Shown: positions 1 to 64,000 of the stretch, piece by piece | How the letters are laid out: each line of letters opens with the position of its first letter | Position numbering within the stretch: the first letter of the stretch is position 1 | NCBI RefSeq assembly: GCF_947493875.1 | Contig: NZ_CANLSU010000004.1 | Coordinates: forward strand, 186,001-250,000 | Direction: 5' to 3' | DNA from: an uncultured Marinococcus sp. | GTDB lineage: Bacteria; Bacillota; Bacilli; Bacillales; Marinococcaceae | Length of the DNA: 64,000 bases | Notes under the pieces: generated by a model | The model's input: the letters and a program-made list of their open reading frames with translations, nothing else | What the model was told of the DNA's origin: nothing | The model's database searches: none | Program-made: the position numbers and the translations under genes

Positions 1-46
1 CTATTGACACGCCGGCTTCTTTTGCGATGTCCTTTATCGTTGCCAT
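1..46 (-). CDS. LacI-family transcriptional regulator, N-terminal fragment (galR-like)
   Basis: Only the first 15 codons lie in the window; the gene runs off the left edge. The fragment reads MATIKDIAKEAGVSI, the classic start of a LacI/GalR helix-turn-helix. The ATG at 46 is preceded by AAAGGAAG about 8 bases upstream. It begins 15 bases after the galT stop on the same strand, so it is probably the third gene of a galK-galT-galR operon and the likely repressor of that operon. Family assignment rests on the HTH start alone; the galactose role is inferred from position. Confidence 0.75.
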   Translation of the reverse strand, partial: MATIKDIAKEAGVSI

Positions 47-61
47 ATCATCAGCTTCCTT

Positions 62-1570
62 TTATTTTTCTTTGAGCCCGAGGGGCAACGAGTCCAAAAA
101 CTGGCGGAATCCGCGGTGTCCGGCGGCGTCCTGCTTGAACACACCCGCATGATGCAAAACCTCCATAAATTTTTTGCCCACAGCCTGTTCGACTTCCTGC
201 CGCGCTTCAGCCTTCGGCTTTCCCTGAAGCTTACTGCGCAGCTCTTCAGCCCACTCCTCGTGCTGGGCAGGGACCGTCTCTTCAAGCCCGGCGGCAAATT
301 CAGTGATCTGATCGAGTTCACCGAGCAGCCTTGCCGGAAGAACCGCCAGTCCCATGACTTCAATCAGCCCAATGTTTTCTTTTTTGATATGATGCACTTC
401 CTCGTGGGGATGAAACAGGCCATACGGGTGCTCCTCTGTCTTCCGGTTGTTGCGCAGCACTATATCCATTTCCCAGCTCCTCCCGTTTTTCCGTGCAATC
501 GGTGTTACCGTATTGTGCAGTTCTCTGCCGGAGTAAGCTTCGATCTCAAGCTTTGTATCGGTATAATTCTGCCACGTTTTCCGGACCGATTCTGCAGCCT
601 CAATAACGCTTGTCTGCTCCTCTGAGCGAATCCTCAGAACGCTCATCGGCCAGTGAACAATTTCCACAGTTAAACCCGGATAATCCGGCACGTCAAAAAC
701 GGTTTCCGGCTCTGCCTTTTCCAGGGCAAAGGTATACCTTCCCCCCTGGTAGTGATCATGGGACAAAATGGACCCGCCCACCACCGGAAGATCGGCATTT
801 GAGCCCATGAAATAATGCGGAAACTGTTCTACAAATCCAAGCAGCCGGATAAAGGTTTCCCGGTTGATTTTCATATCCCGGTGGTATTCGCTGAGAAGAA
901 TGGAATGCTCCGGGTAATATATATACGGAGAGTACTGCAGATACCAGGTTTCCCCTTCAAGCTCTGTCCGGATTAACCGGTGATTCGACCGGGCCGGATG
1001 GCCGATACGCCCTGGATAGCCTTCATTTTCTTTACACAGGACGCATTTCGGGTACGACACCGTGGTACTCTTCTGCTTTTGCGCTTCAATATCACGCGGA
1101 TCTTTTTCCGGCTTGGATAAATTAATTGTAATATCGATCGTTCCATAGGAAGATGCGTATGGGAAATGAACGTTTTTGGCCACCCGGTCCATCTGAATAT
1201 AGTTGGAAAACCGGCTCAGCCAATAAAAATAATCGGTTGCTTCAACCGGGTCCCGGCGGTACTTTCCCTCAAAGGTCCGCTGGATGTCAGAAGGCCTGGG
1301 AAGGAAAATATTCATAAGGTCTGCCTTAGCCTGTTCCCGCTTGTCGAGCAGATCCTCCACGATCCCTGTTTCCACCATATAGGCGGTGAGCTGCCCAAGC
1401 ATCTCCTCGAACGGCTTTTGTTCAACAGCTGCATTTTCGTCCATCGCTTCGAGATGGAGCTCCCGCAGCAGCTGATTACGTGCATACACCTTGTCTTCTG
1501 CATGAATTAATTTATTTTTTTCTGCCCAGTCGACGAGCGACATGATGACTGCATCCACCTGCATGGCCAT
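62..1570 (-). CDS. galT: UDP-glucose--hexose-1-phosphate uridylyltransferase (GalT, Firmicutes type)
   Basis: Second enzyme of the Leloir pathway: it transfers UMP from UDP-glucose to galactose-1-phosphate in the cytoplasm. The 502-residue length fits the long Firmicutes GalT class rather than the ~350-residue E. coli class. Visible landmarks are a Cys pair (CVLCKENEGYPGR, around residue 178) and the motif GGSILSHDHYQGG near residue 265, which carries the HxH-type active-site histidines. The ATG at 1570 follows AAAGGAG at 7-base spacing; an in-frame ATG two codons later (1564) is possible. It lies 17 bases downstream of galK and 15 bases upstream of a LacI-type regulator, so the three are probably cotranscribed. 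Confidence 0.95.
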   Translation of the reverse strand: MAMQVDAVIMSLVDWAEKNKLIHAEDKVYARNQLLRELHLEAMDENAAVEQKPFEEMLGQLTAYMVETGIVEDLLDKREQAKADLMNIFLPRPSDIQRTFEGKYRRDPVEATDYFYWLSRFSNYIQMDRVAKNVHFPYASSYGTIDITINLSKPEKDPRDIEAQKQKSTTVSYPKCVLCKENEGYPGRIGHPARSNHRLIRTELEGETWYLQYSPYIYYPEHSILLSEYHRDMKINRETFIRLLGFVEQFPHYFMGSNADLPVVGGSILSHDHYQGGRYTFALEKAEPETVFDVPDYPGLTVEIVHWPMSVLRIRSEEQTSVIEAAESVRKTWQNYTDTKLEIEAYSGRELHNTVTPIARKNGRSWEMDIVLRNNRKTEEHPYGLFHPHEEVHHIKKENIGLIEVMGLAVLPARLLGELDQITEFAAGLEETVPAQHEEWAEELRSKLQGKPKAEARQEVEQAVGKKFMEVLHHAGVFKQDAAGHRGFRQFLDSLPLGLKEK

Positions 1571-1587
1571 AGCACCTCTCCTTTCCC

Positions 1588-2766
1588 TTACTTTTGCCCT
1601 GCCCGTGCCAGCTCCCGGGCTCCCCCACCGGCGGTAGCTTTGTAGAATGAAGGTTTGAAGCCTGTCGCTTTTTCATAAACTGCTGCGACACTCTTCTCTG
1701 CCTCCTCCGCCTGTTCATGCTCCACAAAAGCAATCGCGCAGCCGCCAAAGCCCGCTCCAGTCATTCGGGCGCCAATCACGCCGGGCTGCTTTTGGGCGGT
1801 TTCGGCCAGCGTGTCGAGCTCAAGGCCGGTCACTTCATAATTTTCCTTTAACGACCGGTGTGACTCATTAAGCAGTCGGCCAAACGCTTCATAATTTTCC
1901 GCTTCGAGCATTGCCGCTGCCTGCTTTGTCCGGTCGTGCTCGTAAATCACGTGCCGGGCTCTTTTTCGGACCGTTTCATTATTAATCTCCCCGCTGAGAT
2001 CGTTCCATTCCTCCACCGATAGCTCACAAAGGCTCCTAATGTCCCGGTGCTGCTGCATTTCTGCCAAAGCTTCTTCACATTCGGCCCGGCGCTCATTATA
2101 TGCTGAGCCGGCGAGCTCCCGGGATTTGTTTGTGTTCATAATCAATATGGTATATTTTTCTGTCGGCAGCGGAGCGTATTCATATTCAAGCGTTCCACAG
2201 TCAAGCAGCATGGCGTGTCCGTCTTTGCCAAATCCAATCGCAAACTGGTCCATGATACCGGTCTGAACGCCAATGTATTCGTTTTCCACCCGCTGGGCAT
2301 ACTGGACAAGGGTTTTGATGGAAAGCCCCCACTCTTCCCATTCGTTTAGCAGCACAGCTGTGGCCAGTTCAATCGAAGCTGATGAGGATAAGCCGGCCCC
2401 GTTTGGGATATTGCCGGAAAAATAAATATCATAGCCGGTTTCGCATTGATAGCCTTCTGCTGCCAGAATAGCAAATACCCCCTTCGGATAGTTCGCCCAA
2501 TCATGCTCCTGCCGGAACGACAGATCATCCAGTGACAGCGTTATCATTCCTTCGTTTAAAAAATTACCGCTCACAAATCGAAGCTGCCGGTCGCTTCGCC
2601 CTCCCGCTGCTGCATAGGTCCCGTTTGTAATCGCGCACGGAAAAACAAATCCACCGTTATAATCTGTATGTTCACCAATGACGTTAATACGGCCGGGGGC
2701 GAAAAACAGTCGTTCCGCCTCTCGGGAAAACTGTTGTTCAAACTCCTTCATTACCACTGCATCCAT
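1588..2766 (-). CDS. galK: galactokinase
   Basis: Phosphorylates galactose at C1 with ATP, the entry step of the Leloir pathway. The 392-residue protein has the galactokinase signature GRINVIGEHTDYNGG near residue 26, the GHMP-kinase phosphate-binding stretch GAGLSSSASIELA near residue 123, and the C-terminal GHMP motif MTGAGFGGCAIAF near residue 335. The ATG at 2766 is preceded by AAGGAGG at 7 bases. It is first in the gal operon, so the promoter should lie in 2767-2870, where TATACT is visible on the reverse strand, followed upstream by AT-rich repeats that could hold operator sites. No galE or galM is seen in the window. Confidence 0.95.
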   Translation of the reverse strand: MDAVVMKEFEQQFSREAERLFFAPGRINVIGEHTDYNGGFVFPCAITNGTYAAAGGRSDRQLRFVSGNFLNEGMITLSLDDLSFRQEHDWANYPKGVFAILAAEGYQCETGYDIYFSGNIPNGAGLSSSASIELATAVLLNEWEEWGLSIKTLVQYAQRVENEYIGVQTGIMDQFAIGFGKDGHAMLLDCGTLEYEYAPLPTEKYTILIMNTNKSRELAGSAYNERRAECEEALAEMQQHRDIRSLCELSVEEWNDLSGEINNETVRKRARHVIYEHDRTKQAAAMLEAENYEAFGRLLNESHRSLKENYEVTGLELDTLAETAQKQPGVIGARMTGAGFGGCAIAFVEHEQAEEAEKSVAAVYEKATGFKPSFYKATAGGGARELARAGQK

Positions 2767-2908
2767 GGCACAGCCTCCTTCACTCTTTTCATCAGTATAG
2801 TGGAAAACCAGACATAAATAAAGTTTTTACTAAAATTTTTACCTTGAAATTTTGGATTTTTAACGCTTTAAGATGGGTAATAGTACTTTAGCAGGAAGGG
2901 GGCGCGGG

Positions 2909-3946
2909 ATGTTTTTTAATAAGCTGTTTGAACGTCTGGTTAATGTGAATACAGCCGTTATTTTTATGATTACTGCCCTGGTGATCGGAGGGAGCTCCTT
3001 TGCCATTTACTACATAGAGCCTGAGGAATTCGGCAGCCCCTTCAACGGCTTCTGGTGGGTGATGACTTCTGTAACTACTGTCGGCTTCGGCGATTACGTG
3101 CCGGATACCGTACCCGGGAAACTGTACGGCATTTTTCTTTATTTAGTCGGCATCGGCCTGATTTCGATTGTGATCAGTAAAATTATTGATTTTATATATG
3201 TGTATAACCGCCGAAAGGAGCGGGGGAAATTGGAGTATAACGGAAAAGACCATATTGTAATTGCGGACTGGAGCAAGCATGCGAAAATTGCGATTCAGGA
3301 AATTTTAAATACAGAAAAAAATATTGAGATTGTGCTTATTGACCAGTATGAAGAAACCCCCTACCACCACGACCGCCTGTTTTACGTTCGCGGCAACCCG
3401 GTCGACAAAGAGGTACTGGAGCAGGCAAATATCAGTGAAGCCCGGGCGGTATTTATTTTCCCTAATGAAATTACCATCAACGGTGAATATATCCATGACC
3501 CTTCTTACATCGACGGAAAATCATTATTAATTGCCACCAGCATCCAGCGACACTTTAAAGACATTTACACCATCGTAGAGGTCAAAGAACGAAATAATAT
3601 TCACAACTTTACCCATGTGGAGGTGGATGAATTTATCGTCAGCTCAGAAATGATTTCACAGCTTGCCGTCCGTTCCGCCTTCAGCCGCGGCACCTCAAGG
3701 ATTGTGTCTCAGCTTTTGTCGAAGAGGCACGGGGAGGATTTGTATGAAATACCCAAACGCCCCTCCTGGGGGACGTACCGCGAAGCTTATATGGATCTGC
3801 TTGAAGAAGGAGCCACTCTCGTATCAGACCACGATGATTTAAACATCAATCATAAGCTCGACGAACGTATTCCGGAGGATGCGCAGCTTTTCGTCATATG
3901 CCAGGAGGATACGTATCATAAAATCAAACGGAAGCAGGCAAAATAA
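2909..3946 (+). CDS. potassium channel with RCK (TrkA-N) domain, YugO/MthK-like
   Basis: Two-TM potassium channel subunit gated by a cytoplasmic RCK domain. Of 345 residues, the first helix spans about 13-35, the pore loop carries the selectivity filter TTVGFGD at 56-62, and a second helix at about 70-95 is followed by a Rossmann-type RCK domain from about 110 (HIVIADWSKHAK). The reading frame is open to an ATG at 2873, but the ATG at 2909 follows AGGAAGGGGG and matches where family members start, so I chose it. It is monocistronic and divergent from the gal operon. Ligand specificity (nucleotide, Ca2+ or other) cannot be read from the sequence. Confidence 0.88.
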   Translation: MFFNKLFERLVNVNTAVIFMITALVIGGSSFAIYYIEPEEFGSPFNGFWWVMTSVTTVGFGDYVPDTVPGKLYGIFLYLVGIGLISIVISKIIDFIYVYNRRKERGKLEYNGKDHIVIADWSKHAKIAIQEILNTEKNIEIVLIDQYEETPYHHDRLFYVRGNPVDKEVLEQANISEARAVFIFPNEITINGEYIHDPSYIDGKSLLIATSIQRHFKDIYTIVEVKERNNIHNFTHVEVDEFIVSSEMISQLAVRSAFSRGTSRIVSQLLSKRHGEDLYEIPKRPSWGTYREAYMDLLEEGATLVSDHDDLNINHKLDERIPEDAQLFVICQEDTYHKIKRKQAK

Positions 3947-4046
3947 CATTCTTCCGTCCTGTTCAAATTGGAAATTACTCCCTTATAATCTACCGGCTTG
4001 CGTTATAATAGCCGGGGAAACTATTAAATGAAAAGGTGTGACGCAT

Positions 4047-5012
4047 ATGAGCTTTAACTGGGGAATTATTGGGACCGGCGATATCGCCGGAAAATTTGCT
4101 GAAGCATTAAATGATGAGCACGGCGGAATTCATTCCGTCTGCTCCCGCGCGATGGATAAAGCCGAAAGCTTTGCAGGTGATTTTAACGCCGGGCATCCGT
4201 TTGACTCGCTGGACAAATTCCTCGAAGACGAAGCACTTGATATCATCTATATCGCGACTCCCCATACGAATCACTATGACATTGCCAGGCAGTGTCTCGA
4301 AAGCGGGAAGCATGTGTTCTGTGAAAAGGCCATTACCGTTAACAAGCAGCAGCTCGATGAACTGGCGGCGCTTGCTTCAGACCGGGAACTGGTGCTGCTT
4401 GAAGCGATGACGCTGTATTACCATCCGCTTCACCGTGAGCTGCAGCAAAAGATCGCAGACGGGGTAATCGGCAGCGTGCGCTCTATTAACGTCACGTTTG
4501 GCACTATTAAAGAGTATGACACCACCAACCGCTTCTTTAACCCGGACCTTGCCGGGGGCGCGATGCTTGATATTGGCGTCTATGCCCTATCGTTTGCCCG
4601 TTTTTTCCTTCAGGAGCAGCCGCAGGATGTAACAACCATTGGAGAAATGGCCGAAAGCGGTGTCGACGACCAGTCGGGCATCGTTTTAAAAAACAGCCGT
4701 GGCCAGATGGCGACAGTCCAGCTTTCCTTCAGCTCCAAGCTTCCTAAAAAAGGGATTATTGCCGGCGATAAAGGATCAATTACGGTCGACAACTTCCCCC
4801 GCGCCGATGAAGCACTCATCGAATACACTAACGGAGAAAACGAGCGCGTTGCCGAGGGCGAGACGTCAAAGGCTCTGCATTATGAAATCCGGGAAATGGA
4901 AAGGTGCGTTTCCAGCCGGGACTATGCCTCTCTTTTGCAATACTCTTCTGATGTGATGGCACTGATGGACGAATCCCGGCGGCAGTGGAATTTCCGCTAT
5001 CCATTCGAATAA
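4047..5012 (+). CDS. Gfo/Idh/MocA family NAD(P)-dependent oxidoreductase
   Basis: A 321-residue protein with an N-terminal Rossmann fold (GIIGTGDIAGKF, residues about 6-17) and the family's CEK motif, here CEKAITVN rather than the common CEKP. The C-terminal part has the usual alpha/beta substrate domain (GGAMLDIGVYAL). Family members oxidise or reduce sugars, inositols or dihydrodiols; the substrate cannot be assigned. A GTG at 4038 is in frame, but the ATG at 4047 has AAGGTG at good spacing and directly precedes the nucleotide-binding strand. It is monocistronic and ends at a strong bidirectional terminator. Confidence 0.85.
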   Translation: MSFNWGIIGTGDIAGKFAEALNDEHGGIHSVCSRAMDKAESFAGDFNAGHPFDSLDKFLEDEALDIIYIATPHTNHYDIARQCLESGKHVFCEKAITVNKQQLDELAALASDRELVLLEAMTLYYHPLHRELQQKIADGVIGSVRSINVTFGTIKEYDTTNRFFNPDLAGGAMLDIGVYALSFARFFLQEQPQDVTTIGEMAESGVDDQSGIVLKNSRGQMATVQLSFSSKLPKKGIIAGDKGSITVDNFPRADEALIEYTNGENERVAEGETSKALHYEIREMERCVSSRDYASLLQYSSDVMALMDESRRQWNFRYPFE

Positions 5013-5037
5013 CCCGGATTTCCCGGGAAATAAAAGT

Positions 5038-5071
5038 AAAGCCTTTATTCCGTCCGGAATAAAGGCTTTTT
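5038..5071. terminator. bidirectional intrinsic terminator
   Basis: Perfect 14-bp inverted repeat (arms AAAGCCTTTATTCC and its complement) around a GTCC loop, flanked by T-rich or A-rich tracts. It sits between two convergent genes and can serve both. Confidence 0.9.
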
Positions 5072-5073
5072 GC

Positions 5074-5889
5074 TTAACGGGATTGCAGCAGTACGTTATT
5101 GATTGCCTCTGCCACTCCGTTTTCATTGTTTGTGGATGTAATAATATCAGCTGCTGCCTTGATTTCCGGAATGGCATTTCCCATCGCCACCCCGCACCCT
5201 GCTGCCTCTATCATAGATAAATCGTTGCCGTTATCCCCAATGCACATCACTTCCTCCCGGGCGATGCCAAGCCGCGCCGCCAGATCCATCACTGCGTTGC
5301 CCTTACTTGCTTCTGGATGAAGAAATTCCAAAAAATGCGACGTGCTGCGCATGATTTCATTTCTGGCTTTAATTTTCTCCGGCAGTAAAAGCTCTGTCCG
5401 GTCAATATCTTCTTTATCGCCGACAAACATCACCTTCGGAAGTGCCACAGACGGCCCGACCTCCTCAAGCGTACGCACACGCAAAGGGATATTATTCAGG
5501 TAAGCGTCGAGTACCGTATATTTATCAATATCTCTTTGCGGAGTATAAATATGCTTTTCACTAAAGTACTGCATCGCTATGGGCAGCTCCCGGCTCAGAT
5601 ACTCAAGCTCCCTCACGTCCTCGTACAGCATATCGAGCTGGCTGATCACCCGGCTGGTGAATGTCTCCTGAACCAGCGCACCGTTAAATACAGCAATATA
5701 GTCCCCCTCCTCCCGAAGGGACAGCTGATCAACATAACGCTGGACCCCTGGGAGCGGCCGACCGGTGCACAATACGATTTTGATGCCGGCTGCTTTTGCC
5801 TCCCGGACCGCGTGAATCACCTCCGGCGTCAGGGCATGCTGGTCATTCAGCATCGTTCCATCCATGTCTATGGCTATTAGTTTGTACAT
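5074..5889 (-). CDS. Cof-type HAD-IIB family phosphatase (YidA-like)
   Basis: A 271-residue cytoplasmic hydrolase of the Cof/YidA group, which usually dephosphorylates sugar phosphates. Motif I is at the extreme N-terminus (DMDGT, residues 8-12); a Lys and the motif IV block GDNGNDLSMI lie in the C-terminal third; the C2-type cap sits between. The frame is open a further 62 codons upstream, but the ATG at 5889 is the only start consistent with motif I being N-terminal, and it has AGGAGG upstream (CAGCAGGAGGATTGGT). It lies 19 bases downstream of a small Cys-pair protein gene and is probably cotranscribed with it. Confidence 0.9.
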   Translation of the reverse strand: MYKLIAIDMDGTMLNDQHALTPEVIHAVREAKAAGIKIVLCTGRPLPGVQRYVDQLSLREEGDYIAVFNGALVQETFTSRVISQLDMLYEDVRELEYLSRELPIAMQYFSEKHIYTPQRDIDKYTVLDAYLNNIPLRVRTLEEVGPSVALPKVMFVGDKEDIDRTELLLPEKIKARNEIMRSTSHFLEFLHPEASKGNAVMDLAARLGIAREEVMCIGDNGNDLSMIEAAGCGVAMGNAIPEIKAAADIITSTNNENGVAEAINNVLLQSR

Positions 5890-5908
5890 ACCAATCCTCC
5901 TGCTGTAA

Positions 5909-6220
5909 TTAAATATGTCCTGCCGGCCCCCACAGGAAATGCTCCTCCATATAGGCGAGCAGTTCTTTTTTCCTGTGCTGAAGGGCTCTGCATATCTGCT
6001 GGCCCACCGGCACCTGCAGCACCTTTTTCCCGCACTGGCTGCATACATCTTTTTCAGCAAATGTATGAAGAACATTTAACGGAAATAATGGCTTCCCGTC
6101 TGCTATTAAAAATTGAAAGCGCTGGCCGTGGATCGAAAATAAAATGGTATATCCCTGGAATTCTGCTGCTTTGTGCACAATCACATTTTCCACCTCGGTC
6201 ATCTCTGTGTTTTTCCGCAC
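5909..6220 (-). CDS. hypothetical protein with CxxC pair
   Basis: 103 residues, not recognised. A GTG start at 6220 is backed by AAGGAGG at 6-base spacing. The middle of the protein holds DVCSQCGKK, a CxxC pair that could bind zinc or be redox active; the rest is mixed alpha/beta with no membrane segment. It is the first gene of a probable two-gene operon with the HAD phosphatase 19 bases downstream. Coding nature is supported by the ribosome binding site and operon spacing; function is unknown. Confidence 0.65.
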   Translation of the reverse strand: MRKNTEMTEVENVIVHKAAEFQGYTILFSIHGQRFQFLIADGKPLFPLNVLHTFAEKDVCSQCGKKVLQVPVGQQICRALQHRKKELLAYMEEHFLWGPAGHI

Positions 6221-6410
6221 GACGGACCTCCTTTTTAGCAGGATCTGACTTCTTCTTTATTGAGCGCAATAACATTCCTGTTTTTCACAGAAAAATATCC
6301 GGTCATGCTTTCAGTATAACTTTTTGCTTAAAATCCCGCCCGTCTATTTTAAAAAATCGCTCCCCAGGGAATGAACAGTAAGGAGTCCAGACATTCAAGG
6401 AGGCTATACA

Positions 6411-7430
6411 ATGGCACCAGTACAAAATCGGGCTTTTCGGCTTCGTGAACCGAGAAGCTTAGAGAATTTAGAAATGACCGAAGAATCCATGCCGCAGGTG
6501 CAGCGGGGAGAGGTGCTTGTCCGCGTGAAAGCCACTTCCTTAAACTACCGGGACCTCGCTATGATCGAAGGCGGTTATCCGGGAGAGCTGCGGGAAAACC
6601 TCGTGCAGCTTTCAGACGGCGCCGGGGAAATTGTTGAAGCAGGCGAAGATGTACGCCGCTTCCGTGTCGGAGACCGGGTTGCCGGCAACTTCACCCGGGA
6701 ATGGTTCGGCGGCAAGCGTCCTTCCTATATGCAGCCGTATGGCACGCACAGCGACGGGTGGCTGACGGATTATAAAGTAATCAATCCGGAGGAGCTTGTC
6801 CGTCTGCCTGACCATCTTACGTACGAGCAGGGAGCAACGCTTCCATGCGCGGCGGTGACTGCCTGGAACGCTCTGCACGGTCCTTCTCCGGCCGGCCCGG
6901 GAGACACGGTGCTGACGCTTGGCACAGGGGGCGTTTCCGTTTTCGCCGTGCAGCTCGCGAAAATTCTCGGCCTTCGCGTTATCTCCACTACTTCGAGCAG
7001 CTGGAAAGAGGACAAGCTGCAGGAGCTCGGATCTAACGACATCATCAACTACAATGATACACCGGAGTGGGGAAAACGGGCGGAAGAGCTTTCTAACGGC
7101 GGCGTAAACCGAGTCGTTGAAGTGGTCGGTCCTGCTTCGTTTCATCAATCGATTCAAGCAGTCGCCCCCGGCGAGGAGGTAGCTTTAATCGGCGTGCTCA
7201 CAAGAACCGGGGACAAAATCGATTACTACGATCTCTTCGGAAAAGCTTCCACAAGAACGATTGGTGTCGGCAGCCGGGATATGTTCGAATCCATGAACCG
7301 CGCCATCGCTGCCCACCAGCTGACACCGGTGATCGACACGGTCTATCCATTTGAACAGGCCCAGGAGGCTTACCGCCACCTGAAAAGCCAAAACTTCTTC
7401 GGCAAAATTGTTATTTCCCACGGCCAGTAA
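6411..7430 (+). CDS. NAD(P)-dependent zinc-less MDR / quinone oxidoreductase-like alcohol dehydrogenase
   Basis: A 339-residue medium-chain dehydrogenase/reductase. It has the GroES-like N-terminal domain (LNYRDLAMIEGGYPGE near residue 42, GAGEIVEAGEDV) and a Rossmann domain (LGTGGVSVFAVQLAKILG near residue 170). The Cys/His/Cys catalytic-zinc ligands of true alcohol dehydrogenases are absent, as is the four-Cys structural lobe, so it belongs with the quinone-oxidoreductase-like branch. ATG at 6411 follows AAGGAGG. It ends at a strong terminator. The substrate is unknown; an enone or quinone reductase role fits the neighbouring Old Yellow Enzyme. Confidence 0.85.
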   Translation: MAPVQNRAFRLREPRSLENLEMTEESMPQVQRGEVLVRVKATSLNYRDLAMIEGGYPGELRENLVQLSDGAGEIVEAGEDVRRFRVGDRVAGNFTREWFGGKRPSYMQPYGTHSDGWLTDYKVINPEELVRLPDHLTYEQGATLPCAAVTAWNALHGPSPAGPGDTVLTLGTGGVSVFAVQLAKILGLRVISTTSSSWKEDKLQELGSNDIINYNDTPEWGKRAEELSNGGVNRVVEVVGPASFHQSIQAVAPGEEVALIGVLTRTGDKIDYYDLFGKASTRTIGVGSRDMFESMNRAIAAHQLTPVIDTVYPFEQAQEAYRHLKSQNFFGKIVISHGQ

Positions 7431-7436
7431 TAAAAC

Positions 7437-7478
7437 AAGCGGAGCGCTTCTGTTACGCGCTCCGCTTCATTTTTTTCT
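7437..7478 (+). terminator. intrinsic terminator of the MDR gene
   Basis: 11-bp perfect stem (AAGCGGAGCGC with its complement at 7457-7467), 9-base loop, then a T-rich tract. Confidence 0.9.
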
Positions 7479-7510
7479 TCATCCATCCGGAGAGTAAGGA
7501 GAGGATCACG

Positions 7511-8740
7511 TTGACAGACATCACTACCGCTTCCCCGTTTACATTACATAATAAAAATGTGACATTTAAAAACCGCTTCGTTAAATCAGCCATGAGCGAA
7601 GGACTCGCCACAAGGGCTCATCTGCCGGACGCTGACATCTTCCGGCTGTACCATACCTGGGCCAAAGGAGGCGCGGGGTTACTCATTACCGGGAACGTGA
7701 TGATCAACCAGCAGGCGCTTGGGGAGCCGGGCAATGTCGTGCTTGAAAGCGAAAAGCAGCTTAGCCTGTTCCAAGCCTGGGCCCGTGCCGGCACACATAA
7801 TGACACCCATTTATGGATGCAGATCAATCATCCGGGCAAGCAGGTGCCAAAAGGCGTCTCCCGTGAAACCGTCGCCCCCTCTACTGTACCTTTTGAATCA
7901 GGGCTTCAGCGCTTCTTTCCCAACGCCCGGGCGCTAACCCATCCAGAAATAGAAAAAATCATCCGGCAGTTTGCCCATACCGCATCCCTGGCCAGGCGCG
8001 CCGGCTTTACCGGTGTCCAGATTCACGCCGCCCACGGCTATTTAATCAGCCAGTTTCTCTCCCCCCGTCATAATCAGCGCACCGATGAATGGGGTGGTTC
8101 GATTAAAAACCGCTTCCGCTTTTTACGTGAAATTTTTTACGCTGTCCGCGAAGCCGCAGGGCCGGAATTTCCTGTTGGAGTAAAAATTAACAGCGCAGAT
8201 TTTATGAAAGCCGGCTTCTCCGAGGAAGAATCCCAATATGTAATTAAAGAGCTCGAACGCCTTGGAGCCGATATGATTGAAATTTCCGGGGGCACTTACG
8301 AACGCCCGGAATTATTCGGAAAAAATGCTTCTGCTTCTACGCTTCAGCGTGAAGCTTATTTCCTGGAATATGCTGAAAGCCTGAAGCAGACTACAGAAGT
8401 ACCGGTGATTTTAACCGGAGGCTTCCGGACCCGCCCGGCGATGGACAGCGCGCTCCAGTCAGGGGCAGCCGATTTCATTGGTCTGGCAAGACCAATGGCT
8501 GTATACCCGGACTACCCGGCCAGGCTTCTTTCAAAGGCCCCGGTTCCCCGGACTGAACCTGCCAAAACCGGTCTTCCGCTTATTGACAATCTGGGGGTTA
8601 TGGAGCTTGCATGGTACAACCACCAGCTCGCCCGGCTGAGCAAAGGCCGGAAAGCTGCGCCCGGTTTTCCGGCTGTTTTCTCTTTAGGGCTTCTTCTGAT
8701 GAAAAATGGCCTAAACATTATCCGGCAGCGAAGAGGATAA
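7511..8740 (+). CDS. NADH:flavin oxidoreductase, Old Yellow Enzyme family
   Basis: A 409-residue FMN-dependent ene-reductase of the TIM-barrel OYE family. Landmarks are the N-terminal phosphate region (NRFVKSAMSEGLA), the QINHPGKQVPKG strand, the active-site stretch GVQIHAAHGYLISQFLSPRHNQR with paired histidines near residue 175, and the C-terminal FMN phosphate loop (ILTGGFRTRPAMDSAL, ADFIGLARPM). Translation starts at TTG 7511, with AAGGAGAGG about 6 bases upstream; no ATG gives an intact N-terminus. It follows the MDR gene on the same strand after a terminator, so it has its own promoter. It converges on the SDR gene with only 11 bases between stops. Confidence 0.9.
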   Translation: MTDITTASPFTLHNKNVTFKNRFVKSAMSEGLATRAHLPDADIFRLYHTWAKGGAGLLITGNVMINQQALGEPGNVVLESEKQLSLFQAWARAGTHNDTHLWMQINHPGKQVPKGVSRETVAPSTVPFESGLQRFFPNARALTHPEIEKIIRQFAHTASLARRAGFTGVQIHAAHGYLISQFLSPRHNQRTDEWGGSIKNRFRFLREIFYAVREAAGPEFPVGVKINSADFMKAGFSEEESQYVIKELERLGADMIEISGGTYERPELFGKNASASTLQREAYFLEYAESLKQTTEVPVILTGGFRTRPAMDSALQSGAADFIGLARPMAVYPDYPARLLSKAPVPRTEPAKTGLPLIDNLGVMELAWYNHQLARLSKGRKAAPGFPAVFSLGLLLMKNGLNIIRQRRG

Positions 8741-8751
8741 ACTTTTTCGCT

Positions 8752-9543
8752 TTACAGAGCCTTTATCAGGCCGCCATCCACGAGCAGTGTCTGGCCAGTC
8801 ACATAGGTGTTGGCAAAGGAGCCGTAAAAAACGACCTGAGCCGCAAACTCCTCCGGCTGCCCATAGCGTCCAAGCGGGATCGCTGCTTCTGATTCACTGC
8901 GCACCTCTTCAGCGCTCTTATTTATTTGTTCAGCCTTTCTTCCATCGAGCTCTGTTACCCGGTCTGTCGCTATTTTTCCGGGCCCAATGGAATTAATGAG
9001 AATACCGTGCGGAGCAAGCTCCTGGGACAGACCTTTGGCAAGGCCCATCAAGCCGGCCCGGAATGTATTCGATAAAATCAAATTATCCAGCGTCTGCTTC
9101 ATCGAAGAAGACGTAATATTAACAATCCGGCCGCCCCCGCTCTGCTTCATTGAAGGCAGTACTGCACGTATGGCACGCACAAAGCTCATCAGGTTTAAGT
9201 CAAACGCCTTCTGCCAGTCCCCGTCATCGAAATCATCAAACGTGCCGGCAGGAGGACCACCGGCGTTATTAACGAGCACATCGACCGGACCGAACGCTTC
9301 TACGGTATATTCAACGAGCGCCTTTACCTCCGCTTCTTTCGTAATATCGCACACATAATAGCTCACCCGGCCGCGGCCGCTCAAAGACAAAAGCTCTTTT
9401 TCCGCCTCTCTAAGGCTCTCCTCCGAGCGGCCCGTAATCACGATGTCAGCACCTTCCTTGGCAAATGCGGCGGCCGATGCTTTTCCAAGCCCCCGGCTTG
9501 ACGCCAATACAAGCACTGTTTTTCCTGCAAGCTTCAAATCCAT
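8752..9543 (-). CDS. short-chain dehydrogenase/reductase, atypical active site
   Basis: A 263-residue SDR with a clear NAD(P) loop (LASSRGLGKASAAAFAKEGA, residue ~12) and NNAGGPP. At the position of the catalytic YxxxK it reads SNTFR (LILSNTFRAGLMGLAK, near residue 160), so the Tyr and Lys of the classical tetrad are missing, while the upstream Ser (NITSSS) is kept. Similar SNxxR variants are known in a branch annotated as FabG-like; whether they are active reductases is not something the sequence tells. ATG at 9543 has AAGGAGAGC upstream. It precedes, on the same strand, nothing within 300 bases, and converges with the OYE gene. Confidence 0.85.
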   Translation of the reverse strand: MDLKLAGKTVLVLASSRGLGKASAAAFAKEGADIVITGRSEESLREAEKELLSLSGRGRVSYYVCDITKEAEVKALVEYTVEAFGPVDVLVNNAGGPPAGTFDDFDDGDWQKAFDLNLMSFVRAIRAVLPSMKQSGGGRIVNITSSSMKQTLDNLILSNTFRAGLMGLAKGLSQELAPHGILINSIGPGKIATDRVTELDGRKAEQINKSAEEVRSESEAAIPLGRYGQPEEFAAQVVFYGSFANTYVTGQTLLVDGGLIKAL

Positions 9544-9578
9544 GCTTTGCTCTCCTTTTTTCTGCGAACCGGGTGTAT

Positions 9579-10277
9579 TTATACCGGTGGCTGCATCTGT
9601 TTTGTTTCTTCTATTAGCTCTTCGGTATCAAATTCGTCCTCAATTTTTCGTTTAAGTACGTAGCCGAGCACAGCTATCATCAGCGCTACCGCCCCCAGAA
9701 TAATCATTTTCACTGGCTCGAACGAAAGAATACTCGAGCCAAAAAAGCCAAGCAGAATGGCTCTTGGTATGGTGCCGAGCAGAGTTGCCCCCAGGTACTG
9801 CTTCCAGCCTACGTCCATCCGGGCGCTGAGGGACGTTAATAAATCATAATGAAGCACCGGAATAAGCCGGAGCATTAATAAAAATTTGAAGCCGTGCTCC
9901 TCAAGCTCTTCCTTGATTTTATCCAGTTCCTCCATATTTTTCTTATCTAAATTTAAATCTCCTGCCTTGCGTCTTTTCGTAAAAAAAGAAACAGAAGCGC
10001 CAAGAACGGCTCCAAGAAAAATAAGGAGGGCGCCCAGCCAGTGCCCAAACAAAAAACCGGCAGCTATGGCGACCACGGGCAATGGAATCAGCAGATACGG
10101 CCGGATCGCAAATAACAGCAGCAGAACAATCGGTCCTAAAAATCCGATGCTTTCCATCCATCCTTTCACATCCTCAGGGTTGAGGTGCAGGTAAAAGCGG
10201 GAAAGCATCAGAATCAGAAACGCGGCACTTACCGTAATTGTCAGCCGTAGAGCATAGTGTTTTAATTTTGCTTTCAT
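9579..10277 (-). CDS. TVP38/TMEM64 (VTT/DedA-like) membrane protein
   Basis: A 232-residue integral membrane protein with about five or six hydrophobic segments. The hallmark is the conserved core PVVAIAAGFLFGHWLGAL followed by a glycine-rich turn (FLGAVLGASVSFF) near residue 75-100, and the second conserved Gly/Pro-rich segment (ATLLGTIPRAILLGFFGSS) near residue 175. Family members act in membrane lipid scrambling or are of unknown function in bacteria. ATG at 10277 is preceded by AAGGAGG. It lies 35 bases upstream of the SDR gene on the same strand, so the two may be cotranscribed. Confidence 0.85.
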   Translation of the reverse strand: MKAKLKHYALRLTITVSAAFLILMLSRFYLHLNPEDVKGWMESIGFLGPIVLLLLFAIRPYLLIPLPVVAIAAGFLFGHWLGALLIFLGAVLGASVSFFTKRRKAGDLNLDKKNMEELDKIKEELEEHGFKFLLMLRLIPVLHYDLLTSLSARMDVGWKQYLGATLLGTIPRAILLGFFGSSILSFEPVKMIILGAVALMIAVLGYVLKRKIEDEFDTEELIEETKQMQPPV

Positions 10278-10480
10278 CGAGCCTTCCTCCTTATTATCTA
10301 TCTTTATTATAGCGGAGAAGCGGGGTCCTACACCTTATTTCCAAAAAAATAATATTTGTAAACACGGTCTATTTTACGAGTATGGGCAAAAAACTTTCCA
10401 TCTCTTCTTTTTTTAGTTAAGCTGAAGCAGGTTTAAGCTTTTCCTTCAATCATACCTTCGCTTAGAAAGGCGGTCTACAT

Positions 10481-11689
10481 ATGAACCAATTAACCGGATT
10501 CAAGCGGGCCCGTTTTGTTATCCTGCTTGGAGCACTTGCAGCACTTATTCCTTTGACTATTGATATGTACCTCCCCGCCCTGCCTGATATTACCGACTCC
10601 TACGAAACCAGTGCCTCTACCGTACAGCTGAGCTTGACAGCCTGTCTGCTCGGGCTCGGGGTTGGCCAGCTCGTTGCCGGAGCTCTCAGTGACGTGTACG
10701 GCCGGCGCCGGCCGCTGATTATCGCTCTAATCGTTTATATTGCTGCGTCAGCCGCCTGTATTTTTGCGCCGAATATTTTCATCCTGATCGCCGGTCGTTT
10801 TATACAGGGCTTTGCTGCGTCAGCCGGACTCGTTATTTCCCGGGCAATTGTCCGGGACGTCAGCAACGGGGCTGAACTCACAAAGCTGTTTGCCCTGCTG
10901 ATGCTCGTCAATAACCTTGTGCCGCTGCTCGCCCCTTCCATAGGGAGCGGAGTGCTCCTTTTCACCAGCTGGCCCGGAATCTTTTTGACACTGTCTGTAC
11001 TAGGTACTATTCTGCTGCTGGTCACAGTGTTCCGTTTAGGCGAGACGCTTCCTGTGGAAGAACGGGTGTCGAGCAATCTCAGCACTACCTTCAGTAATTT
11101 TCTATCTCTTCTTAAAGACCGGCAGTTCTCGGGGTACGCTCTATCCCAGGGCTTTATGATCGGCGGTATTTTTGCCTATGTGGCCGGCACTCCGTTTATT
11201 TATCAAAATATATACGGTGTATCCCCACAGGTGTTCAGTATTCTGTTTGGGTTAAACGGACTCGGTCTTCTGCTTGGCACGTTTATGGTTGGCCGCTTTG
11301 CTTCCGTCATTCCTGAAAAAATATTTCTTGAATCCGGACTTGTGATGGCTTTTGTCGCCGGACTCGCTCTGCTTGTGGTCGTTATTTTTGAAGGACCGCT
11401 CTGGGGCATTGTACTGCCTATTCTGTTTTTTGTTACCTCTATCGGCTTTGTCGCCACCTCGTCGTTTTCTCTTGCGATGGAAACCCAGAGCCATATTGCC
11501 GGCAGCGCTTCAGCACTCTTAGGTCTTCTTCCGTTTGTGCTCGGTGCTGTTACCGCCCCTATGGTTGGTATTGCCGGCGAAGATACGGCCATTCCCATGG
11601 GGCTGACTATCTTTTTGATGAGCGCGTTAGCCCTTGCAACGTATTTCTTCATGGCTAAACGTGGCGGGCCGGCAGAAAAGCCGGCTTGA
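10481..11689 (+). CDS. Bcr/CflA-family multidrug efflux MFS transporter
   Basis: A 402-residue, 12-TM drug:H+ antiporter of the major facilitator superfamily (DHA1, Bcr/CflA branch). The early TM1 motif PLTIDMYLPALPDI and the loop GALSDVYGRRRPLI (motif A between TM2 and TM3, near residue 70-83) are typical of this branch, as is GRFIQGFAASAGLVISRAIVRD near residue 108. ATG at 10481 follows AGAAAGGCGG. No local regulator is adjacent. Substrate is unknown; family members export chloramphenicol-like drugs, bicyclomycin or sulfonamides. Confidence 0.87.
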   Translation: MNQLTGFKRARFVILLGALAALIPLTIDMYLPALPDITDSYETSASTVQLSLTACLLGLGVGQLVAGALSDVYGRRRPLIIALIVYIAASAACIFAPNIFILIAGRFIQGFAASAGLVISRAIVRDVSNGAELTKLFALLMLVNNLVPLLAPSIGSGVLLFTSWPGIFLTLSVLGTILLLVTVFRLGETLPVEERVSSNLSTTFSNFLSLLKDRQFSGYALSQGFMIGGIFAYVAGTPFIYQNIYGVSPQVFSILFGLNGLGLLLGTFMVGRFASVIPEKIFLESGLVMAFVAGLALLVVVIFEGPLWGIVLPILFFVTSIGFVATSSFSLAMETQSHIAGSASALLGLLPFVLGAVTAPMVGIAGEDTAIPMGLTIFLMSALALATYFFMAKRGGPAEKPA

Positions 11690-11898
11690 TAATCTAAACG
11701 AATCACGACTTTGGATGTAAAAAAACAGAGAACTCAGGCATAAATTTTTTAAAATGCTGGAGTACAAGCCTGTTTCTCTCTAGGTATATGCTCATTCTTT
11801 TTTTCTCTGCTTGCAAGCAGTAATTCCTGCTTATTGGCAAAAGATCAAAATTTTCTTACATTTTATTTAGATCTTTTATACATATCAGGGGGGATTAC
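11690..11898. other. intergenic region upstream of the secreted nucleotidase
   Basis: About 209 bases between the efflux gene and the nucleotidase gene. It holds a long imperfect hairpin (CAGGC at about 11734 pairing with GCCTG at about 11768), a perfect 14-bp palindrome CTGCTTGCAAGCAG at 11807-11820, and three T/A-rich hexamers at exact 11-base spacing (11856, 11867, 11878) discussed under rejected items. GGGGGG just before the ATG serves as ribosome binding site. No gene is seen. Confidence 0.5.
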
Positions 11899-13614
11899 AT
11901 GAGCAATTTATATTTACGATGGGGGATTGCCGCGGGCGCTTCTGCCGCTGCTTTCGTACTGCCCGCAGTCAGTGCCGGAGCAGCAGAGGGCGAAACGGAA
12001 GTCACAGTCATCCATGCTAATGACATCCATTCATCCATTGAGGATATGGGAAAGCTTGCGGGCTACATTGATGAGAAAAAAGCAGAATCAGATCATGTCG
12101 TGTTTGTAAGCCCCGGAGATATTTTCAGCGGTGACCCGGTAGTTGATCTGCAGGACGGCGCTCCTATGGTCGACTTAATGAACGATGTCGGACTTGAAAC
12201 GATGACGATCGGCAACCATGAATTTGATTACGGCCAGGAAGTCTTCGCCCAGAATGAAGCAGACAGTGACTTCACCTGGATCAGTGCCAATACATCCATT
12301 GAAGACAGCTCGATTCCTATTGAAGAACCCGCCGCCTATGATGAAATTAACGTTGACGGCATCGATATCGCTCTTCTTGGACTGACCCAGGCACCACCTG
12401 CCACAGCACCTGACGGCATCGGGGGCCTCAGCTTTGACAATGACTATGCAGGGGTGGCAGAGACATACGAAGGTCTCGGAGAAGATGCAGACCTTTTTCT
12501 TGCCCTCACTCACATAGGCTACAGTGAGGACGAGCAGCTCGCAGAGGACGTGGACTTTTTTGACGCCATTATTGGCGGCCATACACATACTGTCCTTGAA
12601 GAGCCAGCCGTCGTGAACGGCACACCTATTGCCCAGGCAGGCTCAAGCCTCGACTTCATCGGAGAAATGACCTTTACCCTCGATGATGAAACCGGAGAAG
12701 TAACAAATACTGAAGGGCAGCTGCACGATATCGATAGCATAGAAGCGATGAATGAAGACGTTCAGGCGAAGGCGGATGATTATATCGCAGAAGCCGATGA
12801 ACTGCTGGGGGAAGTCATCGGGGAAACAAATACCGGCCTGTCCAGAGACAACCGCTATGAGGAAGACGCTCCGCTTGGTAACTTCTGGACTGATTCCATG
12901 CGCTACACTACGGATACAGACGTGGCCGTTTATAACAACGGCGGTCTGCGGGCTGGCATCGACCCTGGCGAGATTACTGCCAGAGATATTTATTCCATTG
13001 AACCATTTGGAAATAATATCGTTGAAATGAATATGACAGGGGAAGCTCTCGAAAATGTCATCGAGCAGTCCTATAATCGCAGCGAGCAGGTGGACCTGCA
13101 GACGTCCGGACTGAACTATACCATTTATACGACCGAAGACGGCGCATTTAACGGAGCAGAGCTCACTATTGACGGAGAGCCGATCGAAAGCACGGAAACC
13201 TACTCGGTCGCACTGCCAAACTTCCTCGCGGACGGCGGGGACGGCTATAATTTTGAAGGGGAAATTGTTCAGCCTGATGCCGGTCTTGTGACCAACAGTA
13301 TGATCACCTATGCTGAATTCTTAATGGACACGGAGGGCGCCGTCGATTATGAAACAGAGGGACGGATCAGCCTTGAAGTCGGAGAACCGGCCGTTGAAGA
13401 ACCGGAAGCTCCCGTTGAGAATGTTACAAAAGAATGTATTATCGATGAAGTGCATGAACTGGTGCCAAACGGCAATCCAAACAAAAATGACTCCGGCTTT
13501 AACCGTGGTCAGCTGATTTCTGTACTTCAAAAGTATAAAAACGGTAAAGACGTCGAAGTTCCTGCTGCAGCAGAGCCGGCTAAGGAATGCATCGATCAGG
13601 CTCAGGCAGAGTAA
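11899..13614 (+). CDS. secreted bifunctional metallophosphatase / 5'-nucleotidase
   Basis: A 571-residue exported enzyme that hydrolyses nucleotides or related phosphoesters outside the cell. A signal peptide covers roughly residues 1-28 (LRWGIAAGASAAAFVLPAVSAGA). The mature N-terminal calcineurin-like domain starts at once with HANDIHSS (metal ligands His39, Asp42, His44), then GDIFSGDPVVDL, GNHEFDYG and GGHTHTV. The C-terminal 5'-nucleotidase domain has VYNNGGLRAGIDPGEIT and DGGDGYNF near residue 450. It ends in a ~60-residue tail with two Cys (KECIIDE and KECIDQ) and no LPxTG or TM anchor. The protein is extremely rich in Asp and Glu, in keeping with a salt-adapted secreted protein. A strong terminator follows. 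Confidence 0.92.
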   Translation: MSNLYLRWGIAAGASAAAFVLPAVSAGAAEGETEVTVIHANDIHSSIEDMGKLAGYIDEKKAESDHVVFVSPGDIFSGDPVVDLQDGAPMVDLMNDVGLETMTIGNHEFDYGQEVFAQNEADSDFTWISANTSIEDSSIPIEEPAAYDEINVDGIDIALLGLTQAPPATAPDGIGGLSFDNDYAGVAETYEGLGEDADLFLALTHIGYSEDEQLAEDVDFFDAIIGGHTHTVLEEPAVVNGTPIAQAGSSLDFIGEMTFTLDDETGEVTNTEGQLHDIDSIEAMNEDVQAKADDYIAEADELLGEVIGETNTGLSRDNRYEEDAPLGNFWTDSMRYTTDTDVAVYNNGGLRAGIDPGEITARDIYSIEPFGNNIVEMNMTGEALENVIEQSYNRSEQVDLQTSGLNYTIYTTEDGAFNGAELTIDGEPIESTETYSVALPNFLADGGDGYNFEGEIVQPDAGLVTNSMITYAEFLMDTEGAVDYETEGRISLEVGEPAVEEPEAPVENVTKECIIDEVHELVPNGNPNKNDSGFNRGQLISVLQKYKNGKDVEVPAAAEPAKECIDQAQAE

Positions 13615-13628
13615 CAATATAATATCCT

Positions 13629-13660
13629 TCAGGACCGGGAAGACCCGGTCCTGATTTTTT
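13629..13660 (+). terminator. intrinsic terminator of the nucleotidase gene
   Basis: Perfect 11-bp stem TCAGGACCGGG with its complement, AAGA loop, then TTTTTT. Confidence 0.92.
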
Positions 13661-13736
13661 ACTGGTTTACTTTCTCCTTTGATCATGCCTTTTCATCACA
13701 GGAAACGCTATTATATCCTGATGAGGAGGCATTATT

Positions 13737-14705
13737 ATGAGTTATGTATCTTTAGTTCCGTTCCGAAAAGAAAGCGATGCTTCTGTCACATCTTACGTAC
13801 CGGCTGGTGTAGAAATGATCGAAGCACCGCAGCAGTGGGAAGAAACATCTCAGGGCGCAGGCAATGTTGTCGCGGTCATTGATACCGGCTGCCAGACGGA
13901 TCACCCTGATCTGCAGCATCAAATTATCGGCGGGCTCAACTTTACCAGGGATTACCTGGGGGACCCAGCAAATTTTGAAGACAATAACGGACATGGCACT
14001 CACGTGGCCGGCACTATCGCCGCGGCCAAGAATGGCCTTGGTATTGTCGGCGTTGCCCCTAAAGCCGGGCTGCTGATTTTAAAAGCACTGAACGGATCAG
14101 GAAGCGGGAGCATGCAGGGAATTATCGAGGCTGTCCGCTACGCGGTTTCCTGGCGGGGCACTAACGGAGAACGGGTACGTGTAATCAGCATGTCCCTCGG
14201 CGGTCCCAAGGACGTCCCTGAGCTGCACGAGGCCATTAAAGAAGCCGTTGCGGCCGATATTGCTGTTGTCTGTGCCGCTGGAAATGAAGGAGACGGGAAC
14301 GTCGATACTGAAGAGTTTGCCTATCCGGGTGCTTATAATGAAGTTATTCAGGTCGGGGCGGTGAACTTTTCCAGTGAGTTGACCCCGTTTACAAATACCA
14401 ACGACGAAATTGATCTCACAGCGCCAGGGGCTTCGATTTTATCTACGTATGTGGGGAGCTCCTACACCAGGCTGAGCGGCACTTCCATGGCAGCTCCTCA
14501 CGTTTCCGGCGCTCTTGCCCTTGTAATCAACTGGGCAGAAGAAGGCTTTGGCCGGCGCATTTCCGAACCGGAGATGTATGCCCAGCTGCTCCGCCGCACT
14601 GTTCCTCTCGGCTATCCATTGAGCGCAGAGGGCAGCGGCCTGCTGATGCTCGGCACTGTTAAACGTCTAGCCCAGGGAGCCCAAAGTGAAACCGTCGTCC
14701 GCTGA
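13737..14705 (+). CDS. intracellular subtilisin-like serine protease (ISP type, S8 family)
   Basis: A 322-residue subtilase without a signal peptide. Catalytic residues are visible as Asp49 ([13 protein letters not shown]), His86 ([11 protein letters not shown]) and Ser250 ([13 protein letters not shown]), with the oxyanion Asn in CAAGNEGDG near 183. The short N-terminus carries SLVPFR, matching the LIPY-type propeptide that blocks the active site in Bacillus intracellular subtilisins until it is cleaved, and [20 protein letters not shown] is typical of that group. It is therefore likely a cytoplasmic protease. ATG at 13737 has GAGGAGG upstream. It lies behind the nucleotidase terminator and ends at a bidirectional terminator. 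Confidence 0.93.
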
Positions 14706-14721
14706 CCCGGCGGGTATACAA

Positions 14722-14752
14722 AAAAGCCAGGCCGGATGCCGGTCTGGCTTTT
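14722..14752. terminator. bidirectional intrinsic terminator
   Basis: Stem AAAAGCCAGGCCGG paired with CCGGTCTGGCTTTT around ATG, one mismatch. It separates the convergent protease and DUF2294 genes. Confidence 0.88.
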
Positions 14753-14767
14753 ACATAATTTATAAAG

Positions 14768-15487
14768 CTATTCTGCCGCTGATACAGGGTCCGTAACAAA
14801 TACCACAACGCTTGTATCATTATAAAAATCCCAGTCCACGAAAATATCATGTACCTTCGCTCCAAACAGCTTATCAAAGCGTATCTCGTTTAACAATTGC
14901 TTTTCCAGATGGCGCTTCGCGGTTTTCAGGTTTGCTCCATGGCCCAGGCTGATTAATTCTTTTTCAATCAGAATTAAGATACCTGTCCGAGCCGCAATCA
15001 ATGTCCGCTCGTTAATTTGATACATCGCAATATCGTCAGGAATTTTTTCTGTTTTGGCACTGACATCGTTCACTTTTCTTTTAATGTTTTCGATATATTC
15101 CGGACGTTTCTTTTCATTTTTGGTTTTCAATTCCTGTGAATTTAAGGCAGTAATCATGCCCGAGCGGTTTTCGATATTCCAGTCAAAGTAAAACTCCCAG
15201 CCCTCTATATCTGCAATCCTTGAAAGATAATGCTTTACTTCCGGAAGGATCTGCTCCATCATGGTCTCCCGAAGCTCTTCCACAGCTTCCTGGTTTCTCT
15301 GCCCCATGATCACCTGCTCCATCGGGGACAGAAACTTGCGGATGTGCATTACGATGCAATGAGGATCAATGCTGACGTAGACCGATTCAGGCCCCTTCCC
15401 AAAGTGATCCCGTAATAATTTTCCGAGGTAGCTTCCCAACTGCTTCTGTTGTTCCTGGAGATCTTCACCTGAGTGATTTTCCGCCAT
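14768..15487 (-). CDS. DUF2294 (MpsC-like) protein with two tandem domains
   Basis: A 239-residue soluble protein. Residues ~15-125 match the DUF2294 pattern (LGKLLRDHFGKGPESVYVSI, then EFYFDWNIENRSGMITAL). Residues ~150-235 repeat the same plan in a second copy: a helix, two strands, and VHDIFVDWDFYNDTSVVVFV in place of the first copy's WEFYFDWNIENRSG ending. The function of this family is poorly known; it is listed in domain collections as part of a Na+-translocating membrane-potential system (MpsC), which I have not verified for this protein. ATG at 15487 is preceded by GGAGGAGAGG. Monocistronic. Confidence 0.75.
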   Translation of the reverse strand: MAENHSGEDLQEQQKQLGSYLGKLLRDHFGKGPESVYVSIDPHCIVMHIRKFLSPMEQVIMGQRNQEAVEELRETMMEQILPEVKHYLSRIADIEGWEFYFDWNIENRSGMITALNSQELKTKNEKKRPEYIENIKRKVNDVSAKTEKIPDDIAMYQINERTLIAARTGILILIEKELISLGHGANLKTAKRHLEKQLLNEIRFDKLFGAKVHDIFVDWDFYNDTSVVVFVTDPVSAAE

Positions 15488-15763
15488 TGTCCTCTCCTCC
15501 TCATAGTGTGTACACCGGTTATATTCAAAGATCCTGGAAAAAGATCTATGTATTAATTGAAAAATAAAGGCCTACCTCCCCGGGAAGGCCGGCCGTTGTG
15601 CCCACAAATATCACCTTAATAAATGATATTCTATTATTACATTCCCACCCTGGCGCTTTGTTCAATCGTTTAATTTCAATAATCTGAGTTTAAGCTGCGT
15701 TTTTTGGACAAAAGCCCATACAAAAAGCCGGACACTTTTTCAGCGCCGGCCCTTCTCCTGTAT

Positions 15764-15928
15764 CTACCTCATACTCCGTACATCAAAACGATTTCTGCGT
15801 TCCCTGGCGAGCAGCCGGTAAACAGCTTGCTGCCGACTTTGCACACGCATGGTCCACCGTGTTTTTATGATGAAAATCACGGAAGAAAAAACAGCTCCAA
15901 TCAGCAGTCCAATCAAAAAACCAAGCAT
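15764..15928 (-). CDS. small single-span membrane protein (54 residues)
   Basis: A 54-codon gene: ATG at 15928, stop TAG at 15764-15766. GGGAGGGG precedes the start by about 5 bases. The product starts MLGFLIGLLIGAVFSSVIFI, one uninterrupted TM helix with two GxxxG-type spacings. The following ~33-residue tail is very basic (TRWTMRVQSRQQ, LLARERRNRFDVR) and would lie in the cytoplasm by the positive-inside rule. Not recognised. A hairpin (GGCCT..AGGCC near 15568-15590) lies downstream and may terminate it. The strong RBS and the clean TM-plus-basic-tail design support a real gene. Confidence 0.65.
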   Translation of the reverse strand: MLGFLIGLLIGAVFSSVIFIIKTRWTMRVQSRQQAVYRLLARERRNRFDVRSMR

Positions 15929-16024
15929 GAAACCCCTCCCAAATAGTGGTAAAATGTTAGAATTACCATAACAAGGACGTAGAGGTATTAGTCTTAGCAG
16001 CTGTTTCCTGTTATGTACGAAGTA

Positions 16025-16354
16025 CTATAATTTTGGTTCGTAGAATTCTACACGGAGGCCTTCAAGCGTCAGTTCCTCCGGCTTCCATTCCCCTTCTTCA
16101 AGCAGCCCTTCCCGGGTAAACACAAGGGAGTCCCTGTCCTGAAAATCTTCAAGCTCCCAGTAGAGCACCCGCTGTTCCTCCTGATAGATTTCAAGGTACG
16201 CGGCATTCGAATTTTCCTTTGCATGGCCTTTAAATAAACCAAAAGGGAATGTTTTTTTAGACCGGTCTCCCATTTTTCTGAACATGAATTTATGTGTTTC
16301 ATCAACGGTGCCGTATATTTCATTTTCATGTATATTAATTTCTATTGTTCTCAA
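16025..16354 (-). CDS. hypothetical protein, acidic, soluble
   Basis: 109 residues, no recognised domain. A TTG at 16354 begins translation with AAAAGGAG 8 bases upstream. The predicted product alternates strand-like stretches (MRTIEINIHENEIYGTV, VLYWELEDF, LRVEFYEPKL) and is rich in Glu, suggesting a small all-beta or mixed protein. Monocistronic, 96 bases upstream (in transcription order) of the small membrane protein gene. Function unknown. Confidence 0.55.
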   Translation of the reverse strand: MRTIEINIHENEIYGTVDETHKFMFRKMGDRSKKTFPFGLFKGHAKENSNAAYLEIYQEEQRVLYWELEDFQDRDSLVFTREGLLEEGEWKPEELTLEGLRVEFYEPKL

Positions 16355-16584
16355 TGTATCGCTCCTTTTCTGTATTTATTTCCGACTGATAGTTACTTAT
16401 CAATAAAGAGCTCTCTATTCTTTAACGTTATGCAGAGCTGTAGAGAAATAACAGATTTACCATACTTCTTTACTACCCTCATTTTTTCCCATGTAATCTT
16501 TCTTTAAGGAATTACCGCAACCTTTTCTCCCTCTGTACGTAGTTTTGATATACTGGATCCAGTTTCTACGAAGGAGGACATCAG

Positions 16585-17784
16585 ATGGCCCAGGCAGTAT
16601 CTCTAAAAGAACGTATACATACTATCGACATGCTAAGAGGCTTTGCCCTGCTCGGCATTATACTGGCAAACATGGCTGCCTTTAAAGCTTTAGGCTTCAG
16701 CCAGTACGCAGACATGGTAAATACCAGCCTGACGGAGACCAAAGCGGCCGGTCAAACGATTAATACGCTGTTGGACTTTTTTGTAATTGGAAAATTTTAT
16801 CCCCTGTTTTCTTTTTTATTCGGGCTTGGATTTTATATGTTCTACAAACGGCTTGTGGAAAAAAACCTTCCCGCTGACCGGATTTTTCAGCGCCGGCTTC
16901 TTTTTTTACTGTTTATCGGCTTGATTCATCTCGTTTTTTTATGGTCAGGCGATATTCTTCATTTATATGCAGTGACCGGCTTCTTTCTGCTTATGTTCAC
17001 CCATAGAAGCAGTAAAGCAGTTTTAGCGTGGGCTCTTGGGCTGATCCTTGCCTCGTGCTTCTTTATGTCGCTTCTCTTAACTGCAGCCTCCGCGGGCACT
17101 GCCTCAATGAATCCCGGGTCTTCTGCCCGGCAGTCCGTTGCCTCCGGCATTTCTGTCATGGCAAACGGCTCCTACGGCGATATTTTATCCTACCGGCTGA
17201 GTAATGAAGTCATATTCGTCCTGCTCCAGCTTCCGTTTTCTCTCCCCTTCATTCTTGGGTTATTTCTTCTTGGCTTCTATTTTGGACGCCGGAGCATGTT
17301 TACAGAAGCTGAAGCTCGTTTGAAGTCATGGAAGCGTCTCTGGCTGCACAGCCTGTGGCTTGGCATTATCCTGAATGCCCTGGTCACAGCATTTAAGCAG
17401 GAATGGATAACCCTGCCCTGCGGCCTCAGCACCGGACTCGGAGAGGGCCTGAATTATTTGGCCGGACCGGTGATGATGCTGTTTTACGTGTCGTCCTTTG
17501 TGCTGGCTGCAAAAAAACCAGGCCTGCGCCGCTTTCTGCTTCCTTTCGCCTCCATGGGGAGACTTGCTTTAACGAACTACCTGCTGCAGACGGTTATTGC
17601 TGTTCTCCTGTTCCATGGCTACGGTCTGGGGCTGTTCGGAGAGGCTTCTGTTACAGGCGGTTTTACTGCAGCGTTACTCATTTACTTTATTCAGCTCGCC
17701 GGCAGCCACTGGTATCTGAAAAAATTTTCCCAGGGGCCCATGGAATATCTGTGGCGCAAATGGACCTACGCCCGTACAGCGTGA
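16585..17784 (+). CDS. DUF418 / YeiB-family membrane protein
   Basis: A 399-residue polytopic membrane protein. The N-terminus carries the family opener IDMLRGFALLGIILANM. The middle has FGLGFYMFYKRL, WSGDILHLYAVTGFFLL and a long loop. The C-terminal DUF418 domain contains GRLALTNYLLQTVI near residue 330 and ends with GPMEYLWRKWTY. I count about ten hydrophobic segments. These proteins are distantly related to acyltransferase-3 and heparan N-acetyltransferase-like proteins; the physiological role is unknown. ATG at 16585 has AAGGAGG at 7 bases, and TATACT lies 34 bases upstream as a probable -10. Confidence 0.88.
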   Translation: MAQAVSLKERIHTIDMLRGFALLGIILANMAAFKALGFSQYADMVNTSLTETKAAGQTINTLLDFFVIGKFYPLFSFLFGLGFYMFYKRLVEKNLPADRIFQRRLLFLLFIGLIHLVFLWSGDILHLYAVTGFFLLMFTHRSSKAVLAWALGLILASCFFMSLLLTAASAGTASMNPGSSARQSVASGISVMANGSYGDILSYRLSNEVIFVLLQLPFSLPFILGLFLLGFYFGRRSMFTEAEARLKSWKRLWLHSLWLGIILNALVTAFKQEWITLPCGLSTGLGEGLNYLAGPVMMLFYVSSFVLAAKKPGLRRFLLPFASMGRLALTNYLLQTVIAVLLFHGYGLGLFGEASVTGGFTAALLIYFIQLAGSHWYLKKFSQGPMEYLWRKWTYARTA

Positions 17785-17790
17785 ACCTAA

Positions 17791-17820
17791 AAGGCAGCCG
17801 CTCAAGCGCAGCTGCCTTCA
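17791..17820. terminator. hairpin between convergent genes
   Basis: AAGGCAGC and GCTGCCTT pair across a 12-base loop that itself can fold (CGCTCAAGCG). The downstream T tract is poor, so termination efficiency is uncertain. Confidence 0.55.
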
Positions 17821-18006
17821 TTGCTCCGGTTCTTTAGCAATGTTTTTATTCCACCAGTCTGCCGCCTGCTTGCGAAACACGAGCAGCGTGCACCCAAACA
17901 AACATAAAATCGCGGGAATCCAGTTCGGCACACTGGCTAAAATAAATAATAATACGCCAATGCCGTTAATAAGCGTGGCCAGATTCATCACTGTTTTTGG
18001 TTTCAA
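17818..18006 (-). CDS. small two-TM membrane protein, hypothetical
   Basis: 62 residues starting at TTG 18006, with GGGGGAG at 6-base spacing. Two hydrophobic helices are visible: NLATLINGIGVLLFILASV (about 8-26) and WIPAILCLFGCTLLVF (about 29-44), followed by a charged tail. It lies 18 bases downstream of another small gene on the same strand and is probably cotranscribed with it. Not recognised. Confidence 0.6.
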   Translation of the reverse strand: MKPKTVMNLATLINGIGVLLFILASVPNWIPAILCLFGCTLLVFRKQAADWWNKNIAKEPEQ

Positions 18007-18024
18007 TGCGTCTCCCCCGTTTGG

Positions 18025-18267
18025 CTATGTTAATTTTTCCGTTGGATAAAACTCAATTTCCCGGCTTTCCCCGGTTTCCAGGTTTTCTTCACAAAAATGC
18101 TCCACAATGTCCTTTAAGGAATCGGAATCAGATGCAGCATAGCGTTCCTTTAAATAGCTGTTCACTTTTTTCTGTTGCTTCCGGTGTGCCTTTGGCACCA
18201 TCAAAAAACCAATCATTTCACCGTCAGGCGTACGATCCAGTCTATCCGCCAGTTCTTCATAGGTCAT
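18025..18267 (-). CDS. small hypothetical protein
   Basis: 80 residues, charged, soluble, mostly helical (MTYEELADRLDRTPDGEMIG, then VNSYLKERYAASDSDS). ATG at 18267, with GGAGG further upstream and AGAGGG close by. First gene of a probable two-gene operon with the two-TM protein. Not recognised; the gene is supported by its RBS and operon spacing only. Confidence 0.5.
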   Translation of the reverse strand: MTYEELADRLDRTPDGEMIGFLMVPKAHRKQQKKVNSYLKERYAASDSDSLKDIVEHFCEENLETGESREIEFYPTEKLT

Positions 18268-18387
18268 TTCAGCCCTCTGCCTCCTTACATGGTGCGCGCT
18301 TTTATTATTTCCATTATTTTCTATATCATTTATGATGAATGTGTCTGTTCATCTGCCCACAGCATATCATACAAAGGAGGGCCCGAC

Positions 18388-19161
18388 ATGCATGATTCTC
18401 CCGCAGTAGAAGTCAACCAGCTGACAAAACACTTTAAGAACTCCATTGCGGTCCACCCACTGAATTTCGAGGTCCATGCTCACGAAATATTCGGCTTTCT
18501 CGGACCAAACGGGGCCGGGAAGACAACGACGATGCGAATGCTCGCCGGTCTGCTTGAACCGAGCAGCGGGGATGGCTATATTCACGGCAAATCGATTAAA
18601 AACCAGTCACTTGAAGCAAAGCAGCAGATTGCCTATCTGCCCGATAAACCAGATATTTATCCAAAGCTCACAGGGTGGGAATTTCTTCAGTTTATTGCTT
18701 CTGTGTTTAAACTCGATAAAAACATATGGATAGAGCATGCAAACATGCTGCTGCACCGATTTGATTTAACAGAAAGCGCCGGCAGGTTAATGGAGACATA
18801 TTCACATGGCATGAAGCAGAAAATAGCTTTAACCGGAGTCCTGATCCACCAGCCGGCTGTTATTTTTCTCGACGAGCCTACGGTCGGGCTCGATCCGAAG
18901 AGCTCACGCGACCTTCGGGCCATTCTGCGCGAAACAGCGGCAGACGGAACTGCCGTCTTTTTTTCCACTCATATGCTCGACGTTGCTGATCAGCTCTGTG
19001 ACCGGGTTGGAATCATTCACCAGGGAAGGCTTCTGCAGACGGGCACCCCCGGGGAGCTTAAACAGGAGCACGCCAGTCACGCAGGAGGCTCTCTGGAGGA
19101 TGTCTTTCTCCGCATGACAGAGCAGCACGAAGCCGAAGATCCTGAAGGAGAGGTTCCGTGA
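18388..19161 (+). CDS. ABC transporter ATP-binding protein
   Basis: A 257-residue ABC ATPase. Walker A is GPNGAGKTT near residue 43, the signature is YSHGMKQKIALTG near residue 138, Walker B is VIFLDEPTVGLDP near residue 160, and the H-loop is FFSTHM near residue 195. The frame is open upstream to 18175, but the ATG at 18388 follows AAAGGAGG and gives the usual N-terminus. The stop overlaps the permease start by four bases (GTGA), so the two are translationally coupled. Subfamily resembles ABC-2 type exporter ATPases. Confidence 0.92.
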   Translation: MHDSPAVEVNQLTKHFKNSIAVHPLNFEVHAHEIFGFLGPNGAGKTTTMRMLAGLLEPSSGDGYIHGKSIKNQSLEAKQQIAYLPDKPDIYPKLTGWEFLQFIASVFKLDKNIWIEHANMLLHRFDLTESAGRLMETYSHGMKQKIALTGVLIHQPAVIFLDEPTVGLDPKSSRDLRAILRETAADGTAVFFSTHMLDVADQLCDRVGIIHQGRLLQTGTPGELKQEHASHAGGSLEDVFLRMTEQHEAEDPEGEVP

Positions 19162-20819
19162 TAAAAACGCTCTGGTATTATCAGAAAAAAACCATGCGCC
19201 ATCAGTACGAGGCTCTCCCTTCCGGGCGCAAAATATTATACATCACTCTTACAGCACTGGCCCTATTTATGATAATTCCCTTTGGCCTCGGCGCAGCTTC
19301 CGCTGGGGATGTTTTCTCTGCGGAAAGCTTACGTACAGCCGTCGTTTACCTGCTGCTGAGCACCCTTGCTGTTATCACTTTTGTGACCATGCCGCGCACC
19401 TTTCAATTACTGTTTGGTTCAAAGGATATTGAGTTTTTATTCACACTTCCCATCCGTTCGAGGCACCTGTTTGCCATGCAGTTTTTCACCGGATGGGCCG
19501 GATTTCCCCTGCTTTCCTTTTTATTATTAACCGGTCTGAGTATTATTATCGGCGCCGTTTCCGGAGCTCACCTTCTGTTTTTTCCCGCCGCTGCTCTTCT
19601 TTTTTTGGGACTGTCTGTTTTTGGAGCGGGCCTCGCATTTCTATTGAATCTGTTTCTTGTTTATATTCTGCCGGCCCAGCGTGCCCAGCAGCTGACTACG
19701 ATAATCAGTTTCATATCTGCAGCCCTGTTTATTCTGGCTGCGCAGATGCCAAATATCATTATGCAAAACGACAGCACCTCCCTTACTATTGAAGAAGCTC
19801 CAGGCTGGCTCCCCACGCAGCCCGTGGCAGCCGCTCTTTTCGCTTCCTTCCAGGGGGAAGGCGCCGGTATCATTTATACAGCTGCCTGCCTTGGGGCTTT
19901 GGCGATTATAAGCCTCGCTTCTCTCTGGTTCGTGGAGAAACACTATTTCTCCTCCTGGCAGCGGGCCACCGAACCCGTGGGAAACAAAATCAAATCGACC
20001 CGGCCCGGGGCAGCCCGTCCTGTTCCCTATGCCATTGCCCTTAAAGAATGGCGGGCCGTGCAGAGAAACCCTAAGGAATGGACCACCTGCTTCACGTTCG
20101 CCCTTATTCTTATTTTAATGTTCATTAATTTTTTTGGAAGCGGCTCAGCTCTTGCTTCCCCATGGGCAAATCCCTCCTCTGCCTGGAGCAGTGTACACGT
20201 GATGCTCGGCCCGGCCATCCTGCTCGGCCTGCAGCAGTTTGCCGCAGCTGCGTTTGGACGGGAGGGGGACTCCCGCTGGATGCTGCGGGCGCTTCCTATA
20301 GAGCCCCGGCAGATTGTCCTGGGGAAGTTTCTGGCTCACTGGATTATGACAGGAGCGGCCATTGCAGCACTTGAGCTGATCGCCTTTCTGCTCTTTGGGT
20401 GGAACATTGTACTATTTTTCGCCGGACTTGTGCTGACGCTCTCCCTCACGGCTGTTGCCGCGGCTTCAGGCATCTGGGCCGGGGCAGCCGGCGGAACATA
20501 CGACGAAAAAAATCCGCAAAAACGGGTGCGGTTCGACACAGGCGTGGTATCCTTCTTTCTCAACGTTCTGTACCTTCTGCTTTTTTTCGTTCCCACCTGG
20601 ATGCTTCTAAGTGCCGGCCTCTCCCTTCAGTCAAAATGGGCCAGCCCCGAGCCGGCTTTTCTCCCCTTATGGGACACAGCCCCCTGGCAATGGATCGGCC
20701 TGCTGGGGGCCGGAGGGATTCTGACTGCTGCGGGGCTTGCGCTGCTGATCGTATATCTTCATCTGCGCCGTGGTACAAAAGAGCTTACAGAACGTGGCGT
20801 CGATTATTTAGACACATAA
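19158..20819 (+). CDS. ABC-2 type exporter permease
   Basis: A 553-residue polytopic membrane protein with roughly 12 hydrophobic segments in two halves separated by a cytoplasmic region near residue 280-310 (VPYAIALKEWRAVQRNPKEW). The N-terminal half has PRTFQLLFGSKDIEFLFTLP, a pattern found in putative bacterial exporter permeases of the ABC-2 kind. GTG start at 19158 overlaps the ATPase stop, with GGAGAGG upstream. Substrate unknown. The pair forms a compact exporter operon closed by a strong terminator. Confidence 0.85.
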   Translation: MIKTLWYYQKKTMRHQYEALPSGRKILYITLTALALFMIIPFGLGAASAGDVFSAESLRTAVVYLLLSTLAVITFVTMPRTFQLLFGSKDIEFLFTLPIRSRHLFAMQFFTGWAGFPLLSFLLLTGLSIIIGAVSGAHLLFFPAAALLFLGLSVFGAGLAFLLNLFLVYILPAQRAQQLTTIISFISAALFILAAQMPNIIMQNDSTSLTIEEAPGWLPTQPVAAALFASFQGEGAGIIYTAACLGALAIISLASLWFVEKHYFSSWQRATEPVGNKIKSTRPGAARPVPYAIALKEWRAVQRNPKEWTTCFTFALILILMFINFFGSGSALASPWANPSSAWSSVHVMLGPAILLGLQQFAAAAFGREGDSRWMLRALPIEPRQIVLGKFLAHWIMTGAAIAALELIAFLLFGWNIVLFFAGLVLTLSLTAVAAASGIWAGAAGGTYDEKNPQKRVRFDTGVVSFFLNVLYLLLFFVPTWMLLSAGLSLQSKWASPEPAFLPLWDTAPWQWIGLLGAGGILTAAGLALLIVYLHLRRGTKELTERGVDYLDT

Positions 20820-20820
20820 A

Positions 20821-20847
20821 CCTGCCGGACTGCCGGCAGGTTTTTTT
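20821..20847 (+). terminator. intrinsic terminator of the ABC exporter operon
   Basis: CCTGCCGG and CCGGCAGG pair across ACTG, followed by seven T. Confidence 0.93.
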
Positions 20848-20961
20848 ATCAAAACCTCTAAGCTCATTACTTGATTCTCTACATGGCAAATGCTACGATA
20901 CTCCTTGTGACTAAACGTTCACCAAAAGTAACCACATAGTCAAAAGGAGGCCAAAAACTGC

Positions 20962-21843
20962 ATGACAGAGCGTAAGGATGAGCTTTTGGAAGCAGCTCTG
21001 CAGCTGTTTGTGAAGCAGGGGTTTCACTCCACTTCCATCCAGCACATCACAGCGGCCTGCGGTATCTCCAAAGGCGGCTTCTATAAGCATTTTGATTCCA
21101 AGGAAACGATGCTTTTAGAGCTGCTCCGCAAAGTGCATGAAAACATGCTTCACGAGGCCGAAAACTATCAGGGAACGCAGCATGAGCCGGAGCTCAAGCG
21201 GCTTGAGGGGAAAATACGCATCGAGCTGGAGAAATTCACGGAGTACCGCCCGCTGTTTCAGATGCTTTTCACAGAATTTCCTCCTCATACGGAAAACAAA
21301 ATTTCCAACTACTTAAACCGTATGCGCCGCTTTTTTCAGGAATGGCATGAACAATCGCTACTGGAAGCCTTCGGCCCCCGTGTGCGCCCTTACGTCAGTG
21401 ACCTGGCTGTTATTCTCGAAGGAATCATGCATTCCTATTTAACCCTTATGACCTGGCATATTTCCGCCCTGCCGTTGAACCAGTTATCTGCATTCATTGT
21501 CGAGAGGCTTCATTCCATTGTTAAGGATGACAGCGATCTACATCCCCAGCTTCCGAGAGGATGGGCTGGAGGAGACGAGCCCATACAGGGTATGGAAAGC
21601 ATCCGCTGCGAAGCCGAAGCACTGCTTTTGTTTGTAAAAGCCCGGCACACGCAGGGCGACCTGCCTGAAAAAACGCTCCAGACCACGGAAATGATTTACG
21701 AAGAGTTCAAGGCAGAAATACCAAGGGAATTTTTGATCGATGCTTTACTGCATCAGCTGCAGCACCACGCGGATCTCCATACGCACACGCAGAAGCTGAG
21801 TGCAAAATGGAGCGCATGGAAAGGAGAGAAACACGTACTATGA
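20962..21843 (+). CDS. TetR/AcrR-family transcriptional regulator
   Basis: A 293-residue regulator. The N-terminal TetR HTH is clear (LLEAALQLFVKQGFHSTSIQ, then GISKGGFYKHFDSKETML, residues 7-50). The ligand domain is followed by an extra ~90-residue C-terminal region, making it longer than the usual ~200 residues. ATG at 20962 has AAAGGAGG at 11 bases. It overlaps the MFS transporter start by ATGA, so it is probably an autoregulated local repressor of that efflux pump. The upstream region (20890-20940) contains TGACTA..TAGTCA half-sites as a possible operator. Confidence 0.9.
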   Translation: MTERKDELLEAALQLFVKQGFHSTSIQHITAACGISKGGFYKHFDSKETMLLELLRKVHENMLHEAENYQGTQHEPELKRLEGKIRIELEKFTEYRPLFQMLFTEFPPHTENKISNYLNRMRRFFQEWHEQSLLEAFGPRVRPYVSDLAVILEGIMHSYLTLMTWHISALPLNQLSAFIVERLHSIVKDDSDLHPQLPRGWAGGDEPIQGMESIRCEAEALLLFVKARHTQGDLPEKTLQTTEMIYEEFKAEIPREFLIDALLHQLQHHADLHTHTQKLSAKWSAWKGEKHVL

Positions 21844-23315
21844 GTTCTTCATCTTGGGACATTCCCACCGGGCAGAAGGCAGCTATGATTACTGCCCTGC
21901 TGCTTGGTGCCTTTATGGGAATTATTAATGAAACATTGCTTGCCACCGCCCTGCCTTCCATTCAGGATGCCCTCGGGGTTACCCAGGGAACCGTTCAGTG
22001 GCTGACAACAGCCTTCTTAATGACAAACGGTATTATGATTCCAATCTCTGCATTTTTAATTGAACGCTTTACAACCAGAGGGCTGTTTTTGACCGCTATA
22101 GGCTTATTCGGTATTGGTACCGCTATCGCTGCCATTGCTCCCTCATTTCCCGTGCTTCTTTTTGCACGCGTCATCCAGGCCTCCGGCTCCGGCATTATGC
22201 TGCCGCTGTTAATGACCGTACTTCTGGCCATTATTCCGGTGGAACGCCGCGGCACAGCGATGGGCATGATCGGGATCGTTATTTCGTTTGGTCCCGCTAT
22301 CGGCCCGACGCTATCGGGTTTTCTACTCGAGCATTTTCCATGGAGAGCCCTGTTTATTACGGTGCTTCCAATCGTCGCACTGACGATCATTACCGGCGCT
22401 ATCTTTTTGAAGAACGTAACCGAACTGGGCAGCCCGAAGATTGATGTATTGTCCATCATTCTTTCTTCCTTTGGCTTTGGCTCCTTTTTGTACGGCTTCG
22501 GAACAGCTTCGGAAAGCGGCTGGGGCAGCCCGGTCGTTCTTACTGCCGTGATTGCCGGCGCCCTCATTATCGGATTGTTCATCTGGCGTCAGTTCACGTT
22601 AAAGTCGCCAATGCTCGAATTCCGGGTGTTTAAGTTTAAGATATTCAGCCTCGCTATCGGTATCACTATGGCTGTATTGGTTTCATTAATAGGAGCAGAA
22701 ACGCTCCTGCCGCTGTTCATGCAGAACGTGTTAGGCTTTACACCGCTGGAATCCGGCTTAATGCTTTTGCCGGGAGCCATTGTGATCGGGATTATGTCGC
22801 CGATTACAGGCCGTCTGTTTGATGCCTTTGGCGCAAAATGGCTCGCAATTACCGGCCTTTCCATTGTCACCATCACTACCTTTATGTTTACGAACCTTTC
22901 GCTTGAAACGTCGTTTACGTATTTAACCATTATATATGCAATCCGTATGTTCGGGCTCGCCTGCGCGCTGATGCCGGTCATGACATCAGCATTAAACCAG
23001 CTGCCGATGAAATGGTACGCCCACGGCTCAGCTATGGCAAATACGCTGCAGCAGATTTCCGCTTCTATCGGTACGGCCCTTTTGGTGACATTTGTCGCCT
23101 TAGGTGCCCAGCAGTATCAGCCTGATGCATCGACCTCCGCAGAAGCCGTGCCACAGCTGGCGCAGGTAGTCGGATTTGAGTGGGCCTTTATGGGAAGCAC
23201 TGCTCTTGCCTTTGTAGCCTTGATTCTTTCCCTTTTCCTGAGCTCTCCGAAAAGAGAGAAGGAAATGACCCGCCAGGCAAACGAAGAACAAAAGAACAAC
23301 GCCCCCGCTAAATAG
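21840..23315 (+). CDS. DHA2-family multidrug efflux MFS transporter
   Basis: A 491-residue transporter of the EmrB/QacA type with 14 predicted TM segments. Typical are LLATALPSIQDALGVTQGTV near residue 35, QWLTTAFLMTNGIMIPISAF, motif C-like GIVISFGPAIGPTLSGFLLE near residue 150, and RMFGLACALMPVMTSALNQL near residue 375. The frame is open to 21807, but the ATG at 21840 overlaps the TetR stop (ATGA), giving translational coupling. The TetR-MFS pair should respond to and export a toxic hydrophobic compound; the compound is unknown. Confidence 0.9.
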   Translation: MSSSSWDIPTGQKAAMITALLLGAFMGIINETLLATALPSIQDALGVTQGTVQWLTTAFLMTNGIMIPISAFLIERFTTRGLFLTAIGLFGIGTAIAAIAPSFPVLLFARVIQASGSGIMLPLLMTVLLAIIPVERRGTAMGMIGIVISFGPAIGPTLSGFLLEHFPWRALFITVLPIVALTIITGAIFLKNVTELGSPKIDVLSIILSSFGFGSFLYGFGTASESGWGSPVVLTAVIAGALIIGLFIWRQFTLKSPMLEFRVFKFKIFSLAIGITMAVLVSLIGAETLLPLFMQNVLGFTPLESGLMLLPGAIVIGIMSPITGRLFDAFGAKWLAITGLSIVTITTFMFTNLSLETSFTYLTIIYAIRMFGLACALMPVMTSALNQLPMKWYAHGSAMANTLQQISASIGTALLVTFVALGAQQYQPDASTSAEAVPQLAQVVGFEWAFMGSTALAFVALILSLFLSSPKREKEMTRQANEEQKNNAPAK

Positions 23316-23317
23316 TA

Positions 23318-23362
23318 AAATACCCCGAGAGGCCTGAAAAAACGGCCTCTCGGGGTATTTTT
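23318..23362. terminator. bidirectional intrinsic terminator
   Basis: 17-bp perfect stem (left arm 23318-23334, right arm 23344-23360) with a 9-base loop and flanking A/T tracts, between two convergent genes. Confidence 0.95.
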
Positions 23363-24237
23363 CATTCGCTTCCTTTGGACAGCAGCTTATACACTGCCGC
23401 AAAGTCTTCATCACCCATCCCGTACTGCTTCGCGAGCGCATAGGCTTCCCGGACCGAGCCGGTGACCGGCAGGGAAATTCCCGCCTGGTAGGCTGATTCC
23501 TCGAGCAGGTGTAAATCCTTGTAGGCATGCTTCAGCGGAAACTGGGTTTCATAGCTGCCGCTCAGAAGCATGTCCCGCTTTCCTGCCACCGCAGGAGCCG
23601 TCGTCGGCACCTGAAGCAGTACATCAAGCGCCTGCTCCTTATCAAGTCCCAGTCCTTCCGCTGCGTGCAGCCCTTCCGACAGACTGGTCATGGCATGCAT
23701 CAGCGTTAGGTTGACGGACATTTTCATCGCAGAGCCGCTTCCGCTGCTTCCCATATAGTGCACATTTTTGCCCATAATTTCGAGAAGCGGCTGTACTGTT
23801 TTTACATCCTCCTCACGGCCGCCGGCAAGAAATACCAGCTCGCCCTTTTCAGCAGGTCCTTTAGACCCGGACACTGGTGCGTCCACCAGGCGCATTTCCT
23901 TCATTTTTGCAGTTTTGGCCATTTGCCGGGTAAAGCCGGGATTGACTGTGCTCATATCCACCCAGATTTTCCGGCTCGTTTCGCCGGCAAACAGGCCGTC
24001 CACGCTGTTTGCGATCTCCTCTACTGCTTCAGGGTTCGACAGCATGGTGAATACGACATCCACCTTGGACACCAGCTCTCTCGGGGTTTCCCTCCATCCA
24101 GCTCCTGCATCGAGCAGGTGCTGCGCCTTCTGCTTGGTCCGGTTATAAATCGTAACCTTTTCTCCGGCATCCATTAAATTTTTTACCATGTTTGAACCCA
24201 TAATTCCCGTTCCAATAAACCCAACTCTCACACTCAT
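23362..24237 (-). CDS. NAD(P)-dependent beta-hydroxyacid dehydrogenase (HIBADH family)
   Basis: A 291-residue member of the 3-hydroxyisobutyrate / 6-phosphogluconate-like dehydrogenase family. It has the N-terminal Rossmann loop VGFIGTGIMGSNMVKNL, the substrate-binding signature DAPVSGSKGPAEKGEL near residue 118, and the catalytic-Lys region GSGSAMKMSVNLTLMHAM near residue 170. ATG at 24237 has AAAGGATG upstream. It is divergent from the PLP dehydratase. Members of this branch reduce small aldehydes such as glyoxylate or succinic semialdehyde; the substrate here is not determined. Confidence 0.88.
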   Translation of the reverse strand: MSVRVGFIGTGIMGSNMVKNLMDAGEKVTIYNRTKQKAQHLLDAGAGWRETPRELVSKVDVVFTMLSNPEAVEEIANSVDGLFAGETSRKIWVDMSTVNPGFTRQMAKTAKMKEMRLVDAPVSGSKGPAEKGELVFLAGGREEDVKTVQPLLEIMGKNVHYMGSSGSGSAMKMSVNLTLMHAMTSLSEGLHAAEGLGLDKEQALDVLLQVPTTAPAVAGKRDMLLSGSYETQFPLKHAYKDLHLLEESAYQAGISLPVTGSVREAYALAKQYGMGDEDFAAVYKLLSKGSE

Positions 24238-24378
24238 TCATCCTTTCTACGCACGCTTCTATTTGGGTGTTCCCTATCCGCAATCTGGCAAACGTCCGCC
24301 AGAGCGTATTGTTTTCGCTTCTCCGCTTATGTTTAAATAAGTATAATTATTAATTTTGCTGCAGCAGGAGATGATTCT

Positions 24379-25341
24379 ATGTTAACACTTCAGGATGCCT
24401 GGGAAGCAAGACAGCGTTTACGTCCGGTACTTCCGGAAACGCCGCTCCTTTTTTCCCAGCCACTGACAAATATTGCCGGCCATCCCGTGTACTTAAAGCT
24501 CGAGCAAATGCACGTCACCGGCTCCTTCAAGCTCCGGGGAGCAACTAACATGATTCGTTCCCTGACTCCGGAGCAGCGGGCCCAGGGCGTCGTCACATTT
24601 TCCACCGGTAATCACGGTTTTGCCGTAGCGACAGCAGCAGCCCTGCTCGGCATCCGCTCTGTCGTGTGTGTTTCAGAAAACGTACCGGCAAATAAAGTCG
24701 AGGCGCTCAAAGCAAGCGGTGCTGAACTGCATGTAGAAGGAAGCGGCCAGGACGAAGCCGGAGAAGCCAGCGCCCGCCTTGTCGAAGAGGAGGGACTGAC
24801 TCTTATCCCTCCCTTTGACCATCCTTCGGTCATCGCCGGACAGGCAACCATGGGACTCGAGATCCTCGAGCATCTGCCCTCCGTGAAGCACGTGCTCACC
24901 GGCCTTTCCGGCGGCGGCCTGCTGTCTGGCCTCGGTCTTGCCCTGAAGGAACAAATTCCTGATCTTGAGCTTATCGGTCTGTCCCTCCGGGAAGGAGCTG
25001 CTATGGATGAGAGCCTGAATATCGGCAAGCCAACGATCGTTCCGGAGGCACCAACACTTGCCGACAGCCTGCTCGGAGGTATCGGTCTCGAAAACCAGTA
25101 TACGTTTTCCATGGTCCAGCGCTACGCTGATCAGCGCCTCCGGCTGCATGAGGACACAATCGCCCGGGGCATGGCCTTTTTATACGATAAGCACAAAATG
25201 GTCGTTGAAGGAGCAGCCGCTGTCGGCACCGGTGCCCTTTTGGATGGACTCGTGACCGTTAACGGTCCTGCTGTTCTCATCGTTTCCGGCAGCAGCGTGG
25301 ACGTGCACACACACCGCGAAGCAGTCGTGCCGTATATTTAA
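24379..25341 (+). CDS. PLP-dependent threonine/serine dehydratase-like protein
   Basis: A 320-residue fold-type II PLP enzyme. The PLP lysine is in VTGSFKLRGATNMI near residue 53, the substrate loop is STGNHGFAVATAAAL, and the phosphate-binding glycine loop is TGLSGGGLLSGLGLAL near residue 175. It lacks the C-terminal ACT-like regulatory domain of biosynthetic IlvA, so it is a catabolic or specialised ammonia-lyase. Hydroxyectoine-utilisation dehydratases (EutB) share the GSFKLRGATN motif, so that is an alternative, but no ectoine genes are nearby. ATG at 24379 follows AGGAG. Confidence 0.85.
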   Translation: MLTLQDAWEARQRLRPVLPETPLLFSQPLTNIAGHPVYLKLEQMHVTGSFKLRGATNMIRSLTPEQRAQGVVTFSTGNHGFAVATAAALLGIRSVVCVSENVPANKVEALKASGAELHVEGSGQDEAGEASARLVEEEGLTLIPPFDHPSVIAGQATMGLEILEHLPSVKHVLTGLSGGGLLSGLGLALKEQIPDLELIGLSLREGAAMDESLNIGKPTIVPEAPTLADSLLGGIGLENQYTFSMVQRYADQRLRLHEDTIARGMAFLYDKHKMVVEGAAAVGTGALLDGLVTVNGPAVLIVSGSSVDVHTHREAVVPYI

Positions 25342-25356
25342 AGACGCTGCCTGCTG

Positions 25357-25944
25357 CTATATTTTCTTTTCTTCCCGCTGGCGCGACCGGTATGGAGAGA
25401 GGGAGAGCAGATCCATGGCGTCCTGCTTCTTTGTTTTTTCCCATTCCTTTCGGCGCTGTGCGAACCATTTATGGTAGTTTTTGTCCCCCATCTGCTTTTT
25501 TAAAAAAGAAAGGCTCTGAAGCGGCCCCTCTTCGGTACTAAGCGTTGTCAGCTGCAGCTGATATGCTTCTTCCTTCTGCAGCCATGCATCCATCTGCCGC
25601 GTGGACATTAATACGTACGGCACCCTGCCTTCATACAGGCGACGGTAAAGCAGCAGCCGGTAATCTGACCGGATGAGACGGTCGGCTGCCTCCTTCTGCT
25701 CCCGGAATTTTTCCGGAAAACGACGCGTGAGTGCTTTTGCTTTTTGTTCTTCCGCGGCAGCCCGCTGTTCAATATAGCGGGGCGTATCAACAACATAAAA
25801 CGCTCGGCTGCGGTAGCTTTTAAAAAACGGCAGCTCCCGCTCCCAGGCAATATATCCGTATTTATCCTTTTCTAAATCATCGTTGCGGTATAGACGGTGG
25901 CATTCGAGTTCGTTCCATTTACGATTCCATTCATGATAGATCAT
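25357..25944 (-). CDS. hypothetical protein, Arg/Lys/Glu-rich, helical
   Basis: 195 residues, not recognised. Sequence is highly charged and aromatic (WNRKWNELECHRLYRNDDLE, YRLLLYRRLYEGRVPYVL, NYHKWFAQRRKEWEKTKKQD) and predicted largely helical with no membrane segment. ATG at 25944 follows GGAGG at about 11 bases. It is convergent with the dehydratase (15 bases between stops) and divergent from the P450 gene. Length, RBS and lack of overlap support coding. Confidence 0.6.
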   Translation of the reverse strand: MIYHEWNRKWNELECHRLYRNDDLEKDKYGYIAWERELPFFKSYRSRAFYVVDTPRYIEQRAAAEEQKAKALTRRFPEKFREQKEAADRLIRSDYRLLLYRRLYEGRVPYVLMSTRQMDAWLQKEEAYQLQLTTLSTEEGPLQSLSFLKKQMGDKNYHKWFAQRRKEWEKTKKQDAMDLLSLSPYRSRQREEKKI

Positions 25945-26112
25945 ATTTCGCTATACCTCCGCAAGGGATGGATTTTCCTACATTCTAATTGTTTCTTCTT
26001 CAAACAACAATGATGACGCTTTCGGAAAAACGGGAATATCATTAACCTGTCCCCGTTTCTTAAAATGTACGGGTACTTCCTTGTCAAGCCTACTATAAAG
26101 GAGCCGATTACC

Positions 26113-27324
26113 ATGAATAATGAGTTCAGCAGCAACGATGCCGGCTTATTCACCCACGCCTTTAACCAGAACCCGTACCCCGCCTTTCACTCTCTACAGC
26201 AGCACGATCCGGTGCATCAGGCCTTAATGCCCGATGGCCATTACGCCTGGATCGTCACCCGCTACGAGGATGCTGTTGCGGTACTGAAGGACACTCGCTT
26301 CATTAAGGATTTCACTGTATTTTTAAATGAAGAAGAGCGTGCCGAAGCACAGAAAAATATTTTTTCCCAAAATATGCTTTTTGCGGATCCCCCGGATCAT
26401 AAACGGCTGCGCGGACTCGTTCAGCAGGCGTTTACACCGAAAATGATCGAAGAGCTCCGGGGCAGGATTACAGAGATTGCAAATGAGCTGATCGATGATA
26501 TGCAGGACCGCTCCCGAATTGATATTATCGATGATTTCGCCTTTCCGCTTCCCATCATTGTTATCTGCGAAATGCTCGGCGTGCCAAGCGAGGACAGAGA
26601 TAAATTCCGTACCTGGTCCAATACGCTCGTCGAAGCCTCCAATGACCCCGGAAAAGCCGAAAAAATTCAGCAGCACACGGAGGAATTCACCGCCTATCTC
26701 CGGGATTGGATAGCCACCAGGCGGGAGCAGCCGGAGGATGATATGGTGAGTAAGCTCATCCAGGCAGAAGAGGAAGGTGACCGTCTATCCGAGCAGGAGC
26801 TTTACGGCGTCGTTTCGCTGCTCATTATCGCCGGTCATGAAACGACGGTAAACCTCATTGCAAACGGCCTGTTTGCTTTGATGACTCACCCGGAGCAGAT
26901 GCGCACGTTACAGCAACAGCCCGAGCGCATCCGCCCGGCCATTGAAGAAATGCTCCGCTTCGAGGGACCGGTGGAATTCAGCACCGACCGCTGGGCCGCT
27001 GAAACACTCGAGTTCCAGGGAAAAACGATAAACTTGGGAGACCATGTACTCGTCGCGCTCGATGCGGCTAACCGCGATCCGGAAGCATTTGAAGATCCCG
27101 ACGTTTTCGACATCACCCGCGGACAGAGCAAGCATCTTGCTTTTGGCAAAGGCATGCACTTCTGTCTCGGAGCACCGCTTGCCAGAGTTGAAACTGAAGT
27201 CGCTGTGAATACGCTGCTCGAACGCTTCCCCGATCTCCAGCTGGATGCCTCTCCTGCTGAATTGGAATGGCGGCCCGGCATGCTCATGCGCGGCCTCACG
27301 GAGCTTCCCGTTCGTCTGACGTAA
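26113..27324 (+). CDS. cytochrome P450
   Basis: A 403-residue soluble bacterial P450, a haem-thiolate monooxygenase. The I-helix oxygen-activation motif is IIAGHETTVN near residue 240, the ExxR pair is in EEMLRFEG near 280, and the haem-ligand loop is FGKGMHFCLGAPLAR with the axial Cys near residue 350. Size and lack of a membrane anchor match class I bacterial enzymes (CYP107-like). No ferredoxin or ferredoxin reductase gene is adjacent, so redox partners are encoded elsewhere. The frame is open from 26065, but the ATG at 26113 has AAGGAG at 10 bases. Substrate unknown. A terminator follows. Confidence 0.93.
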   Translation: MNNEFSSNDAGLFTHAFNQNPYPAFHSLQQHDPVHQALMPDGHYAWIVTRYEDAVAVLKDTRFIKDFTVFLNEEERAEAQKNIFSQNMLFADPPDHKRLRGLVQQAFTPKMIEELRGRITEIANELIDDMQDRSRIDIIDDFAFPLPIIVICEMLGVPSEDRDKFRTWSNTLVEASNDPGKAEKIQQHTEEFTAYLRDWIATRREQPEDDMVSKLIQAEEEGDRLSEQELYGVVSLLIIAGHETTVNLIANGLFALMTHPEQMRTLQQQPERIRPAIEEMLRFEGPVEFSTDRWAAETLEFQGKTINLGDHVLVALDAANRDPEAFEDPDVFDITRGQSKHLAFGKGMHFCLGAPLARVETEVAVNTLLERFPDLQLDASPAELEWRPGMLMRGLTELPVRLT

Positions 27325-27327
27325 ATA

Positions 27328-27365
27328 AAAGGCCGGAAAACCTTTTGAGGCTTTCCGGTCTTTTT
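27328..27365. terminator. intrinsic terminator after the P450 gene
   Basis: AAAGGCCGGAAAACC pairs with GGCTTTCCGGTCTTT with a few mismatches, followed by TTTTT; A-rich upstream side may also serve the reverse strand. Confidence 0.8.
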
Positions 27366-27379
27366 GATGGCTTCAGCTT

Positions 27380-28255
27380 CTATTTCGTCCAGCCAAGAAG
27401 CATCTCCCGAATACATTTTCCGGCCGCAATCGCCGTCTGATCGCCGCTGTCATACGGCGGTGAAATTTCTACAATATCGGCCCCGATCACGTTAACCTCC
27501 GAGGCGGCAATCGCGTGAATGGCTTCCAGCAGCTCCTTTGACGTTATGCCGCCAGCTTCCGCCGTGCCTGTGCCCGGAGCGTACGCCGGATCTAAAACGT
27601 CGATATCAATCGATACGTATACCGAGCGTCCATGAAGCTCTTTTAAATCCCTCCGCAGCGGCTCCGCCACTTCAAACGGGGAGAAGTGCATGCCGGACGT
27701 GCGGGCGTAGTCGAACTCTTCCTTTTCCCCGGAGCGCACTCCGTAGGAATACACGTTTTCCGGTCCTATTCTTTCACAGATCTTCCGTACCGGAGTTGCA
27801 TGGGAGAGAGGCTCTCCTTCATAGTCTTCGCGCAGGTCCGTGTGCGCGTCAATATGGATGAAGGCAACGGACGGATCATGCTCATAGGCCGCCTGCATAA
27901 TCGGCCAGGTCACAAGATGTTCTCCGCCTATCCCCAGAGGAAATTTGCCATCCGCAAACAAACGCGATGCCGTCTCCTGAATAATCTCTATGCTTTTGGC
28001 CGGATTCCCGAACGGAAGCATCATATCCCCTGCATCATGATACGAATAATCCTCTAAATGCCTGTCCAGATAGGGACTGTATTCCTCGAGACCGATAGAG
28101 GTCTCCCGGATCCGGTTGGGGCCAAAGCGGGAGCCCGGACGGAAGCTGACCGTCCAGTCCATCGGCATGCCGTACAATACCACGCTGCTGTCCTCATAGG
28201 AAGCAGAGCTCCCGATAAATACCTTTCCTGTATAAGCCGGATCAAAGGCGTCCAT
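27380..28255 (-). CDS. speB: agmatinase
   Basis: Hydrolyses agmatine to putrescine and urea, feeding spermidine synthesis. The 291-residue protein has the ureohydrolase Mn-binding motifs GGEHLVTWP (near 118), FIHIDAHTDLR (near 140) and VYVSIDIDVLDPAYAPGTG (near 218), and resembles B. subtilis SpeB throughout (YGMPMDWTVSFRPGSRFGP). A GTG at 28261 overlaps the speE stop as GTGA, but the ATG at 28255 has the better spacing to AGGAGG and matches the B. subtilis start. Cotranscribed after speE. The speE-speB order is that of B. subtilis. Confidence 0.97.
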   Translation of the reverse strand: MDAFDPAYTGKVFIGSSASYEDSSVVLYGMPMDWTVSFRPGSRFGPNRIRETSIGLEEYSPYLDRHLEDYSYHDAGDMMLPFGNPAKSIEIIQETASRLFADGKFPLGIGGEHLVTWPIMQAAYEHDPSVAFIHIDAHTDLREDYEGEPLSHATPVRKICERIGPENVYSYGVRSGEKEEFDYARTSGMHFSPFEVAEPLRRDLKELHGRSVYVSIDIDVLDPAYAPGTGTAEAGGITSKELLEAIHAIAASEVNVIGADIVEISPPYDSGDQTAIAAGKCIREMLLGWTK

Positions 28256-28257
28256 TG

Positions 28258-29097
28258 TCACTTCTCCTCCTGTTCAAGGCCCCGCTGCACAAAAGCCGGA
28301 AGCACGAACGCAGCCTCATGGATATCTGCCGTATAGTAATGAGTATCCAGTGCTTCTGCCCTGTGGCGGTGAACCTCCTTGGGCCTGTACTGCTTCGAAC
28401 CGATGGTAAACGTCCACAGACCGCTCGGATACGTAGGGATATTTGCAGTATATACATCGGTATGGGTAAATATTTCCTTTACGTCATTGTATACGGTCCG
28501 AAGCAGGTCCGCGTGAAACCACGGATTGTCCGTCTGGGCGACAAAGATGCCGTCCTCCTTTAATGCCCGGTGGATGCCTTCGTAAAAGCCTTTTTCAAAC
28601 AGCTTCACCGCCGGACCGACCGGCTCCGTGGAGTCCACCATAATTACGTCATACGCGGCTTCACTTTCCGCGATATGCATAAACCCATCGGCCACCTGCA
28701 CGTCCACCCGCGGATCATCAAGCGCCCCGGCGATGGAAGGCAGGTATTTTTTTGAATACTTCACCACCCGGCCGTCGATTTCCACAAGCGTGGCCGCCTC
28801 TACCGAAGGGTGCTTCAGTACTTCCCGGATAACGCCGCCGTCGCCGCCGCCGACAACCAGCACATGCTTTGGTTCGGGATGCGCTGCAAGCGGCACGTGG
28901 GCCATCATTTCATGATAGACGAACTCATCCTTTTCTGTTGTCATAACCATGCCATCCAGCAGCAGCATGTTCCCGAACTCTGCCGTTTCCACTACGTCGA
29001 GCTGCTGGAAATCGGTCTGCTCGGAATGCAGCGTTTTCGTAACGCGTGCAGTAATGCCGAAATGCTCCGTTTGTTTTTCTGTAAACCACGTTTCCAT
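28258..29097 (-). CDS. speE: spermidine synthase
   Basis: Transfers an aminopropyl group from decarboxylated S-adenosylmethionine to putrescine. The 279-residue protein has the spermidine synthase signature [18 protein letters not shown] near residue 82 and the catalytic-Asp stretch [15 protein letters not shown] near residue 155. The frame is open to 29148, but the ATG at 29097 (METWFTEKQ) follows GAGGAGG at 7 bases. The next gene, speB, starts within or two bases after the speE stop, so coupling is likely. A perfect inverted repeat lies between ywhD and this start. Confidence 0.97.
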
Positions 29098-29126
29098 AGC
29101 CGTTCCTCCTCTTTTCACAGACGAAA

Positions 29127-29149
29127 CGTGCGGGAAAATTTCCCGCACG
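29127..29149. terminator. perfect inverted repeat between ywhD and speE
   Basis: Arms CGTGCGGGAAA and TTTCCCGCACG meet around one A. On the reverse strand it is followed by a short TTT stretch only, so it is either a weak terminator of ywhD or an attenuation/RNA-stability element ahead of speE. Confidence 0.6.
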
Positions 29150-29159
29150 CCCCTGTTTT

Positions 29160-29708
29160 TTATTGCTCCGCTGCTCCGCGGAAGGCCTCATACAGCTCTT
29201 CTGTCGAATTGTTCCACATGTCCTGGTTAAATGCTTTTAAATATTCCTGCAGAATGTAGCGGGAATGCTCATCCATGTGCGCAATGGCTATGCGGCCTTT
29301 AATTGCTTTATCCAGATTGTTCACATGCTCCGGCATACTTTTGTACGCACGGCGGGCTTTTTTGTCCACGAGCATTTCGCAGGCACCAAGACCGGCGTAG
29401 AACGCACCGTTTTCTCCCTGCTCCGTCGATACCCATACGAGCCAGTACAGCTTGCCGTCCGGAACGCTGCTTTTATCCGGGCCGAACTTCACCCGTTTTT
29501 CCGGTTCGGATCTGGCGTGCAGTGCTCCCATGTCAATAAATGCCGCGTCTTCGGCCGGATCGATGAAAACGGGGGTTACATTGTCCAGACTGAGGGCGCC
29601 GGCGTTAAAGCCACCGTCCCCTTTCGTAGCGTCCCCGCTTAAAATATTGAACTGGCTGCCGCGTTTCTTTTCAGCGCCTTTATTATTATCTTTACTGAAT
29701 TCACTCAT
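29160..29708 (-). CDS. ywhD: YwhD family protein
   Basis: A 182-residue conserved Bacillaceae protein of unknown function. It matches the YwhD family in length and in stretches such as [20 protein letters not shown] and [20 protein letters not shown]. Context is conserved too: in B. subtilis ywhD lies next to speE/speB. It precedes speE on the same strand with 62 bases and an inverted repeat between. ATG at 29708 has AAGGAGG-like AAAGGAGGAGCTT upstream. No catalytic motif is evident. Confidence 0.9.
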
Positions 29709-29760
29709 TCGTAAAAAGCTCCTCCTTTAATCGTTCCTTATTCTTATCGTACCTGTTTTC

Positions 29761-30264
29761 TTACTGATTCTGCAACGATTCGATATATTCCCAGCCTTCT
29801 TCGAATTCTTCCGGGCGGTAATTCTGGCTTTTTTTCAGCTCGGCCACCCGGGATTCCACCGCTTCTTTGGACAGATGATCAAAATAAAGCATGGTGGAAA
29901 CAAGCTCTAAAAACCGGGCGCTCTGGCTGTTTAGACTTTGAAGAACAGGCTTTGCCCGCTCCGTTGGCCAGTCGAGCGGAAATTTCTCCAGAAACGAAGT
30001 TCCGTCTTCGGAAAGCTCATACCGGTACTGATAGTAGCCGGATTTTGTTTCTTTGCACTCGGTAATAAGGCCGAGGCCGCACAGTTCTTCGAGCCGGAGC
30101 GTCAACTCCTCTGAATAGGGACCGTACATACGGAACGTATATTTTTCCTGAAATGGAAGGTTCAGCTTTTTTCCAATGTATACGATTTTCTGCAGTTTTT
30201 TTCGTCCAACAACTTCTCTGGTATCCTCAAGCAGAGCCATAATCTTAGCGTGATCCGGTAGCAT
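29761..30264 (-). CDS. ywgA: YwgA family protein
   Basis: A 167-residue conserved Bacillaceae protein of unknown role. The N-terminal half is helical and reads like a winged-helix fold (KIMALLEDTREVVGRKKLQK; RMYGPYSEELTLRLEELCGL; LGLITECKETKSGYYQYRY), a pattern also found in phage Panacea/DUF4065-like domains. Same strand and order as B. subtilis ywfO-ywgA. ATG at 30264; GGGAGGGGGAGCGG lies upstream as RBS. It begins 71 bases after the ywfO stop, so the two are likely cotranscribed. Confidence 0.88.
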   Translation of the reverse strand: MLPDHAKIMALLEDTREVVGRKKLQKIVYIGKKLNLPFQEKYTFRMYGPYSEELTLRLEELCGLGLITECKETKSGYYQYRYELSEDGTSFLEKFPLDWPTERAKPVLQSLNSQSARFLELVSTMLYFDHLSKEAVESRVAELKKSQNYRPEEFEEGWEYIESLQNQ

Positions 30265-30335
30265 AATGCCGCTCCCCCTCCCTTTCTGCTGCTTTCTTTA
30301 TGTATCTTCCGGCTTCACCCGGAAGGACGGCGGAA

Positions 30336-31655
30336 TCACCGTTCTACTTTGCCCAATTTTAAATGAAGGATGTCCTTAATCTGCTGCTTTGTATCTTCCT
30401 GCCCGGGCTCCTCGAGAATTTCTGACGGATAGTATAATTTATGGTCGGTCCGCTTTTTACCCGAAATCGCCTCTACCACATCCGACTCTCTCGACAATTC
30501 GCGGAGACGGCGGTCCGGCATCAAAAGATGAATAGGCACCCGGTCCTCTTCCTCGCCGGGCCGGTAGAAATCATACGGCAGATCCGACGAAGAATCGACG
30601 ACCAAATAATATGCAGGATCCACCCCAAGATCTGCAAACAGCTGCTGCAGGCGCAGCCATTCATTCATCATAAAGTGCTGGTCGAATTCCACATATTTAA
30701 ACAGACGCCTGTTCATGAAGCGGCGGCACAGATCCTGCAGAATTGTATCTTCTTCCTTCTGCCACATCAAAAAATAATACATAACGACCGATTCGTCGAG
30801 GTCCAGATAATCCTCAAGCGTAATGGCCCCACGGAAAAAGCTTTCAAAATGGTGCGGAGGGTATTTAAACGGATAATCCTCGTTTTTAAGATCTTTGACG
30901 CGCTGCAGGATTTTTGTCAGTATCACTTCCGCACTTCTTGTTACCGGATGGAAATACACCTGCCAGTACATCTGGTACCGGCTCATAATATAATCCTCGA
31001 CCGCATGCATGCCCGTTGCCTTAATAACCACCTGATCTTCGGTCGGCCTCATGACCCGGAGTATACGCTCCATATCAAAATGACCGTAGCTGACCCCGGT
31101 ATAAAAGGCATCCCGCTGCAGATAATCCATCCGGTCCGCATCAATCTGGCTGCTGATCATACTGACAATCAGCTTATTCGGATGGGTTTTTTCAATTACA
31201 TCTGCGACCTGCTGAGGAAAATCCCCGCCCATCCGGCGGAGCACGGTGTTTACTTCAGTATCTCCCAGAATAATATGGCGCGTCCATTCTTCGTGGTCCG
31301 TGTTAAACACTTTTTCAAACGAATGGGAAAACGGCCCGTGGCCGATATCATGAAGAAGCGCCGCACTCAGGCAAAGCAGTCCTTCGTCCCCATTCCAGTG
31401 CGGACGGCCTTCAAACACCTCGATAATCCTGCGCATGATTTCATACACGCCCAGGGAATGGTTAAAGCGGGTATGCTCCGCTCCGTGAAACGTCAGAAAC
31501 GTCGTTCCAAGCTGGCGGACGCGGCGCAGCCGTTGAAATTCTTTTGTTCCCACCAGATCCCATATGAGTTCATCGCTGATATGAATGTAGCGGTGGACCG
31601 GGTCCTTAAATACTTTTTCTTCTGGAAGCTTCTTATTTCCAACCGGCATGGTCAT
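30336..31655 (-). CDS. ywfO: HD-domain phosphohydrolase (YwfO-like dNTPase-type)
   Basis: A 439-residue cytoplasmic HD-superfamily phosphohydrolase. The start FKDPVHRYIHISDELIWDL is typical of this family, and the metal-binding residues are visible as HTRFNHSLGVYEI (His, near residue 60), LLHDIGHGPFSHSFE (HD, near 98), and DRMDYLQRDAFYTG (Asp, near 170). Relatives in Firmicutes hydrolyse dNTPs. The frame is open to 31706, but the ATG at 31655 follows GGAAAGGA at 6 bases and puts the conserved domain near the N-terminus. It opens a run of ywfO-ywgA. Confidence 0.92.
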   Translation of the reverse strand: MTMPVGNKKLPEEKVFKDPVHRYIHISDELIWDLVGTKEFQRLRRVRQLGTTFLTFHGAEHTRFNHSLGVYEIMRRIIEVFEGRPHWNGDEGLLCLSAALLHDIGHGPFSHSFEKVFNTDHEEWTRHIILGDTEVNTVLRRMGGDFPQQVADVIEKTHPNKLIVSMISSQIDADRMDYLQRDAFYTGVSYGHFDMERILRVMRPTEDQVVIKATGMHAVEDYIMSRYQMYWQVYFHPVTRSAEVILTKILQRVKDLKNEDYPFKYPPHHFESFFRGAITLEDYLDLDESVVMYYFLMWQKEEDTILQDLCRRFMNRRLFKYVEFDQHFMMNEWLRLQQLFADLGVDPAYYLVVDSSSDLPYDFYRPGEEEDRVPIHLLMPDRRLRELSRESDVVEAISGKKRTDHKLYYPSEILEEPGQEDTKQQIKDILHLKLGKVER

Positions 31656-31758
31656 TGCGTTCCTTTCCGTCTCTGTTTCAGCGGGCCCGCTGATCGTATA
31701 TTTCAATACTATTATTATAGCAAGTTCTTTCCTGGCTTAGCAAAAAAAGCAGCCATAA

Positions 31759-31792
31759 AAAATACCGGCAGCATATGCCGCCGGTACTTTTA
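31759..31792 (-). terminator. intrinsic terminator of the dicarboxylate symporter gene
   Basis: TACCGGC-GGCATATGC-TGCCGGTA stem on the reverse strand followed by TTTTTT. Confidence 0.88.
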
Positions 31793-31795
31793 AAA

Positions 31796-33040
31796 TCATT
31801 CTTTTCCCATATGCTCTACTTCTTCTCCACGTTTTCGTTTCTCTGAACGGTCAATTACAAACGCACACACGGCGTCGCCTGTCACGTTGAGGGAAGTCCG
31901 GAGCATATCAAGCAGACGGTCGATACCGATAATCAGAGCAATACCTTCTACTGGCAGCCCGACCTGGGTAAGTACGAGCGAAAGCATAATCAGTCCCACG
32001 CCTGGAACACCGGCAGTACCGATGCTTGCCAGAGTTGCCGTCAGGATAATGACGATCACCTGGGTAAAGGAAAGATCGATGCTGTACGCCTGCGCAATAA
32101 ACACCGCCGCCACGGACTGCATAATGCCGGTACCGTCCATGTTGATCGTCGAACCAAGCGGCTGAACAAAGCTTGATACCGGTTTGCTTACCTTCAGCCG
32201 TTCCTGGGCCATCCTCATCGAAATCGGCAGCGTCCCACTCGAGCTCGATAAACTAAAGGCAACAGCCATCGCTGGAAAGAATTCTTTAAAGAAGGTGAGC
32301 GGGTTCCCCTTGCCGATTAAAGAGATCGCAAGGGTGTACACAATAGCTGCCTGCAAAATAAGAGCGATAATAACTGCTAACGCGTACATTAGAATGGATT
32401 GAAGGCCGTCCAGTCCCGCTTCTCCAATAGCTGAAGCAATCAGCGCAAATGCACCGAAAGGAGCTGTGTACATTACAATCGTAACCAAAAACATAAGGAT
32501 GTCATTTAATTGTTCAAAAAACTTTTTCACCATCGATACTTTCTCTCCGAGCATCGCCAGAGAAATCCCGATGAAAATACCAAAAGCAATAATTTGGAGC
32601 ATGTTTGCTTCCGCCATTGCCTGTACCGGATTGTCCGGAATAATTCCGAGCAGGGTCTCTGTAATGGAAGGCGCTTCTTCTGCGTTATAGCTGGCGTTTT
32701 GAATGTCAAAGTCCCCGCCGGCTCCCGGCTGAAGTACATAAGCAACAATCACGCCGATGGTGAGGGCAATCGCCGTAGTTGCAAGGTAAAACACAATCGT
32801 CTTACCGCCGATCCGTCCGAGATCTCTCGGGTTCAAAGCCGCTGCCCCTAGCGTAATCGAAACGAACACAATCGGTACTACGAGCATCGTAATTAAATTA
32901 AGGAAAATTTCGCCAACAGGATATAGCACGTATGTATCCAGCGGGTTATAGACGCTGTCCGGCCCAAAGCTCAAAATAATACCGGCGATTACACCTGCAA
33001 CAAGCGCAATTAAAATCCAAATCGTCAATTTCTTGTTCAT
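31796..33040 (-). CDS. dicarboxylate/amino acid:cation symporter (DAACS family)
   Basis: A 414-residue membrane protein of the GltP/DctA family that takes up glutamate, aspartate or C4-dicarboxylates with Na+ or H+. The re-entrant hairpin signature SLSSSSGTLPISM is near residue 270, the cation-site motif is LGSTINMDGTGIMQS near residue 298, and GIDRLLDMLRTSLNVTGDA is near residue 375. About eight TM helices are visible, the first at residues 6-25. ATG at 33040 has AAGGGGGACC upstream. Substrate choice cannot be settled from sequence. Confidence 0.92.
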   Translation of the reverse strand: MNKKLTIWILIALVAGVIAGIILSFGPDSVYNPLDTYVLYPVGEIFLNLITMLVVPIVFVSITLGAAALNPRDLGRIGGKTIVFYLATTAIALTIGVIVAYVLQPGAGGDFDIQNASYNAEEAPSITETLLGIIPDNPVQAMAEANMLQIIAFGIFIGISLAMLGEKVSMVKKFFEQLNDILMFLVTIVMYTAPFGAFALIASAIGEAGLDGLQSILMYALAVIIALILQAAIVYTLAISLIGKGNPLTFFKEFFPAMAVAFSLSSSSGTLPISMRMAQERLKVSKPVSSFVQPLGSTINMDGTGIMQSVAAVFIAQAYSIDLSFTQVIVIILTATLASIGTAGVPGVGLIMLSLVLTQVGLPVEGIALIIGIDRLLDMLRTSLNVTGDAVCAFVIDRSEKRKRGEEVEHMGKE

Positions 33041-33200
33041 GTTAAGGTCCCCCTTTTCAAATATAAATATTATGAATATTCTCTCTATGTTGTTTTTCGG
33101 GCCCCTCCACTTAAAAACTCTCTCAGGCAGATACCGTAATTATACTGTTCATTATTCTGTTTGGAAAGGAAAAATCCTGGTTTCTTCTATTATTTAGTAG

Positions 33201-33218
33201 CGTGTAATATCTTACACG
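33201..33218. promoter_or_regulatory. 7-4-7 inverted repeat overlapping the lipL promoter
   Basis: CGTGTAA, TATC, TTACACG: a perfect palindrome located 11 bases upstream of an extended -10, covering the -35 region. It is placed as a repressor operator would be. The cognate regulator is not in the window or not recognised. Confidence 0.55.
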
Positions 33219-33228
33219 GAAATAGCAG

Positions 33229-33237
33229 TGTTATAAT
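33229..33237 (+). promoter_or_regulatory. extended -10 promoter of lipL
   Basis: TGTTATAAT, i.e. TGn plus a perfect TATAAT, 44 bases upstream of the lipL ATG. There is no good -35, as is usual for extended -10 promoters. Confidence 0.65.
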
Positions 33238-33280
33238 AAGACCGGTCAAAATGAAAATGAATAGAATCGGGGTACATAAA

Positions 33281-34123
33281 ATGGAAATGAAAGATATTTT
33301 TGCCAATAAGGAATGGCGGTGGATCGATCATTCAGTCACAGGAATTAATATGGATCCATTGCAATCCTTTGCCTTTGATGATAATTTCTGTGTGAGTCTG
33401 GGAGAGGGTTCTTCCCCTTCTGTGATGCGTGCCTGGGTTCATGCTCCCACCGTGGTCCTCGGTATTCAGGATACCCGGCTGCCCGCTGCGGCCGACGGGC
33501 TTGAATACCTCCGGGAGCAGGGATACGAAGTTATTGTACGCAATTCCGGCGGCCTTGCTGTCGTGCTTGATGAAGGAATTTATAATCTCTCCCTCATTTT
33601 TAAAGAAGAACGACGGACTTCTATTCATGCCGGCTATGAATGGATGTGGTCATTTATTCAGGAGGTATTTGACGACAGTCCAGGGTACATTGATGCCTAT
33701 GAAATCGTTGGCTCCTACTGTCCGGGGTCCTACGATTTAAGCATCGACGGGAAAAAATTTGCCGGAATTTCGCAGCGCCGTATCAGAGGCGGGGTAGCGG
33801 TGCAGATTTATCTGGCCGTTACCCGGAGCGGAGCTGCCCGTGCAGAGGTTTTACGGGAGTTCTACGAGCGTGCCGCCGCTGATCAGGCAGACAAAAGGGT
33901 CACCTGGCCGGCTGTTGTTCCTTCTGTGATGACTTCTCTCGAAGAGCTGTATGGCACCGCCTTTTCCATTCAGGATATCAACCGGCGGATCCAGCAGACG
34001 GCTGAGCGCCTGGGTGCTTCTGTATATGAGGATCAGCTTACAGAGGACGAACAGTCCCGTTTTGCCCATTTCTACGACAGGGTACTTGCAAGAAACAAAA
34101 AGGCGACCCGGCCACACTCATAG
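33281..34123 (+). CDS. lipL: octanoyl-[GcvH]:protein N-octanoyltransferase
   Basis: Amidotransferase of Bacillus-type lipoate synthesis: it moves the octanoyl group from GcvH to the E2 subunits of 2-oxoacid dehydrogenases. The 280-residue protein aligns over its whole length with what I know of B. subtilis LipL (YwfL): SWVH-like AWVHAPTVVLGIQDTRLP, VIVRNSGGLAVVLDEG, and the active-site block GSYCPGSYDLSIDGKKFAG with catalytic Cys147. The frame is open to 33161, but ATG 33281 restores the known length. Its RBS is weak (CGGGGT). Neighbours ywfO and pta match B. subtilis gene content. A hairpin terminator follows. Confidence 0.93.
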   Translation: MEMKDIFANKEWRWIDHSVTGINMDPLQSFAFDDNFCVSLGEGSSPSVMRAWVHAPTVVLGIQDTRLPAAADGLEYLREQGYEVIVRNSGGLAVVLDEGIYNLSLIFKEERRTSIHAGYEWMWSFIQEVFDDSPGYIDAYEIVGSYCPGSYDLSIDGKKFAGISQRRIRGGVAVQIYLAVTRSGAARAEVLREFYERAAADQADKRVTWPAVVPSVMTSLEELYGTAFSIQDINRRIQQTAERLGASVYEDQLTEDEQSRFAHFYDRVLARNKKATRPHS

Positions 34124-34134
34124 GAAAACCTTAC

Positions 34135-34169
34135 ACAGCCCAAAACAGGTATTGTTTGCGGCTGTTTTC
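34135..34169 (+). terminator. intrinsic terminator of lipL
   Basis: ACAGCC...GGCTGT outer stem with an inner AAACA/TGTTT stem, followed by TTTTC. Confidence 0.75.
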
Positions 34170-34254
34170 TTATGATTTTATTGAATGGAAATGTTTGGGA
34201 TGCTCTCAAACGTGGAAGAATTCTCTCAGGACAAAAAATAAAGGTGGGTATACT

Positions 34255-35601
34255 ATGTCTAACGGCTTAAGCAAGAGCTGGATATACTTTTTTGGAGCCC
34301 TTGGCGGCTTATTGTACGGTTATGAAACCGGTGTTATATCCGGAGCTCTCATTTTCATTGATCAGGACATTCCTCTTTCAAGCTTACTGCAGGGTGTCGT
34401 CGTCAGCTCGCTGCTCGCAGGGGCTATTGTTGGTGCCGGACTTAGCGGCTATGTATCGGATAAATTTGGCCGAAGACGGGTCGTATTTGTAATCGCTCTC
34501 GTTTACTTAATTGGCTCTTTGACTCTTGCATTTTCTCCAAACGCAGGTGTACTTATTACCGGCCGTGTTATTCTCGGCCTTGCAGTCGGGGGGTCAACGG
34601 CGCTTGTGCCGGTGTACCTCTCGGAAATGGCTCCAACCAGTCAGCGCGGCGCTCTCTCGTCTTTAAACCAGCTGATGATCACTCTTGGTATTCTGCTTGC
34701 CTACATCGTCAACTATGCCTTCACTCCGATTGAAGGTTGGCGTTGGATGGTCGGGCTCGCATCCGTGCCGGCGATTCTGCTTATGATTGGTGTAATCTTT
34801 ATGCCTGAAAGCCCGCGTTGGCTGATCAAACGGAACCGCGAACAGGAAGCCCGGAATATCATGGGCTTAACACGCGACCAGTCAGAAATCGAAGATGAAA
34901 TGAAACAAATGAAGGAAATTGAAAATATTGAAGAAGGCACCGGCGATCTCCTAAAGGCAAAATGGCTGCGGCCAATGCTGATAGTCGGCTGTCTGCTCGC
35001 TGCCTTTCAGCAGCTGATTGGTATAAACTCCGTTATTTATTATGCACCGACTATTTTCACGGAAGCAGGACTCGGTAACGCCGCTTCAATTCTTGGTACA
35101 GTCGGTATCGGTACAGTAAACGTGTTAATGACTCTCGTAGCGATCGCAACGATCGACAAACTGGGACGGAAAAAGCTGCTTCTGATCGGAAACGTTGGTA
35201 TGGTCAGCAGTCTCGCAGTGCTTTCCATAATTCTATTCAGCGTCGAACTCACTACCTTCGTTGCCTGGCTGATCGTGGTTTTCCTTGGCGTATTTATTAT
35301 GTTCTTCTCCGCCACATGGGGGCCGGTCGTATGGGTTATGCTTCCAGAGCTCTTCCCAATGAAAGCCCGCGGTGCAGCTACCGGCATTACAACGCTCGTA
35401 CTGTCTCTGGCTAACTTAATTGTTTCCTTAACGTTCCCGATTTTATTAGGAGCCATAGGCATCAATTGGGTTTTCGTTATCTTCGCTTTCATGGGCGTGC
35501 TTGCCTTCTTATTCGTACTGCGGTTTATTCCGGAAACCAAAGGACGCAGTCTCGAAGATATCGAAAAAGATCTTCGCGGAGGATTATCCTCCAAATCGTA
35601 A
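34255..35601 (+). CDS. sugar porter family MFS transporter
   Basis: A 448-residue, 12-TM sugar:H+ symporter. It shows the family signatures in order: GALGGLLYGYETGVISGAL in TM1, DKFGRRRVV near residue 72, VPVYLSEMAP near 118, PESPRWLIKRNR near 190, QQLIGINSVIYYAP near 250, and PETKGRSLEDIE near 425. The frame is open to 34156, but the ATG at 34255 follows AAAGGTGGG and gives the normal N-terminus. Related Bacillus proteins carry arabinose, xylose, inositol or glucose. No sugar catabolic genes are adjacent. A terminator follows. Confidence 0.92.
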   Translation: MSNGLSKSWIYFFGALGGLLYGYETGVISGALIFIDQDIPLSSLLQGVVVSSLLAGAIVGAGLSGYVSDKFGRRRVVFVIALVYLIGSLTLAFSPNAGVLITGRVILGLAVGGSTALVPVYLSEMAPTSQRGALSSLNQLMITLGILLAYIVNYAFTPIEGWRWMVGLASVPAILLMIGVIFMPESPRWLIKRNREQEARNIMGLTRDQSEIEDEMKQMKEIENIEEGTGDLLKAKWLRPMLIVGCLLAAFQQLIGINSVIYYAPTIFTEAGLGNAASILGTVGIGTVNVLMTLVAIATIDKLGRKKLLLIGNVGMVSSLAVLSIILFSVELTTFVAWLIVVFLGVFIMFFSATWGPVVWVMLPELFPMKARGAATGITTLVLSLANLIVSLTFPILLGAIGINWVFVIFAFMGVLAFLFVLRFIPETKGRSLEDIEKDLRGGLSSKS

Positions 35602-35610
35602 AAGCTTTTT

Positions 35611-35643
35611 AGACGGGCGCTCCTCGGAGTGTCCGTCTTTTTT
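35611..35643 (+). terminator. intrinsic terminator of the sugar porter gene
   Basis: AGACGGGCGCTCC and GGAGTGTCCGTCT pair around TC with G-T pairs, followed by a T run. Confidence 0.85.
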
Positions 35644-35709
35644 CTGGTTTTAATTATCAAGGGCACGGAAATACGTGTCATACATGCTTATTTTTGAAGG
35701 AGGAAAATG

Positions 35710-36576
35710 ATGAGCGAAGAAACGAACGAAGAGCTGTATAATCCAATGGCGGACAAGTACCTGCCGATGACCTCGGTAAAAAGCGGCAAAGAGCATACCG
35801 TAGCCCGGGGGGTTCATGCTTATACAAATAAAATCGTTAATATCTGTACCATCGAACAGCATGATAATAATAACAACTGGGTGCTGGTTGATACCGGCAT
35901 GCCTAAATCCTCGGATAAGGTGATTCAGGCTGTCGAGGATTTATACGGCACAAACAATAAACCAAACGCCATCATACTCACGCACGGTCATTTTGATCAT
36001 GTGGGTACAGTGGTCGAGCTCGTTAAAAAATGGAATGTTCCCGTTTACGCCCACCCGGAGGAAATGCCTTATCTGACCGGAAAGAAAGCATATCCAAAGG
36101 CGGACAGCTCTGTAGACCGCGGACTCGTCGCGAAGATGTCGCCACGGTTTCCAAACGAGCCGGTCAACCTGGGAGATTTCGTGCAGCCGCTTCCGTCCGA
36201 CGGTTCTGTCCCCGAGCTCGGCGAATGGAAATGGCTGCACACTCCCGGACACACGCCCGGGCACATTTCCCTGTTCCGTGAACACGACCGGACGCTCATT
36301 GCCGGTGATGCTTTTGTTACTGTAAAACAGGAATCCCTTTCCCGTGTTACGACCCAAAAGCTTGAAATCCACGGCCCTCCGAAATATTTAACAATGGACT
36401 GGGTCGATGCTAAAAGCTCTGTTGAAAAATTAAACCAGCTCGAGCCAGCCGCTGCAATCACCGGCCATGGCATGCCGGTTCGCGGCAGCGCACTGCAGGA
36501 TGGACTGCAAAAGCTTGCAGATAATTTTGACACCGCAGCTGTACCAGAAACACAGACGCACGACACACGGCAGTAG
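35710..36576 (+). CDS. MBL-fold metallo-hydrolase
   Basis: A 288-residue metallo-beta-lactamase-fold hydrolase. The metal-binding motif is LTHGHFDHVG (HxHxDH, near residue 95), followed by HTPGHTPGHISLF near 180, AGDAFV near 200, and the C-terminal GHGMPVRG. Two adjacent ATGs (35707, 35710) are possible; the second is better spaced from AAGGAGG. The family covers glyoxalase II-like hydrolases, lactonases and many unknowns, so no substrate is claimed. It is monocistronic, bounded by terminators on both sides. Confidence 0.88.
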   Translation: MSEETNEELYNPMADKYLPMTSVKSGKEHTVARGVHAYTNKIVNICTIEQHDNNNNWVLVDTGMPKSSDKVIQAVEDLYGTNNKPNAIILTHGHFDHVGTVVELVKKWNVPVYAHPEEMPYLTGKKAYPKADSSVDRGLVAKMSPRFPNEPVNLGDFVQPLPSDGSVPELGEWKWLHTPGHTPGHISLFREHDRTLIAGDAFVTVKQESLSRVTTQKLEIHGPPKYLTMDWVDAKSSVEKLNQLEPAAAITGHGMPVRGSALQDGLQKLADNFDTAAVPETQTHDTRQ

Positions 36577-36580
36577 CACA

Positions 36581-36619
36581 AAAAAGACCTTTCGGATGAA
36601 TTCTCCGAAAGGTCTTTTT
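36581..36619. terminator. bidirectional intrinsic terminator
   Basis: 16-bp perfect stem (36581-36596 with 36604-36619) and a 7-base loop, A5/T5 flanks, between the convergent MBL and pta genes. Confidence 0.95.
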
Positions 36620-36622
36620 CAT

Positions 36623-37630
36623 TTATGATTCTTTATTCGCTACTGCTTCGCGTTCGGTGATAGCCTGCTTGGCCGTAATAAGGGAAAGCTTGTACACATC
36701 GTCTATGCTGCACCCTCTTGAGAGATCATTCACCGGCTTATTCAGGCCCTGAAGAATCGGTCCGATAGCATCGTAGCCGCCGAGGCGCTGGGCGATCTTA
36801 TAGCCAAGGTTTCCGGACTCCAGACTTGGGAAGATAAATATATTCGCCTCGCCGCGAAGCGGTGAATCCGGGGCTTTCTTTTGTGCTACCGCCGGCACAA
36901 ACGCAGCATCAAACTGGAACTCTCCGTCAATGACGAGATCCGGGCGGGTTTGTTGGGCGGTTCTTGTCGCTTCGGATACCTTCTGCGTTTCCATGGAAGC
37001 AGCCGAACCCTTTGTAGAGAAGCTGAGCATCGCTACTTTTGGATCGATATCGAATGATTTTGCCGTTTCCGCAGTGGAAATGGCAATTTCTGCTAATTCA
37101 TCAGCACTTGGAGATATATTAATGGCACAATCCGCAAATACGAACTTCTGATCCTCTTTCACCATAATAAATACACCAGACGTTTTTTGGATACCGGGCT
37201 TTGTTTTAATAATTTGAAGCGCCGGCCGCACGGTGTCGCCGGTAGAGTGAGCTGCACCACTGACAAGCCCGTCTGCAAAATCCATATATACAAGCATTGT
37301 GCCGAAGTAATTGACATCCGTCAGCTTTTCTTTGGCCGTCCGCTCTGTCTCTTTCCCTTTTCGGCGGGAGACAAAAGCGGCTACAAGCTCATCCATTTTT
37401 TCATACGTTTTTGGGTTGAAGATAGTAACGTTCTCGAGGGGGACACCTAACCTCTGCGCCCTGGCTTCAATTTCCTGTTCGTCTCCGATAAGAATAGGGA
37501 TAATCACATTTTCTTCCCCGAGACGTGAGGCTGCCTGGACGACACGGTCATCATCGCCTTCCGGCAGTACGATGGAAGGATGTTCTTTTTTCACCTGATC
37601 ATAGATGGACGCGAAAAGATCGCTCAACAA
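36623..37630 (-). CDS. pta: phosphate acetyltransferase
   Basis: Interconverts acetyl-CoA and acetyl phosphate, the overflow route to acetate. The 335-residue length is that of the short Bacillus Pta. Seen motifs include IVLPEGDDDRVVQAASRL at the N-terminus, GLVSGAAHSTGDTVRPALQI near residue 130, and IFPSLESGNLGYKIAQRL near residue 275. Translation starts at TTG 37630 (or 37627) behind AGGAGGAATTTTG. It is divergent from hemQ across 357 bases, as in B. subtilis, where ywfI and pta are neighbours. A cre site would be expected upstream; I could not find a convincing one. Confidence 0.96.
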   Translation of the reverse strand: MLSDLFASIYDQVKKEHPSIVLPEGDDDRVVQAASRLGEENVIIPILIGDEQEIEARAQRLGVPLENVTIFNPKTYEKMDELVAAFVSRRKGKETERTAKEKLTDVNYFGTMLVYMDFADGLVSGAAHSTGDTVRPALQIIKTKPGIQKTSGVFIMVKEDQKFVFADCAINISPSADELAEIAISTAETAKSFDIDPKVAMLSFSTKGSAASMETQKVSEATRTAQQTRPDLVIDGEFQFDAAFVPAVAQKKAPDSPLRGEANIFIFPSLESGNLGYKIAQRLGGYDAIGPILQGLNKPVNDLSRGCSIDDVYKLSLITAKQAITEREAVANKES

Positions 37631-37987
37631 AATTCCTCCTCAAAATATTGTAAACAAGTGTATATCGTGTTGGTTTCATTGTAGTAGTTTTTCCGCGAAT
37701 AAGCGAAGCACCTGCAGAGGGCCTTCGTCTATTCATTGTGAAAATAGCCGCACTGTTTTCATACATTAGCATACTCCTTCTGTCAGGAAAAATAAACCGG
37801 GACGAATAAATTCAATGATTTGTAAATTTTCACACTTTTGCCCCCCTAATTCCTGACGAAGAAGGGATAAACGTTTTTCGACAACGACCATCCACGTTTC
37901 ACAAATTGCTCAATCATATTCGTTTTGGACGCTTGTGTACTGTGGTATAGTGGGCAACGGAAGGTTTAGATGAAGGAGGTAATCATG
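37631..37987. other. divergent pta-hemQ intergenic region
   Basis: About 357 bases without a gene, holding both promoters. On the forward strand an extended -10 (TGGTATAGT at 37942-37950) lies 37 bases before the hemQ start, with TTGGAC 15 bases further upstream. The AT-rich middle (37800-37830) includes TTGTAAATTTTCACAC, a degraded match to a Rex-type site that I do not press. No small ORF with a ribosome binding site was seen. Confidence 0.5.
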
Positions 37988-38737
37988 ATGAGCGAAGCTT
38001 CTAAAACACTGGACGGCTGGTATTGCCTGCATGACTTCCGCCACTTTAACTGGCATGCATGGAAGCAGGTGCCGAGCGAAGAGCGCGACCAGATGGTTAA
38101 CGAATTCCATCGCATGATTGAAGAATTTCAGCAGGTGGAAGAGGCTGAACAGGGCAGCCATGCTTTATACACGATCGTCGGCCAAAAAGCCGATTTTGTT
38201 ATCATGGTGCTCCGTGAAAGCATGAAAGAGATTCACGATATTGAACTTGCTTTCGATAAGTCCGGACTGGCGGCTTACACAACTCCTGCCTACTCCTACG
38301 TTTCCATCGTAGAGCTTGGAAACTATATGCCGCCGGAAGACGGAAGCGATCCTCTCGATAATCCATGGATCCGCGGCCGCATTTACCCTATCCTGCCAAA
38401 ATGGGAGCATTTCTGCTTTTATCCAATGGATAAAAAGCGCGAAGGCGAAGACAACTGGTATTCGCTTCCGATTGATAAACGCCGCGAATTAATGAAAGCA
38501 CATGGCATGACCGGCCGTCAGTACGCCGGAAAGGTAAAACAGATTATCACCGGGTCCACCGGCCTTGATGACTGGGAATGGGGAGTCACTTTATTTGCTC
38601 ACGACGCCCTGCAGTTTAAAAAACTCGTATACGAAATGCGTTTTGACGAAGTCTCTGCCCGTTACGGCGATTTTGGAGCCTTTTATGTTGGAAACATTCT
38701 TGAGCCGGAAAAAATTCAGGCATACTTTTCTGTATAA
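37988..38737 (+). CDS. hemQ: coproheme decarboxylase HemQ (chlorite dismutase-like)
   Basis: Last enzyme of the coproporphyrin-dependent haem pathway of Gram-positive bacteria: it decarboxylates coproheme III to haem b with peroxide. The 249-residue protein has TLDGWYCLHDFRHF at the N-terminus, CFYPMDKKREGEDNWY with the reactive Tyr near residue 145, and MKAHGMTGRQYAGKVKQIIT with the proximal His near 172, all as in B. subtilis YwfI. ATGs at 37985 and 37988 are both possible; the second is 8 bases from AGGAGG. Monocistronic, with a terminator. Confidence 0.96.
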   Translation: MSEASKTLDGWYCLHDFRHFNWHAWKQVPSEERDQMVNEFHRMIEEFQQVEEAEQGSHALYTIVGQKADFVIMVLRESMKEIHDIELAFDKSGLAAYTTPAYSYVSIVELGNYMPPEDGSDPLDNPWIRGRIYPILPKWEHFCFYPMDKKREGEDNWYSLPIDKRRELMKAHGMTGRQYAGKVKQIITGSTGLDDWEWGVTLFAHDALQFKKLVYEMRFDEVSARYGDFGAFYVGNILEPEKIQAYFSV

Positions 38738-38743
38738 TAGAAC

Positions 38744-38782
38744 AAACCGCCAAAGTGAGCATACACTTCGGCGGTTTTTTTA
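38744..38782 (+). terminator. intrinsic terminator of hemQ
   Basis: AAACCGCC-A-AAGTG pairs with CACTT-C-GGCGGTTT, followed by a long T run. Confidence 0.92.
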
Positions 38783-38855
38783 ACTTTAAGCATGGAGCAG
38801 AAACCGTTTATTTCCCAGGAAATACTTCCACTCTCTGCGGAGCTTTAAAAATTTT

Positions 38856-40460
38856 TCAGGCTTTGCTTTGCGTTCTTTCTATTTTTCTCTCTACAATGTC
38901 TTCTACGGAATACGTACGACCATCCATATCTTTATAAATAAGGTTCTCCCGATTAAATTCCGTTGGCGAATGGAGACCGGCCGCCACTGCTAAATTATGC
39001 ATTCCTTCCCGCATGGAAATAATAAAATTGGTAACGCGGTAGGATTTTTCTTCAATATCAAGAGCCTCCTGCCGCTTCGGATCAGTCGTGGCCACCCCAA
39101 CCGGGCACTCGTTTGAATGGCAAACCTGCGCCATGATACAGCCGACGCTGATCATAAATCCTCTCGCCACATGAATCAAATCCGCGCCAAGGGCCAACGC
39201 TGTGACTGCCTTGTTCGGCGTTAACAGCTTCCCTGAGGCAATGATGGTGATTTTGTCTCTAATCCCCGCTTCAAGCAGCGCTTCCTCAAGCATCGGCAGC
39301 GCTGAAAAGAGCGGAAGGGCTACACTGTCCGCCATTTCCTTGTAGGAGGCTCCCGTGCCCCCCTCGCTCCCATCCAGCGTGATAAAATCGGGAAGAATTT
39401 CCGAGGTCCTCAGCTCCTCCGCCAGCTTGAAGGCATGCTGTCTTGAGCCGAGAGTGATTTTTATGCCGACCGGCTTTTCACTCAGCTGCCGCAGCTCTTC
39501 GAGAAAGGCCATCAGCTTTCCAGTGGTTTCAATATCTTTAAACCGGTTCGGGCTGTCTATCGTTTTCCACGGTTCCACATTCCGGACAGCGGCAATTTTT
39601 TCGGTAACCTTAGCTCCGTCCACGTGTCCGCCCCGCTGCTTAGCTCCCTGAGCCAGCTTGATCTCTACAGCTTTCACCTGGTCGTAAGCTGCCTGTTCCT
39701 GAAACAGCTGCCGATTAAAATTACCGGCGCGGTCTCTTGCCCCGAACAGTCCCGGACCGATCTGCCACATAATGTCCGCTCCGCCCTTCAGATGGTAGTC
39801 CGACAGTCCACCTTCCCCTGTGTTCATCCAAGAGCCGGTAGCCCGGGCATTTCCCATGGACAATGCTTCAATCGCCCGGTCTCCGAGCGACCCATAGCTC
39901 ATGCCTGACTGGCCGATAAGCCCCTTCACGCGGAAGGGATGCCTGACGCCGCTATGTTTTCCAAGCGTAATTATGTCCTGCTCATCAAGCAGAAACGGAT
40001 CGAACGATTCCTCCACCCGGTGCTCCTGCCTTGTAAACAGCCGTTCGTTGTCGATTTCGTATACTTTGGACGGAATAGCTTCCGCCTTCCGGTCCCGGCG
40101 CAGATCCTCTTCAAGCGTCGGATACATGTCGTTTACGATATAATAGCCATTCGTATTAAAGTCCTCTTTCGACCCGTAGCCAAGCATACGTGTTTTATAT
40201 TTTCCGGCTTTTACTGTAGAAATGAACTGCTCTCTTGAAAAGGGTTTTCCCTCAAGATCGTTGTTAAACAAATACTGACGAAATTCCGGCCCCGTTTTTT
40301 CAATTAAATAACGCATTCTCCCGAGAACCGGGAAGTTTTTTAAAATAGCGTGCTGCCGCTGACTGCGGTCCTTAACATACATCCAGAGCACCAGTCCCGC
40401 CGGCACTAAAACGATAAAAGCAATTAACAGCCCCAATAGAACAATAATAGCTGTTTCCAT
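38856..40460 (-). CDS. membrane-anchored FMN-binding glutamate synthase family protein
   Basis: A 534-residue protein with one N-terminal TM helix (about residues 4-30) followed by a domain like the FMN/Fe-S synthase domain of glutamate synthase. It has GLIGQSGMSYGSLGDRAIEA, GGHVDGAKVTEKIAAVR, TLDGSEGGTGAS near residue 340, and a Cys cluster CIMAQVCHSNECPVG near residue 425 that fits a 3Fe-4S site. The glutaminase domain is absent, so it is not a complete GltB. Physiological substrate is unknown. ATG at 40460 follows GGGAGGAGG. It lies 36 bases downstream of kynU on the same strand. Confidence 0.88.
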   Translation of the reverse strand: METAIIVLLGLLIAFIVLVPAGLVLWMYVKDRSQRQHAILKNFPVLGRMRYLIEKTGPEFRQYLFNNDLEGKPFSREQFISTVKAGKYKTRMLGYGSKEDFNTNGYYIVNDMYPTLEEDLRRDRKAEAIPSKVYEIDNERLFTRQEHRVEESFDPFLLDEQDIITLGKHSGVRHPFRVKGLIGQSGMSYGSLGDRAIEALSMGNARATGSWMNTGEGGLSDYHLKGGADIMWQIGPGLFGARDRAGNFNRQLFQEQAAYDQVKAVEIKLAQGAKQRGGHVDGAKVTEKIAAVRNVEPWKTIDSPNRFKDIETTGKLMAFLEELRQLSEKPVGIKITLGSRQHAFKLAEELRTSEILPDFITLDGSEGGTGASYKEMADSVALPLFSALPMLEEALLEAGIRDKITIIASGKLLTPNKAVTALALGADLIHVARGFMISVGCIMAQVCHSNECPVGVATTDPKRQEALDIEEKSYRVTNFIISMREGMHNLAVAAGLHSPTEFNRENLIYKDMDGRTYSVEDIVERKIERTQSKA

Positions 40461-40496
40461 TTCCGGACCTCCTCCCTTCACTTCCTCTGATCTTTG

Positions 40497-41768
40497 TCAG
40501 GCAATTGTCCCGCGTTCATTTGAAAACTGCAGGTACTCTTCATTATCTATGATTCTTTTCAGCGTCTCTACTGCCATCCGGACTTCTTCATACGTATTGT
40601 ACAACGCCACCGGCGCAATCCGGATGTAGGCCGGCGCCCGGAAATCAGGCACGATGCCCTCCGCTTTCAACGCATTACAGATGCCGGCGGCATATTCATG
40701 CTTAAGAAGCACATGCCCGCCTCTTGCAGCCGGGTCTCTCGGACTTACCACCTTCAGGCCGCTGCCAATACCAGCGTCGATCAAATCGATCATATATCCG
40801 GTTAACCGCAGAGACTTCGCCCGTATTCGTTCAATTCCTGCTTCCCCGAACATTTCCAGCGAACCGATCAGTGGAGCCATACTCAGTACATGCGGAGTCC
40901 CGATTTCGTAGGCCCCGGCTGATTCCTCCGGCTCGAGGGTGTGCTTCATATCAAACTGCACGGCTTTTTTTGAACTGAACCACCCCGCAAGCCCCGGCGA
41001 TTCCCCGAAATGCTTTTCATGGACATAGAGCCCAGCAACAGCACCCGGTCCTCCGTTCAAATGCTTATAATTGCACCAAACAGCAAAATCAACGCCCCAC
41101 TCGTGAAGCTCATGTGGTACAGATCCGACCGAGTGACAAAGATCGAGGCCGACCATAATGCCACGGGCGTGTGCCTCTTTCGTTAACCGCTCCATATCGA
41201 GCACCTGGCCGCTGCGGTACAATACGCCCGGAAGAAACAATAGAGCCGTATCGTCACTCATTCTTTCAATAATCTCCTCTTCATCAAGCATTCCGTCCCG
41301 GCTCGGCACCAGAGCCAGTGCCTCTTCCCCCAGCCCCTGCAGATCCAGCTGGCTTTTTAATGCATAAATATCGGTAGGAAAAGCCGCATCATCCGCAAGT
41401 ATTTTGTACCTTTTAGCAGTAGGCTGATAAAAGGTAGCAAGCATCTGGTGAATGTTTACGGTTGTCGAACCAGTGACAATCACCTCTGTCTCTTTAGCCC
41501 CTAGCAGCGGAGCCGAGGCTTGAGCCAGCTTTTCCGAGAGGTAGTACCAGGGATGGCTTCCGTTTGTCCATCCCTCAATACCCAGCTGTTTCCACATATC
41601 CATGATTTCCTGTACGCTTTTTTCCGCCCGCTCCGACAGCAGTCCGAGCGAATTTCCATCCAAATAAATCGTCTCTCCCATGTAGAATTCCCGGCGGTAC
41701 TTTTGGAGTTCATCACCTTCATCCAGTTTTTTCGCGTAAGTCTTTGTATGTATGTTTTCTATATTCAT
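40497..41768 (-). CDS. kynU: kynureninase
   Basis: PLP enzyme that cleaves L-kynurenine to anthranilate and alanine (or 3-hydroxykynurenine to 3-hydroxyanthranilate). The 423-residue protein has [12 protein letters not shown] at the N-terminus, [19 protein letters not shown] near residue 205, and the PLP lysine in [19 protein letters not shown] near residue 235. ATG at 41768 follows GAAGGGAC. No tryptophan dioxygenase (kynA) or kynurenine formamidase (kynB) lies in the window, so the rest of the pathway, if present, is elsewhere. The downstream gene is a glutamate-synthase-like flavoprotein, an unusual partner. Confidence 0.95.
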
Positions 41769-41905
41769 AGCGTCCCTTCTTTTTATGTAAATGTTATTTT
41801 TCGCCTATATTTTATATATGATTCCCCCGGCAGCTGAAACATTAACTGCTCTTTGCACCATTGTAACAGAAATATTCTGCCCCTCATTTTGTCAAAGCCA
41901 CCGGG

Positions 41906-41934
41906 TTGCTATTTTTACAGTTACAGCTTATAAT
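41906..41934 (+). promoter_or_regulatory. sigma-A promoter upstream of the UPF0126 gene
   Basis: TTGCTA, 17-base spacer, perfect TATAAT at 41929-41934. The transcript would start near 41941, about 85 bases before the ATG, and runs straight into the hairpin at 41963. Confidence 0.65.
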
Positions 41935-41962
41935 CATTCTCGGACTATAAGTGTACACACCG

Positions 41963-41988
41963 TCGCTGCCCTTCCGGCAGCGATTTTT
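41963..41988 (+). terminator. leader hairpin with T tract (possible attenuator)
   Basis: TCGCTGCC and GGCAGCGA pair across CTTCC, followed by TTTTT. It lies about 22 bases after the predicted transcription start and 36 bases before the next ATG, i.e. inside the leader of the gene it precedes. No gene on this strand ends upstream of it for 3 kb. Confidence 0.65.
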
Positions 41989-42024
41989 GTATGAAGACGT
42001 ATTAACCGGGAAAGGGGGAGCAGT

Positions 42025-42630
42025 ATGACCTGGGATATGCTGACAGTGATAGGCACCATCGCGTTTTCCATCAGTGGGGCAATTGTCGCTATGGAAGAAG
42101 ACCTTGATATCTTTGGAGTTTTGTTTTTAGGATTTATCACAGCGTTTGGAGGAGGAGCGATTCGAAACATTCTGATCGGTGTCCCGGTATCGGAGCTGTG
42201 GAGCCAGGGGCTCTTTTTCCAGGTTTCCTTCTTTTCTATTCTGTTGTTTGTACTGTTTCCAAATATTTTAATGAAGCACTGGCACAGCTGGGGATCCTTT
42301 TTTGACGCTATCGGCCTTGCTTCCTTTGCGATGCAGGGGGCCCTGTTTGCAGTAGAAATGGGACACCCGCTCAGCGCTGTCATCGTGGCAGCAGTACTCA
42401 CAGGAAGTGGCGGCGGATTGATCCGTGACGTGCTGGCCAACCGAAAACCGATGGTGCTTCACTCGGAGGTCTACGCCTTGTGGGCGCTGGTCGGCGGCTT
42501 ATTTATCGGTATGGGCTGGGTTACCGGCGGATTTGGCCTGTTTTTGTTATTCGTTTTGCTCGTTTCCGGCCGGGTATGCTCCTACCGCTTTCAATGGAAG
42601 CTCCCCCACCGTACAATTCCATCTATGTAA
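42025..42630 (+). CDS. UPF0126 / bacterial TRIC-type channel family protein
   Basis: A 201-residue membrane protein built from two related three-helix units. First unit: IGTIAFSISGAIVAMEEDLD and FGGGAIRNILIGVPV. Second unit: FAMQGALFAVEMGHPLSAVI and GSGGGLIRDVLANRKPMVL. The paired GGG-x-R-(N/D)-(I/V)-L motifs mark the family (pfam UPF0126), whose members are related to trimeric intracellular cation channels. The exact ion is not settled for bacterial members. ATG at 42025 follows AAAGGGGGAGC. A strong terminator follows. Preceded by a leader hairpin. Confidence 0.9.
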   Translation: MTWDMLTVIGTIAFSISGAIVAMEEDLDIFGVLFLGFITAFGGGAIRNILIGVPVSELWSQGLFFQVSFFSILLFVLFPNILMKHWHSWGSFFDAIGLASFAMQGALFAVEMGHPLSAVIVAAVLTGSGGGLIRDVLANRKPMVLHSEVYALWALVGGLFIGMGWVTGGFGLFLLFVLLVSGRVCSYRFQWKLPHRTIPSM

Positions 42631-42636
42631 AGCTCT

Positions 42637-42662
42637 CCCGCCGGTCTCCGGCGGGCTTTTTT
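42637..42662 (+). terminator. intrinsic terminator of the UPF0126 gene
   Basis: CCCGCCGG and CCGGCGGG pair across TCT, then C plus a T run. It abuts the stop of the convergent ynfA-like gene. Confidence 0.92.
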
Positions 42663-42990
42663 ATGCTCCGCGGGGCGCCCACAGCATAATACTTACGCCG
42701 ACAATACAAAAAGCAGCCCCGACCCAATCGTATGTGTCCGGTCGCCAGCCATCGACCCACCAGCCCCAGAGCAGGGACATAATAATAAATATACCTCCAT
42801 ATGCTGCGTAAACTCTTCCAAACGCCGGAAACACCTGAAAAGCCGCAATGACCCCGTACATTACAAGCCCTGCTGCTCCGAACAGGCCGTAATAGACCGG
42901 GCGCGACTCTCTTATCCACTGCCACACCAGATAGCCGCCGCCAATTTCCATGATTCCTGCCAGTATAAATAAAAGAATGCCTGTAAGCAT
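42661..42990 (-). CDS. YnfA family small membrane protein
   Basis: A 109-residue, four-TM protein of the UPF0060/YnfA family, structurally akin to small multidrug resistance transporters. Typical are [18 protein letters not shown] near residue 9, [20 protein letters not shown] near residue 58 and [20 protein letters not shown]. The frame is open to 43020, but ATG 42990 follows GGAGGAGG. Transport function has been suggested for family members; no substrate is claimed here. Monocistronic. Confidence 0.9.
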
Positions 42991-43061
42991 ATAAACCTCC
43001 TCCTTCTCCCGCTTTAACATACTGTAGAGATATTTTAAAAAAATGCACCGTAAAATTATGT

Positions 43062-43090
43062 AAAAAAAGACTGCTTTTCCGTGAGCAGCC
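43062..43090 (-). terminator. intrinsic terminator of the khtTU operon
   Basis: Reverse strand: GGCTGCT, 8-base loop, AAGCAGTC, then seven T. Confidence 0.85.
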
Positions 43091-43104
43091 CTTAAAGCTT
43101 CATT

Positions 43105-44262
43105 CTATACTGGTTTTTTTCCTCTTTTCTTTCCATAAATGCTTGAGGCAAGCTCTGGTGCTTTCTGGAACAAATATACCCCCACCAGAGCCGAGAGAAG
43201 AATAAAGATACTGCTGAAGGTCCGCAGCGTACCTGTAGCAAGTGCCGCGACAATAATGGAGAACTCCCCGCGCTGGGTTAAAGATAAGCCTGCACGCAGC
43301 GCTACTTTGGATGACAGGCCGTACAGCTTTCCGCCCGCAAATCCGACGAGGATTTTCGCAGCCACTGACCAGAAAAGCAGCACGAGAAGCATCGGAATCA
43401 TCGGCACTCCTTCCCCGACCTCAATGGTAGTGCCGAAATAAACAAAAAACATTGGGAGCAGCAGATCCCGAAAGCGCACGACCAGTCCTTCGAGTACATC
43501 GCTTCGTTTCACTTCAGCCAGGATAATTCCAGCCAGAAACGCGCCAAGCACCTCGGATAAATTCAGGTACAAAGCAATACCGCCGTACGTAAGCGCAATA
43601 CCAAAAACGAAAAGAAGAAAAAAATCTTCATCCATATAGCGGTCCACAAATGAACGCAATTTTCGGAAAACAAATATACCAAGCAGGACCGCTCCTGCGA
43701 CCAGTATAATAATTTGAACGAAGGTCCATCCGAGCATGCCTACAGTAACTCCACTCCCTACAGTCATGCTGACAAGCAATGCCACAAGTACCGGGGCGAA
43801 TAAATCCTCGAAAATGAGAAGACCGAGTATGAATTCGGACTCGGGATTGACCATCCGCTTTGAATTCTCAAGCATTTTGGCTGTGATCGAGGAGCTTGTA
43901 GCATAGGCGACACCGCCTATGATTAGGGCTTCGAGCCACCCAAGCCCAAACGCCAGCGTTATACCTACGGTAACCCCGAAGCTGAGTATAATATCCAGAA
44001 TCCCGGCCCGGAAAACCTTCGTTGCGACAAGGATAAGCTGCCGGACCGGAAACTCCATTCCCAGCATAAAAAACAGCAGGACAATACCAATTTCACCAGC
44101 AAAATACAGCAGGTGAGAATCTGCCAGCCAGCTGCTGACGACAATTCCAATTAATAGATAGATGATGACATCGGGGAACCGCATTTTAAAAGAGATCCAT
44201 CCCCCGATAAAAAGTACGAGCAGCATCAATCCCGCAGCAAGCAGATCAGGCATTTCCGGCAT
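43105..44262 (-). CDS. khtU: monovalent cation:proton antiporter KhtU (CPA2 family)
   Basis: A 385-residue membrane antiporter with about 12 TM helices. Visible CPA2 features are LLFFMLGMEFPVRQLIL near residue 58, GGVAYATSSSITAKML near 118, GLLIFEDLFAPVLVALLV near 145 with the conserved Glu-Asp, and LTQRGEFSIIVAAL near 335. It lies 5 bases downstream of khtT, the arrangement of the B. subtilis KhtTU K+/H+ antiporter; khtS is absent. It lacks its own large C-terminal RCK domain, consistent with regulation by the separate KhtT protein. K+ specificity is inferred from this context. Confidence 0.9.
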   Translation of the reverse strand: MPEMPDLLAAGLMLLVLFIGGWISFKMRFPDVIIYLLIGIVVSSWLADSHLLYFAGEIGIVLLFFMLGMEFPVRQLILVATKVFRAGILDIILSFGVTVGITLAFGLGWLEALIIGGVAYATSSSITAKMLENSKRMVNPESEFILGLLIFEDLFAPVLVALLVSMTVGSGVTVGMLGWTFVQIIILVAGAVLLGIFVFRKLRSFVDRYMDEDFFLLFVFGIALTYGGIALYLNLSEVLGAFLAGIILAEVKRSDVLEGLVVRFRDLLLPMFFVYFGTTIEVGEGVPMIPMLLVLLFWSVAAKILVGFAGGKLYGLSSKVALRAGLSLTQRGEFSIIVAALATGTLRTFSSIFILLSALVGVYLFQKAPELASSIYGKKRGKKPV

Positions 44263-44267
44263 AAGAA

Positions 44268-44765
44268 TTATCCTTTCGCCTTACAAACTTCTTCAAAGCG
44301 CCCAATAATATCTTTTTTTCCGACAACGAGCAGGGTGTCCCCGGCCTGAATAATAAAATCATCCTCCGGCTTCGGAAGGATATCTTTATCCCTCATAATG
44401 CCGACAATAGAAACTCCTTCCGGTATCGACGTCTGGGCTTCTTCCACTGAGCGTGCATCCATTGGAGAGCCTTTTTTTACTTTTATCCAGTCAACAAGCA
44501 TTTTCTTTCTTAACAGGCGGAAACGCTCAAAGCTTTCTTCATCCACCGGTTCATCATGAATACCAAGCAGACGGGCTCCCAGCTCCTTCGCTTCATCGGA
44601 TGTGAATATAGTTGAAAAAAGCGCTTCGTCATCGTCCTCGTCTTCCACAAAATAAATCTCTCTTTTACCGCTGTGGTGTATGATCATGACCGTCGTAATG
44701 CCGTCCCGGTTTTCAAACGATACCCGTTTTCCTACCCCCGGCAGGTCATGTTCCCTGATTCTCAT
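44268..44765 (-). CDS. khtT: antiporter regulatory subunit KhtT (TrkA-C/RCK_C domain)
   Basis: A 165-residue soluble protein. The N-terminal half (MRIREHDLPGVGKRVSFENR) is a KhtT-specific domain; the C-terminal half is an RCK_C ligand-binding domain (GVSIVGIMRDKDILPKPEDDFIIQAGDTLLVVG). In B. subtilis KhtT binds c-di-AMP and gates KhtU; the same role is inferred here. Operon with khtU, 5 bases apart. ATG at 44765 with AGGAGG upstream. It starts 28 bases after the stop of an FMN-reductase gene, so a three-gene transcript is possible. Confidence 0.92.
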   Translation of the reverse strand: MRIREHDLPGVGKRVSFENRDGITTVMIIHHSGKREIYFVEDEDDDEALFSTIFTSDEAKELGARLLGIHDEPVDEESFERFRLLRKKMLVDWIKVKKGSPMDARSVEEAQTSIPEGVSIVGIMRDKDILPKPEDDFIIQAGDTLLVVGKKDIIGRFEEVCKAKG

Positions 44766-44793
44766 CTGTCATTCCTCCTGTGAGCCTTTTCTT

Positions 44794-45345
44794 TTATCCG
44801 TCAAAACGGTGCATCCAGCTATTAAACGCCTGCACAAACTGTTTTACGTGCCGCGTAGTTTTTTCATCCTCCAGTGTATCGAGCTCTTTGTTCATTTTTC
44901 CCGCCACCCCGGCCACCAGCATTTTCGGCCCGGGCATTACATAGGCTTCAGCGGCTGTAAGAGTCTGCCGGACCTGATACTGGGATAAAGCTGTGCCGCC
45001 GCCCCCGGGCGTCGCTCCGGCAAGCGCGAAAGCACGGTGGGTCAGGGCGGAATGGGCGGGCGGGCTCGACGCCCAGTCCAGGGCATTCTTTACAACACCC
45101 GGCATGCCATTATTATATTCGGGAGTCACGATAATAACCCCGTCCGCACGCATCATTGCACGCTTCAATTCTACCACGGCTTCCGGGGCTCCTGCTTCTT
45201 CTACATCGGCATGATAAAGTGGAATTTGATGCAAAAATGCTTCTTCCACCTCCCAATGCTCCGGAAATTCTGCCTTCATTACATCCAGCAGCTTCCGGTT
45301 ATAGGATTCCTTCCGAAGGCTCCCGCATATTACCGTTACGTTCAT
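44794..45345 (-). CDS. NADPH-dependent FMN reductase-like flavoprotein
   Basis: A 183-residue flavodoxin-fold oxidoreductase. ICGSLRKESYNRKLL at the N-terminus is the FMN phosphate loop, VTPEYNNGMPGVVKNALDW near residue 72 is the family signature, and LAGATPGGGGTALSQYQVR follows. Two starts are possible: ATG 45345 (GAGGAA at 5 bases) and ATG 45360; I chose the one that begins directly before the first strand. Typical activities are FMN, quinone, azo-dye or chromate reduction. Same strand as khtTU. Confidence 0.88.
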   Translation of the reverse strand: MNVTVICGSLRKESYNRKLLDVMKAEFPEHWEVEEAFLHQIPLYHADVEEAGAPEAVVELKRAMMRADGVIIVTPEYNNGMPGVVKNALDWASSPPAHSALTHRAFALAGATPGGGGTALSQYQVRQTLTAAEAYVMPGPKMLVAGVAGKMNKELDTLEDEKTTRHVKQFVQAFNSWMHRFDG

Positions 45346-45556
45346 CTGTTCCTCTGTCATAAGCTTCACCGCCTTTACGTTCATCCTCTAGCCTCATTAT
45401 ACATTTTTTCTGCTCTTTTACCCTAGCAATCATACTTTTTTCTAAAGGTATTAAATCGTATTTTGACTTCTATCTGCATTTATATTAGCATATGATTATA
45501 TAATAAAATTAGGAAGAACGGATGCCGCATGTTTTCGGCCCGGCCTGGAGGTATGT

Positions 45557-46855
45557 ATGAACACGCTGTCTGCAGTTATTATTTTTCTTATCACGCTCGT
45601 ACTGGTTATTTGGCAGCCGAAAAATTTAAATATTGGCTGGTCTGCCTGTGGCGGCGCTATTGTCGCTCTTATTGCAGGCGTTGTCAGCTTCGGGGACGTC
45701 GAAACGGTTATTGGGATCGTGTGGAATGCCACGCTTGCCTTTGTTGCCATCATTATTATCAGCCTGATTCTCGATAAAATAGGTTTTTTTGAATGGGCGG
45801 CCCTGCACATGGCAAAAATTGCCGGAGGCAGCGGGCTCCGGATGTTTATTTACATAATTCTGCTCGGTGCCGTGGTGGCTGCGCTTTTTGCCAATGACGG
45901 CGCCGCCCTAATACTGACGCCTATCGTTCTCGCGATGGTAAGAGCACTTGAATTTAAGGAACGGATGATTCTCCCCTTCATTATGGCCAGTGGTTTTATC
46001 GCTGACACAGCTTCCCTGCCCCTGATTATCAGTAATCTCGTAAATATTGTGTCTGCCGACTTTTTCGGCATCGGCTTTGTTGAATACGCCACCCGGATGA
46101 TTGTTCCGAACTTTTTCTCCATAGGGGCGAGCCTTCTTGTTCTCTATCTTTTTTTTCGAAAGGATCTTCCCGGGCGGTATGACGTCACAAAAGTAAAAAA
46201 TCCGAAGGAAGCGATCCGGGACGTAAAAATGTTCCGGCTTTCCTGGGTCGTGCTCGCGGTTCTGCTCACTGGTTATTTTATCAGCGAATTCGCAGCAGTT
46301 CCCGTTTCAGTTATTGCCGGTATTGTAGCCCTGTTCTTCTTATGGATGGCCCGCCGCAGCCCGGCTGTGGAAACGGGCAAAGTATTAAAGGGAGCTCCGT
46401 GGGATATCGTTTTCTTTTCGGTGGGAATGTATGTTGTGGTATACGGCCTTCAGAATGCCGGGCTTACCGAGCAGCTGGCCATTGTGATACAGGCTGCTGC
46501 TGATGAGGGATTGTTTGTCGGCACCCTTTCCATGGGCTTTATCGCCGCTCTTTTATCTTCTGTCATGAATAATATGCCAACAGTGATGATTGATGCTCTG
46601 GCTATTTCAGAAACGGCTGTCTCCGGCACCGTACGAGAAGGCCTTATTTACGCCAATGTGATCGGCAGCGACCTGGGACCGAAAATCACTCCGATCGGCT
46701 CTCTGGCTACCCTGCTGTGGCTTCACGTACTGCGGCAGTTCGGCTTTCATATTTCCTGGGCGTATTACTTTAAAGTCGGTATCATCCTGACTATCCCGAC
46801 GCTGTTTGTTACTCTTACCGGTCTGTATGTATGGCTCTTAATCATTGGCGGCTGA
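45557..46855 (+). CDS. arsB: ArsB-family arsenite efflux transporter
   Basis: A 432-residue, roughly 12-TM anion transporter of the ArsB/NhaD superfamily. Family hallmarks include [20 protein letters not shown] at the N-terminus, [19 protein letters not shown] near residue 78, [16 protein letters not shown] near 113 and [14 protein letters not shown] near 335. It exports arsenite or antimonite using the proton gradient. No arsR, arsC, arsA or arsD lies next to it, so it is a lone arsB. ATG at 45557 follows GGAGG. TTGACT near 45461 and the AT-rich repeat at 45485-45508 may form its promoter and operator. Confidence 0.9.
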
Positions 46856-47026
46856 CCGGGAGGATATCGGCAGCGGGATTTCCTGTATGAATTAGTTGAA
46901 TAACAGTCATATTGTTGTTACCCTTGGCAGAGTCGCAAATGATAATTATCCAGCGCCCGGCTCCGGCAGTTTACACTTACGGAGAGCAGGGAATGTATTC
47001 AGCAGTTTGCAGAGATAGAAAAAAAG

Positions 47027-47045
47027 GTATAGATATACTCTATAC
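47027..47045. promoter_or_regulatory. 7-5-7 inverted repeat upstream of the HesB-like gene
   Basis: GTATAGA, TATAC, TCTATAC: a perfect palindrome that overlaps possible -10 elements (TATAGA, TATACT) 28 bases before the start codon. Candidate operator; no cognate regulator identified. Confidence 0.45.
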
Positions 47046-47072
47046 AGGTTTAAAAATTAAGGAGGCTCACCC

Positions 47073-47354
47073 TTGGAAATTACAAACGGTGCTAAAGCAG
47101 TACTAGAACCGCTGATGGAAGAAAACAACATGGACCACCTTCGCGTGGCAGTTGAAGAAATGGAAGAATCCTCCCAGATCGGTCTTGTTCTTCAGGATCC
47201 GCAGGAAGACGATCAGGTGGTAGAAGCAAACGGCATTAAAGTAGCAGTGGACAACCGCGTTACAGATTTAATGCAGGATGTTACGCTCGACACGCAGGAA
47301 AACGAAGACGGCGAAACACAGCTCGTCATGGCCGGCCTTCCTGAAACTGAATAA
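47073..47354 (+). CDS. HesB/IscA-like fold protein lacking cysteines
   Basis: 93 residues, TTG start with AAGGAGG 8 bases upstream. Architecture follows the HesB/IscA family (MEITNGAKAVLEPLMEENNM, then two-strand pairs VVEANGIKVAVDN), but none of the family's three conserved cysteines is present and in fact the protein has no Cys at all. It therefore cannot assemble Fe-S clusters in the IscA way. Very acidic. Such Cys-less relatives occur in Bacillaceae with unknown function. It is monocistronic with a strong terminator. Confidence 0.75.
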   Translation: MEITNGAKAVLEPLMEENNMDHLRVAVEEMEESSQIGLVLQDPQEDDQVVEANGIKVAVDNRVTDLMQDVTLDTQENEDGETQLVMAGLPETE

Positions 47355-47366
47355 GTCAACATCCCC

Positions 47367-47402
47367 AAACAGTTCTGCTTAAAAAGCAGGACTGTTTTTT
47401 TA
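47367..47402 (+). terminator. intrinsic terminator of the HesB-like gene
   Basis: AAACAGTTCTGCTT pairs with AGCAGGACTGTTT across a short A-rich loop, followed by a T run. Confidence 0.92.
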
Positions 47403-47430
47403 ATTCAGGAGCAATTTCTTGTCGCGTTGG

Positions 47431-47444
47431 GCCGAAATTTCGGC
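47431..47444. promoter_or_regulatory. perfect palindrome, candidate upstream activator site for the sigma-54 promoter
   Basis: GCCGAAATTTCGGC, 14 bp, about 90-103 bases upstream of the predicted transcription start of adhP. That is the usual range for enhancer sites of NtrC-type activators, and such an activator is encoded 1.1 kb away. Binding is inferred, not shown. Confidence 0.6.
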
Positions 47445-47489
47445 TTGCCGTTTTAATTTTTTATAACCTCTCCCTTCTATACCAGCTTT

Positions 47490-47504
47490 TGGGTGCGCTT
47501 ACAT
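47490..47504 (-). promoter_or_regulatory. CcpA cre site upstream of adhP
   Basis: Reverse strand ATGTAAGCGCACCCA matches every fixed position of WTGNAANCGNWNNCW. It ends 3 bases before the -24 element of the adhP promoter, so bound CcpA could block sigma-54 holoenzyme or activator contact. Confidence 0.6.
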
Positions 47505-47507
47505 TTT

Positions 47508-47523
47508 TGGCACGCTTCTTGCA
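47508..47523 (+). promoter_or_regulatory. sigma-54 (-24/-12) promoter of adhP
   Basis: TGGCACG-CTTC-TTGCA: an exact match to the sigma-54 consensus, with GG and GC 12 bases apart. The transcript would begin near 47534, 34 bases before the adhP ATG. Confidence 0.88.
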
Positions 47524-47567
47524 TATACATAGAGTGCAGCCTGCAAAAATACAAGGAGGGTTCACTC

Positions 47568-48584
47568 ATGAAAGCAGCAGTGGTTAATGAATTTCATCAA
47601 AAACTGGAGATTAAAGATATCCCGGTACCCGAGCTTGATTATGGAGAAGTGCTTGTCAAAATTCATTCATGCGGAGTCTGCCACACCGATTTGCACGCGG
47701 TCCACGGCGACTGGCCGGTTAAACCAAAGCTTCCTCTCGTTCCGGGACACGAGGGCGTAGGTACAGTAGAAAAGGTGGCGGACGGCGTCAAATCCATTAA
47801 AGTCGGAGACCGCGTCGGCATTCCGTGGCTCTACTCTGCCTGCGGAGAATGCGAATTCTGCCTCTCTGGAAGAGAAACGCTCTGCCAACAGCAGTTGAAT
47901 GCCGGCTATTCCGTAGACGGCGCCTATGCGGAATACTGCAAAGCTCCCTCCCACTATGTGACGAAAATTCCGGACAGCCTGGACTTTGACACAGTAGCTC
48001 CACTTTTCTGTGCAGGCGTGACAACGTACAAGGCACTCAAAGTATCCGAAGCCAAACCGGGTGACTGGGTCGCAATTTTTGGCATCGGCGGACTCGGACA
48101 CGTTGCCGTACAGTATGCAAAAGCCATGGCCTTAAACGTGGTGGCTGTCGACATACGGGACGACAAGCTGGAGCTTGCGAAGGAAATGGGAGCAGACATG
48201 ACGATCAACAGCATGAACGAGGACCCCGGCAAGGTTTTGATGGAAAAATTAAACGGCGTAGAAGCCGCCATCAGCGTGGCCGTTAGTCCGAAAGCGTTTG
48301 AACAGGCCTACTCCACTGTTAAACGGGGTGGAAATTTAGTTATTGTGGGGCTTCCTGTCGGTGATCTTCCGATTCCAATCTTTGATACGGTGTTGAACGC
48401 GGTAAACGTAAAAGGCTCCATTGTCGGTACACGCAAAGACCTGCAGGAATGTCTCGAGCTCGCGGCTAACGGCAGGATTCGTCCGATTATTGAAATGAAG
48501 GAATTGGATGATATTAACGACGTATTTGACTCGATGGAAAAAGGCGATATCAACGGCAGGATTGTACTCAAAATCCAGGATTAG
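47568..48584 (+). CDS. adhP: zinc-dependent alcohol dehydrogenase AdhP
   Basis: NAD-dependent oxidation of primary alcohols such as ethanol to aldehydes, reversible. The 338-residue protein has catalytic zinc ligands Cys38 (CGVCHTD) and His61-Glu62 (GHEGVG), structural zinc cysteines 92, 95, 98 and 106 (CGECEFC...C), and the Rossmann loop [16 protein letters not shown] near residue 178. ATG 47568 follows AAGGAGG. Its promoter is a consensus sigma-54 element with a palindromic upstream site and a cre. It converges with the gene of a sigma-54 activator, which is the obvious candidate regulator. Confidence 0.95.
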
Positions 48585-48618
48585 ATTCCCGGTAAATTTA
48601 CGAAACGCTTACACAAAG

Positions 48619-48655
48619 CAAAACCCGGACGGGCTCCTCTTCCCGCCGGGTTTTG
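48619..48655. terminator. bidirectional intrinsic terminator
   Basis: CAAAACCCGG-A-CGGG pairs with CCCG-C-CGGGTTTTG across an 8-base loop; T or A tracts on both sides. Lies between convergent adhP and the sigma-54 activator gene. Confidence 0.88.
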
Positions 48656-48674
48656 TTGATGATTCTGCCGGAAT

Positions 48675-50054
48675 TTATTCATTCAGCCAGTAGCGCAGCT
48701 TTCTCGTATTAACCCCTAGCATTTCTGCTGCCTCCCTGCGATTTCCACGTGTGAGCATTAAGGCGTGGTCGATAATATCCTGAACGCTTTTCTTTTCTTC
48801 ACTCCGTATAGCTTCAACGGTGCTTTCAAGCGACAAATATTTTGTCTCTTCAAGCTCCTGTTTTTTCTCTATAAGCCAATCCCCGGACACAATTCGATTC
48901 CTGGCGGCAGTCTTGCGGCTTGATGGCCTCATGTTTAAATGGCGGCGTTCAATCCTTCCGTCTGATTCCGCGGCTGCCCGGACCAGCACGTTTGTAAGCT
49001 CCCGGATATTGCCCGGCCAGTGGTGAGTCTGTAACACATCCAAAGCTTCCGGACTGATCGTTGTGATTTCCGGAGCTTCTTTGCGAAGAATCGACTGGGC
49101 CACCGCGGGGATATCTTCCTTTCGTTCCCGCAGGGGCGGAATAGTCAGCCGTACGACCTCAAGCCGGTACAGCAGGTCCTCCCGAAATTCCCCTGCTTCT
49201 GCAGCAAGGTGCAGGTCCTGGTTTGTGGCAGCAATGATACGGGCTTTTGTTGTAATCGGACGTTCACTACCCACCCGGTAAAGCTCTCTCGTTTCGAGCA
49301 CCCGCAGCAGCTTCACCTGGGTTGAAAGTGAAGCTTCTCCAATTTCATCGAGCAAGAGCGTTCCTTCCGAGGCCAGTTCAAAATACCCCCTCCTCGTTTT
49401 ATGCGCTCCGGTAAACGCCCCTGCTTCATGGCCGAACAACTCACTTTCGAGCATCTGCTCCGGCAGCGCTCCGCAGTTCACACCTAGAAATGAGCGCTCC
49501 TCCGGCCCGGCAAGCTCATGAATGAAGCGGGCGGCTACCTCTTTTCCAGTGCCAGTCTCTCCGTCGATTAAAATCGTTAACGGCTTTGGTGCAAAGCGCG
49601 CAGCCAGTCGGACGACTTCTTTCATTGCTTCGCTTTCTCCAGTTATCAAGCCGCTTCTTGCAGCTGCCTGTTCAATGTGGTCTAAAGCCTCCCGGCCCAG
49701 CCGCGGCTGCTGTATTTTCTCTTCAATAATGCTGATGTCTTCAAAAGGTTTTTCAATATAGTCCTCCGCCCCAAGCTTAACTGCTTCTACAGCTGTATCA
49801 ATCGTGCTGTATCCTGTCATAATAATACAGCGGCAGGAGGGCTGCGCCTGCTTCAAGTCTGCGAGCAGCTTCAACCCATTCGTGTCAGGAAGCTTTAAGT
49901 CGATAAATGCCAGTTCATACAAATGGTTCCGGCTGCGAAGGCGTTCATATTCCTTCCCGTCATGGGCAAGATCAATATGATGGCCCTGTTCTACAAGCAG
50001 ATAGCGAAAAAATGTGCCAATATCATAGTCATCGTCAATGACCAATATCTTCAT
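48675..50054 (-). CDS. NtrC-type sigma-54-dependent response regulator
   Basis: A 459-residue activator with the full three-domain plan. The receiver (1-115) has the acidic pocket DDD at 7-9, phospho-acceptor Asp52 (FIDLKLPD) and Lys102 (EKPF). The AAA+ domain (~135-370) has Walker A GETGTGKE at 165-172, the sigma-54-contact loop GAFTGA at 212-217 and Walker B LLLDEIGEA. A Fis-type HTH closes the protein (RGNRREAAEMLGVNTRKLRY). The frame is open to 50072; ATG 50054 has GGAGGGG upstream and starts at the receiver. It overlaps the kinase gene by 20 bases. Its targets probably include the adhP promoter. Confidence 0.94.
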   Translation of the reverse strand: MKILVIDDDYDIGTFFRYLLVEQGHHIDLAHDGKEYERLRSRNHLYELAFIDLKLPDTNGLKLLADLKQAQPSCRCIIMTGYSTIDTAVEAVKLGAEDYIEKPFEDISIIEEKIQQPRLGREALDHIEQAAARSGLITGESEAMKEVVRLAARFAPKPLTILIDGETGTGKEVAARFIHELAGPEERSFLGVNCGALPEQMLESELFGHEAGAFTGAHKTRRGYFELASEGTLLLDEIGEASLSTQVKLLRVLETRELYRVGSERPITTKARIIAATNQDLHLAAEAGEFREDLLYRLEVVRLTIPPLRERKEDIPAVAQSILRKEAPEITTISPEALDVLQTHHWPGNIRELTNVLVRAAAESDGRIERRHLNMRPSSRKTAARNRIVSGDWLIEKKQELEETKYLSLESTVEAIRSEEKKSVQDIIDHALMLTRGNRREAAEMLGVNTRKLRYWLNE

Positions 50055-51714
50055 ACTCGTCCCCTCCTCCATGAACCGGCAGCTTCAATTGAAAGGCACT
50101 TCCTTTTCCCTCTTCGCTTGCAAATGTCAGCCGGCCGCCATTTTTCTCTGCAATATCTTTACTTACCGACAGACCCAGCCCGGTCCCATTCTGTTTTCTT
50201 TTTGTAGTGAAAAAAGGTTCAAACACTGACGGCTTCTGACTCTGGGCAATACCGCACCCGTTGTCTTCGACCTCAAGCACAACGTTTGAATGAACAATAT
50301 TGGTTTTAATTTGAATCTTTTTATCTGTCTCTCCGCTGTCCTTTAACGCATCTTTTGCATTCAGGAGCAGGTTGATAATCACCTGACCGACCTGATGCGG
50401 TCCTGCTTTGACGAGCGGCAGACCGAATGTGTAATGCTTTTCAATCAGAATATTCTCTTTTTCGATTTGAAAACCAACCAGGCTCAGCACATCTTCGACT
50501 GCTTCATTAACGTTACATTCCGTGCTCTCTTCTTTTTCGGGACGGGAGAAAGAAAGCAGGTTTTGCACTATCGTCCGGCAGCGGCGGCCCCCTCTTTCAA
50601 TCGCCGCCGCAAGCTCCCTTGGAGGCCCCTCCTCTGTCAGACTCCGCTGTAGTATCTGGGTGTTACCGATCACCGCGGTCAGCGGACTATTTAATTCATG
50701 CGCCACTCCGGCCGCCATTTCCCCTATCGCCGCGAGCTTTCCGGAATGCTGAAGCTGGGCTTCAGTTTTGATCCGCGCCGTTACATCCTTAATATAAATA
50801 AGCAGTCCTTTCATCTCTCCATCACCGTCCCGGACTGGGTACGTCTGAATATCGCACACACGGCCGTTTTTTAACGTCATTTGGTAGTTTTTCATCGTCT
50901 CACCGTGATAGCTTTCTTCAATTGGACAGAATGCCTCCGTATCGTGAAACAACAGATCATGACAACGCCGGCCGGCCACCGCCTCCGGAGGTTCGTTAAA
51001 AAAGCTGTAGGAGGCCTGGTTGCAGCGAACGATCCGGTGATCGTTATCGGTTAATATCAGGAGGTCCGCTACGGCCTGAAAGGTTTCCTCCCATTCCTTT
51101 TTGCCCTGGTATACCTCCTGGTACAGCCTCGCGTTCTCCATCATGAGGGCAATATGGTCTGAAAGCTGCCGGAAGAAGCTGATATCAGACTGGTCACACT
51201 CGATCCGTTCAGTTGCGGCAAAGGTGAGAACACCGATGGTCGACGCTTTTATCCGAAGCGGTATGACACACACATAGTGAAAATTCAAAGCCGAAAGCGT
51301 CTGCTCCTCCACAAACTCATACGTGTCAGCAGGTTCCCACTCATGAAGAACAATCATGTTCTGTTCGATTGCTTTCCAGTACAACGACTCTTTTTTCGGG
51401 AGATGCATACCGACTGCGGAATCCTCTGCGTAGAGAGGATAGACACTGTTTAATGACATTGCTCCCTGCTCGATTAACGATAAGCTTACCCGGTCGATCG
51501 GATAAAGTTCATAAATAGTTTCAAGAATATGCTGCAGCGACGTTTCCATCGTTCCTGTAACCTGAAACCCCTTTGCCACTTCGCTTAAAATTTCAAGCTT
51601 CCGGTTCTTTTTTTCAAGCTCCGCAATTGTTGCTTTCAAGTCTGTATAATAGCTTTTTTTCGAGGCACGGACCCCGGTTAATTTTTCAATCACCATTTCC
51701 TTTTCTGTAAACAT
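50035..51714 (-). CDS. soluble sensor histidine kinase (GAF-PAS-HisKA-HATPase)
   Basis: A 559-residue kinase with no TM helix, so it senses a cytoplasmic signal. Order: coiled N-terminus (~15-50), GAF domain (~55-195), PAS domain (~205-320), HisKA with the H-box GEMAAGVAHELNSPLTAVIG near residue 345, and HATPase with NLLLNAKDALKD, DNGCGI and GTGLGLSVS. The PAS holds a Cys pattern, GRRCHDLLFHDTEAFCPIE, as seen in PAS domains of redox or ligand-sensing kinases. It lies 12 bases downstream of the Fe alcohol dehydrogenase gene and overlaps the response regulator gene, so the three form one operon. An alcohol, aldehyde or redox signal is inferred. Confidence 0.93.
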   Translation of the reverse strand: MFTEKEMVIEKLTGVRASKKSYYTDLKATIAELEKKNRKLEILSEVAKGFQVTGTMETSLQHILETIYELYPIDRVSLSLIEQGAMSLNSVYPLYAEDSAVGMHLPKKESLYWKAIEQNMIVLHEWEPADTYEFVEEQTLSALNFHYVCVIPLRIKASTIGVLTFAATERIECDQSDISFFRQLSDHIALMMENARLYQEVYQGKKEWEETFQAVADLLILTDNDHRIVRCNQASYSFFNEPPEAVAGRRCHDLLFHDTEAFCPIEESYHGETMKNYQMTLKNGRVCDIQTYPVRDGDGEMKGLLIYIKDVTARIKTEAQLQHSGKLAAIGEMAAGVAHELNSPLTAVIGNTQILQRSLTEEGPPRELAAAIERGGRRCRTIVQNLLSFSRPEKEESTECNVNEAVEDVLSLVGFQIEKENILIEKHYTFGLPLVKAGPHQVGQVIINLLLNAKDALKDSGETDKKIQIKTNIVHSNVVLEVEDNGCGIAQSQKPSVFEPFFTTKRKQNGTGLGLSVSKDIAEKNGGRLTFASEEGKGSAFQLKLPVHGGGDEYEDIGH

Positions 51715-51726
51715 ACAGACGCTCCT

Positions 51727-52872
51727 TTATTCGTAAGCCTTTTTGAACAGCATTTCGATATCCTTCAGAGCTACATCCCGGGGGTTGGTGATCATACATG
51801 CATCTTCAAGGGCAATGCGGGCCATGTTTTCAAAATCAGGATCTCTCAGTCCGACAGAGCGCAGCGTCTTTGAGGCACCAATATCATCTGCAAGAGCCCG
51901 GACGGCCTGAATACCGTGTCTGGCACGAACCATTTCCTCCCCGTCCGCAGAAGCGCCGAAAATATCGCCGATAGCCGCAAAGCGGGGAGGGGAAGCAATT
52001 AGATTAAATTCCATGACATGCGGAAGCAAAATGCTGTTAATTTCTCCGTGCGCAAGAGCATAGCGTCCGCCGATCGCGTGAGACATCGCGTGTACCGCTC
52101 CTAAAATGGCATTGGAAAACGCAAGTCCCGCCTGCATGCTTGCCATCGCCATCGCACGCTTGGCTTCCACATTTGTGTGCGATGCCACCGACGGCCGCAG
52201 AAATTCAGCCGCCAGCTTCATCGCATTAACCGCATGCACATCCGTCAGCGGCGTCGCTGCTGCACTTACATACGCTTCTATGCCATGTGTAATCGCATCA
52301 AGTCCGGTAGCTGCTGTAAGCAAATGGTCTTTGGTCATTAATACGAACGGGTCGACAATCGCAATATCCGGCACGAGCGATTTAGAAACGATCGTCATCT
52401 TCTTTTTCCGTTCCGGATCCACAATAATGGAAAATTGTGAGACTTCAGACCCCGATCCCGCCGTTGTCGGTACCATAATGACCGGGGGAAGTGGACTGTG
52501 GATATGGTCTACTCCTTCGTAATCTTCGATTCTTCCGCCGTTACTCACAATCACAGCCACCGCTTTCGCCACATCCAGCGCACTTCCTCCTCCAATACCT
52601 AGCACAGCGTCACACCGGGCTTTATGATAAGCCTCTACCCCTTCTACTACCTGGGCTGTGTCAGGGTTTGTACTGATATTTGAGAAGAGGTGATAATCAA
52701 GGCCGGAAGCTTGTATGCTTTCTACAGCCTGGATGGTCCAGCCGGCTTCTTTAACGCCCGGATCACTTACTACCAGTACACGCTGTGCTCCCAGTCGTAA
52801 AAAGCTCTCGCCCGTCTGCTGAATCGAATGATCCCCGAAAATGATTTCGGGAGCCATAAATTTTGAAATCAT
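51727..52872 (-). CDS. iron-containing alcohol dehydrogenase (group III)
   Basis: A 381-residue Fe-dependent alcohol dehydrogenase. NAD-binding GIGGGSALDVAKAVAVI is near residue 97, and the metal-binding signature is split between HGIEAYVSAAATPLTDV (~200) and AVHAMSHAIGGRYALAHGEIN with the His ligands (~265). Related enzymes act on ethanol, butanol, 1,3-propanediol or methanol. ATG at 52872 follows GGTGAGG. It heads the operon with the histidine kinase and the sigma-54 activator, an arrangement that ties alcohol oxidation to its own sensor. A cre lies between promoter and start. Confidence 0.94.
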   Translation of the reverse strand: MISKFMAPEIIFGDHSIQQTGESFLRLGAQRVLVVSDPGVKEAGWTIQAVESIQASGLDYHLFSNISTNPDTAQVVEGVEAYHKARCDAVLGIGGGSALDVAKAVAVIVSNGGRIEDYEGVDHIHSPLPPVIMVPTTAGSGSEVSQFSIIVDPERKKKMTIVSKSLVPDIAIVDPFVLMTKDHLLTAATGLDAITHGIEAYVSAAATPLTDVHAVNAMKLAAEFLRPSVASHTNVEAKRAMAMASMQAGLAFSNAILGAVHAMSHAIGGRYALAHGEINSILLPHVMEFNLIASPPRFAAIGDIFGASADGEEMVRARHGIQAVRALADDIGASKTLRSVGLRDPDFENMARIALEDACMITNPRDVALKDIEMLFKKAYE

Positions 52873-52914
52873 ATCCTCACCACCGTCGTATTTAATTGGA
52901 AGCTTTTTATGCGA

Positions 52915-52929
52915 TTGAAAACGTTTACT
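52915..52929 (+). promoter_or_regulatory. CcpA cre site in the Fe-ADH operon leader
   Basis: TTGAAAACGTTTACT matches all fixed positions of WTGNAANCGNWNNCW. It covers about +6 to +20 of the predicted transcript, a classical position for CcpA repression or roadblock. Confidence 0.7.
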
Positions 52930-52941
52930 TTACATGTAATT

Positions 52942-52970
52942 ATTATCTCTCACCCTCGTTTAATGTGCAA
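52942..52970 (-). promoter_or_regulatory. putative sigma-A promoter of the Fe-ADH-kinase-regulator operon
   Basis: Reverse strand TTGCAC, 17-base spacer, GATAAT (5 of 6). No -24/-12 element is present here, so the regulators themselves seem to be sigma-A expressed. Confidence 0.5.
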
Positions 52971-52994
52971 AGACTTCCTGTTCCTGTTTTAGCG

Positions 52995-53028
52995 CAAAAA
53001 ATCTGCGAACCCCTAAGTCCGCAGATCA
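52995..53028 (-). terminator. second hairpin downstream of the ZIP gene
   Basis: Reverse strand ATCTGCG, 12-base loop, CGCAGAT, then TTTTTT. Backs up the terminator at 53136. Confidence 0.75.
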
Positions 53029-53135
53029 AAAAATAAATAATAGCTCCTGTCCAGGAATTGACCGCCAAAAGCACCAACAGTGAAACGATATGCACTCTAA
53101 ATGTCATTAATGCATTAAAAACAGTCTGTCAGATA

Positions 53136-53170
53136 GAAAAACTGAAGCAGAAAAAACCTCTCTGCTTCAG
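53136..53170 (-). terminator. intrinsic terminator of the ZIP transporter gene
   Basis: 10-bp perfect stem CTGAAGCAGA / TCTGCTTCAG with TTTTT after it on the reverse strand, 10 bases after the ZIP stop. Confidence 0.9.
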
Positions 53171-53179
53171 CCGCACTGT

Positions 53180-53986
53180 TTACCCTAAAGCTACATCCAA
53201 TATCATCATGACACTAAAGCCGATCATCAGGCTGAAGGTAGCGAGCCGTATATTGCCCTTTTCCTGCGAGCCTGGGATGACTTCCTTGGCAACAACAAAT
53301 ATCATCGCTCCTGCTGCAAAACTGAGAGCAAACGGAAGCAGCGGCTCAATAATGATAACCGCGGCAGCCCCAATCACCGCAGCCACCGGTTCGACAAAGC
53401 CGGACAGCTGACCGTAAAAGAAGCTTTTCTTTTTCGATAGTCCGTCCCGCCGAAGCGGCATCGATACTGCTGTGCCCTCCGGAAAATTTTGAATACCGAT
53501 ACCAAGCGCAAGTGCTACTGCCCCTGCGAGCGTGGAGCTGGTGAATTCCGAAGCCAGTGCCCCGAATGCTACACCTACAGCGAGTCCTTCCGGAATATTG
53601 TGCAGGGTAATCGAAAACACAAGCATTGTGGTCCGGTGCTTGGCATACTTGTCTTTTATTTCCGTAAAGTACGTATCTTCATTCATCATGGGAATGATCC
53701 TGTCGAGCAGCAACAGAAAAACACCCCCAAGTAAAAAACCAATAACAGCTGGAATATAAGGTATCTGTCCCTGCTCCTCTGCCATATCAATGCCTGGTGA
53801 AAGCAACGACCAGAAGCTCGCAGCAATCATAACCCCGCCGGCAAATGCAAGCATACTATCCATCAGCTTCTGGTTGTTTCTATTCGTGAAAAACACAACC
53901 GCAGCACCTGCTGCAGTCATGCCCCAGGTAAACAAAGAGCCGATCAGCGCCTGCAGCGTGGGAGGGAGCTCCGCAAACCACTCCAT
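53180..53986 (-). CDS. ZIP-family divalent metal transporter
   Basis: A 268-residue, eight-TM metal uptake protein. The ZIP signature in TM4-TM5 is SITLHNIPEGLAVGVAFG (HNxPEG) near residue 130 and GIGIQNFPEGTAVSMPLR (QNxPEG) near residue 162. Such proteins import Zn2+, Mn2+ or Fe2+. ATG at 53986 follows AAAAGGAG. Upstream there is a perfect TTGACA promoter and, right at the predicted start site, a box resembling the Mn-sensing MntR operator, which suggests manganese as substrate or signal. Monocistronic. Confidence 0.9.
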   Translation of the reverse strand: MEWFAELPPTLQALIGSLFTWGMTAAGAAVVFFTNRNNQKLMDSMLAFAGGVMIAASFWSLLSPGIDMAEEQGQIPYIPAVIGFLLGGVFLLLLDRIIPMMNEDTYFTEIKDKYAKHRTTMLVFSITLHNIPEGLAVGVAFGALASEFTSSTLAGAVALALGIGIQNFPEGTAVSMPLRRDGLSKKKSFFYGQLSGFVEPVAAVIGAAAVIIIEPLLPFALSFAAGAMIFVVAKEVIPGSQEKGNIRLATFSLMIGFSVMMILDVALG

Positions 53987-54015
53987 ATTATAATCTCCTT
54001 TTTACTCTATTAAAA

Positions 54016-54036
54016 AAAGTTTCCCTAAGGAAAATC
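54016..54036. promoter_or_regulatory. MntR-like operator upstream of the ZIP gene
   Basis: Reverse strand AGATTTTCCTTAGGGAAACT resembles the B. subtilis mntH and mntA operators (TTT-G/C-CCTTA-A/G-GGAAAC core). It overlaps the predicted transcription start (-10 at 54044-54049), the position expected for repression. Confidence 0.55.
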
Positions 54037-54043
54037 TAACGCT

Positions 54044-54073
54044 ATTTTATTCCTTCCTGTAAAAGCTTGTCAA
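54044..54073 (-). promoter_or_regulatory. sigma-A promoter of the ZIP gene
   Basis: Perfect -35 TTGACA, 18-base spacer, -10 TAAAAT on the reverse strand. Confidence 0.75.
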
Positions 54074-54125
54074 TTGATAAACTTAGAGCCGCCTCCTTCT
54101 GGAGTGCGGCTCTACTCTTTTATTG

Positions 54126-54473
54126 TTAAATAATCGTATTGACATCTTCAGTATCTGTCACAATGAGAAGGATTTTTCCTTCATCGAGTTCATCCTCATA
54201 CTCATGGGCTTCTTCCTGGGATAAGCCAATTTCCTGCAGTTTGTTCCGGAGCTCATCGCCCTTTTTGCTGAACATATTTCCTACCGCATTTTTTAACCCT
54301 TCTTCTTTCATCCCGACAGTGTTGGCATTCGCATTTTCCGCGATACGGCCGGTGCGGTCGTTATCGTGGGTCATAACGTACACGTTTTTTTTATCAATAC
54401 CCTTTTCAGCCAGACGCTGAACATCCAGCTGCAGTGCTTCATCATCAGTGTATTCTCTAACGAACGGTTTCAT
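54126..54473 (-). CDS. general stress protein, YflT/GsiB17M-type domain
   Basis: A 115-residue soluble protein with the YflT-type fold: KPFVREYTDDEALQLDVQRL, then NVYVMTHDNDRT and GKILLIVTDTED at the end. B. subtilis relatives are sigma-B general stress proteins of unknown biochemistry. ATG at 54473 follows GGGAGG. A plausible sigma-B promoter (54507-54542) lies upstream, in keeping with that. A hairpin at 54085-54113 follows the gene, with no real T tract. Confidence 0.82.
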   Translation of the reverse strand: MKPFVREYTDDEALQLDVQRLAEKGIDKKNVYVMTHDNDRTGRIAENANANTVGMKEEGLKNAVGNMFSKKGDELRNKLQEIGLSQEEAHEYEDELDEGKILLIVTDTEDVNTII

Positions 54474-54506
54474 AAAAACCTCCCTTTATTTTTTGTTATC
54501 ATCCTG

Positions 54507-54542
54507 ATAGTCCATTCTGTCTTTATTTAAACCGTTCTTCGG
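54507..54542 (-). promoter_or_regulatory. possible sigma-B promoter of the stress protein gene
   Basis: Reverse strand GTTTAA, 24 bases, GACTAT; the -35 is perfect for sigma-B, the -10 has two mismatches to GGGTAT, and the spacer is off the 12-15 optimum unless GG just upstream is used. Weak. Confidence 0.3.
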
Positions 54543-54560
54543 CAAAGCACCTCGTTTCGC

Positions 54561-55013
54561 CTAGAGAGCATGGGGCTCCATATAATCCAGAAACTTCGTT
54601 TCAAATAAATGCACATTGTAGTTCACCAGGCCTACGACTGTTTTTGTAATAAAAGAATCTTCGTTTGTTTCTCCCGGCTCGTACCTGGATTTAATAATTC
54701 CGTATTCTTTGAATGTATCATTGTGAATGGTTTTTAAATCCTCTCTCGCCTTTTCCAGATCTTTTACGGTGTAAGTAACCTGTGACCCGGCCTCGCAGCA
54801 GTCCGGAAACCTTCCGCGGAGTAATTCTGCCGAGCGTTCCATAATGTTTAAGATAATCGCTGATTTATGCTTTTGAGATTCCATCGTTTCAGGCTGAAGC
54901 TTTTCAACATCCTTCATATGGTATTTCTCCTGAATGATAATATCATCTAAAAAAAGAATAATCGCATGGATCTTGTCTGAGATAAATACTACTTCACGGT
55001 CCTGTTCCTGCAT
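54561..55013 (-). CDS. hypothetical helical protein
   Basis: 150 residues, not recognised, predicted all-helical and acidic (KIHAIILFLDDIIIQEKYHM, ILNIMERSAELLRGRFPDCC, KDLEKAREDLKTIHNDTFKE). One adjacent Cys pair is present. ATG at 55013 follows AAAGGTGG. Same strand as the stress protein gene 87 bases downstream, but the sigma-B-like promoter in between suggests separate expression. No function proposed. Confidence 0.6.
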   Translation of the reverse strand: MQEQDREVVFISDKIHAIILFLDDIIIQEKYHMKDVEKLQPETMESQKHKSAIILNIMERSAELLRGRFPDCCEAGSQVTYTVKDLEKAREDLKTIHNDTFKEYGIIKSRYEPGETNEDSFITKTVVGLVNYNVHLFETKFLDYMEPHAL

Positions 55014-55261
55014 TGTGAAGCCACCTTTATTAATTTTTATTTTAACCTTATGCCAATTGCCCTAAAATCTATACCCTTTTTATCCGGGGGTCATACCGTA
55101 AATTCGGAAAACGGAACATTTCCTTTACATTTTTGTTGGCATATTTACTTCTTATTACGCGTACTGAAAAATATCATACGTGCATAAATACATGCGACTG
55201 GTTTGTCTGGCGCTAGTGTATTCGGTCATGCGGCCCGGATCTACTGCTTAAAGAAGTGTCC

Positions 55262-55617
55262 GCCTGTATTAACAGCCCTATTCAAAAAACATCTATTAGC
55301 TTGAGTGTTTTCTGCACCTGTTATTTATCACCTGGATATATAAAGGATTTCCCTCTCGATACGCTCAAAATTGATAAAATATTTTTTTAAGGACATGAAC
55401 GGAGTTTCACGTGAAACATCTATTGTAGTAAGTATCCTACATCTGTCGGCACAGTTGGATTTTTACGTTATCGCGGGAGGAATTGAAGCCCCCTCAGCAA
55501 TTAAATTTTTTGTGGCAGAAAAAATGTCATGAATATCAGGGATTTTTATACAGCCCGCCTGTTATCAAAAATGAATTATTTAAAATGTATAAGAAAAACG
55601 ACAATATTTTATATTAA
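55262..55617 (+). pseudogene. decayed EAL-domain (c-di-GMP phosphodiesterase) gene, 3' part
   Basis: Three stretches in different frames spell the C-terminal half of an EAL domain. Frame 1 (about 55281-55386) reads FCTCYLSPGYIKDFPLDTLK then IDKIF, aligning residue for residue with the usual FGTGYSSLSYLKRFPVDTLK IDRSF. After a run of T the frame shifts and reads KDMNGVSRETSIVVSILH, then LDFYVIAGGIEAPSAIKFF (usual: VVAEGVET). A further shift near 55530 gives EYQGFLYSPPVIKNELFKMY (usual: QGYLFSRP) and ends at TAA 55615-55617, followed by a terminator. The invariant EAL and DDFGTGYSS residues are lost. The 5' half is not recognisable. Confidence 0.75.
55403..55418. promoter_or_regulatory. parS-like site (ParB/Spo0J binding)
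   Basis: AGTTTCACGTGAAACA, a 15-of-16 match to the B. subtilis parS TGTTTCACGTGAAACA with a perfect GTTTCACGTGAAAC palindrome core. Lies within the EAL pseudogene, where it reads codons GVSRET. Confidence 0.75.
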
Positions 55618-55655
55618 AAAATCCACGCTCTTCATGGAAGAACGCGGATTTTAGT
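55615..55655. terminator. bidirectional intrinsic terminator
   Basis: AAAATCCACGCTCTTC pairs with GAAGAACGCGGATTTT with two mismatches across ATG; between the EAL pseudogene and the cstR-type gene. Confidence 0.88.
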
Positions 55656-55657
55656 CA

Positions 55658-55741
55658 TTAATTGATTTGATCTATTCTCTTTGTCAGTATACGCCCAATA
55701 GCTTCTTTTGTTTCTTTCAAAATTTCAATAACACTGTTCAT
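55658..55741 (-). CDS. tiny ORF coupled to the cstR-type gene (27 residues)
   Basis: ATG at 55741 overlaps the upstream stop as TAATG, and the ORF ends at 55658 just before the terminator. The product MNSVIEILKETKEAIGRILT + KRIDQIN could be an amphipathic helix. Overlap and terminator placement favour translation, but it may be a remnant or chance. Confidence 0.3.
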   Translation of the reverse strand: MNSVIEILKETKEAIGRILTKRIDQIN

Positions 55742-56001
55742 TATCTGCTTTTAACCAGCAGATTAACAGCTTCCTGGATCAGTTCTTCGCTGTCTTCCCC
55801 TTTTTCTATCTGCTCACGCACGCATTCCTCGAGATTCGTACTTACTACCAGACCGATCGCACGATCAAGCGCTGTACGTGCAGCGTTCATCTGGGAAACA
55901 AGCTCTTTGCAGTCCTTTTCTTCTTCCATCATCCGAAGAACGCCACGAACCTGCCCCTCTACCCGTTTTACCCGGTTTTTCATTTGATCATTATATTCCA
56001 T
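55741..56001 (-). CDS. cstR: persulfide-sensing repressor, CstR type (CsoR/RcnR/FrmR family)
   Basis: An 86-residue all-helical repressor. Cys31 and Cys60 are present at the positions of the two reactive cysteines of Staphylococcus aureus CstR, while the His that completes the Cu(I) site of CsoR is replaced (Asn56). The tail EAVNLLVKSR also matches CstR closely. It should therefore sense sulfane sulfur rather than copper. ATG at 56001 follows AAAGGAGGAGC. A TACCC-N4-GGGTA operator lies 57 bases upstream. The usual targets (tauE, cstA, cstB, sqr) are not adjacent; the only neighbours are a tiny ORF and an unrelated methyltransferase. Confidence 0.85.
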   Translation of the reverse strand: MEYNDQMKNRVKRVEGQVRGVLRMMEEEKDCKELVSQMNAARTALDRAIGLVVSTNLEECVREQIEKGEDSEELIQEAVNLLVKSR

Positions 56002-56057
56002 GAAAGGCTCCTCCTTTCAATTAGAGTATTTATTTGTCTTCCCTTTATTTCCCCATT

Positions 56058-56071
56058 TACCCTCATGGGTA
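56058..56071. promoter_or_regulatory. CsoR/CstR-type operator
   Basis: TACCC-TCAT-GGGTA, a perfect inverted repeat of the kind bound by CsoR-family repressors, upstream of the cstR-type gene; suggests autoregulation. Confidence 0.6.
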
Positions 56072-56146
56072 TATGAAAAATATAAACGATGCTTTCCTAT
56101 TTGTCAAATGGACCTCAGATACTTCGTCCTGTGAAATCCTTCCGCC

Positions 56147-56176
56147 TTGCAATCCCCCTCCTTCTTTTTATATGAT
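56147..56176 (+). promoter_or_regulatory. putative sigma-A promoter of the methyltransferase gene
   Basis: TTGCAA, 18-base spacer, TATGAT; 37 bases before the GTG start. Confidence 0.5.
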
Positions 56177-56212
56177 GAGAGGATCAAACTATACAGACAG
56201 CGGTGACTATAC

Positions 56213-56848
56213 GTGTTAAAAGACACAGGAGAACGAATCATCCCTTCAGAAATGAAACCAACCAACGGTATGCTGCTTGAGCATCTGGCCCGCTATTATT
56301 TCGCTATGCCTTACGCCAGGGGGCGCGTGCTTGATATTGCCTGCGGGGTCGGCTACGGGGCTCAGATGACAGCTAAAGGGAAAAAACGGGAGGTAGACCA
56401 TGTGATCGGTGTCGACATTGACGCTGAAGCGATCGCCTTTGCCCAAAAGCACTATTATCATCCCCAGCTTTCCTTCCAGACAGGAGATGCTCTTGATGAG
56501 AAACTGTCCATGCAGATAGGCACATTCGATACGGTTGTCTCCTTTGAAACCATCGAACACGTACCCGATGACCTTATCTTTATGAAACGCATGTACGCCC
56601 TGCTCCGCCCTGGCGGTACGCTCATCGTTTCTACGCCCTTCGGCCAGGGAAGAGACAAGCCCAGCAGCTCCCCTTTCCATTACCACCAGTTAACGCCAGA
56701 GGAATGGGAAGAGCTCTTATCAAGCGAAGAATGGCCGTGGGAAAAGCTGCAGCTGTACTATCAGCAGGGAGTAGCCTTCGAACGTCCCGCCCGTACGGGG
56801 GTTCACTACCCTCTCGGCATTGCTGTATGTATCAAACCAAAAGCGTGA
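56213..56848 (+). CDS. class I SAM-dependent methyltransferase
   Basis: A 211-residue methyltransferase. Motif I is VLDIACGVGYGAQM near residue 40, motif II is VIGVDIDAEAI near 65, motif IV/post is FDTVVSFETIEHVPDD near 104, followed by LRPGGTLIVSTPFG. The start at GTG 56213 is poorly supported by RBS (GCGGTGA) but gives the usual short N-terminus GERIIPSEMKP, typical of Methyltransf_11/23 proteins of glycan or lipid context. Substrate unknown. A terminator overlaps the convergent small gene's stop. Confidence 0.85.
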   Translation: MLKDTGERIIPSEMKPTNGMLLEHLARYYFAMPYARGRVLDIACGVGYGAQMTAKGKKREVDHVIGVDIDAEAIAFAQKHYYHPQLSFQTGDALDEKLSMQIGTFDTVVSFETIEHVPDDLIFMKRMYALLRPGGTLIVSTPFGQGRDKPSSSPFHYHQLTPEEWEELLSSEEWPWEKLQLYYQQGVAFERPARTGVHYPLGIAVCIKPKA

Positions 56849-56856
56849 ATACAACA

Positions 56857-56888
56857 AGATCCCGTGCCTATTTTGGCCGGGATCTTTT
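56857..56888 (+). terminator. intrinsic terminator after the methyltransferase gene
   Basis: AAGATCCCG pairs with CGGGATCTT, 13-base loop, followed by TTTC; overlaps the 3' end of the convergent gene. Confidence 0.75.
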
Positions 56889-57035
56889 TCTGAGTTCATT
56901 TCTTTCACGCAGTATTGCCAACTCTGTCACAAGCTTTTTCTGATCTTCATATGAGATGTTTCCTTCAAGCATTGATTGAATTTCCTTAAATCGTTCTTGA
57001 TCCTCTTCATTCAAATAACGAAGCTCTTCTTCCAT
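56868..57035 (-). CDS. small helical hypothetical protein (55 residues)
   Basis: MEEELRYLNEEDQERFKEIQ, then a second helix ending RERNELRKRS: probably a charged helical hairpin. The frame is open to 57116, but ATG 57035 follows AAAGGACG. It lies 31 bases downstream of the DUF2812 gene on the same strand and may be cotranscribed. Not recognised. Confidence 0.5.
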   Translation of the reverse strand: MEEELRYLNEEDQERFKEIQSMLEGNISYEDQKKLVTELAILRERNELRKRSRPK

Positions 57036-57066
57036 GAAGGCCGTCCTTTCATGTACAGGATAAATA

Positions 57067-57615
57067 TCATTCTGTGCCGGTACTGACAATCTGCTTTGCC
57101 TGGGTAATGACAGCAAGCGTCCGGATCCACCGGATCAAGGTAAAGGCTACAATTCCTGTGAACAATGAAAGCATAAAAAATGCGAAATTCACCGCTACAC
57201 CCGGCAGGTTCAAATCAGTTATCACTAAAAGCAGAAATACTATAAACAAAAGAGCGCTTACTGCAGCTGTAATCCCCCATCTCCTGCACTTTTTCCGGTA
57301 CTCCTCCAAAAAATAAAGCGTCCAGTGGTCCTGAAAGGACGAAGCATCTTTATCCCCCTCAAATATGTGGAGTACCGGGGAGGAACACAGAAGTATCCAT
57401 TCCTCTTCAGAAATTTTCCGCAGCCCCTGATAATCTTTCGACATGATAAACTGATATTCCTTTTCTTCCTCCCTTACTTCCGATAAAGAATAGCCGAGCA
57501 GAGAACAGTCCTGAACCTGCCATCCTTTTTGGCGCTGCTCCTTCAAACGATTTTTCTCTTTATCGTAGGTGGTGAAAGGCATAAAAGAAAATAAAAATTT
57601 GGTTTCTCTTCGCAA
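57067..57615 (-). CDS. DUF2812 domain-containing membrane protein
   Basis: A 182-residue protein. The N-terminal DUF2812 region has the pattern DKEKNRLKEQRQKGWQVQDC, a hallmark of this family, followed by two TM helices (WGITAAVSALLFIVFLLLVI and VNFAFFMLSLFTGIVAFTLI). Family members often partner with PadR-type regulators; none is seen here. A GTG at 57627 sits directly on the AGGAGG, so the TTG at 57615 (11 bases spacing) is the likelier start. Function unknown. Confidence 0.7.
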   Translation of the reverse strand: MRRETKFLFSFMPFTTYDKEKNRLKEQRQKGWQVQDCSLLGYSLSEVREEEKEYQFIMSKDYQGLRKISEEEWILLCSSPVLHIFEGDKDASSFQDHWTLYFLEEYRKKCRRWGITAAVSALLFIVFLLLVITDLNLPGVAVNFAFFMLSLFTGIVAFTLIRWIRTLAVITQAKQIVSTGTE

Positions 57616-57763
57616 GTAACTATACACCTCCTATATATGGAATACACATGGCTGAAAATTGGCAGGAGTAGATGATGAAGGGCAGTGAATGCCGGGGGAA
57701 TAATAGAATTATACAAAGTAGATATCATTATGCTACCATGAGCGGCCTGCTGTCACAAACCCT

Positions 57764-58198
57764 CTACCTGGGTTCGACTTCGGCCCTCGCCCCATCTGCC
57801 GCTTTTTCCATAAGCCTGAGCAGCGTTTGCTTTTCTTCCGCTGTAAACTCTTTTGTCATAATATCTGTCCATTCCCGCATCGCTTCTGAAATCTCCTCTT
57901 CTATTTTCCAGGCCGCTTCAGTAAGAAAAACAATCTTTTCCCTCCGGTCCAGTACACTCTCTTTTCGGTAAAGGTACCCTTTTTCTTCGAGGCGTTTTAT
58001 AGCGCGCGTAATTGTAGCTTTATCCATCACTATCTGCCTCGTGATGTACTCCTGAGGTACATTTTCCTGGTCATATAACGTTAAAAGTACAAGCACTTCT
58101 GTATTCCCCAAACCAAAATGATTGAATCGTTTATCAATATACTGGTGAGTGTAACGCTGAATGATAGCCGCCCATTTACCAACGGAATAAATATTCAT
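57764..58198 (-). CDS. MarR-family transcriptional regulator
   Basis: A 144-residue winged-helix repressor. The recognition region YITRQIVMDKATITRAIKRL and the wing GYLYRKESVLDRREKIVFLT near residues 60-95 are typical of the family. The frame is open into the upstream gene, but the ATG at 58198 has GGAGGAGC upstream and lies immediately after the MFS stop (58200). It is therefore cotranscribed with the MFS transporter and probably represses the shared promoter through the 22-bp palindrome at 59417. Confidence 0.92.
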   Translation of the reverse strand: MNIYSVGKWAAIIQRYTHQYIDKRFNHFGLGNTEVLVLLTLYDQENVPQEYITRQIVMDKATITRAIKRLEEKGYLYRKESVLDRREKIVFLTEAAWKIEEEISEAMREWTDIMTKEFTAEEKQTLLRLMEKAADGARAEVEPR

Positions 58199-58199
58199 A

Positions 58200-59369
58200 T
58201 TATTGCTCCTCCTCCGAAGCTTTACGTTTCCCGAAAGCTTTAAACAGAAAAACCAGAGCTGCCACGACAAGTGCCGTGATGCCGGAGAAAGCGTATATGA
58301 ATTGATTGGTTCCGATCGAGCCACCTGCCAGACGGCCGACAAAATCCAGTACGAGCGGCGACATAAACTGTCCGAAATACATGAAGCTCTGCACCACCGC
58401 CATTGCCAAAGACATCTGGACAGCGCTTGAGACCTTCGTCACACGGTCAAAAATCAGCGGAATAACAGTGCCAAGTCCAATACCTATCAAAATGATGCCT
58501 AGCGTAATTAATACAGCCTGACCGCCAAAAGCGATGAGAACAAAACCGATGCCGGTTACAGCCAGCTGCAGAGGCACTGTCCATCTTCCCAGCCGGCTGG
58601 TGATGCTGCCAAGCATGGAGCCTGCTGCAAACCCTCCTGCGTTTAACGAAGCGATCATTACACCAGCAAGGGAAGCAGAGGCAATATTGTTTTCCTGCAG
58701 AAAGATTGCCATATTCGTCGGAACGGAATAAAAGAATAAGAACACAATAAACATACCACCGGCAAGAGCAAATATAGGCTTTTCCACTCCCCGCGACGAG
58801 CTGCCATCTGACGCTGATACTGCTTCGGGCTTCTGTTTCGGAAGAAAAAGAAGCACAAGCACGAGCACCAGCAGAGCCAGGCCGTAAACAGCAAATGTCA
58901 GCCTCCATAAAATACCCGCCAGTATGCCTGCAAGTACGATAGAGATAATACCGCCCAGCTGATTGGAGGCGCTCACTCTTCCCATCATCACTGTTTTTTC
59001 TTTACCTTCATAAAAATCCGGGATCAGGCTCGTCGATATCGGCATGATCAACCCGACGGCAATACCGAGCACCGCTCTTGAAACGAGCAGCAGCCAAAGC
59101 GTTGGAGCAAAAGCTCCGCCCAAGCCTCCAATGACATACAGGATGAGCCCGGCAGCTAGAACAGATTTTTTGGACACTCGTTTCGTGAGCCGGCTTGAGA
59201 TAAAAGTAAATGGAATGATAAATAATGCGTGCAGGGTATTAATTAATTTGATTGAGGTTTCGTTGGCCTCCGGAAAAGCTTCAGAAATAGAACCGAGCGC
59301 CGGGGATATAGTAGCTCCCGCCATAACGGTGATCAATGAAATAGATAGAATAGCCAACTTTTGAGACAC
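58200..59369 (-). CDS. MFS efflux transporter
   Basis: A 389-residue, 12-TM transporter, DHA1-like. Motif A-like FISSRLTKRVSKKSVLAAGL lies between TM2 and TM3, and the TM4 region reads SRAVLGIAVGLIMPISTSLI near residue 100. GTG start at 59369 follows AAGGAG at 9 bases. It is the first gene of an operon with a MarR regulator. The promoter (TTGCAA, 17, TATGGT on the reverse strand) overlaps a perfect MarR-type palindrome, so the pump is likely induced by its substrate. The substrate is unknown. Confidence 0.9.
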   Translation of the reverse strand: MSQKLAILSISLITVMAGATISPALGSISEAFPEANETSIKLINTLHALFIIPFTFISSRLTKRVSKKSVLAAGLILYVIGGLGGAFAPTLWLLLVSRAVLGIAVGLIMPISTSLIPDFYEGKEKTVMMGRVSASNQLGGIISIVLAGILAGILWRLTFAVYGLALLVLVLVLLFLPKQKPEAVSASDGSSSRGVEKPIFALAGGMFIVFLFFYSVPTNMAIFLQENNIASASLAGVMIASLNAGGFAAGSMLGSITSRLGRWTVPLQLAVTGIGFVLIAFGGQAVLITLGIILIGIGLGTVIPLIFDRVTKVSSAVQMSLAMAVVQSFMYFGQFMSPLVLDFVGRLAGGSIGTNQFIYAFSGITALVVAALVFLFKAFGKRKASEEEQ

Positions 59370-59416
59370 TTTGATTACTCCTTTTTGTATATTTTACTCT
59401 ATCCACCATATAAATA

Positions 59417-59438
59417 ATTAGTTGCTCTTGCAACTAAT
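59417..59438. promoter_or_regulatory. MarR-type operator overlapping the -35 of the MFS-marR promoter
   Basis: Perfect 9-4-9 palindrome: ATTAGTTGC, TCTT, GCAACTAAT. On the reverse strand its second arm contains the -35 TTGCAA (59427-59432 region) followed 17 bases on by TATGGT, so a bound repressor would block polymerase. Confidence 0.75.
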
Positions 59439-59463
59439 AGACCTCACATATTTTCCTGCCACC

Positions 59464-59490
59464 AAAAAAAGCAGGCGGCTGCCTGCTTTT
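59464..59490 (-). terminator. intrinsic terminator of the Na+/Ca2+ antiporter gene
   Basis: AAAAGCAGGC pairs with GCCTGCTTTT across 4 bases, followed by TTTTTTT on the reverse strand. The stop codon at 59489 lies at the base of the stem. Confidence 0.9.
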
Positions 59491-60436
59491 ACGTGCTTCC
59501 GTTATAAAATAAAATGGAAGCAATCATAACCATGTAGCCGATCACTACTACAAGCGAGGGCATCATGTAGGTGAACGCATTTTTAGTCCTGTCTCTTTTT
59601 ACAATGATCATCACCAGTCCGGTGAGCACAAACCCTGCAATGGCAATAATTGTGATCTGGTCGCTCGTATCCATCCAAATACTGCCGCCTCGGTAGAATA
59701 CGTCCCCGATTGCTGTCACAAGCACGTTGAAGATGTTACTTCCAAGTATTGTACCGATCGCCATATTCACATTGGCCAGCCGAAGCGCTACAAACACGCT
59801 GACAGCGTCCGGCAGTGAGGTGGCGGTCGCGACCAGAATGCTGCCGACTGCCGTAGCGCTGATTCCTGTTGTGCTCGACATGACGTCTCCAGATATAGAC
59901 AAAGCGCTTCCGGATACAAAGATAATCGCAGCAAATGTAATAAATTTCATCACGGTACGCCGGATATTCACATTTTCATCCGGCGAAGCTTTTTTTTCCT
60001 CACCAGCGCTATTGTTCTGCTTTTTGGATATATAAAACATGCCGCCGATATAAATAGCAACAACCAGCATGCTGATAACACTTATGCCAAAAAAGGAAAG
60101 CGGGTAATGAAGCATTAGTCCGCCAGCAGTTACCACACAAAGCAATAGCGCGATAACAGCCGTATAGAGATGATCGTCTGACACTTTAAGAAACAGCCGT
60201 TTGTTTCGAAAGTAAATATCCAATAAAAACAAAAAGAAAATATTGAAAATAATACTCCCGAGTCCATTGCCTACCGCAATATCAGCATTGCCAATCACAC
60301 TGGCCGAAATAGTTGCGGTCAATTCAGGCAGAGAGGTAGCAACGGCAAGCAGAATAGTGCCCGCGAGCAGCCCGCCAATCTTCGTATTTCTGCTGATGAT
60401 ATCTGCATAGCCCGACAATTTCACAGCTGAGAACAC
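59489..60436 (-). CDS. Na+/Ca2+ exchanger family (CaCA) antiporter
   Basis: A membrane antiporter of the YrbG/CaCA family with two inverted repeats. The alpha-1 motif is AGTILLAVATSLPELTATIS plus VGNGLGSIIFNI near residues 27-70; the alpha-2 motif is VGSILVATATSLPDAVSVFV plus GTILGSNIFNV near 195-235. The coordinates give 315 residues from GTG 60436, but that start has no RBS and truncates TM1. The same frame stays open to an ATT at 60487, which has AAGGAG 10 bases upstream and would add 17 residues completing the helix (TATLSIVAFILSAAVS). The ATG at 60491 is in another frame. See findings. Confidence 0.85.
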   Translation of the reverse strand: MFSAVKLSGYADIISRNTKIGGLLAGTILLAVATSLPELTATISASVIGNADIAVGNGLGSIIFNIFFLFLLDIYFRNKRLFLKVSDDHLYTAVIALLLCVVTAGGLMLHYPLSFFGISVISMLVVAIYIGGMFYISKKQNNSAGEEKKASPDENVNIRRTVMKFITFAAIIFVSGSALSISGDVMSSTTGISATAVGSILVATATSLPDAVSVFVALRLANVNMAIGTILGSNIFNVLVTAIGDVFYRGGSIWMDTSDQITIIAIAGFVLTGLVMIIVKRDRTKNAFTYMMPSLVVVIGYMVMIASILFYNGST

Positions 60437-60644
60437 TGAAACTGCGGCAGAGAGTATAAATGCAACAATTGATAGAGTAGCGGTAATAAAGCATTGACTC
60501 CTTCCCTCTGTTCACGACCCATAGCATGGAATCTTAAAAATTTTATAATCCATTCCCGTTTACCCTCTTGAGTATAACAATAATCTTCTTTTCAATTAGT
60601 GAGCCTTCAAGTCTCTAAGCATTTTAAGCTTTAAAACAATTAAA

Positions 60645-60672
60645 AAATCCCCGCCAGAAGACGGGGGTTAAA
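60645..60672 (-). terminator. intrinsic terminator of the DUF1992 gene
   Basis: Reverse strand CCCCGTC, TTCT, GGCGGGG, then ATTTTTT. Confidence 0.8.
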
Positions 60673-60699
60673 AGAACAGAATACTATGAGTTCAATTGA

Positions 60700-60715
60700 C
60701 GTTTCACGTGGAACT
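60700..60715. promoter_or_regulatory. second parS-like site
   Basis: CGTTTCACGTGGAACT: core GTTTCACGTGGAAC fits the degenerate Firmicutes parS (both TTC and TCC/GGA variants occur), with mismatches at the two outermost positions. Intergenic, 5.3 kb from the first site. Confidence 0.6.
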
Positions 60716-60739
60716 GCCGCACGTTTTTTCCGTTAACGT

Positions 60740-61159
60740 TTAACGCCAGCGTTCGTACTGCCTGTGAAGACTTTCTTTCTCTATTAAACATTTTTGCAGA
60801 CTTGGCGCTGGGCACAACTGATTGTAGCGGCGGACTTTTTTATTGATTTTACTGATTTCTTTTTTTATACGGCGGTCAGGGATTGCTTCCTCCGTCTGCT
60901 GTTTCAGCACCTGCCCGAGGTCCTCCCGGATTTCCCGCTGCAGCCGGACCCATGAAGGCACAAATCCGTTTCGCTTTAAAAGAGTGTCAAAGGTATCGCT
61001 TTGCAGATAATCCTTTGGCAGTGGCTTGCCACGACCCGGCAGATTGTCAAACCCACCCTTCTTTTCGTGCTCCCGAATCAATTCACCAACAGGGTCGCGA
61101 TACGTTAGTCCTTCTTTTTCACCGGCGAGCCTCTCGTTGTAATCCTTCGATAACGCCAT
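60740..61159 (-). CDS. DUF1992 / DnaJ-homologue-associated domain protein
   Basis: 139 residues. The DUF1992 block is DPVGELIREHEKKGGFDNLP followed by GRGKPLPKDYLQ (residues ~22-52), the diagnostic FxxLxGxGKPL pattern. Function is unknown; some eukaryotic relatives are fused to J domains. ATG at 61159 has AAGGAGCAG upstream. Monocistronic, with a terminator and a parS-like site downstream. Confidence 0.88.
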   Translation of the reverse strand: MALSKDYNERLAGEKEGLTYRDPVGELIREHEKKGGFDNLPGRGKPLPKDYLQSDTFDTLLKRNGFVPSWVRLQREIREDLGQVLKQQTEEAIPDRRIKKEISKINKKVRRYNQLCPAPSLQKCLIEKESLHRQYERWR

Positions 61160-61223
61160 TCATTCTGCTCCTTTGCTTTTTTTGATATTTTTATTTTAAC
61201 AAACAGAGCATAAACGGGTCTTT

Positions 61224-62291
61224 TTAAAGGCTTTCCCATGCTTCCTCTGCCTCTTGCATAAGACGCTTAATCATGACGCCTGTCGGCTCACGTACGCTCA
61301 AACGTGTTCCCTGGCCGCTCCAAAGGGACATGAATGCAGATTCGTTTTGTCTGGCCGCTTCTTTTCGAATCGGCTGTGTAAGTGTATTTTGAATTGGATA
61401 CGGTGGCCAATTGTGCCCGAGCGCCTCCAACTGTATCATCATTTTATTTGTAATTCCTCTGGCCGGCTTGCCGCTGAAGATGGAGGTAACGGCGGTTTCT
61501 GTTTCTTTACTCATTAATACCGCCTGCTGATGGGCCTGCGGGGCTCCGCTCTCACTGCTTGTTAAAAAAGCGGTTCCCATCTGCACCGCTCCCGCGCCCA
61601 GGGCATGCGCCGCCAAAATACCACGTCCATCCATAATTCCCCCAGCTGCGATCACCGGAATATCGACCTCGTCTACGACCTGTGGCACTAAAGCCATCGT
61701 TCCGACCATCGCTTTTTCGAAGGACTCTGCAAAGGTCCCCCTGTGCCCGCCGGCTTCGCTTCCCTGAGCCACTACCGCATCCATACCTGCCTGCTCATTT
61801 TGAACGGCTTCTTCAACGGTAGTGGCAGTGCCGATCAAAAAGACACCGTGGGCCTTCAACCGCTCAATGTGGGGAGCAGGAGGAATTCCAAAGGTGAAGC
61901 TGCAGACCGTAATCTCTTCTTCTATAATAATTTCAAGCTGTTCTTCAAAGAAAGAAGGCAGCTTATCCGGCATCGATTGAGCGGCCAATTTTAATTCTTT
62001 ATGAATCAGAGAGAGCTTTTCATTGGCAGCCTGAACATCTTCGGCGACCACTTCCGGAGTTTCCGGCACAAAAAGATTCACTGCAAATGACCCCGATGTC
62101 TGCTTTTTCACAAGTTGAACAGTAGAGCGAAGACTCTCTGCGGTCATATATCCGGCTCCTATAGTCCCAAGCCCGCCAGCTTTTGTGACTCCTGCCACCA
62201 GCTCCGGAGTGGTAACCCCGCCGGCCATTCCGGCTTGAATAATGGGCTGTTCGATTTGAAGACGCATAAGTAATTCAGAACGTACCGCCAT
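61224..62291 (-). CDS. nitronate monooxygenase family flavoprotein
   Basis: A 355-residue FMN-dependent TIM-barrel enzyme of the NMO/2-nitropropane dioxygenase family. It has IEQPIIQAGMAGGVTTPELV at the N-terminus, AVVAQGSEAGGHRGTF near residue 173 with the catalytic-His region, and PVIAAGGIMDGRGILAAHAL-GAGAVQMGTAFL near 215-245 for FMN phosphate. Family members detoxify propionate-3-nitronate; FabK-type enoyl reductases are the closest alternative. ATG 62291 follows AAGGAGAG. Monocistronic. Confidence 0.9.
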   Translation of the reverse strand: MAVRSELLMRLQIEQPIIQAGMAGGVTTPELVAGVTKAGGLGTIGAGYMTAESLRSTVQLVKKQTSGSFAVNLFVPETPEVVAEDVQAANEKLSLIHKELKLAAQSMPDKLPSFFEEQLEIIIEEEITVCSFTFGIPPAPHIERLKAHGVFLIGTATTVEEAVQNEQAGMDAVVAQGSEAGGHRGTFAESFEKAMVGTMALVPQVVDEVDIPVIAAGGIMDGRGILAAHALGAGAVQMGTAFLTSSESGAPQAHQQAVLMSKETETAVTSIFSGKPARGITNKMMIQLEALGHNWPPYPIQNTLTQPIRKEAARQNESAFMSLWSGQGTRLSVREPTGVMIKRLMQEAEEAWESL

Positions 62292-62418
62292 ATGTGCTCT
62301 CTCCTTTACTACAATATTTAATACAATTAATTGGAAATGTATTTATTATATCATGGCATAAAATTCATGTGATTCTTTTGAACTAAATATAAAGTTTTAC
62401 ATTTATTTTACGCAAATA

Positions 62419-62452
62419 AAAAAGCAGCGACGCGGGTCCGCTGCTTTTTATA
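62419..62452 (-). terminator. intrinsic terminator of the chemoreceptor gene
   Basis: AAAAAGCAGCG pairs with CGCTGCTTTTT across 8 bases, overlapping the stop codon. Confidence 0.88.
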
Positions 62453-63362
62453 AAATATGCCGGAATTGTTTCGCTCTTTCTTCCAGACCTCTCGCTGCTG
62501 CGCCAATATGTTCGAACTCTTTTACAGCATGCTTAATATGTTCCTGGCTGTTTTCCATTCCTTTTTGAGAACGAATTGTCCCCTCGCTAATTTTACTCAC
62601 TTCTCCAGTTATTCCCTCGACATGGCTGTTTACTTCCTGGATAGAGGAATGAGCCCTTGTTGCAAGCTTCCGTACTTCATCTGCCACTACTGTAAATCCA
62701 CGGCCGTGCTCCCCGGCTCTTGCAGCTTCAATCGCTGCGTTTAAAGCCAGCATATTAGTCTGGTCAGCGATTTCACGGATCGTTTTTACAATCCCCCGAA
62801 TAGAATCCGCCTGCTGCTCCAATGATTCCAGAATAGCAAGATTGTTATTTGCCTCTTCTACTACCTGCCGGGAGTTTTCAGTAATCTCACGGCCTTTTGT
62901 CCTCCCGTCTTCTGCTCTCTTTAACAGCTCCTCAGACATGTGCTGCACCGAGTCTGACACCTTTGTCATTTCGTCTTCCCGGAGGGTAATATCTGTCGCT
63001 GCCTTCAACACCGCGTGTACGTTTCCAGCGTCATCCAGCACCGGCATGTAGGTGGCTTCAAGCCTTACCAGCTTACCGCTTCGCGTCAAACGCTGTATTT
63101 TATCCTGAAAGGATTTTCCCGCGCGCAAATCCTGCCAAAACCTTTCATAATCCCGGCTCGAAGCAAAATCCGGAGTGCAAAACTGCCGGTGATGCATCCC
63201 CACCATATCTTCTTCATGATACTCCATAGCTGCGGCAAAATGATGGTTTGCCCACAGCACTCTTCCATTAAGATCGAATTCAATGATAGCGAGCGAGCGT
63301 TCCAGCGCACGTAACACCTGGGAAGCTTCTAACACCTGCTCATTATTTTTTGTTTTTTGCAT
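62448..63362 (-). CDS. soluble PAS-domain methyl-accepting chemotaxis protein
   Basis: A 304-residue cytoplasmic chemoreceptor without TM helices or HAMP domain. An N-terminal PAS/PAC (~15-130; [40 protein letters not shown]) is followed by a short MCP signalling domain with the conserved hairpin tip around [20 protein letters not shown] (~205) and [16 protein letters not shown]. The short signalling domain could couple to CheW/CheA or other partners. ATG at 63362 has a weak RBS (AGGAGT further upstream). The PAS suggests sensing of an intracellular small molecule or redox state. Confidence 0.92.
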
Positions 63363-63484
63363 ATCGTTTACTCCTCTAGTTCTTTTTTATTATCTACTAT
63401 TAATACTTTATACCCAATTAGATATTTTAAAAACACTTTTTTTAATACATATTTATAAAAAAGACTCAATTATTTACAAACAAT

Positions 63485-63513
63485 AAAAAAGACCTATTTT
63501 ATAAGGTCTTTTT
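63485..63513 (-). terminator. intrinsic terminator of the GGDEF gene
   Basis: AAAAAAGACCT pairs with AGGTCTTTTTT across 7 bases; the stop codon at 63494 lies inside the stem. Confidence 0.88.
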
Positions 63514-64000
63514 TAGAATATATGCATGTCTGGTTACGACCCTGGTTTTTTGCCTGGTACAGAGCATCATCTGCCTGTTTAAACAGCTCCCTTTCTTCTA
63601 CAGCTGTTTCAGGAAATATAGCTGCCCCGGTCGACACAGTAATATATAATGTCTCTCCATCCGTGAGGAAAGGATATTTTTCAACACGCTCCCGTATCCG
63701 TTCAGCAATATCGAATGCTTTAGATGCGGGGCAGCCGGACAATATAACTGTAAATTCTTCTCCGCCTTTGCGGTACACAGAATCCTCCGGCCGGACCATT
63801 TCTAGCAGCACAGCTCCAAGCTGCCTTAAAATATCGTCTCCTGCTGTGTGCCCGTGACGGTCATTAATATCTTTAAAATGATCGATATCGATAATGAGCA
63901 ACGAGACTGCCTGCTTCATTTTCGAAGCCTGTTCGAGATTTTTTGTTAACGAATAGGCGAAGCTTCTCGGATTATCAAGGCCTGTAAGCGGGTCCTTCAA
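63494..64000 (-). CDS. diguanylate cyclase GGDEF domain, C-terminal fragment
   Basis: The last 168 residues of a protein that runs off the right edge. It is an intact GGDEF domain: DPLTGLDNPRSF at the start, IDIDHFKDINDRHGHTAGDD, and the active site as GGEEF (VYRKGGEEFTVIL). The inhibitory I-site RxxD (RPED) lies exactly five residues before GGEEF, so product inhibition is expected. It should make c-di-GMP from GTP. N-terminal sensor domains lie outside the window. Confidence 0.93.
   Translation of the reverse strand: MKDPLTGLDNPRSFAYSLTKNLEQASKMKQAVSLLIIDIDHFKDINDRHGHTAGDDILRQLGAVLLEMVRPEDSVYRKGGEEFTVILSGCPASKAFDIAERIRERVEKYPFLTDGETLYITVSTGAAIFPETAVEERELFKQADDALYQAKNQGRNQTCIYSKKDLIK

Follow-up and report, generated by a model that had tools for sequence, protein, structure and literature searches.

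We describe an alcohol-oxidation unit in an uncultured, halophilic bacillus (Marinococcus sp.); on the evidence of sequence comparison, the unit is supported as being under sigma-54 control with its own two-component system. We propose, with a probability of roughly 70%, that an iron alcohol dehydrogenase (Fe-ADH) acts as a sensor for a histidine kinase, which would signal through an NtrC-type response regulator and an upstream palindrome to the sigma-54 promoter of adhP. The source is a 64,000-nt stretch (the window; NZ_CANLSU010000004.1 of GCF_947493875.1, positions 186,001 to 250,000, forward strand) of a 3.27-Mb genome.

Genes and control sites of the locus

The probable output gene, adhP (47568..48584, + strand, start ATG at 47568), encodes a Zn alcohol dehydrogenase with Pfam ADH_N and ADH_zinc_N domains, and its product belongs to the AdhP family (NCBIfam NF006940, 414.9 bits against a cut-off of 344). 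Facing it on the minus strand is an operon, noted in the first-pass annotation and confirmed by Pfam and a motif check, of an Fe-ADH (51727..52872), a histidine kinase (50035..51714) with GAF, PAS, HisKA and HATPase domains behind an N-terminal motif, and an NtrC-type regulator with GAFTGA (48675..50072; PF00072, PF00158, PF02954). No membrane domain was found in the kinase by the Pfam scan, and the kinase-family profile matched a solved GAF chain (3o5y_A, 186 bits). The space between the convergent adhP and regulator genes holds an inverted repeat (48619..48655), read by eye from the sequence, that is probably a terminator shared by both units.

With its receiver, AAA+ and Fis HTH domains, the regulator is an NtrC-type sigma-54 response regulator, distinct from NtrC proper (TIGR01818, 369.4 bits versus the required 558.6). 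A full sigma-54 interaction domain occurs in six of the genome's proteins, four of them with GAFTGA, but only the window regulator has a receiver, a count for this genome that fits the earlier remark that sigma-54 activators in bacilli are mostly one-component. The single copy of rpoN is located elsewhere in the genome, and thus the unit, originally called self-contained, is so for its promoter, target and two-component pair, though not for its sigma factor.

The -24/-12 promoter of adhP (TGGCACGCTTCTTGCA, 47508..47523, + strand) is indeed a consensus site, and nowhere else does the window match TGGCACN5TTGCW exactly. Since matches with two or fewer mismatches (30 in the window) are not above shuffles (mean 33), only the exact match carries meaning. 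Even so, we rejected the lone match as evidence: 14 sites genome-wide fit the pattern versus 10 for the backward pattern, and the case for the promoter therefore rests on conservation rather than on the match itself. It has the -24 GG and -12 GC of sigma-54 promoters at consensus spacing and is conserved in orthologues, lying 39-91 bp ahead of the start codon in the compared adhP-type relatives, L140 excepted. The perfect palindrome reported upstream of adhP, GCCGAAATTTCGGC (47431..47444), is also real; it spans 14 bp, sits 69 bp ahead of the -24 element and has no second exact copy in the genome. The same motif is found upstream of relatives' targets, and it is probably the upstream activating sequence (UAS) of the response regulator.

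The operon Fe-ADH and the kinase N-terminal motif

We think the operon Fe-ADH is probably an alcohol sensor, or part of one, rather than a co-regulated enzyme, as suggested by its sequence relationships. Its best NCBIfam model is ErcA (NF041833), although its 471.8 bits, like the 474-496 of four relatives, fall below the cut-off of 550, and we refer to it as ErcA-like. In a midpoint-rooted tree of 54 chosen rows, without most later loci and without L249, whose Fe-ADH match was fragmented, it falls on the side of the Fe-ADHs linked to a kinase or to the motif, with target and free Fe-ADHs on the other side (split 41 versus 13, branch support 100/99). This grouping with kinase-linked ErcA-like proteins, away from catabolic Fe-ADHs, does not bear out the first-pass idea of two alcohol dehydrogenases simply sharing one kinase. 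In the loci examined, the target gene alternates between Zn-AdhP and another Fe-ADH while the operon Fe-ADH is constant. The best kinase tree, built without L135, L158, L231 and the short kinases, requires three changes of target, two of them forced by well-supported branches. In several relatives an aldehyde dehydrogenase accompanies adhP, and together they are probably the output of the system.

Nor is the arrangement as exotic for bacilli as had been supposed: of 398 genomes from the class, 58 encode a kinase of this family, and the Fe-ADH adjoins it in all 34 inspected. A second score group in this search, kinases matched only at about 305-554, was provisionally taken as unrelated, a reading we rejected; the 13 of them used as a control all adjoin the Fe-ADH and are shorter kinases bearing the N-terminal motif, and we include them in the family. 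Among the remaining controls, an Fe-ADH of this type was found at none of four other kinase loci and none of 74 NtrC-type loci in the stretch examined.

The motif, about 20 residues common to Fe-ADH-linked kinases, lies in the window kinase at residues 9-27 (51634..51690, minus strand; alignments A1 and A3, genome scans) and is a candidate docking site for the Fe-ADH. It has no match in Pfam, and the first 20 kinase residues are predicted with low confidence (pLDDT about 53). Its form is LTGVxSSKKSYYTELK-like in Bacilli and IGLGxxSxRKSYYPEL-like elsewhere. A motif-only search of three genome samples returned 64 matches, and 50 of the 54 inspected adjoin such an Fe-ADH. In one scan, four of 14 matches (L254, L256-L258; 13-19 aligned residues, E above 0.001) were without an Fe-ADH; in another, 30 of 40 were inspected as loci, the other ten including the very short frames G1108 and G1204. 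The motif is found on HisKA, hybrid and HisKA_3 kinases, the last including those linked to an Fe-ADH in Tsukamurella and M. chubuense, and it also precedes one GGDEF and one GGDEF-EAL protein; it tracks the Fe-ADH even where sensor and output domains differ. The pairing of such an Fe-ADH with a motif-bearing protein recurs in several bacterial phyla. For the Fe-ADHs matched in a plasmid collection (Acinetobacter, Thioclava, Cupriavidus), the stretch examined contained no copy of the motif. We lean toward a broader reading in which ErcA-type Fe-ADHs would be a portable alcohol-sensing subunit, docking through this motif placed before unlike signalling proteins in four phyla or more; the window would hold a Bacilli version wired to sigma-54 with the output enzyme exchanged.

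The strongest competing explanation, which we consider unlikely, is that the Fe-ADH is merely a catabolic enzyme in a regulator operon, with the kinase itself using GAF/PAS to sense alcohol or aldehyde. Alignment A2 shows no variation at the metal- and NAD-site residues, among them D192, H196, H261 and H275, which we take to be metal ligands (the roles of the NAD-site residues are likewise assumed), so the protein may be an ordinary enzyme. We presume that MSMEG_6239 of Mycobacterium smegmatis is an Fe-ADH as well. In the account of the mno operon we drew on, that protein is called a putative propanediol dehydrogenase (PMC11303327). The constancy of the operon Fe-ADH while targets change, its separate grouping and its company with the motif argue against a purely catabolic role, as does the reported repression of the Pseudomonas ped cluster on loss of yiaY, an effect also described for loss of PP_2683 (PMC12997753; PMC7427536).

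Those Pseudomonas genes belong to the closest described parallel to the sensor we propose. In the ErcA-ErcS / YiaY-PP_2683 system of ethanol oxidation, as presented in a 2026 review, the genes of an Fe-ADH and of a sensor kinase that controls alcohol oxidation are co-cistronic, and the regulatory role of the Fe-ADH has genetic evidence; unlike the window kinase, the hybrid kinase acts through AgmR on PQQ-dependent dehydrogenases, and an NtrC/sigma-54 output of its own is not part of that description, on which our comparison is based (PMC12997753). MnoSR of M. smegmatis is also similar, with MSMEG_6239 in the same operon, and the excerpted account mentions a dehydrogenase, kinase, regulator, alcohol dehydrogenase and single upstream palindrome, and poor growth of mutants on ethanol and propanediol (PMC11303327). 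The window system differs in having a HisKA kinase and falls outside the MnoSR group if that group is defined by HisKA_3, a criterion we infer from the Tsukamurella and M. chubuense relatives; the Tsukamurella regulator, judged by eye, is NarL-like.

Conservation of the trio, promoter and UAS

The trio of Fe-ADH, kinase and regulator is present in 26 of 150 genomes, counting the host and one (G135) with the Fe-ADH on a separate contig. In 24 of the 26, AdhP or a second Fe-ADH is preceded by a -24/-12 promoter; in L151 it has one mismatch, and in G066 and G105 the adhP it precedes is remote from the trio. It is absent in L140, whose AdhP has an unusual start close to the end of a contig, and could not be scored in L158. 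The promoter was also found in 8 of 9 later genomes and 14 of 15 short-kinase genomes, while L231 has the trio without a recognised target promoter and L302 has AdhP without a promoter. The palindrome TGCCGAAAWTTCGGCA (UAS score ≥10) is present in 19 of 25 upstream regions versus 1.6% of 4915 control segments, a consensus derived from the same regions, which makes the later sets the fairer test: 7 of 9 later genomes (L226 being close to L059, L221 and L222 to L146 and L147, and L228 to L229) and, more weakly, 7 of 15 short-kinase genomes reach 10, with 11 of 15 at 9. Promoter, palindrome and trio thus occur together across the class, and these frequencies back the regulatory link that had been offered as an inference. 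M. halophilus has lost the Fe-ADH and kinase and keeps the regulator, adhP, promoter and UAS. A periodicity in UAS positions was set aside, the best period (11 bp) having been picked post hoc on related sequences.

AdhP is found in at least 21 of the 26 trio genomes, the genome-wide search covering those other than the five whose target is a second Fe-ADH, versus 5 of 51 genomes screened from the 124 that lack the trio (p 7e-10). One of these five, G003, keeps the regulator; G027 has the promoter without a UAS; and neither is present at AdhP in G051, G057 and G060, the last with adhP spread over two frames.

We also considered autoregulation of the Fe-ADH operon through the same UAS and rejected it: among 36 Fe-ADH upstream regions scanned, excluding the short-kinase set, only six score ≥10, all with a divergent target gene. 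A candidate catabolite-repression (cre) site lies upstream of the operon (52916..52929), matching 10 of 11 positions of what we take to be the cre consensus; enrichment in relatives is weak (score ≥10 in 8 of 36 regions versus 3.4% of controls, three of the eight from Marinococcus). Together with GAF and PAS domains of unassigned ligand, this hint of carbon control would suit a kinase that reads redox, oxygen or energy state, with alcohol oxidation one of several outputs. We regard this as less probable still, given that 12 of 16 matches to the combined UAS and promoter pattern over the 150 genomes are at AdhP or second Fe-ADH genes, the remaining four lying at other genes and the backward pattern giving four. 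Activation of adhP by one of the five other sigma-54 interaction-domain proteins of the genome (three with GAFTGA), with the neighbouring regulator acting elsewhere, is very improbable despite the G027 promoter, since UAS and promoter accompany the trio even where adhP lies 13-14 kb away (G066, G105) and are both missing from three trio-less AdhP genes.

In Clostridium beijerinckii, the AdhR-SigL system likewise uses a sigma-54 activator and UAS sites to drive alcohol dehydrogenase genes in Bacillota (PMC7017808). As outlined in the excerpts used, AdhR differs in being a GAF-PAS one-component activator that serves alcohol synthesis, with a TGT/ACA-type UAS (PMC6615313) and no kinase or Fe-ADH partner in that outline. 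The window regulator has a receiver and no GAF/PAS match, which places it outside the clostridial AdhR regulon.

A proposed alcohol-sensing pathway

In the model we favor, the ErcA-like Fe-ADH would bind or oxidise an alcohol, probably a short primary one such as ethanol. The Fe-ADH would dock on the N-terminal motif and change kinase activity, either by way of the state of the complex or because GAF-PAS reads aldehyde or NADH produced locally. The kinase would then phosphorylate the regulator, which may bind the palindrome and activate sigma-54 polymerase at adhP, and AdhP would oxidise the alcohol, in several relatives together with the aldehyde dehydrogenase.

These findings join three literatures, on ErcA/YiaY, on MnoSR and on sigma-54 control of alcohol dehydrogenases. 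The 2026 review, in the part that treats the Pseudomonas kinase, leaves it unknown whether that kinase senses alcohol itself or is redox-coupled with YiaY (PMC12997753); the motif, together with Fe-ADH residues specific to the group, among them K4, E9, W45 and S145-Q146, makes this question directly testable. Our findings point to a modular, enzyme-based alcohol sensor and, if this is true, a number of annotated alcohol dehydrogenase genes would encode sensor subunits.

The operon and its probable sigma-54 target

An exact sigma-54 (-24/-12) promoter (47508-47523) precedes the zinc alcohol dehydrogenase gene adhP (47568-48584), and ahead of it lies a 14-bp palindrome (47431-47444), whose centre is 69-70 bp from the -24 element in the sister Marinococcus genomes. 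Convergent to adhP runs an operon, here called the trio, encoding an iron alcohol dehydrogenase (Fe-ADH), a GAF-PAS histidine kinase and an NtrC-type regulator in reading frames that overlap or almost touch; an inverted repeat between adhP and the operon looks like a shared terminator. Promoter, palindrome and facing operon are all present, as the first-pass annotation described them. The genome has one copy of rpoN and six proteins with a complete sigma-54 interaction domain, four of them with GAFTGA. Among the six, a receiver domain occurs in the window regulator alone, which is 93 and 92% identical to those of two same-genus genomes (taken as M. halotolerans and M. luteus). Just ahead of adhP, a small ORF that resembles HesB/IscA and begins with TTG (47073-47354; Fe-S_biosyn score slightly under the cut-off) is conserved in three Marinococcus genomes.

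We searched 150 genomes, the window's own included, for co-occurrence of these elements, as had been proposed, and defined trio genomes by a kinase relative at E <1e-100. All 26 such genomes carry Fe-ADH, kinase and regulator (in G135 the Fe-ADH and kinase start lie on a separate contig). The neighbouring target is AdhP in most and otherwise a different Fe-ADH, 40-42% identical to that of the window (L141-L145). A -24/-12 promoter occurs with either, in 24 of the 26; of the other two loci, L140 has none at the target and L158 is truncated by a contig end. Beyond the second Fe-ADH, L058, L059 and L226 encode a further sigma-54 activator (in L058 PAS-AAA-Fis without a receiver), so the target there may have two activators.

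The arrangement had been considered non-standard in bacilli, but it proved widespread: 58 of 398 sampled genomes of the class have the kinase at E 1e-90 or better; it is full-length in 17 of them, and in 41 its sensor part is shorter. An Fe-ADH adjoins the kinase in all 34 loci inspected (all 17 full-length and 17 short), and an NtrC-type regulator is present in 17/17 full-length loci and in the 15/15 short-kinase loci taken as larger regions. Upstream of the target, 14 of these 15 regions have a -24/-12 promoter, more distant from adhP in L311 and L312; L302 has none. In L230 (7300-8438), the Fe-ADH adjoining kinase and regulator matches as two overlapping pieces, which suggests a gene broken by a frameshift or sequencing error.

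AdhP is found in at least 21 of the 26 trio genomes (in the window itself, close to the trio in 18 more and at a remote site in 2), versus 5 of 51 screened among the 124 trio-less genomes (p 7e-10). Of the trio-less copies, those of G057, G051 and G060 (split over two frames in G060) have neither promoter nor upstream palindrome, and that of G027 has a promoter, with no palindrome found. The fifth of these genomes, G003 (L236), taken as M. halophilus, has lost Fe-ADH and kinase alone, keeping regulator, adhP, palindrome and promoter (L056, 6742-8392). Its regulator is 82% identical to that of the window, versus 92-93% in the sisters; the receiver has stayed similar (91.7%), and it is the AAA+ domain that has diverged (78.8%).

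Upstream palindrome and probable output enzymes

Regions upstream of target promoters in the trio relatives share the palindrome TGCCGAAAWTTCGGCA, a probable upstream activating site (UAS) for the regulator. In 19 of the 25 regions, L056, L058 and L059 included, its best score is at least 10 of 12, a level reached by 1.6% of 4915 control segments taken from the same loci. Because the consensus was derived from those 25 regions, genomes fetched later are the fairer test: 7 of 9, some closely related to genomes used before, score at least 10 and 8 of 9 at least 9 (L231 lacks the promoter). In the short-kinase group the corresponding counts are 7 and 11 of 15. Weaker second copies, about 20-22 bp from the first, are common. 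When palindrome and promoter were combined into one pattern, it matched 16 sites in 15 of the 150 genomes, and 12 of these sites precede AdhP or the second Fe-ADH; written backward, the pattern has 4 matches. In G066 and G105 the match is at an adhP-aldehyde dehydrogenase operon 13-14 kb past the trio.

On a tree of 34 kinases, three switches of the target between AdhP and the second Fe-ADH are required, two being forced by well-supported branches. Judged from these sequences, the output enzyme is therefore exchangeable, and the operon Fe-ADH is constant throughout the examined loci. The second Fe-ADH belongs to the YiaY type (NF007363 scores best, under its cut-off in all three tested). An aldehyde dehydrogenase, mostly adjoining the target, occurs in 10 of 29 examined loci; the one tested is an ExaC-type acetaldehyde dehydrogenase (966 bits, cut-off 900). 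A CMD-family protein accompanies the target dehydrogenase in L141, L143, L145, L156 and L227-L229, that of L141 matching the peroxidase-like NCBIfam model TIGR04169 (148 bits).

The ErcA-like operon Fe-ADH and the kinase N-terminus

The operon Fe-ADH scores best, at a value under the cut-off, against the NCBIfam model ErcA, whose description is that of an alcohol-dehydrogenase-like regulatory protein. A tree built from 54 chosen Fe-ADHs is split by a 100/99 branch. On one side are 39 that are linked to a kinase or to the kinase motif described below (26 belong to Bacilli trios; the other 13 come from Desulfamplus, Acetoanaerobium, Actinomycetota and the scan of the Nitratidesulfovibrio phylum), together with two Rhodococcus rows that lack a kinase; on the other side are 13 target or free ones. 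K4, E9, W45, S145, Q146, T180 and S245 are almost fixed in the linked proteins and different in nearly all target or free rows. On Rhodococcus plasmids (L240, L242), a linked-group Fe-ADH is followed by a response regulator, with no annotated kinase and with transposase genes nearby.

Kinase residues 9-27 (IEKLTGVRASKKSYYTDLK), which precede the GAF domain, matched no Pfam family and contain many invariant alignment columns. The motif recurs in kinases adjoining ErcA-like Fe-ADHs in Acetoanaerobium, Nitratidesulfovibrio, Desulfamplus, Tsukamurella and M. chubuense, the last two of a different type (HisKA_3). We searched whole genomes with a profile of 48 positions that covers just this N-terminal stretch and was built from 16 rows, with no Pseudomonadota among them; Fe-ADH adjacency was no criterion, yet all rows come from Fe-ADH-linked proteins. 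Among 148 genomes of the Nitratidesulfovibrio phylum, 10 of 14 matches, including all 8 at E 5.1e-4 or better (one of which is a profile row), lie immediately 3´ of an ErcA-like Fe-ADH. All 10 matches in 398 genomes of the Paraburkholderia phylum adjoin such a gene, as do 30 of 30 inspected in the window's own order, where 40 of 299 genomes have one match each, many being orthologues of profile rows. Ten motif proteins scanned for domains, some cut at the end of the sequence stretch, comprise eight kinases (three hybrid, two HisKA_3), one PAS-GGDEF (L248) and one PAS-GGDEF-EAL protein (L261). Since Fe-ADH and motif stay constant while sensor and output domains vary, we read the motif as a candidate Fe-ADH docking site. 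AlphaFold2 models this stretch as two helices joined by a turn, the first short and the second long; confidence is low for the first 20 residues.

Relation to known systems

MSMEG_6239 of M. smegmatis is presumably of the Fe-ADH type. It lies in the MnoSR operon and is termed a putative propanediol dehydrogenase, and MnoSR mutants are reported to show impaired growth on ethanol and 1,3-propanediol (PMC11303327). Work on Pseudomonas describes repression of alcohol-oxidation genes on loss of yiaY (ercA) or its kinase gene, places the contact between the two proteins at their N-terminal domains by structural model, and calls the sensing step unknown (PMC12997753, PMC7427536, PMC10308882). Clostridial alcohol dehydrogenases are reported to be under sigma-54 via AdhR (PMC7017808, PMC6615313), and a 2025 survey counts class IV alcohol dehydrogenases in Bacilli and Clostridia among the genes under sigma-54 (PMC12316311). 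Among the open-licence papers listed by our searches, we found no description of a two-component sigma-54 alcohol dehydrogenase system in Bacilli, nor of a link between ErcA or Fe-ADH and diguanylate cyclases.

We regard the system in the window as a new and widespread version of the enzyme-kinase pair typified by ErcA, here coupled to sigma-54. The newest element would be the candidate docking motif common to unlike signalling proteins. Its presence on GGDEF and GGDEF-EAL proteins beside ErcA-like Fe-ADHs suggests that alcohol may also control cyclic di-GMP.
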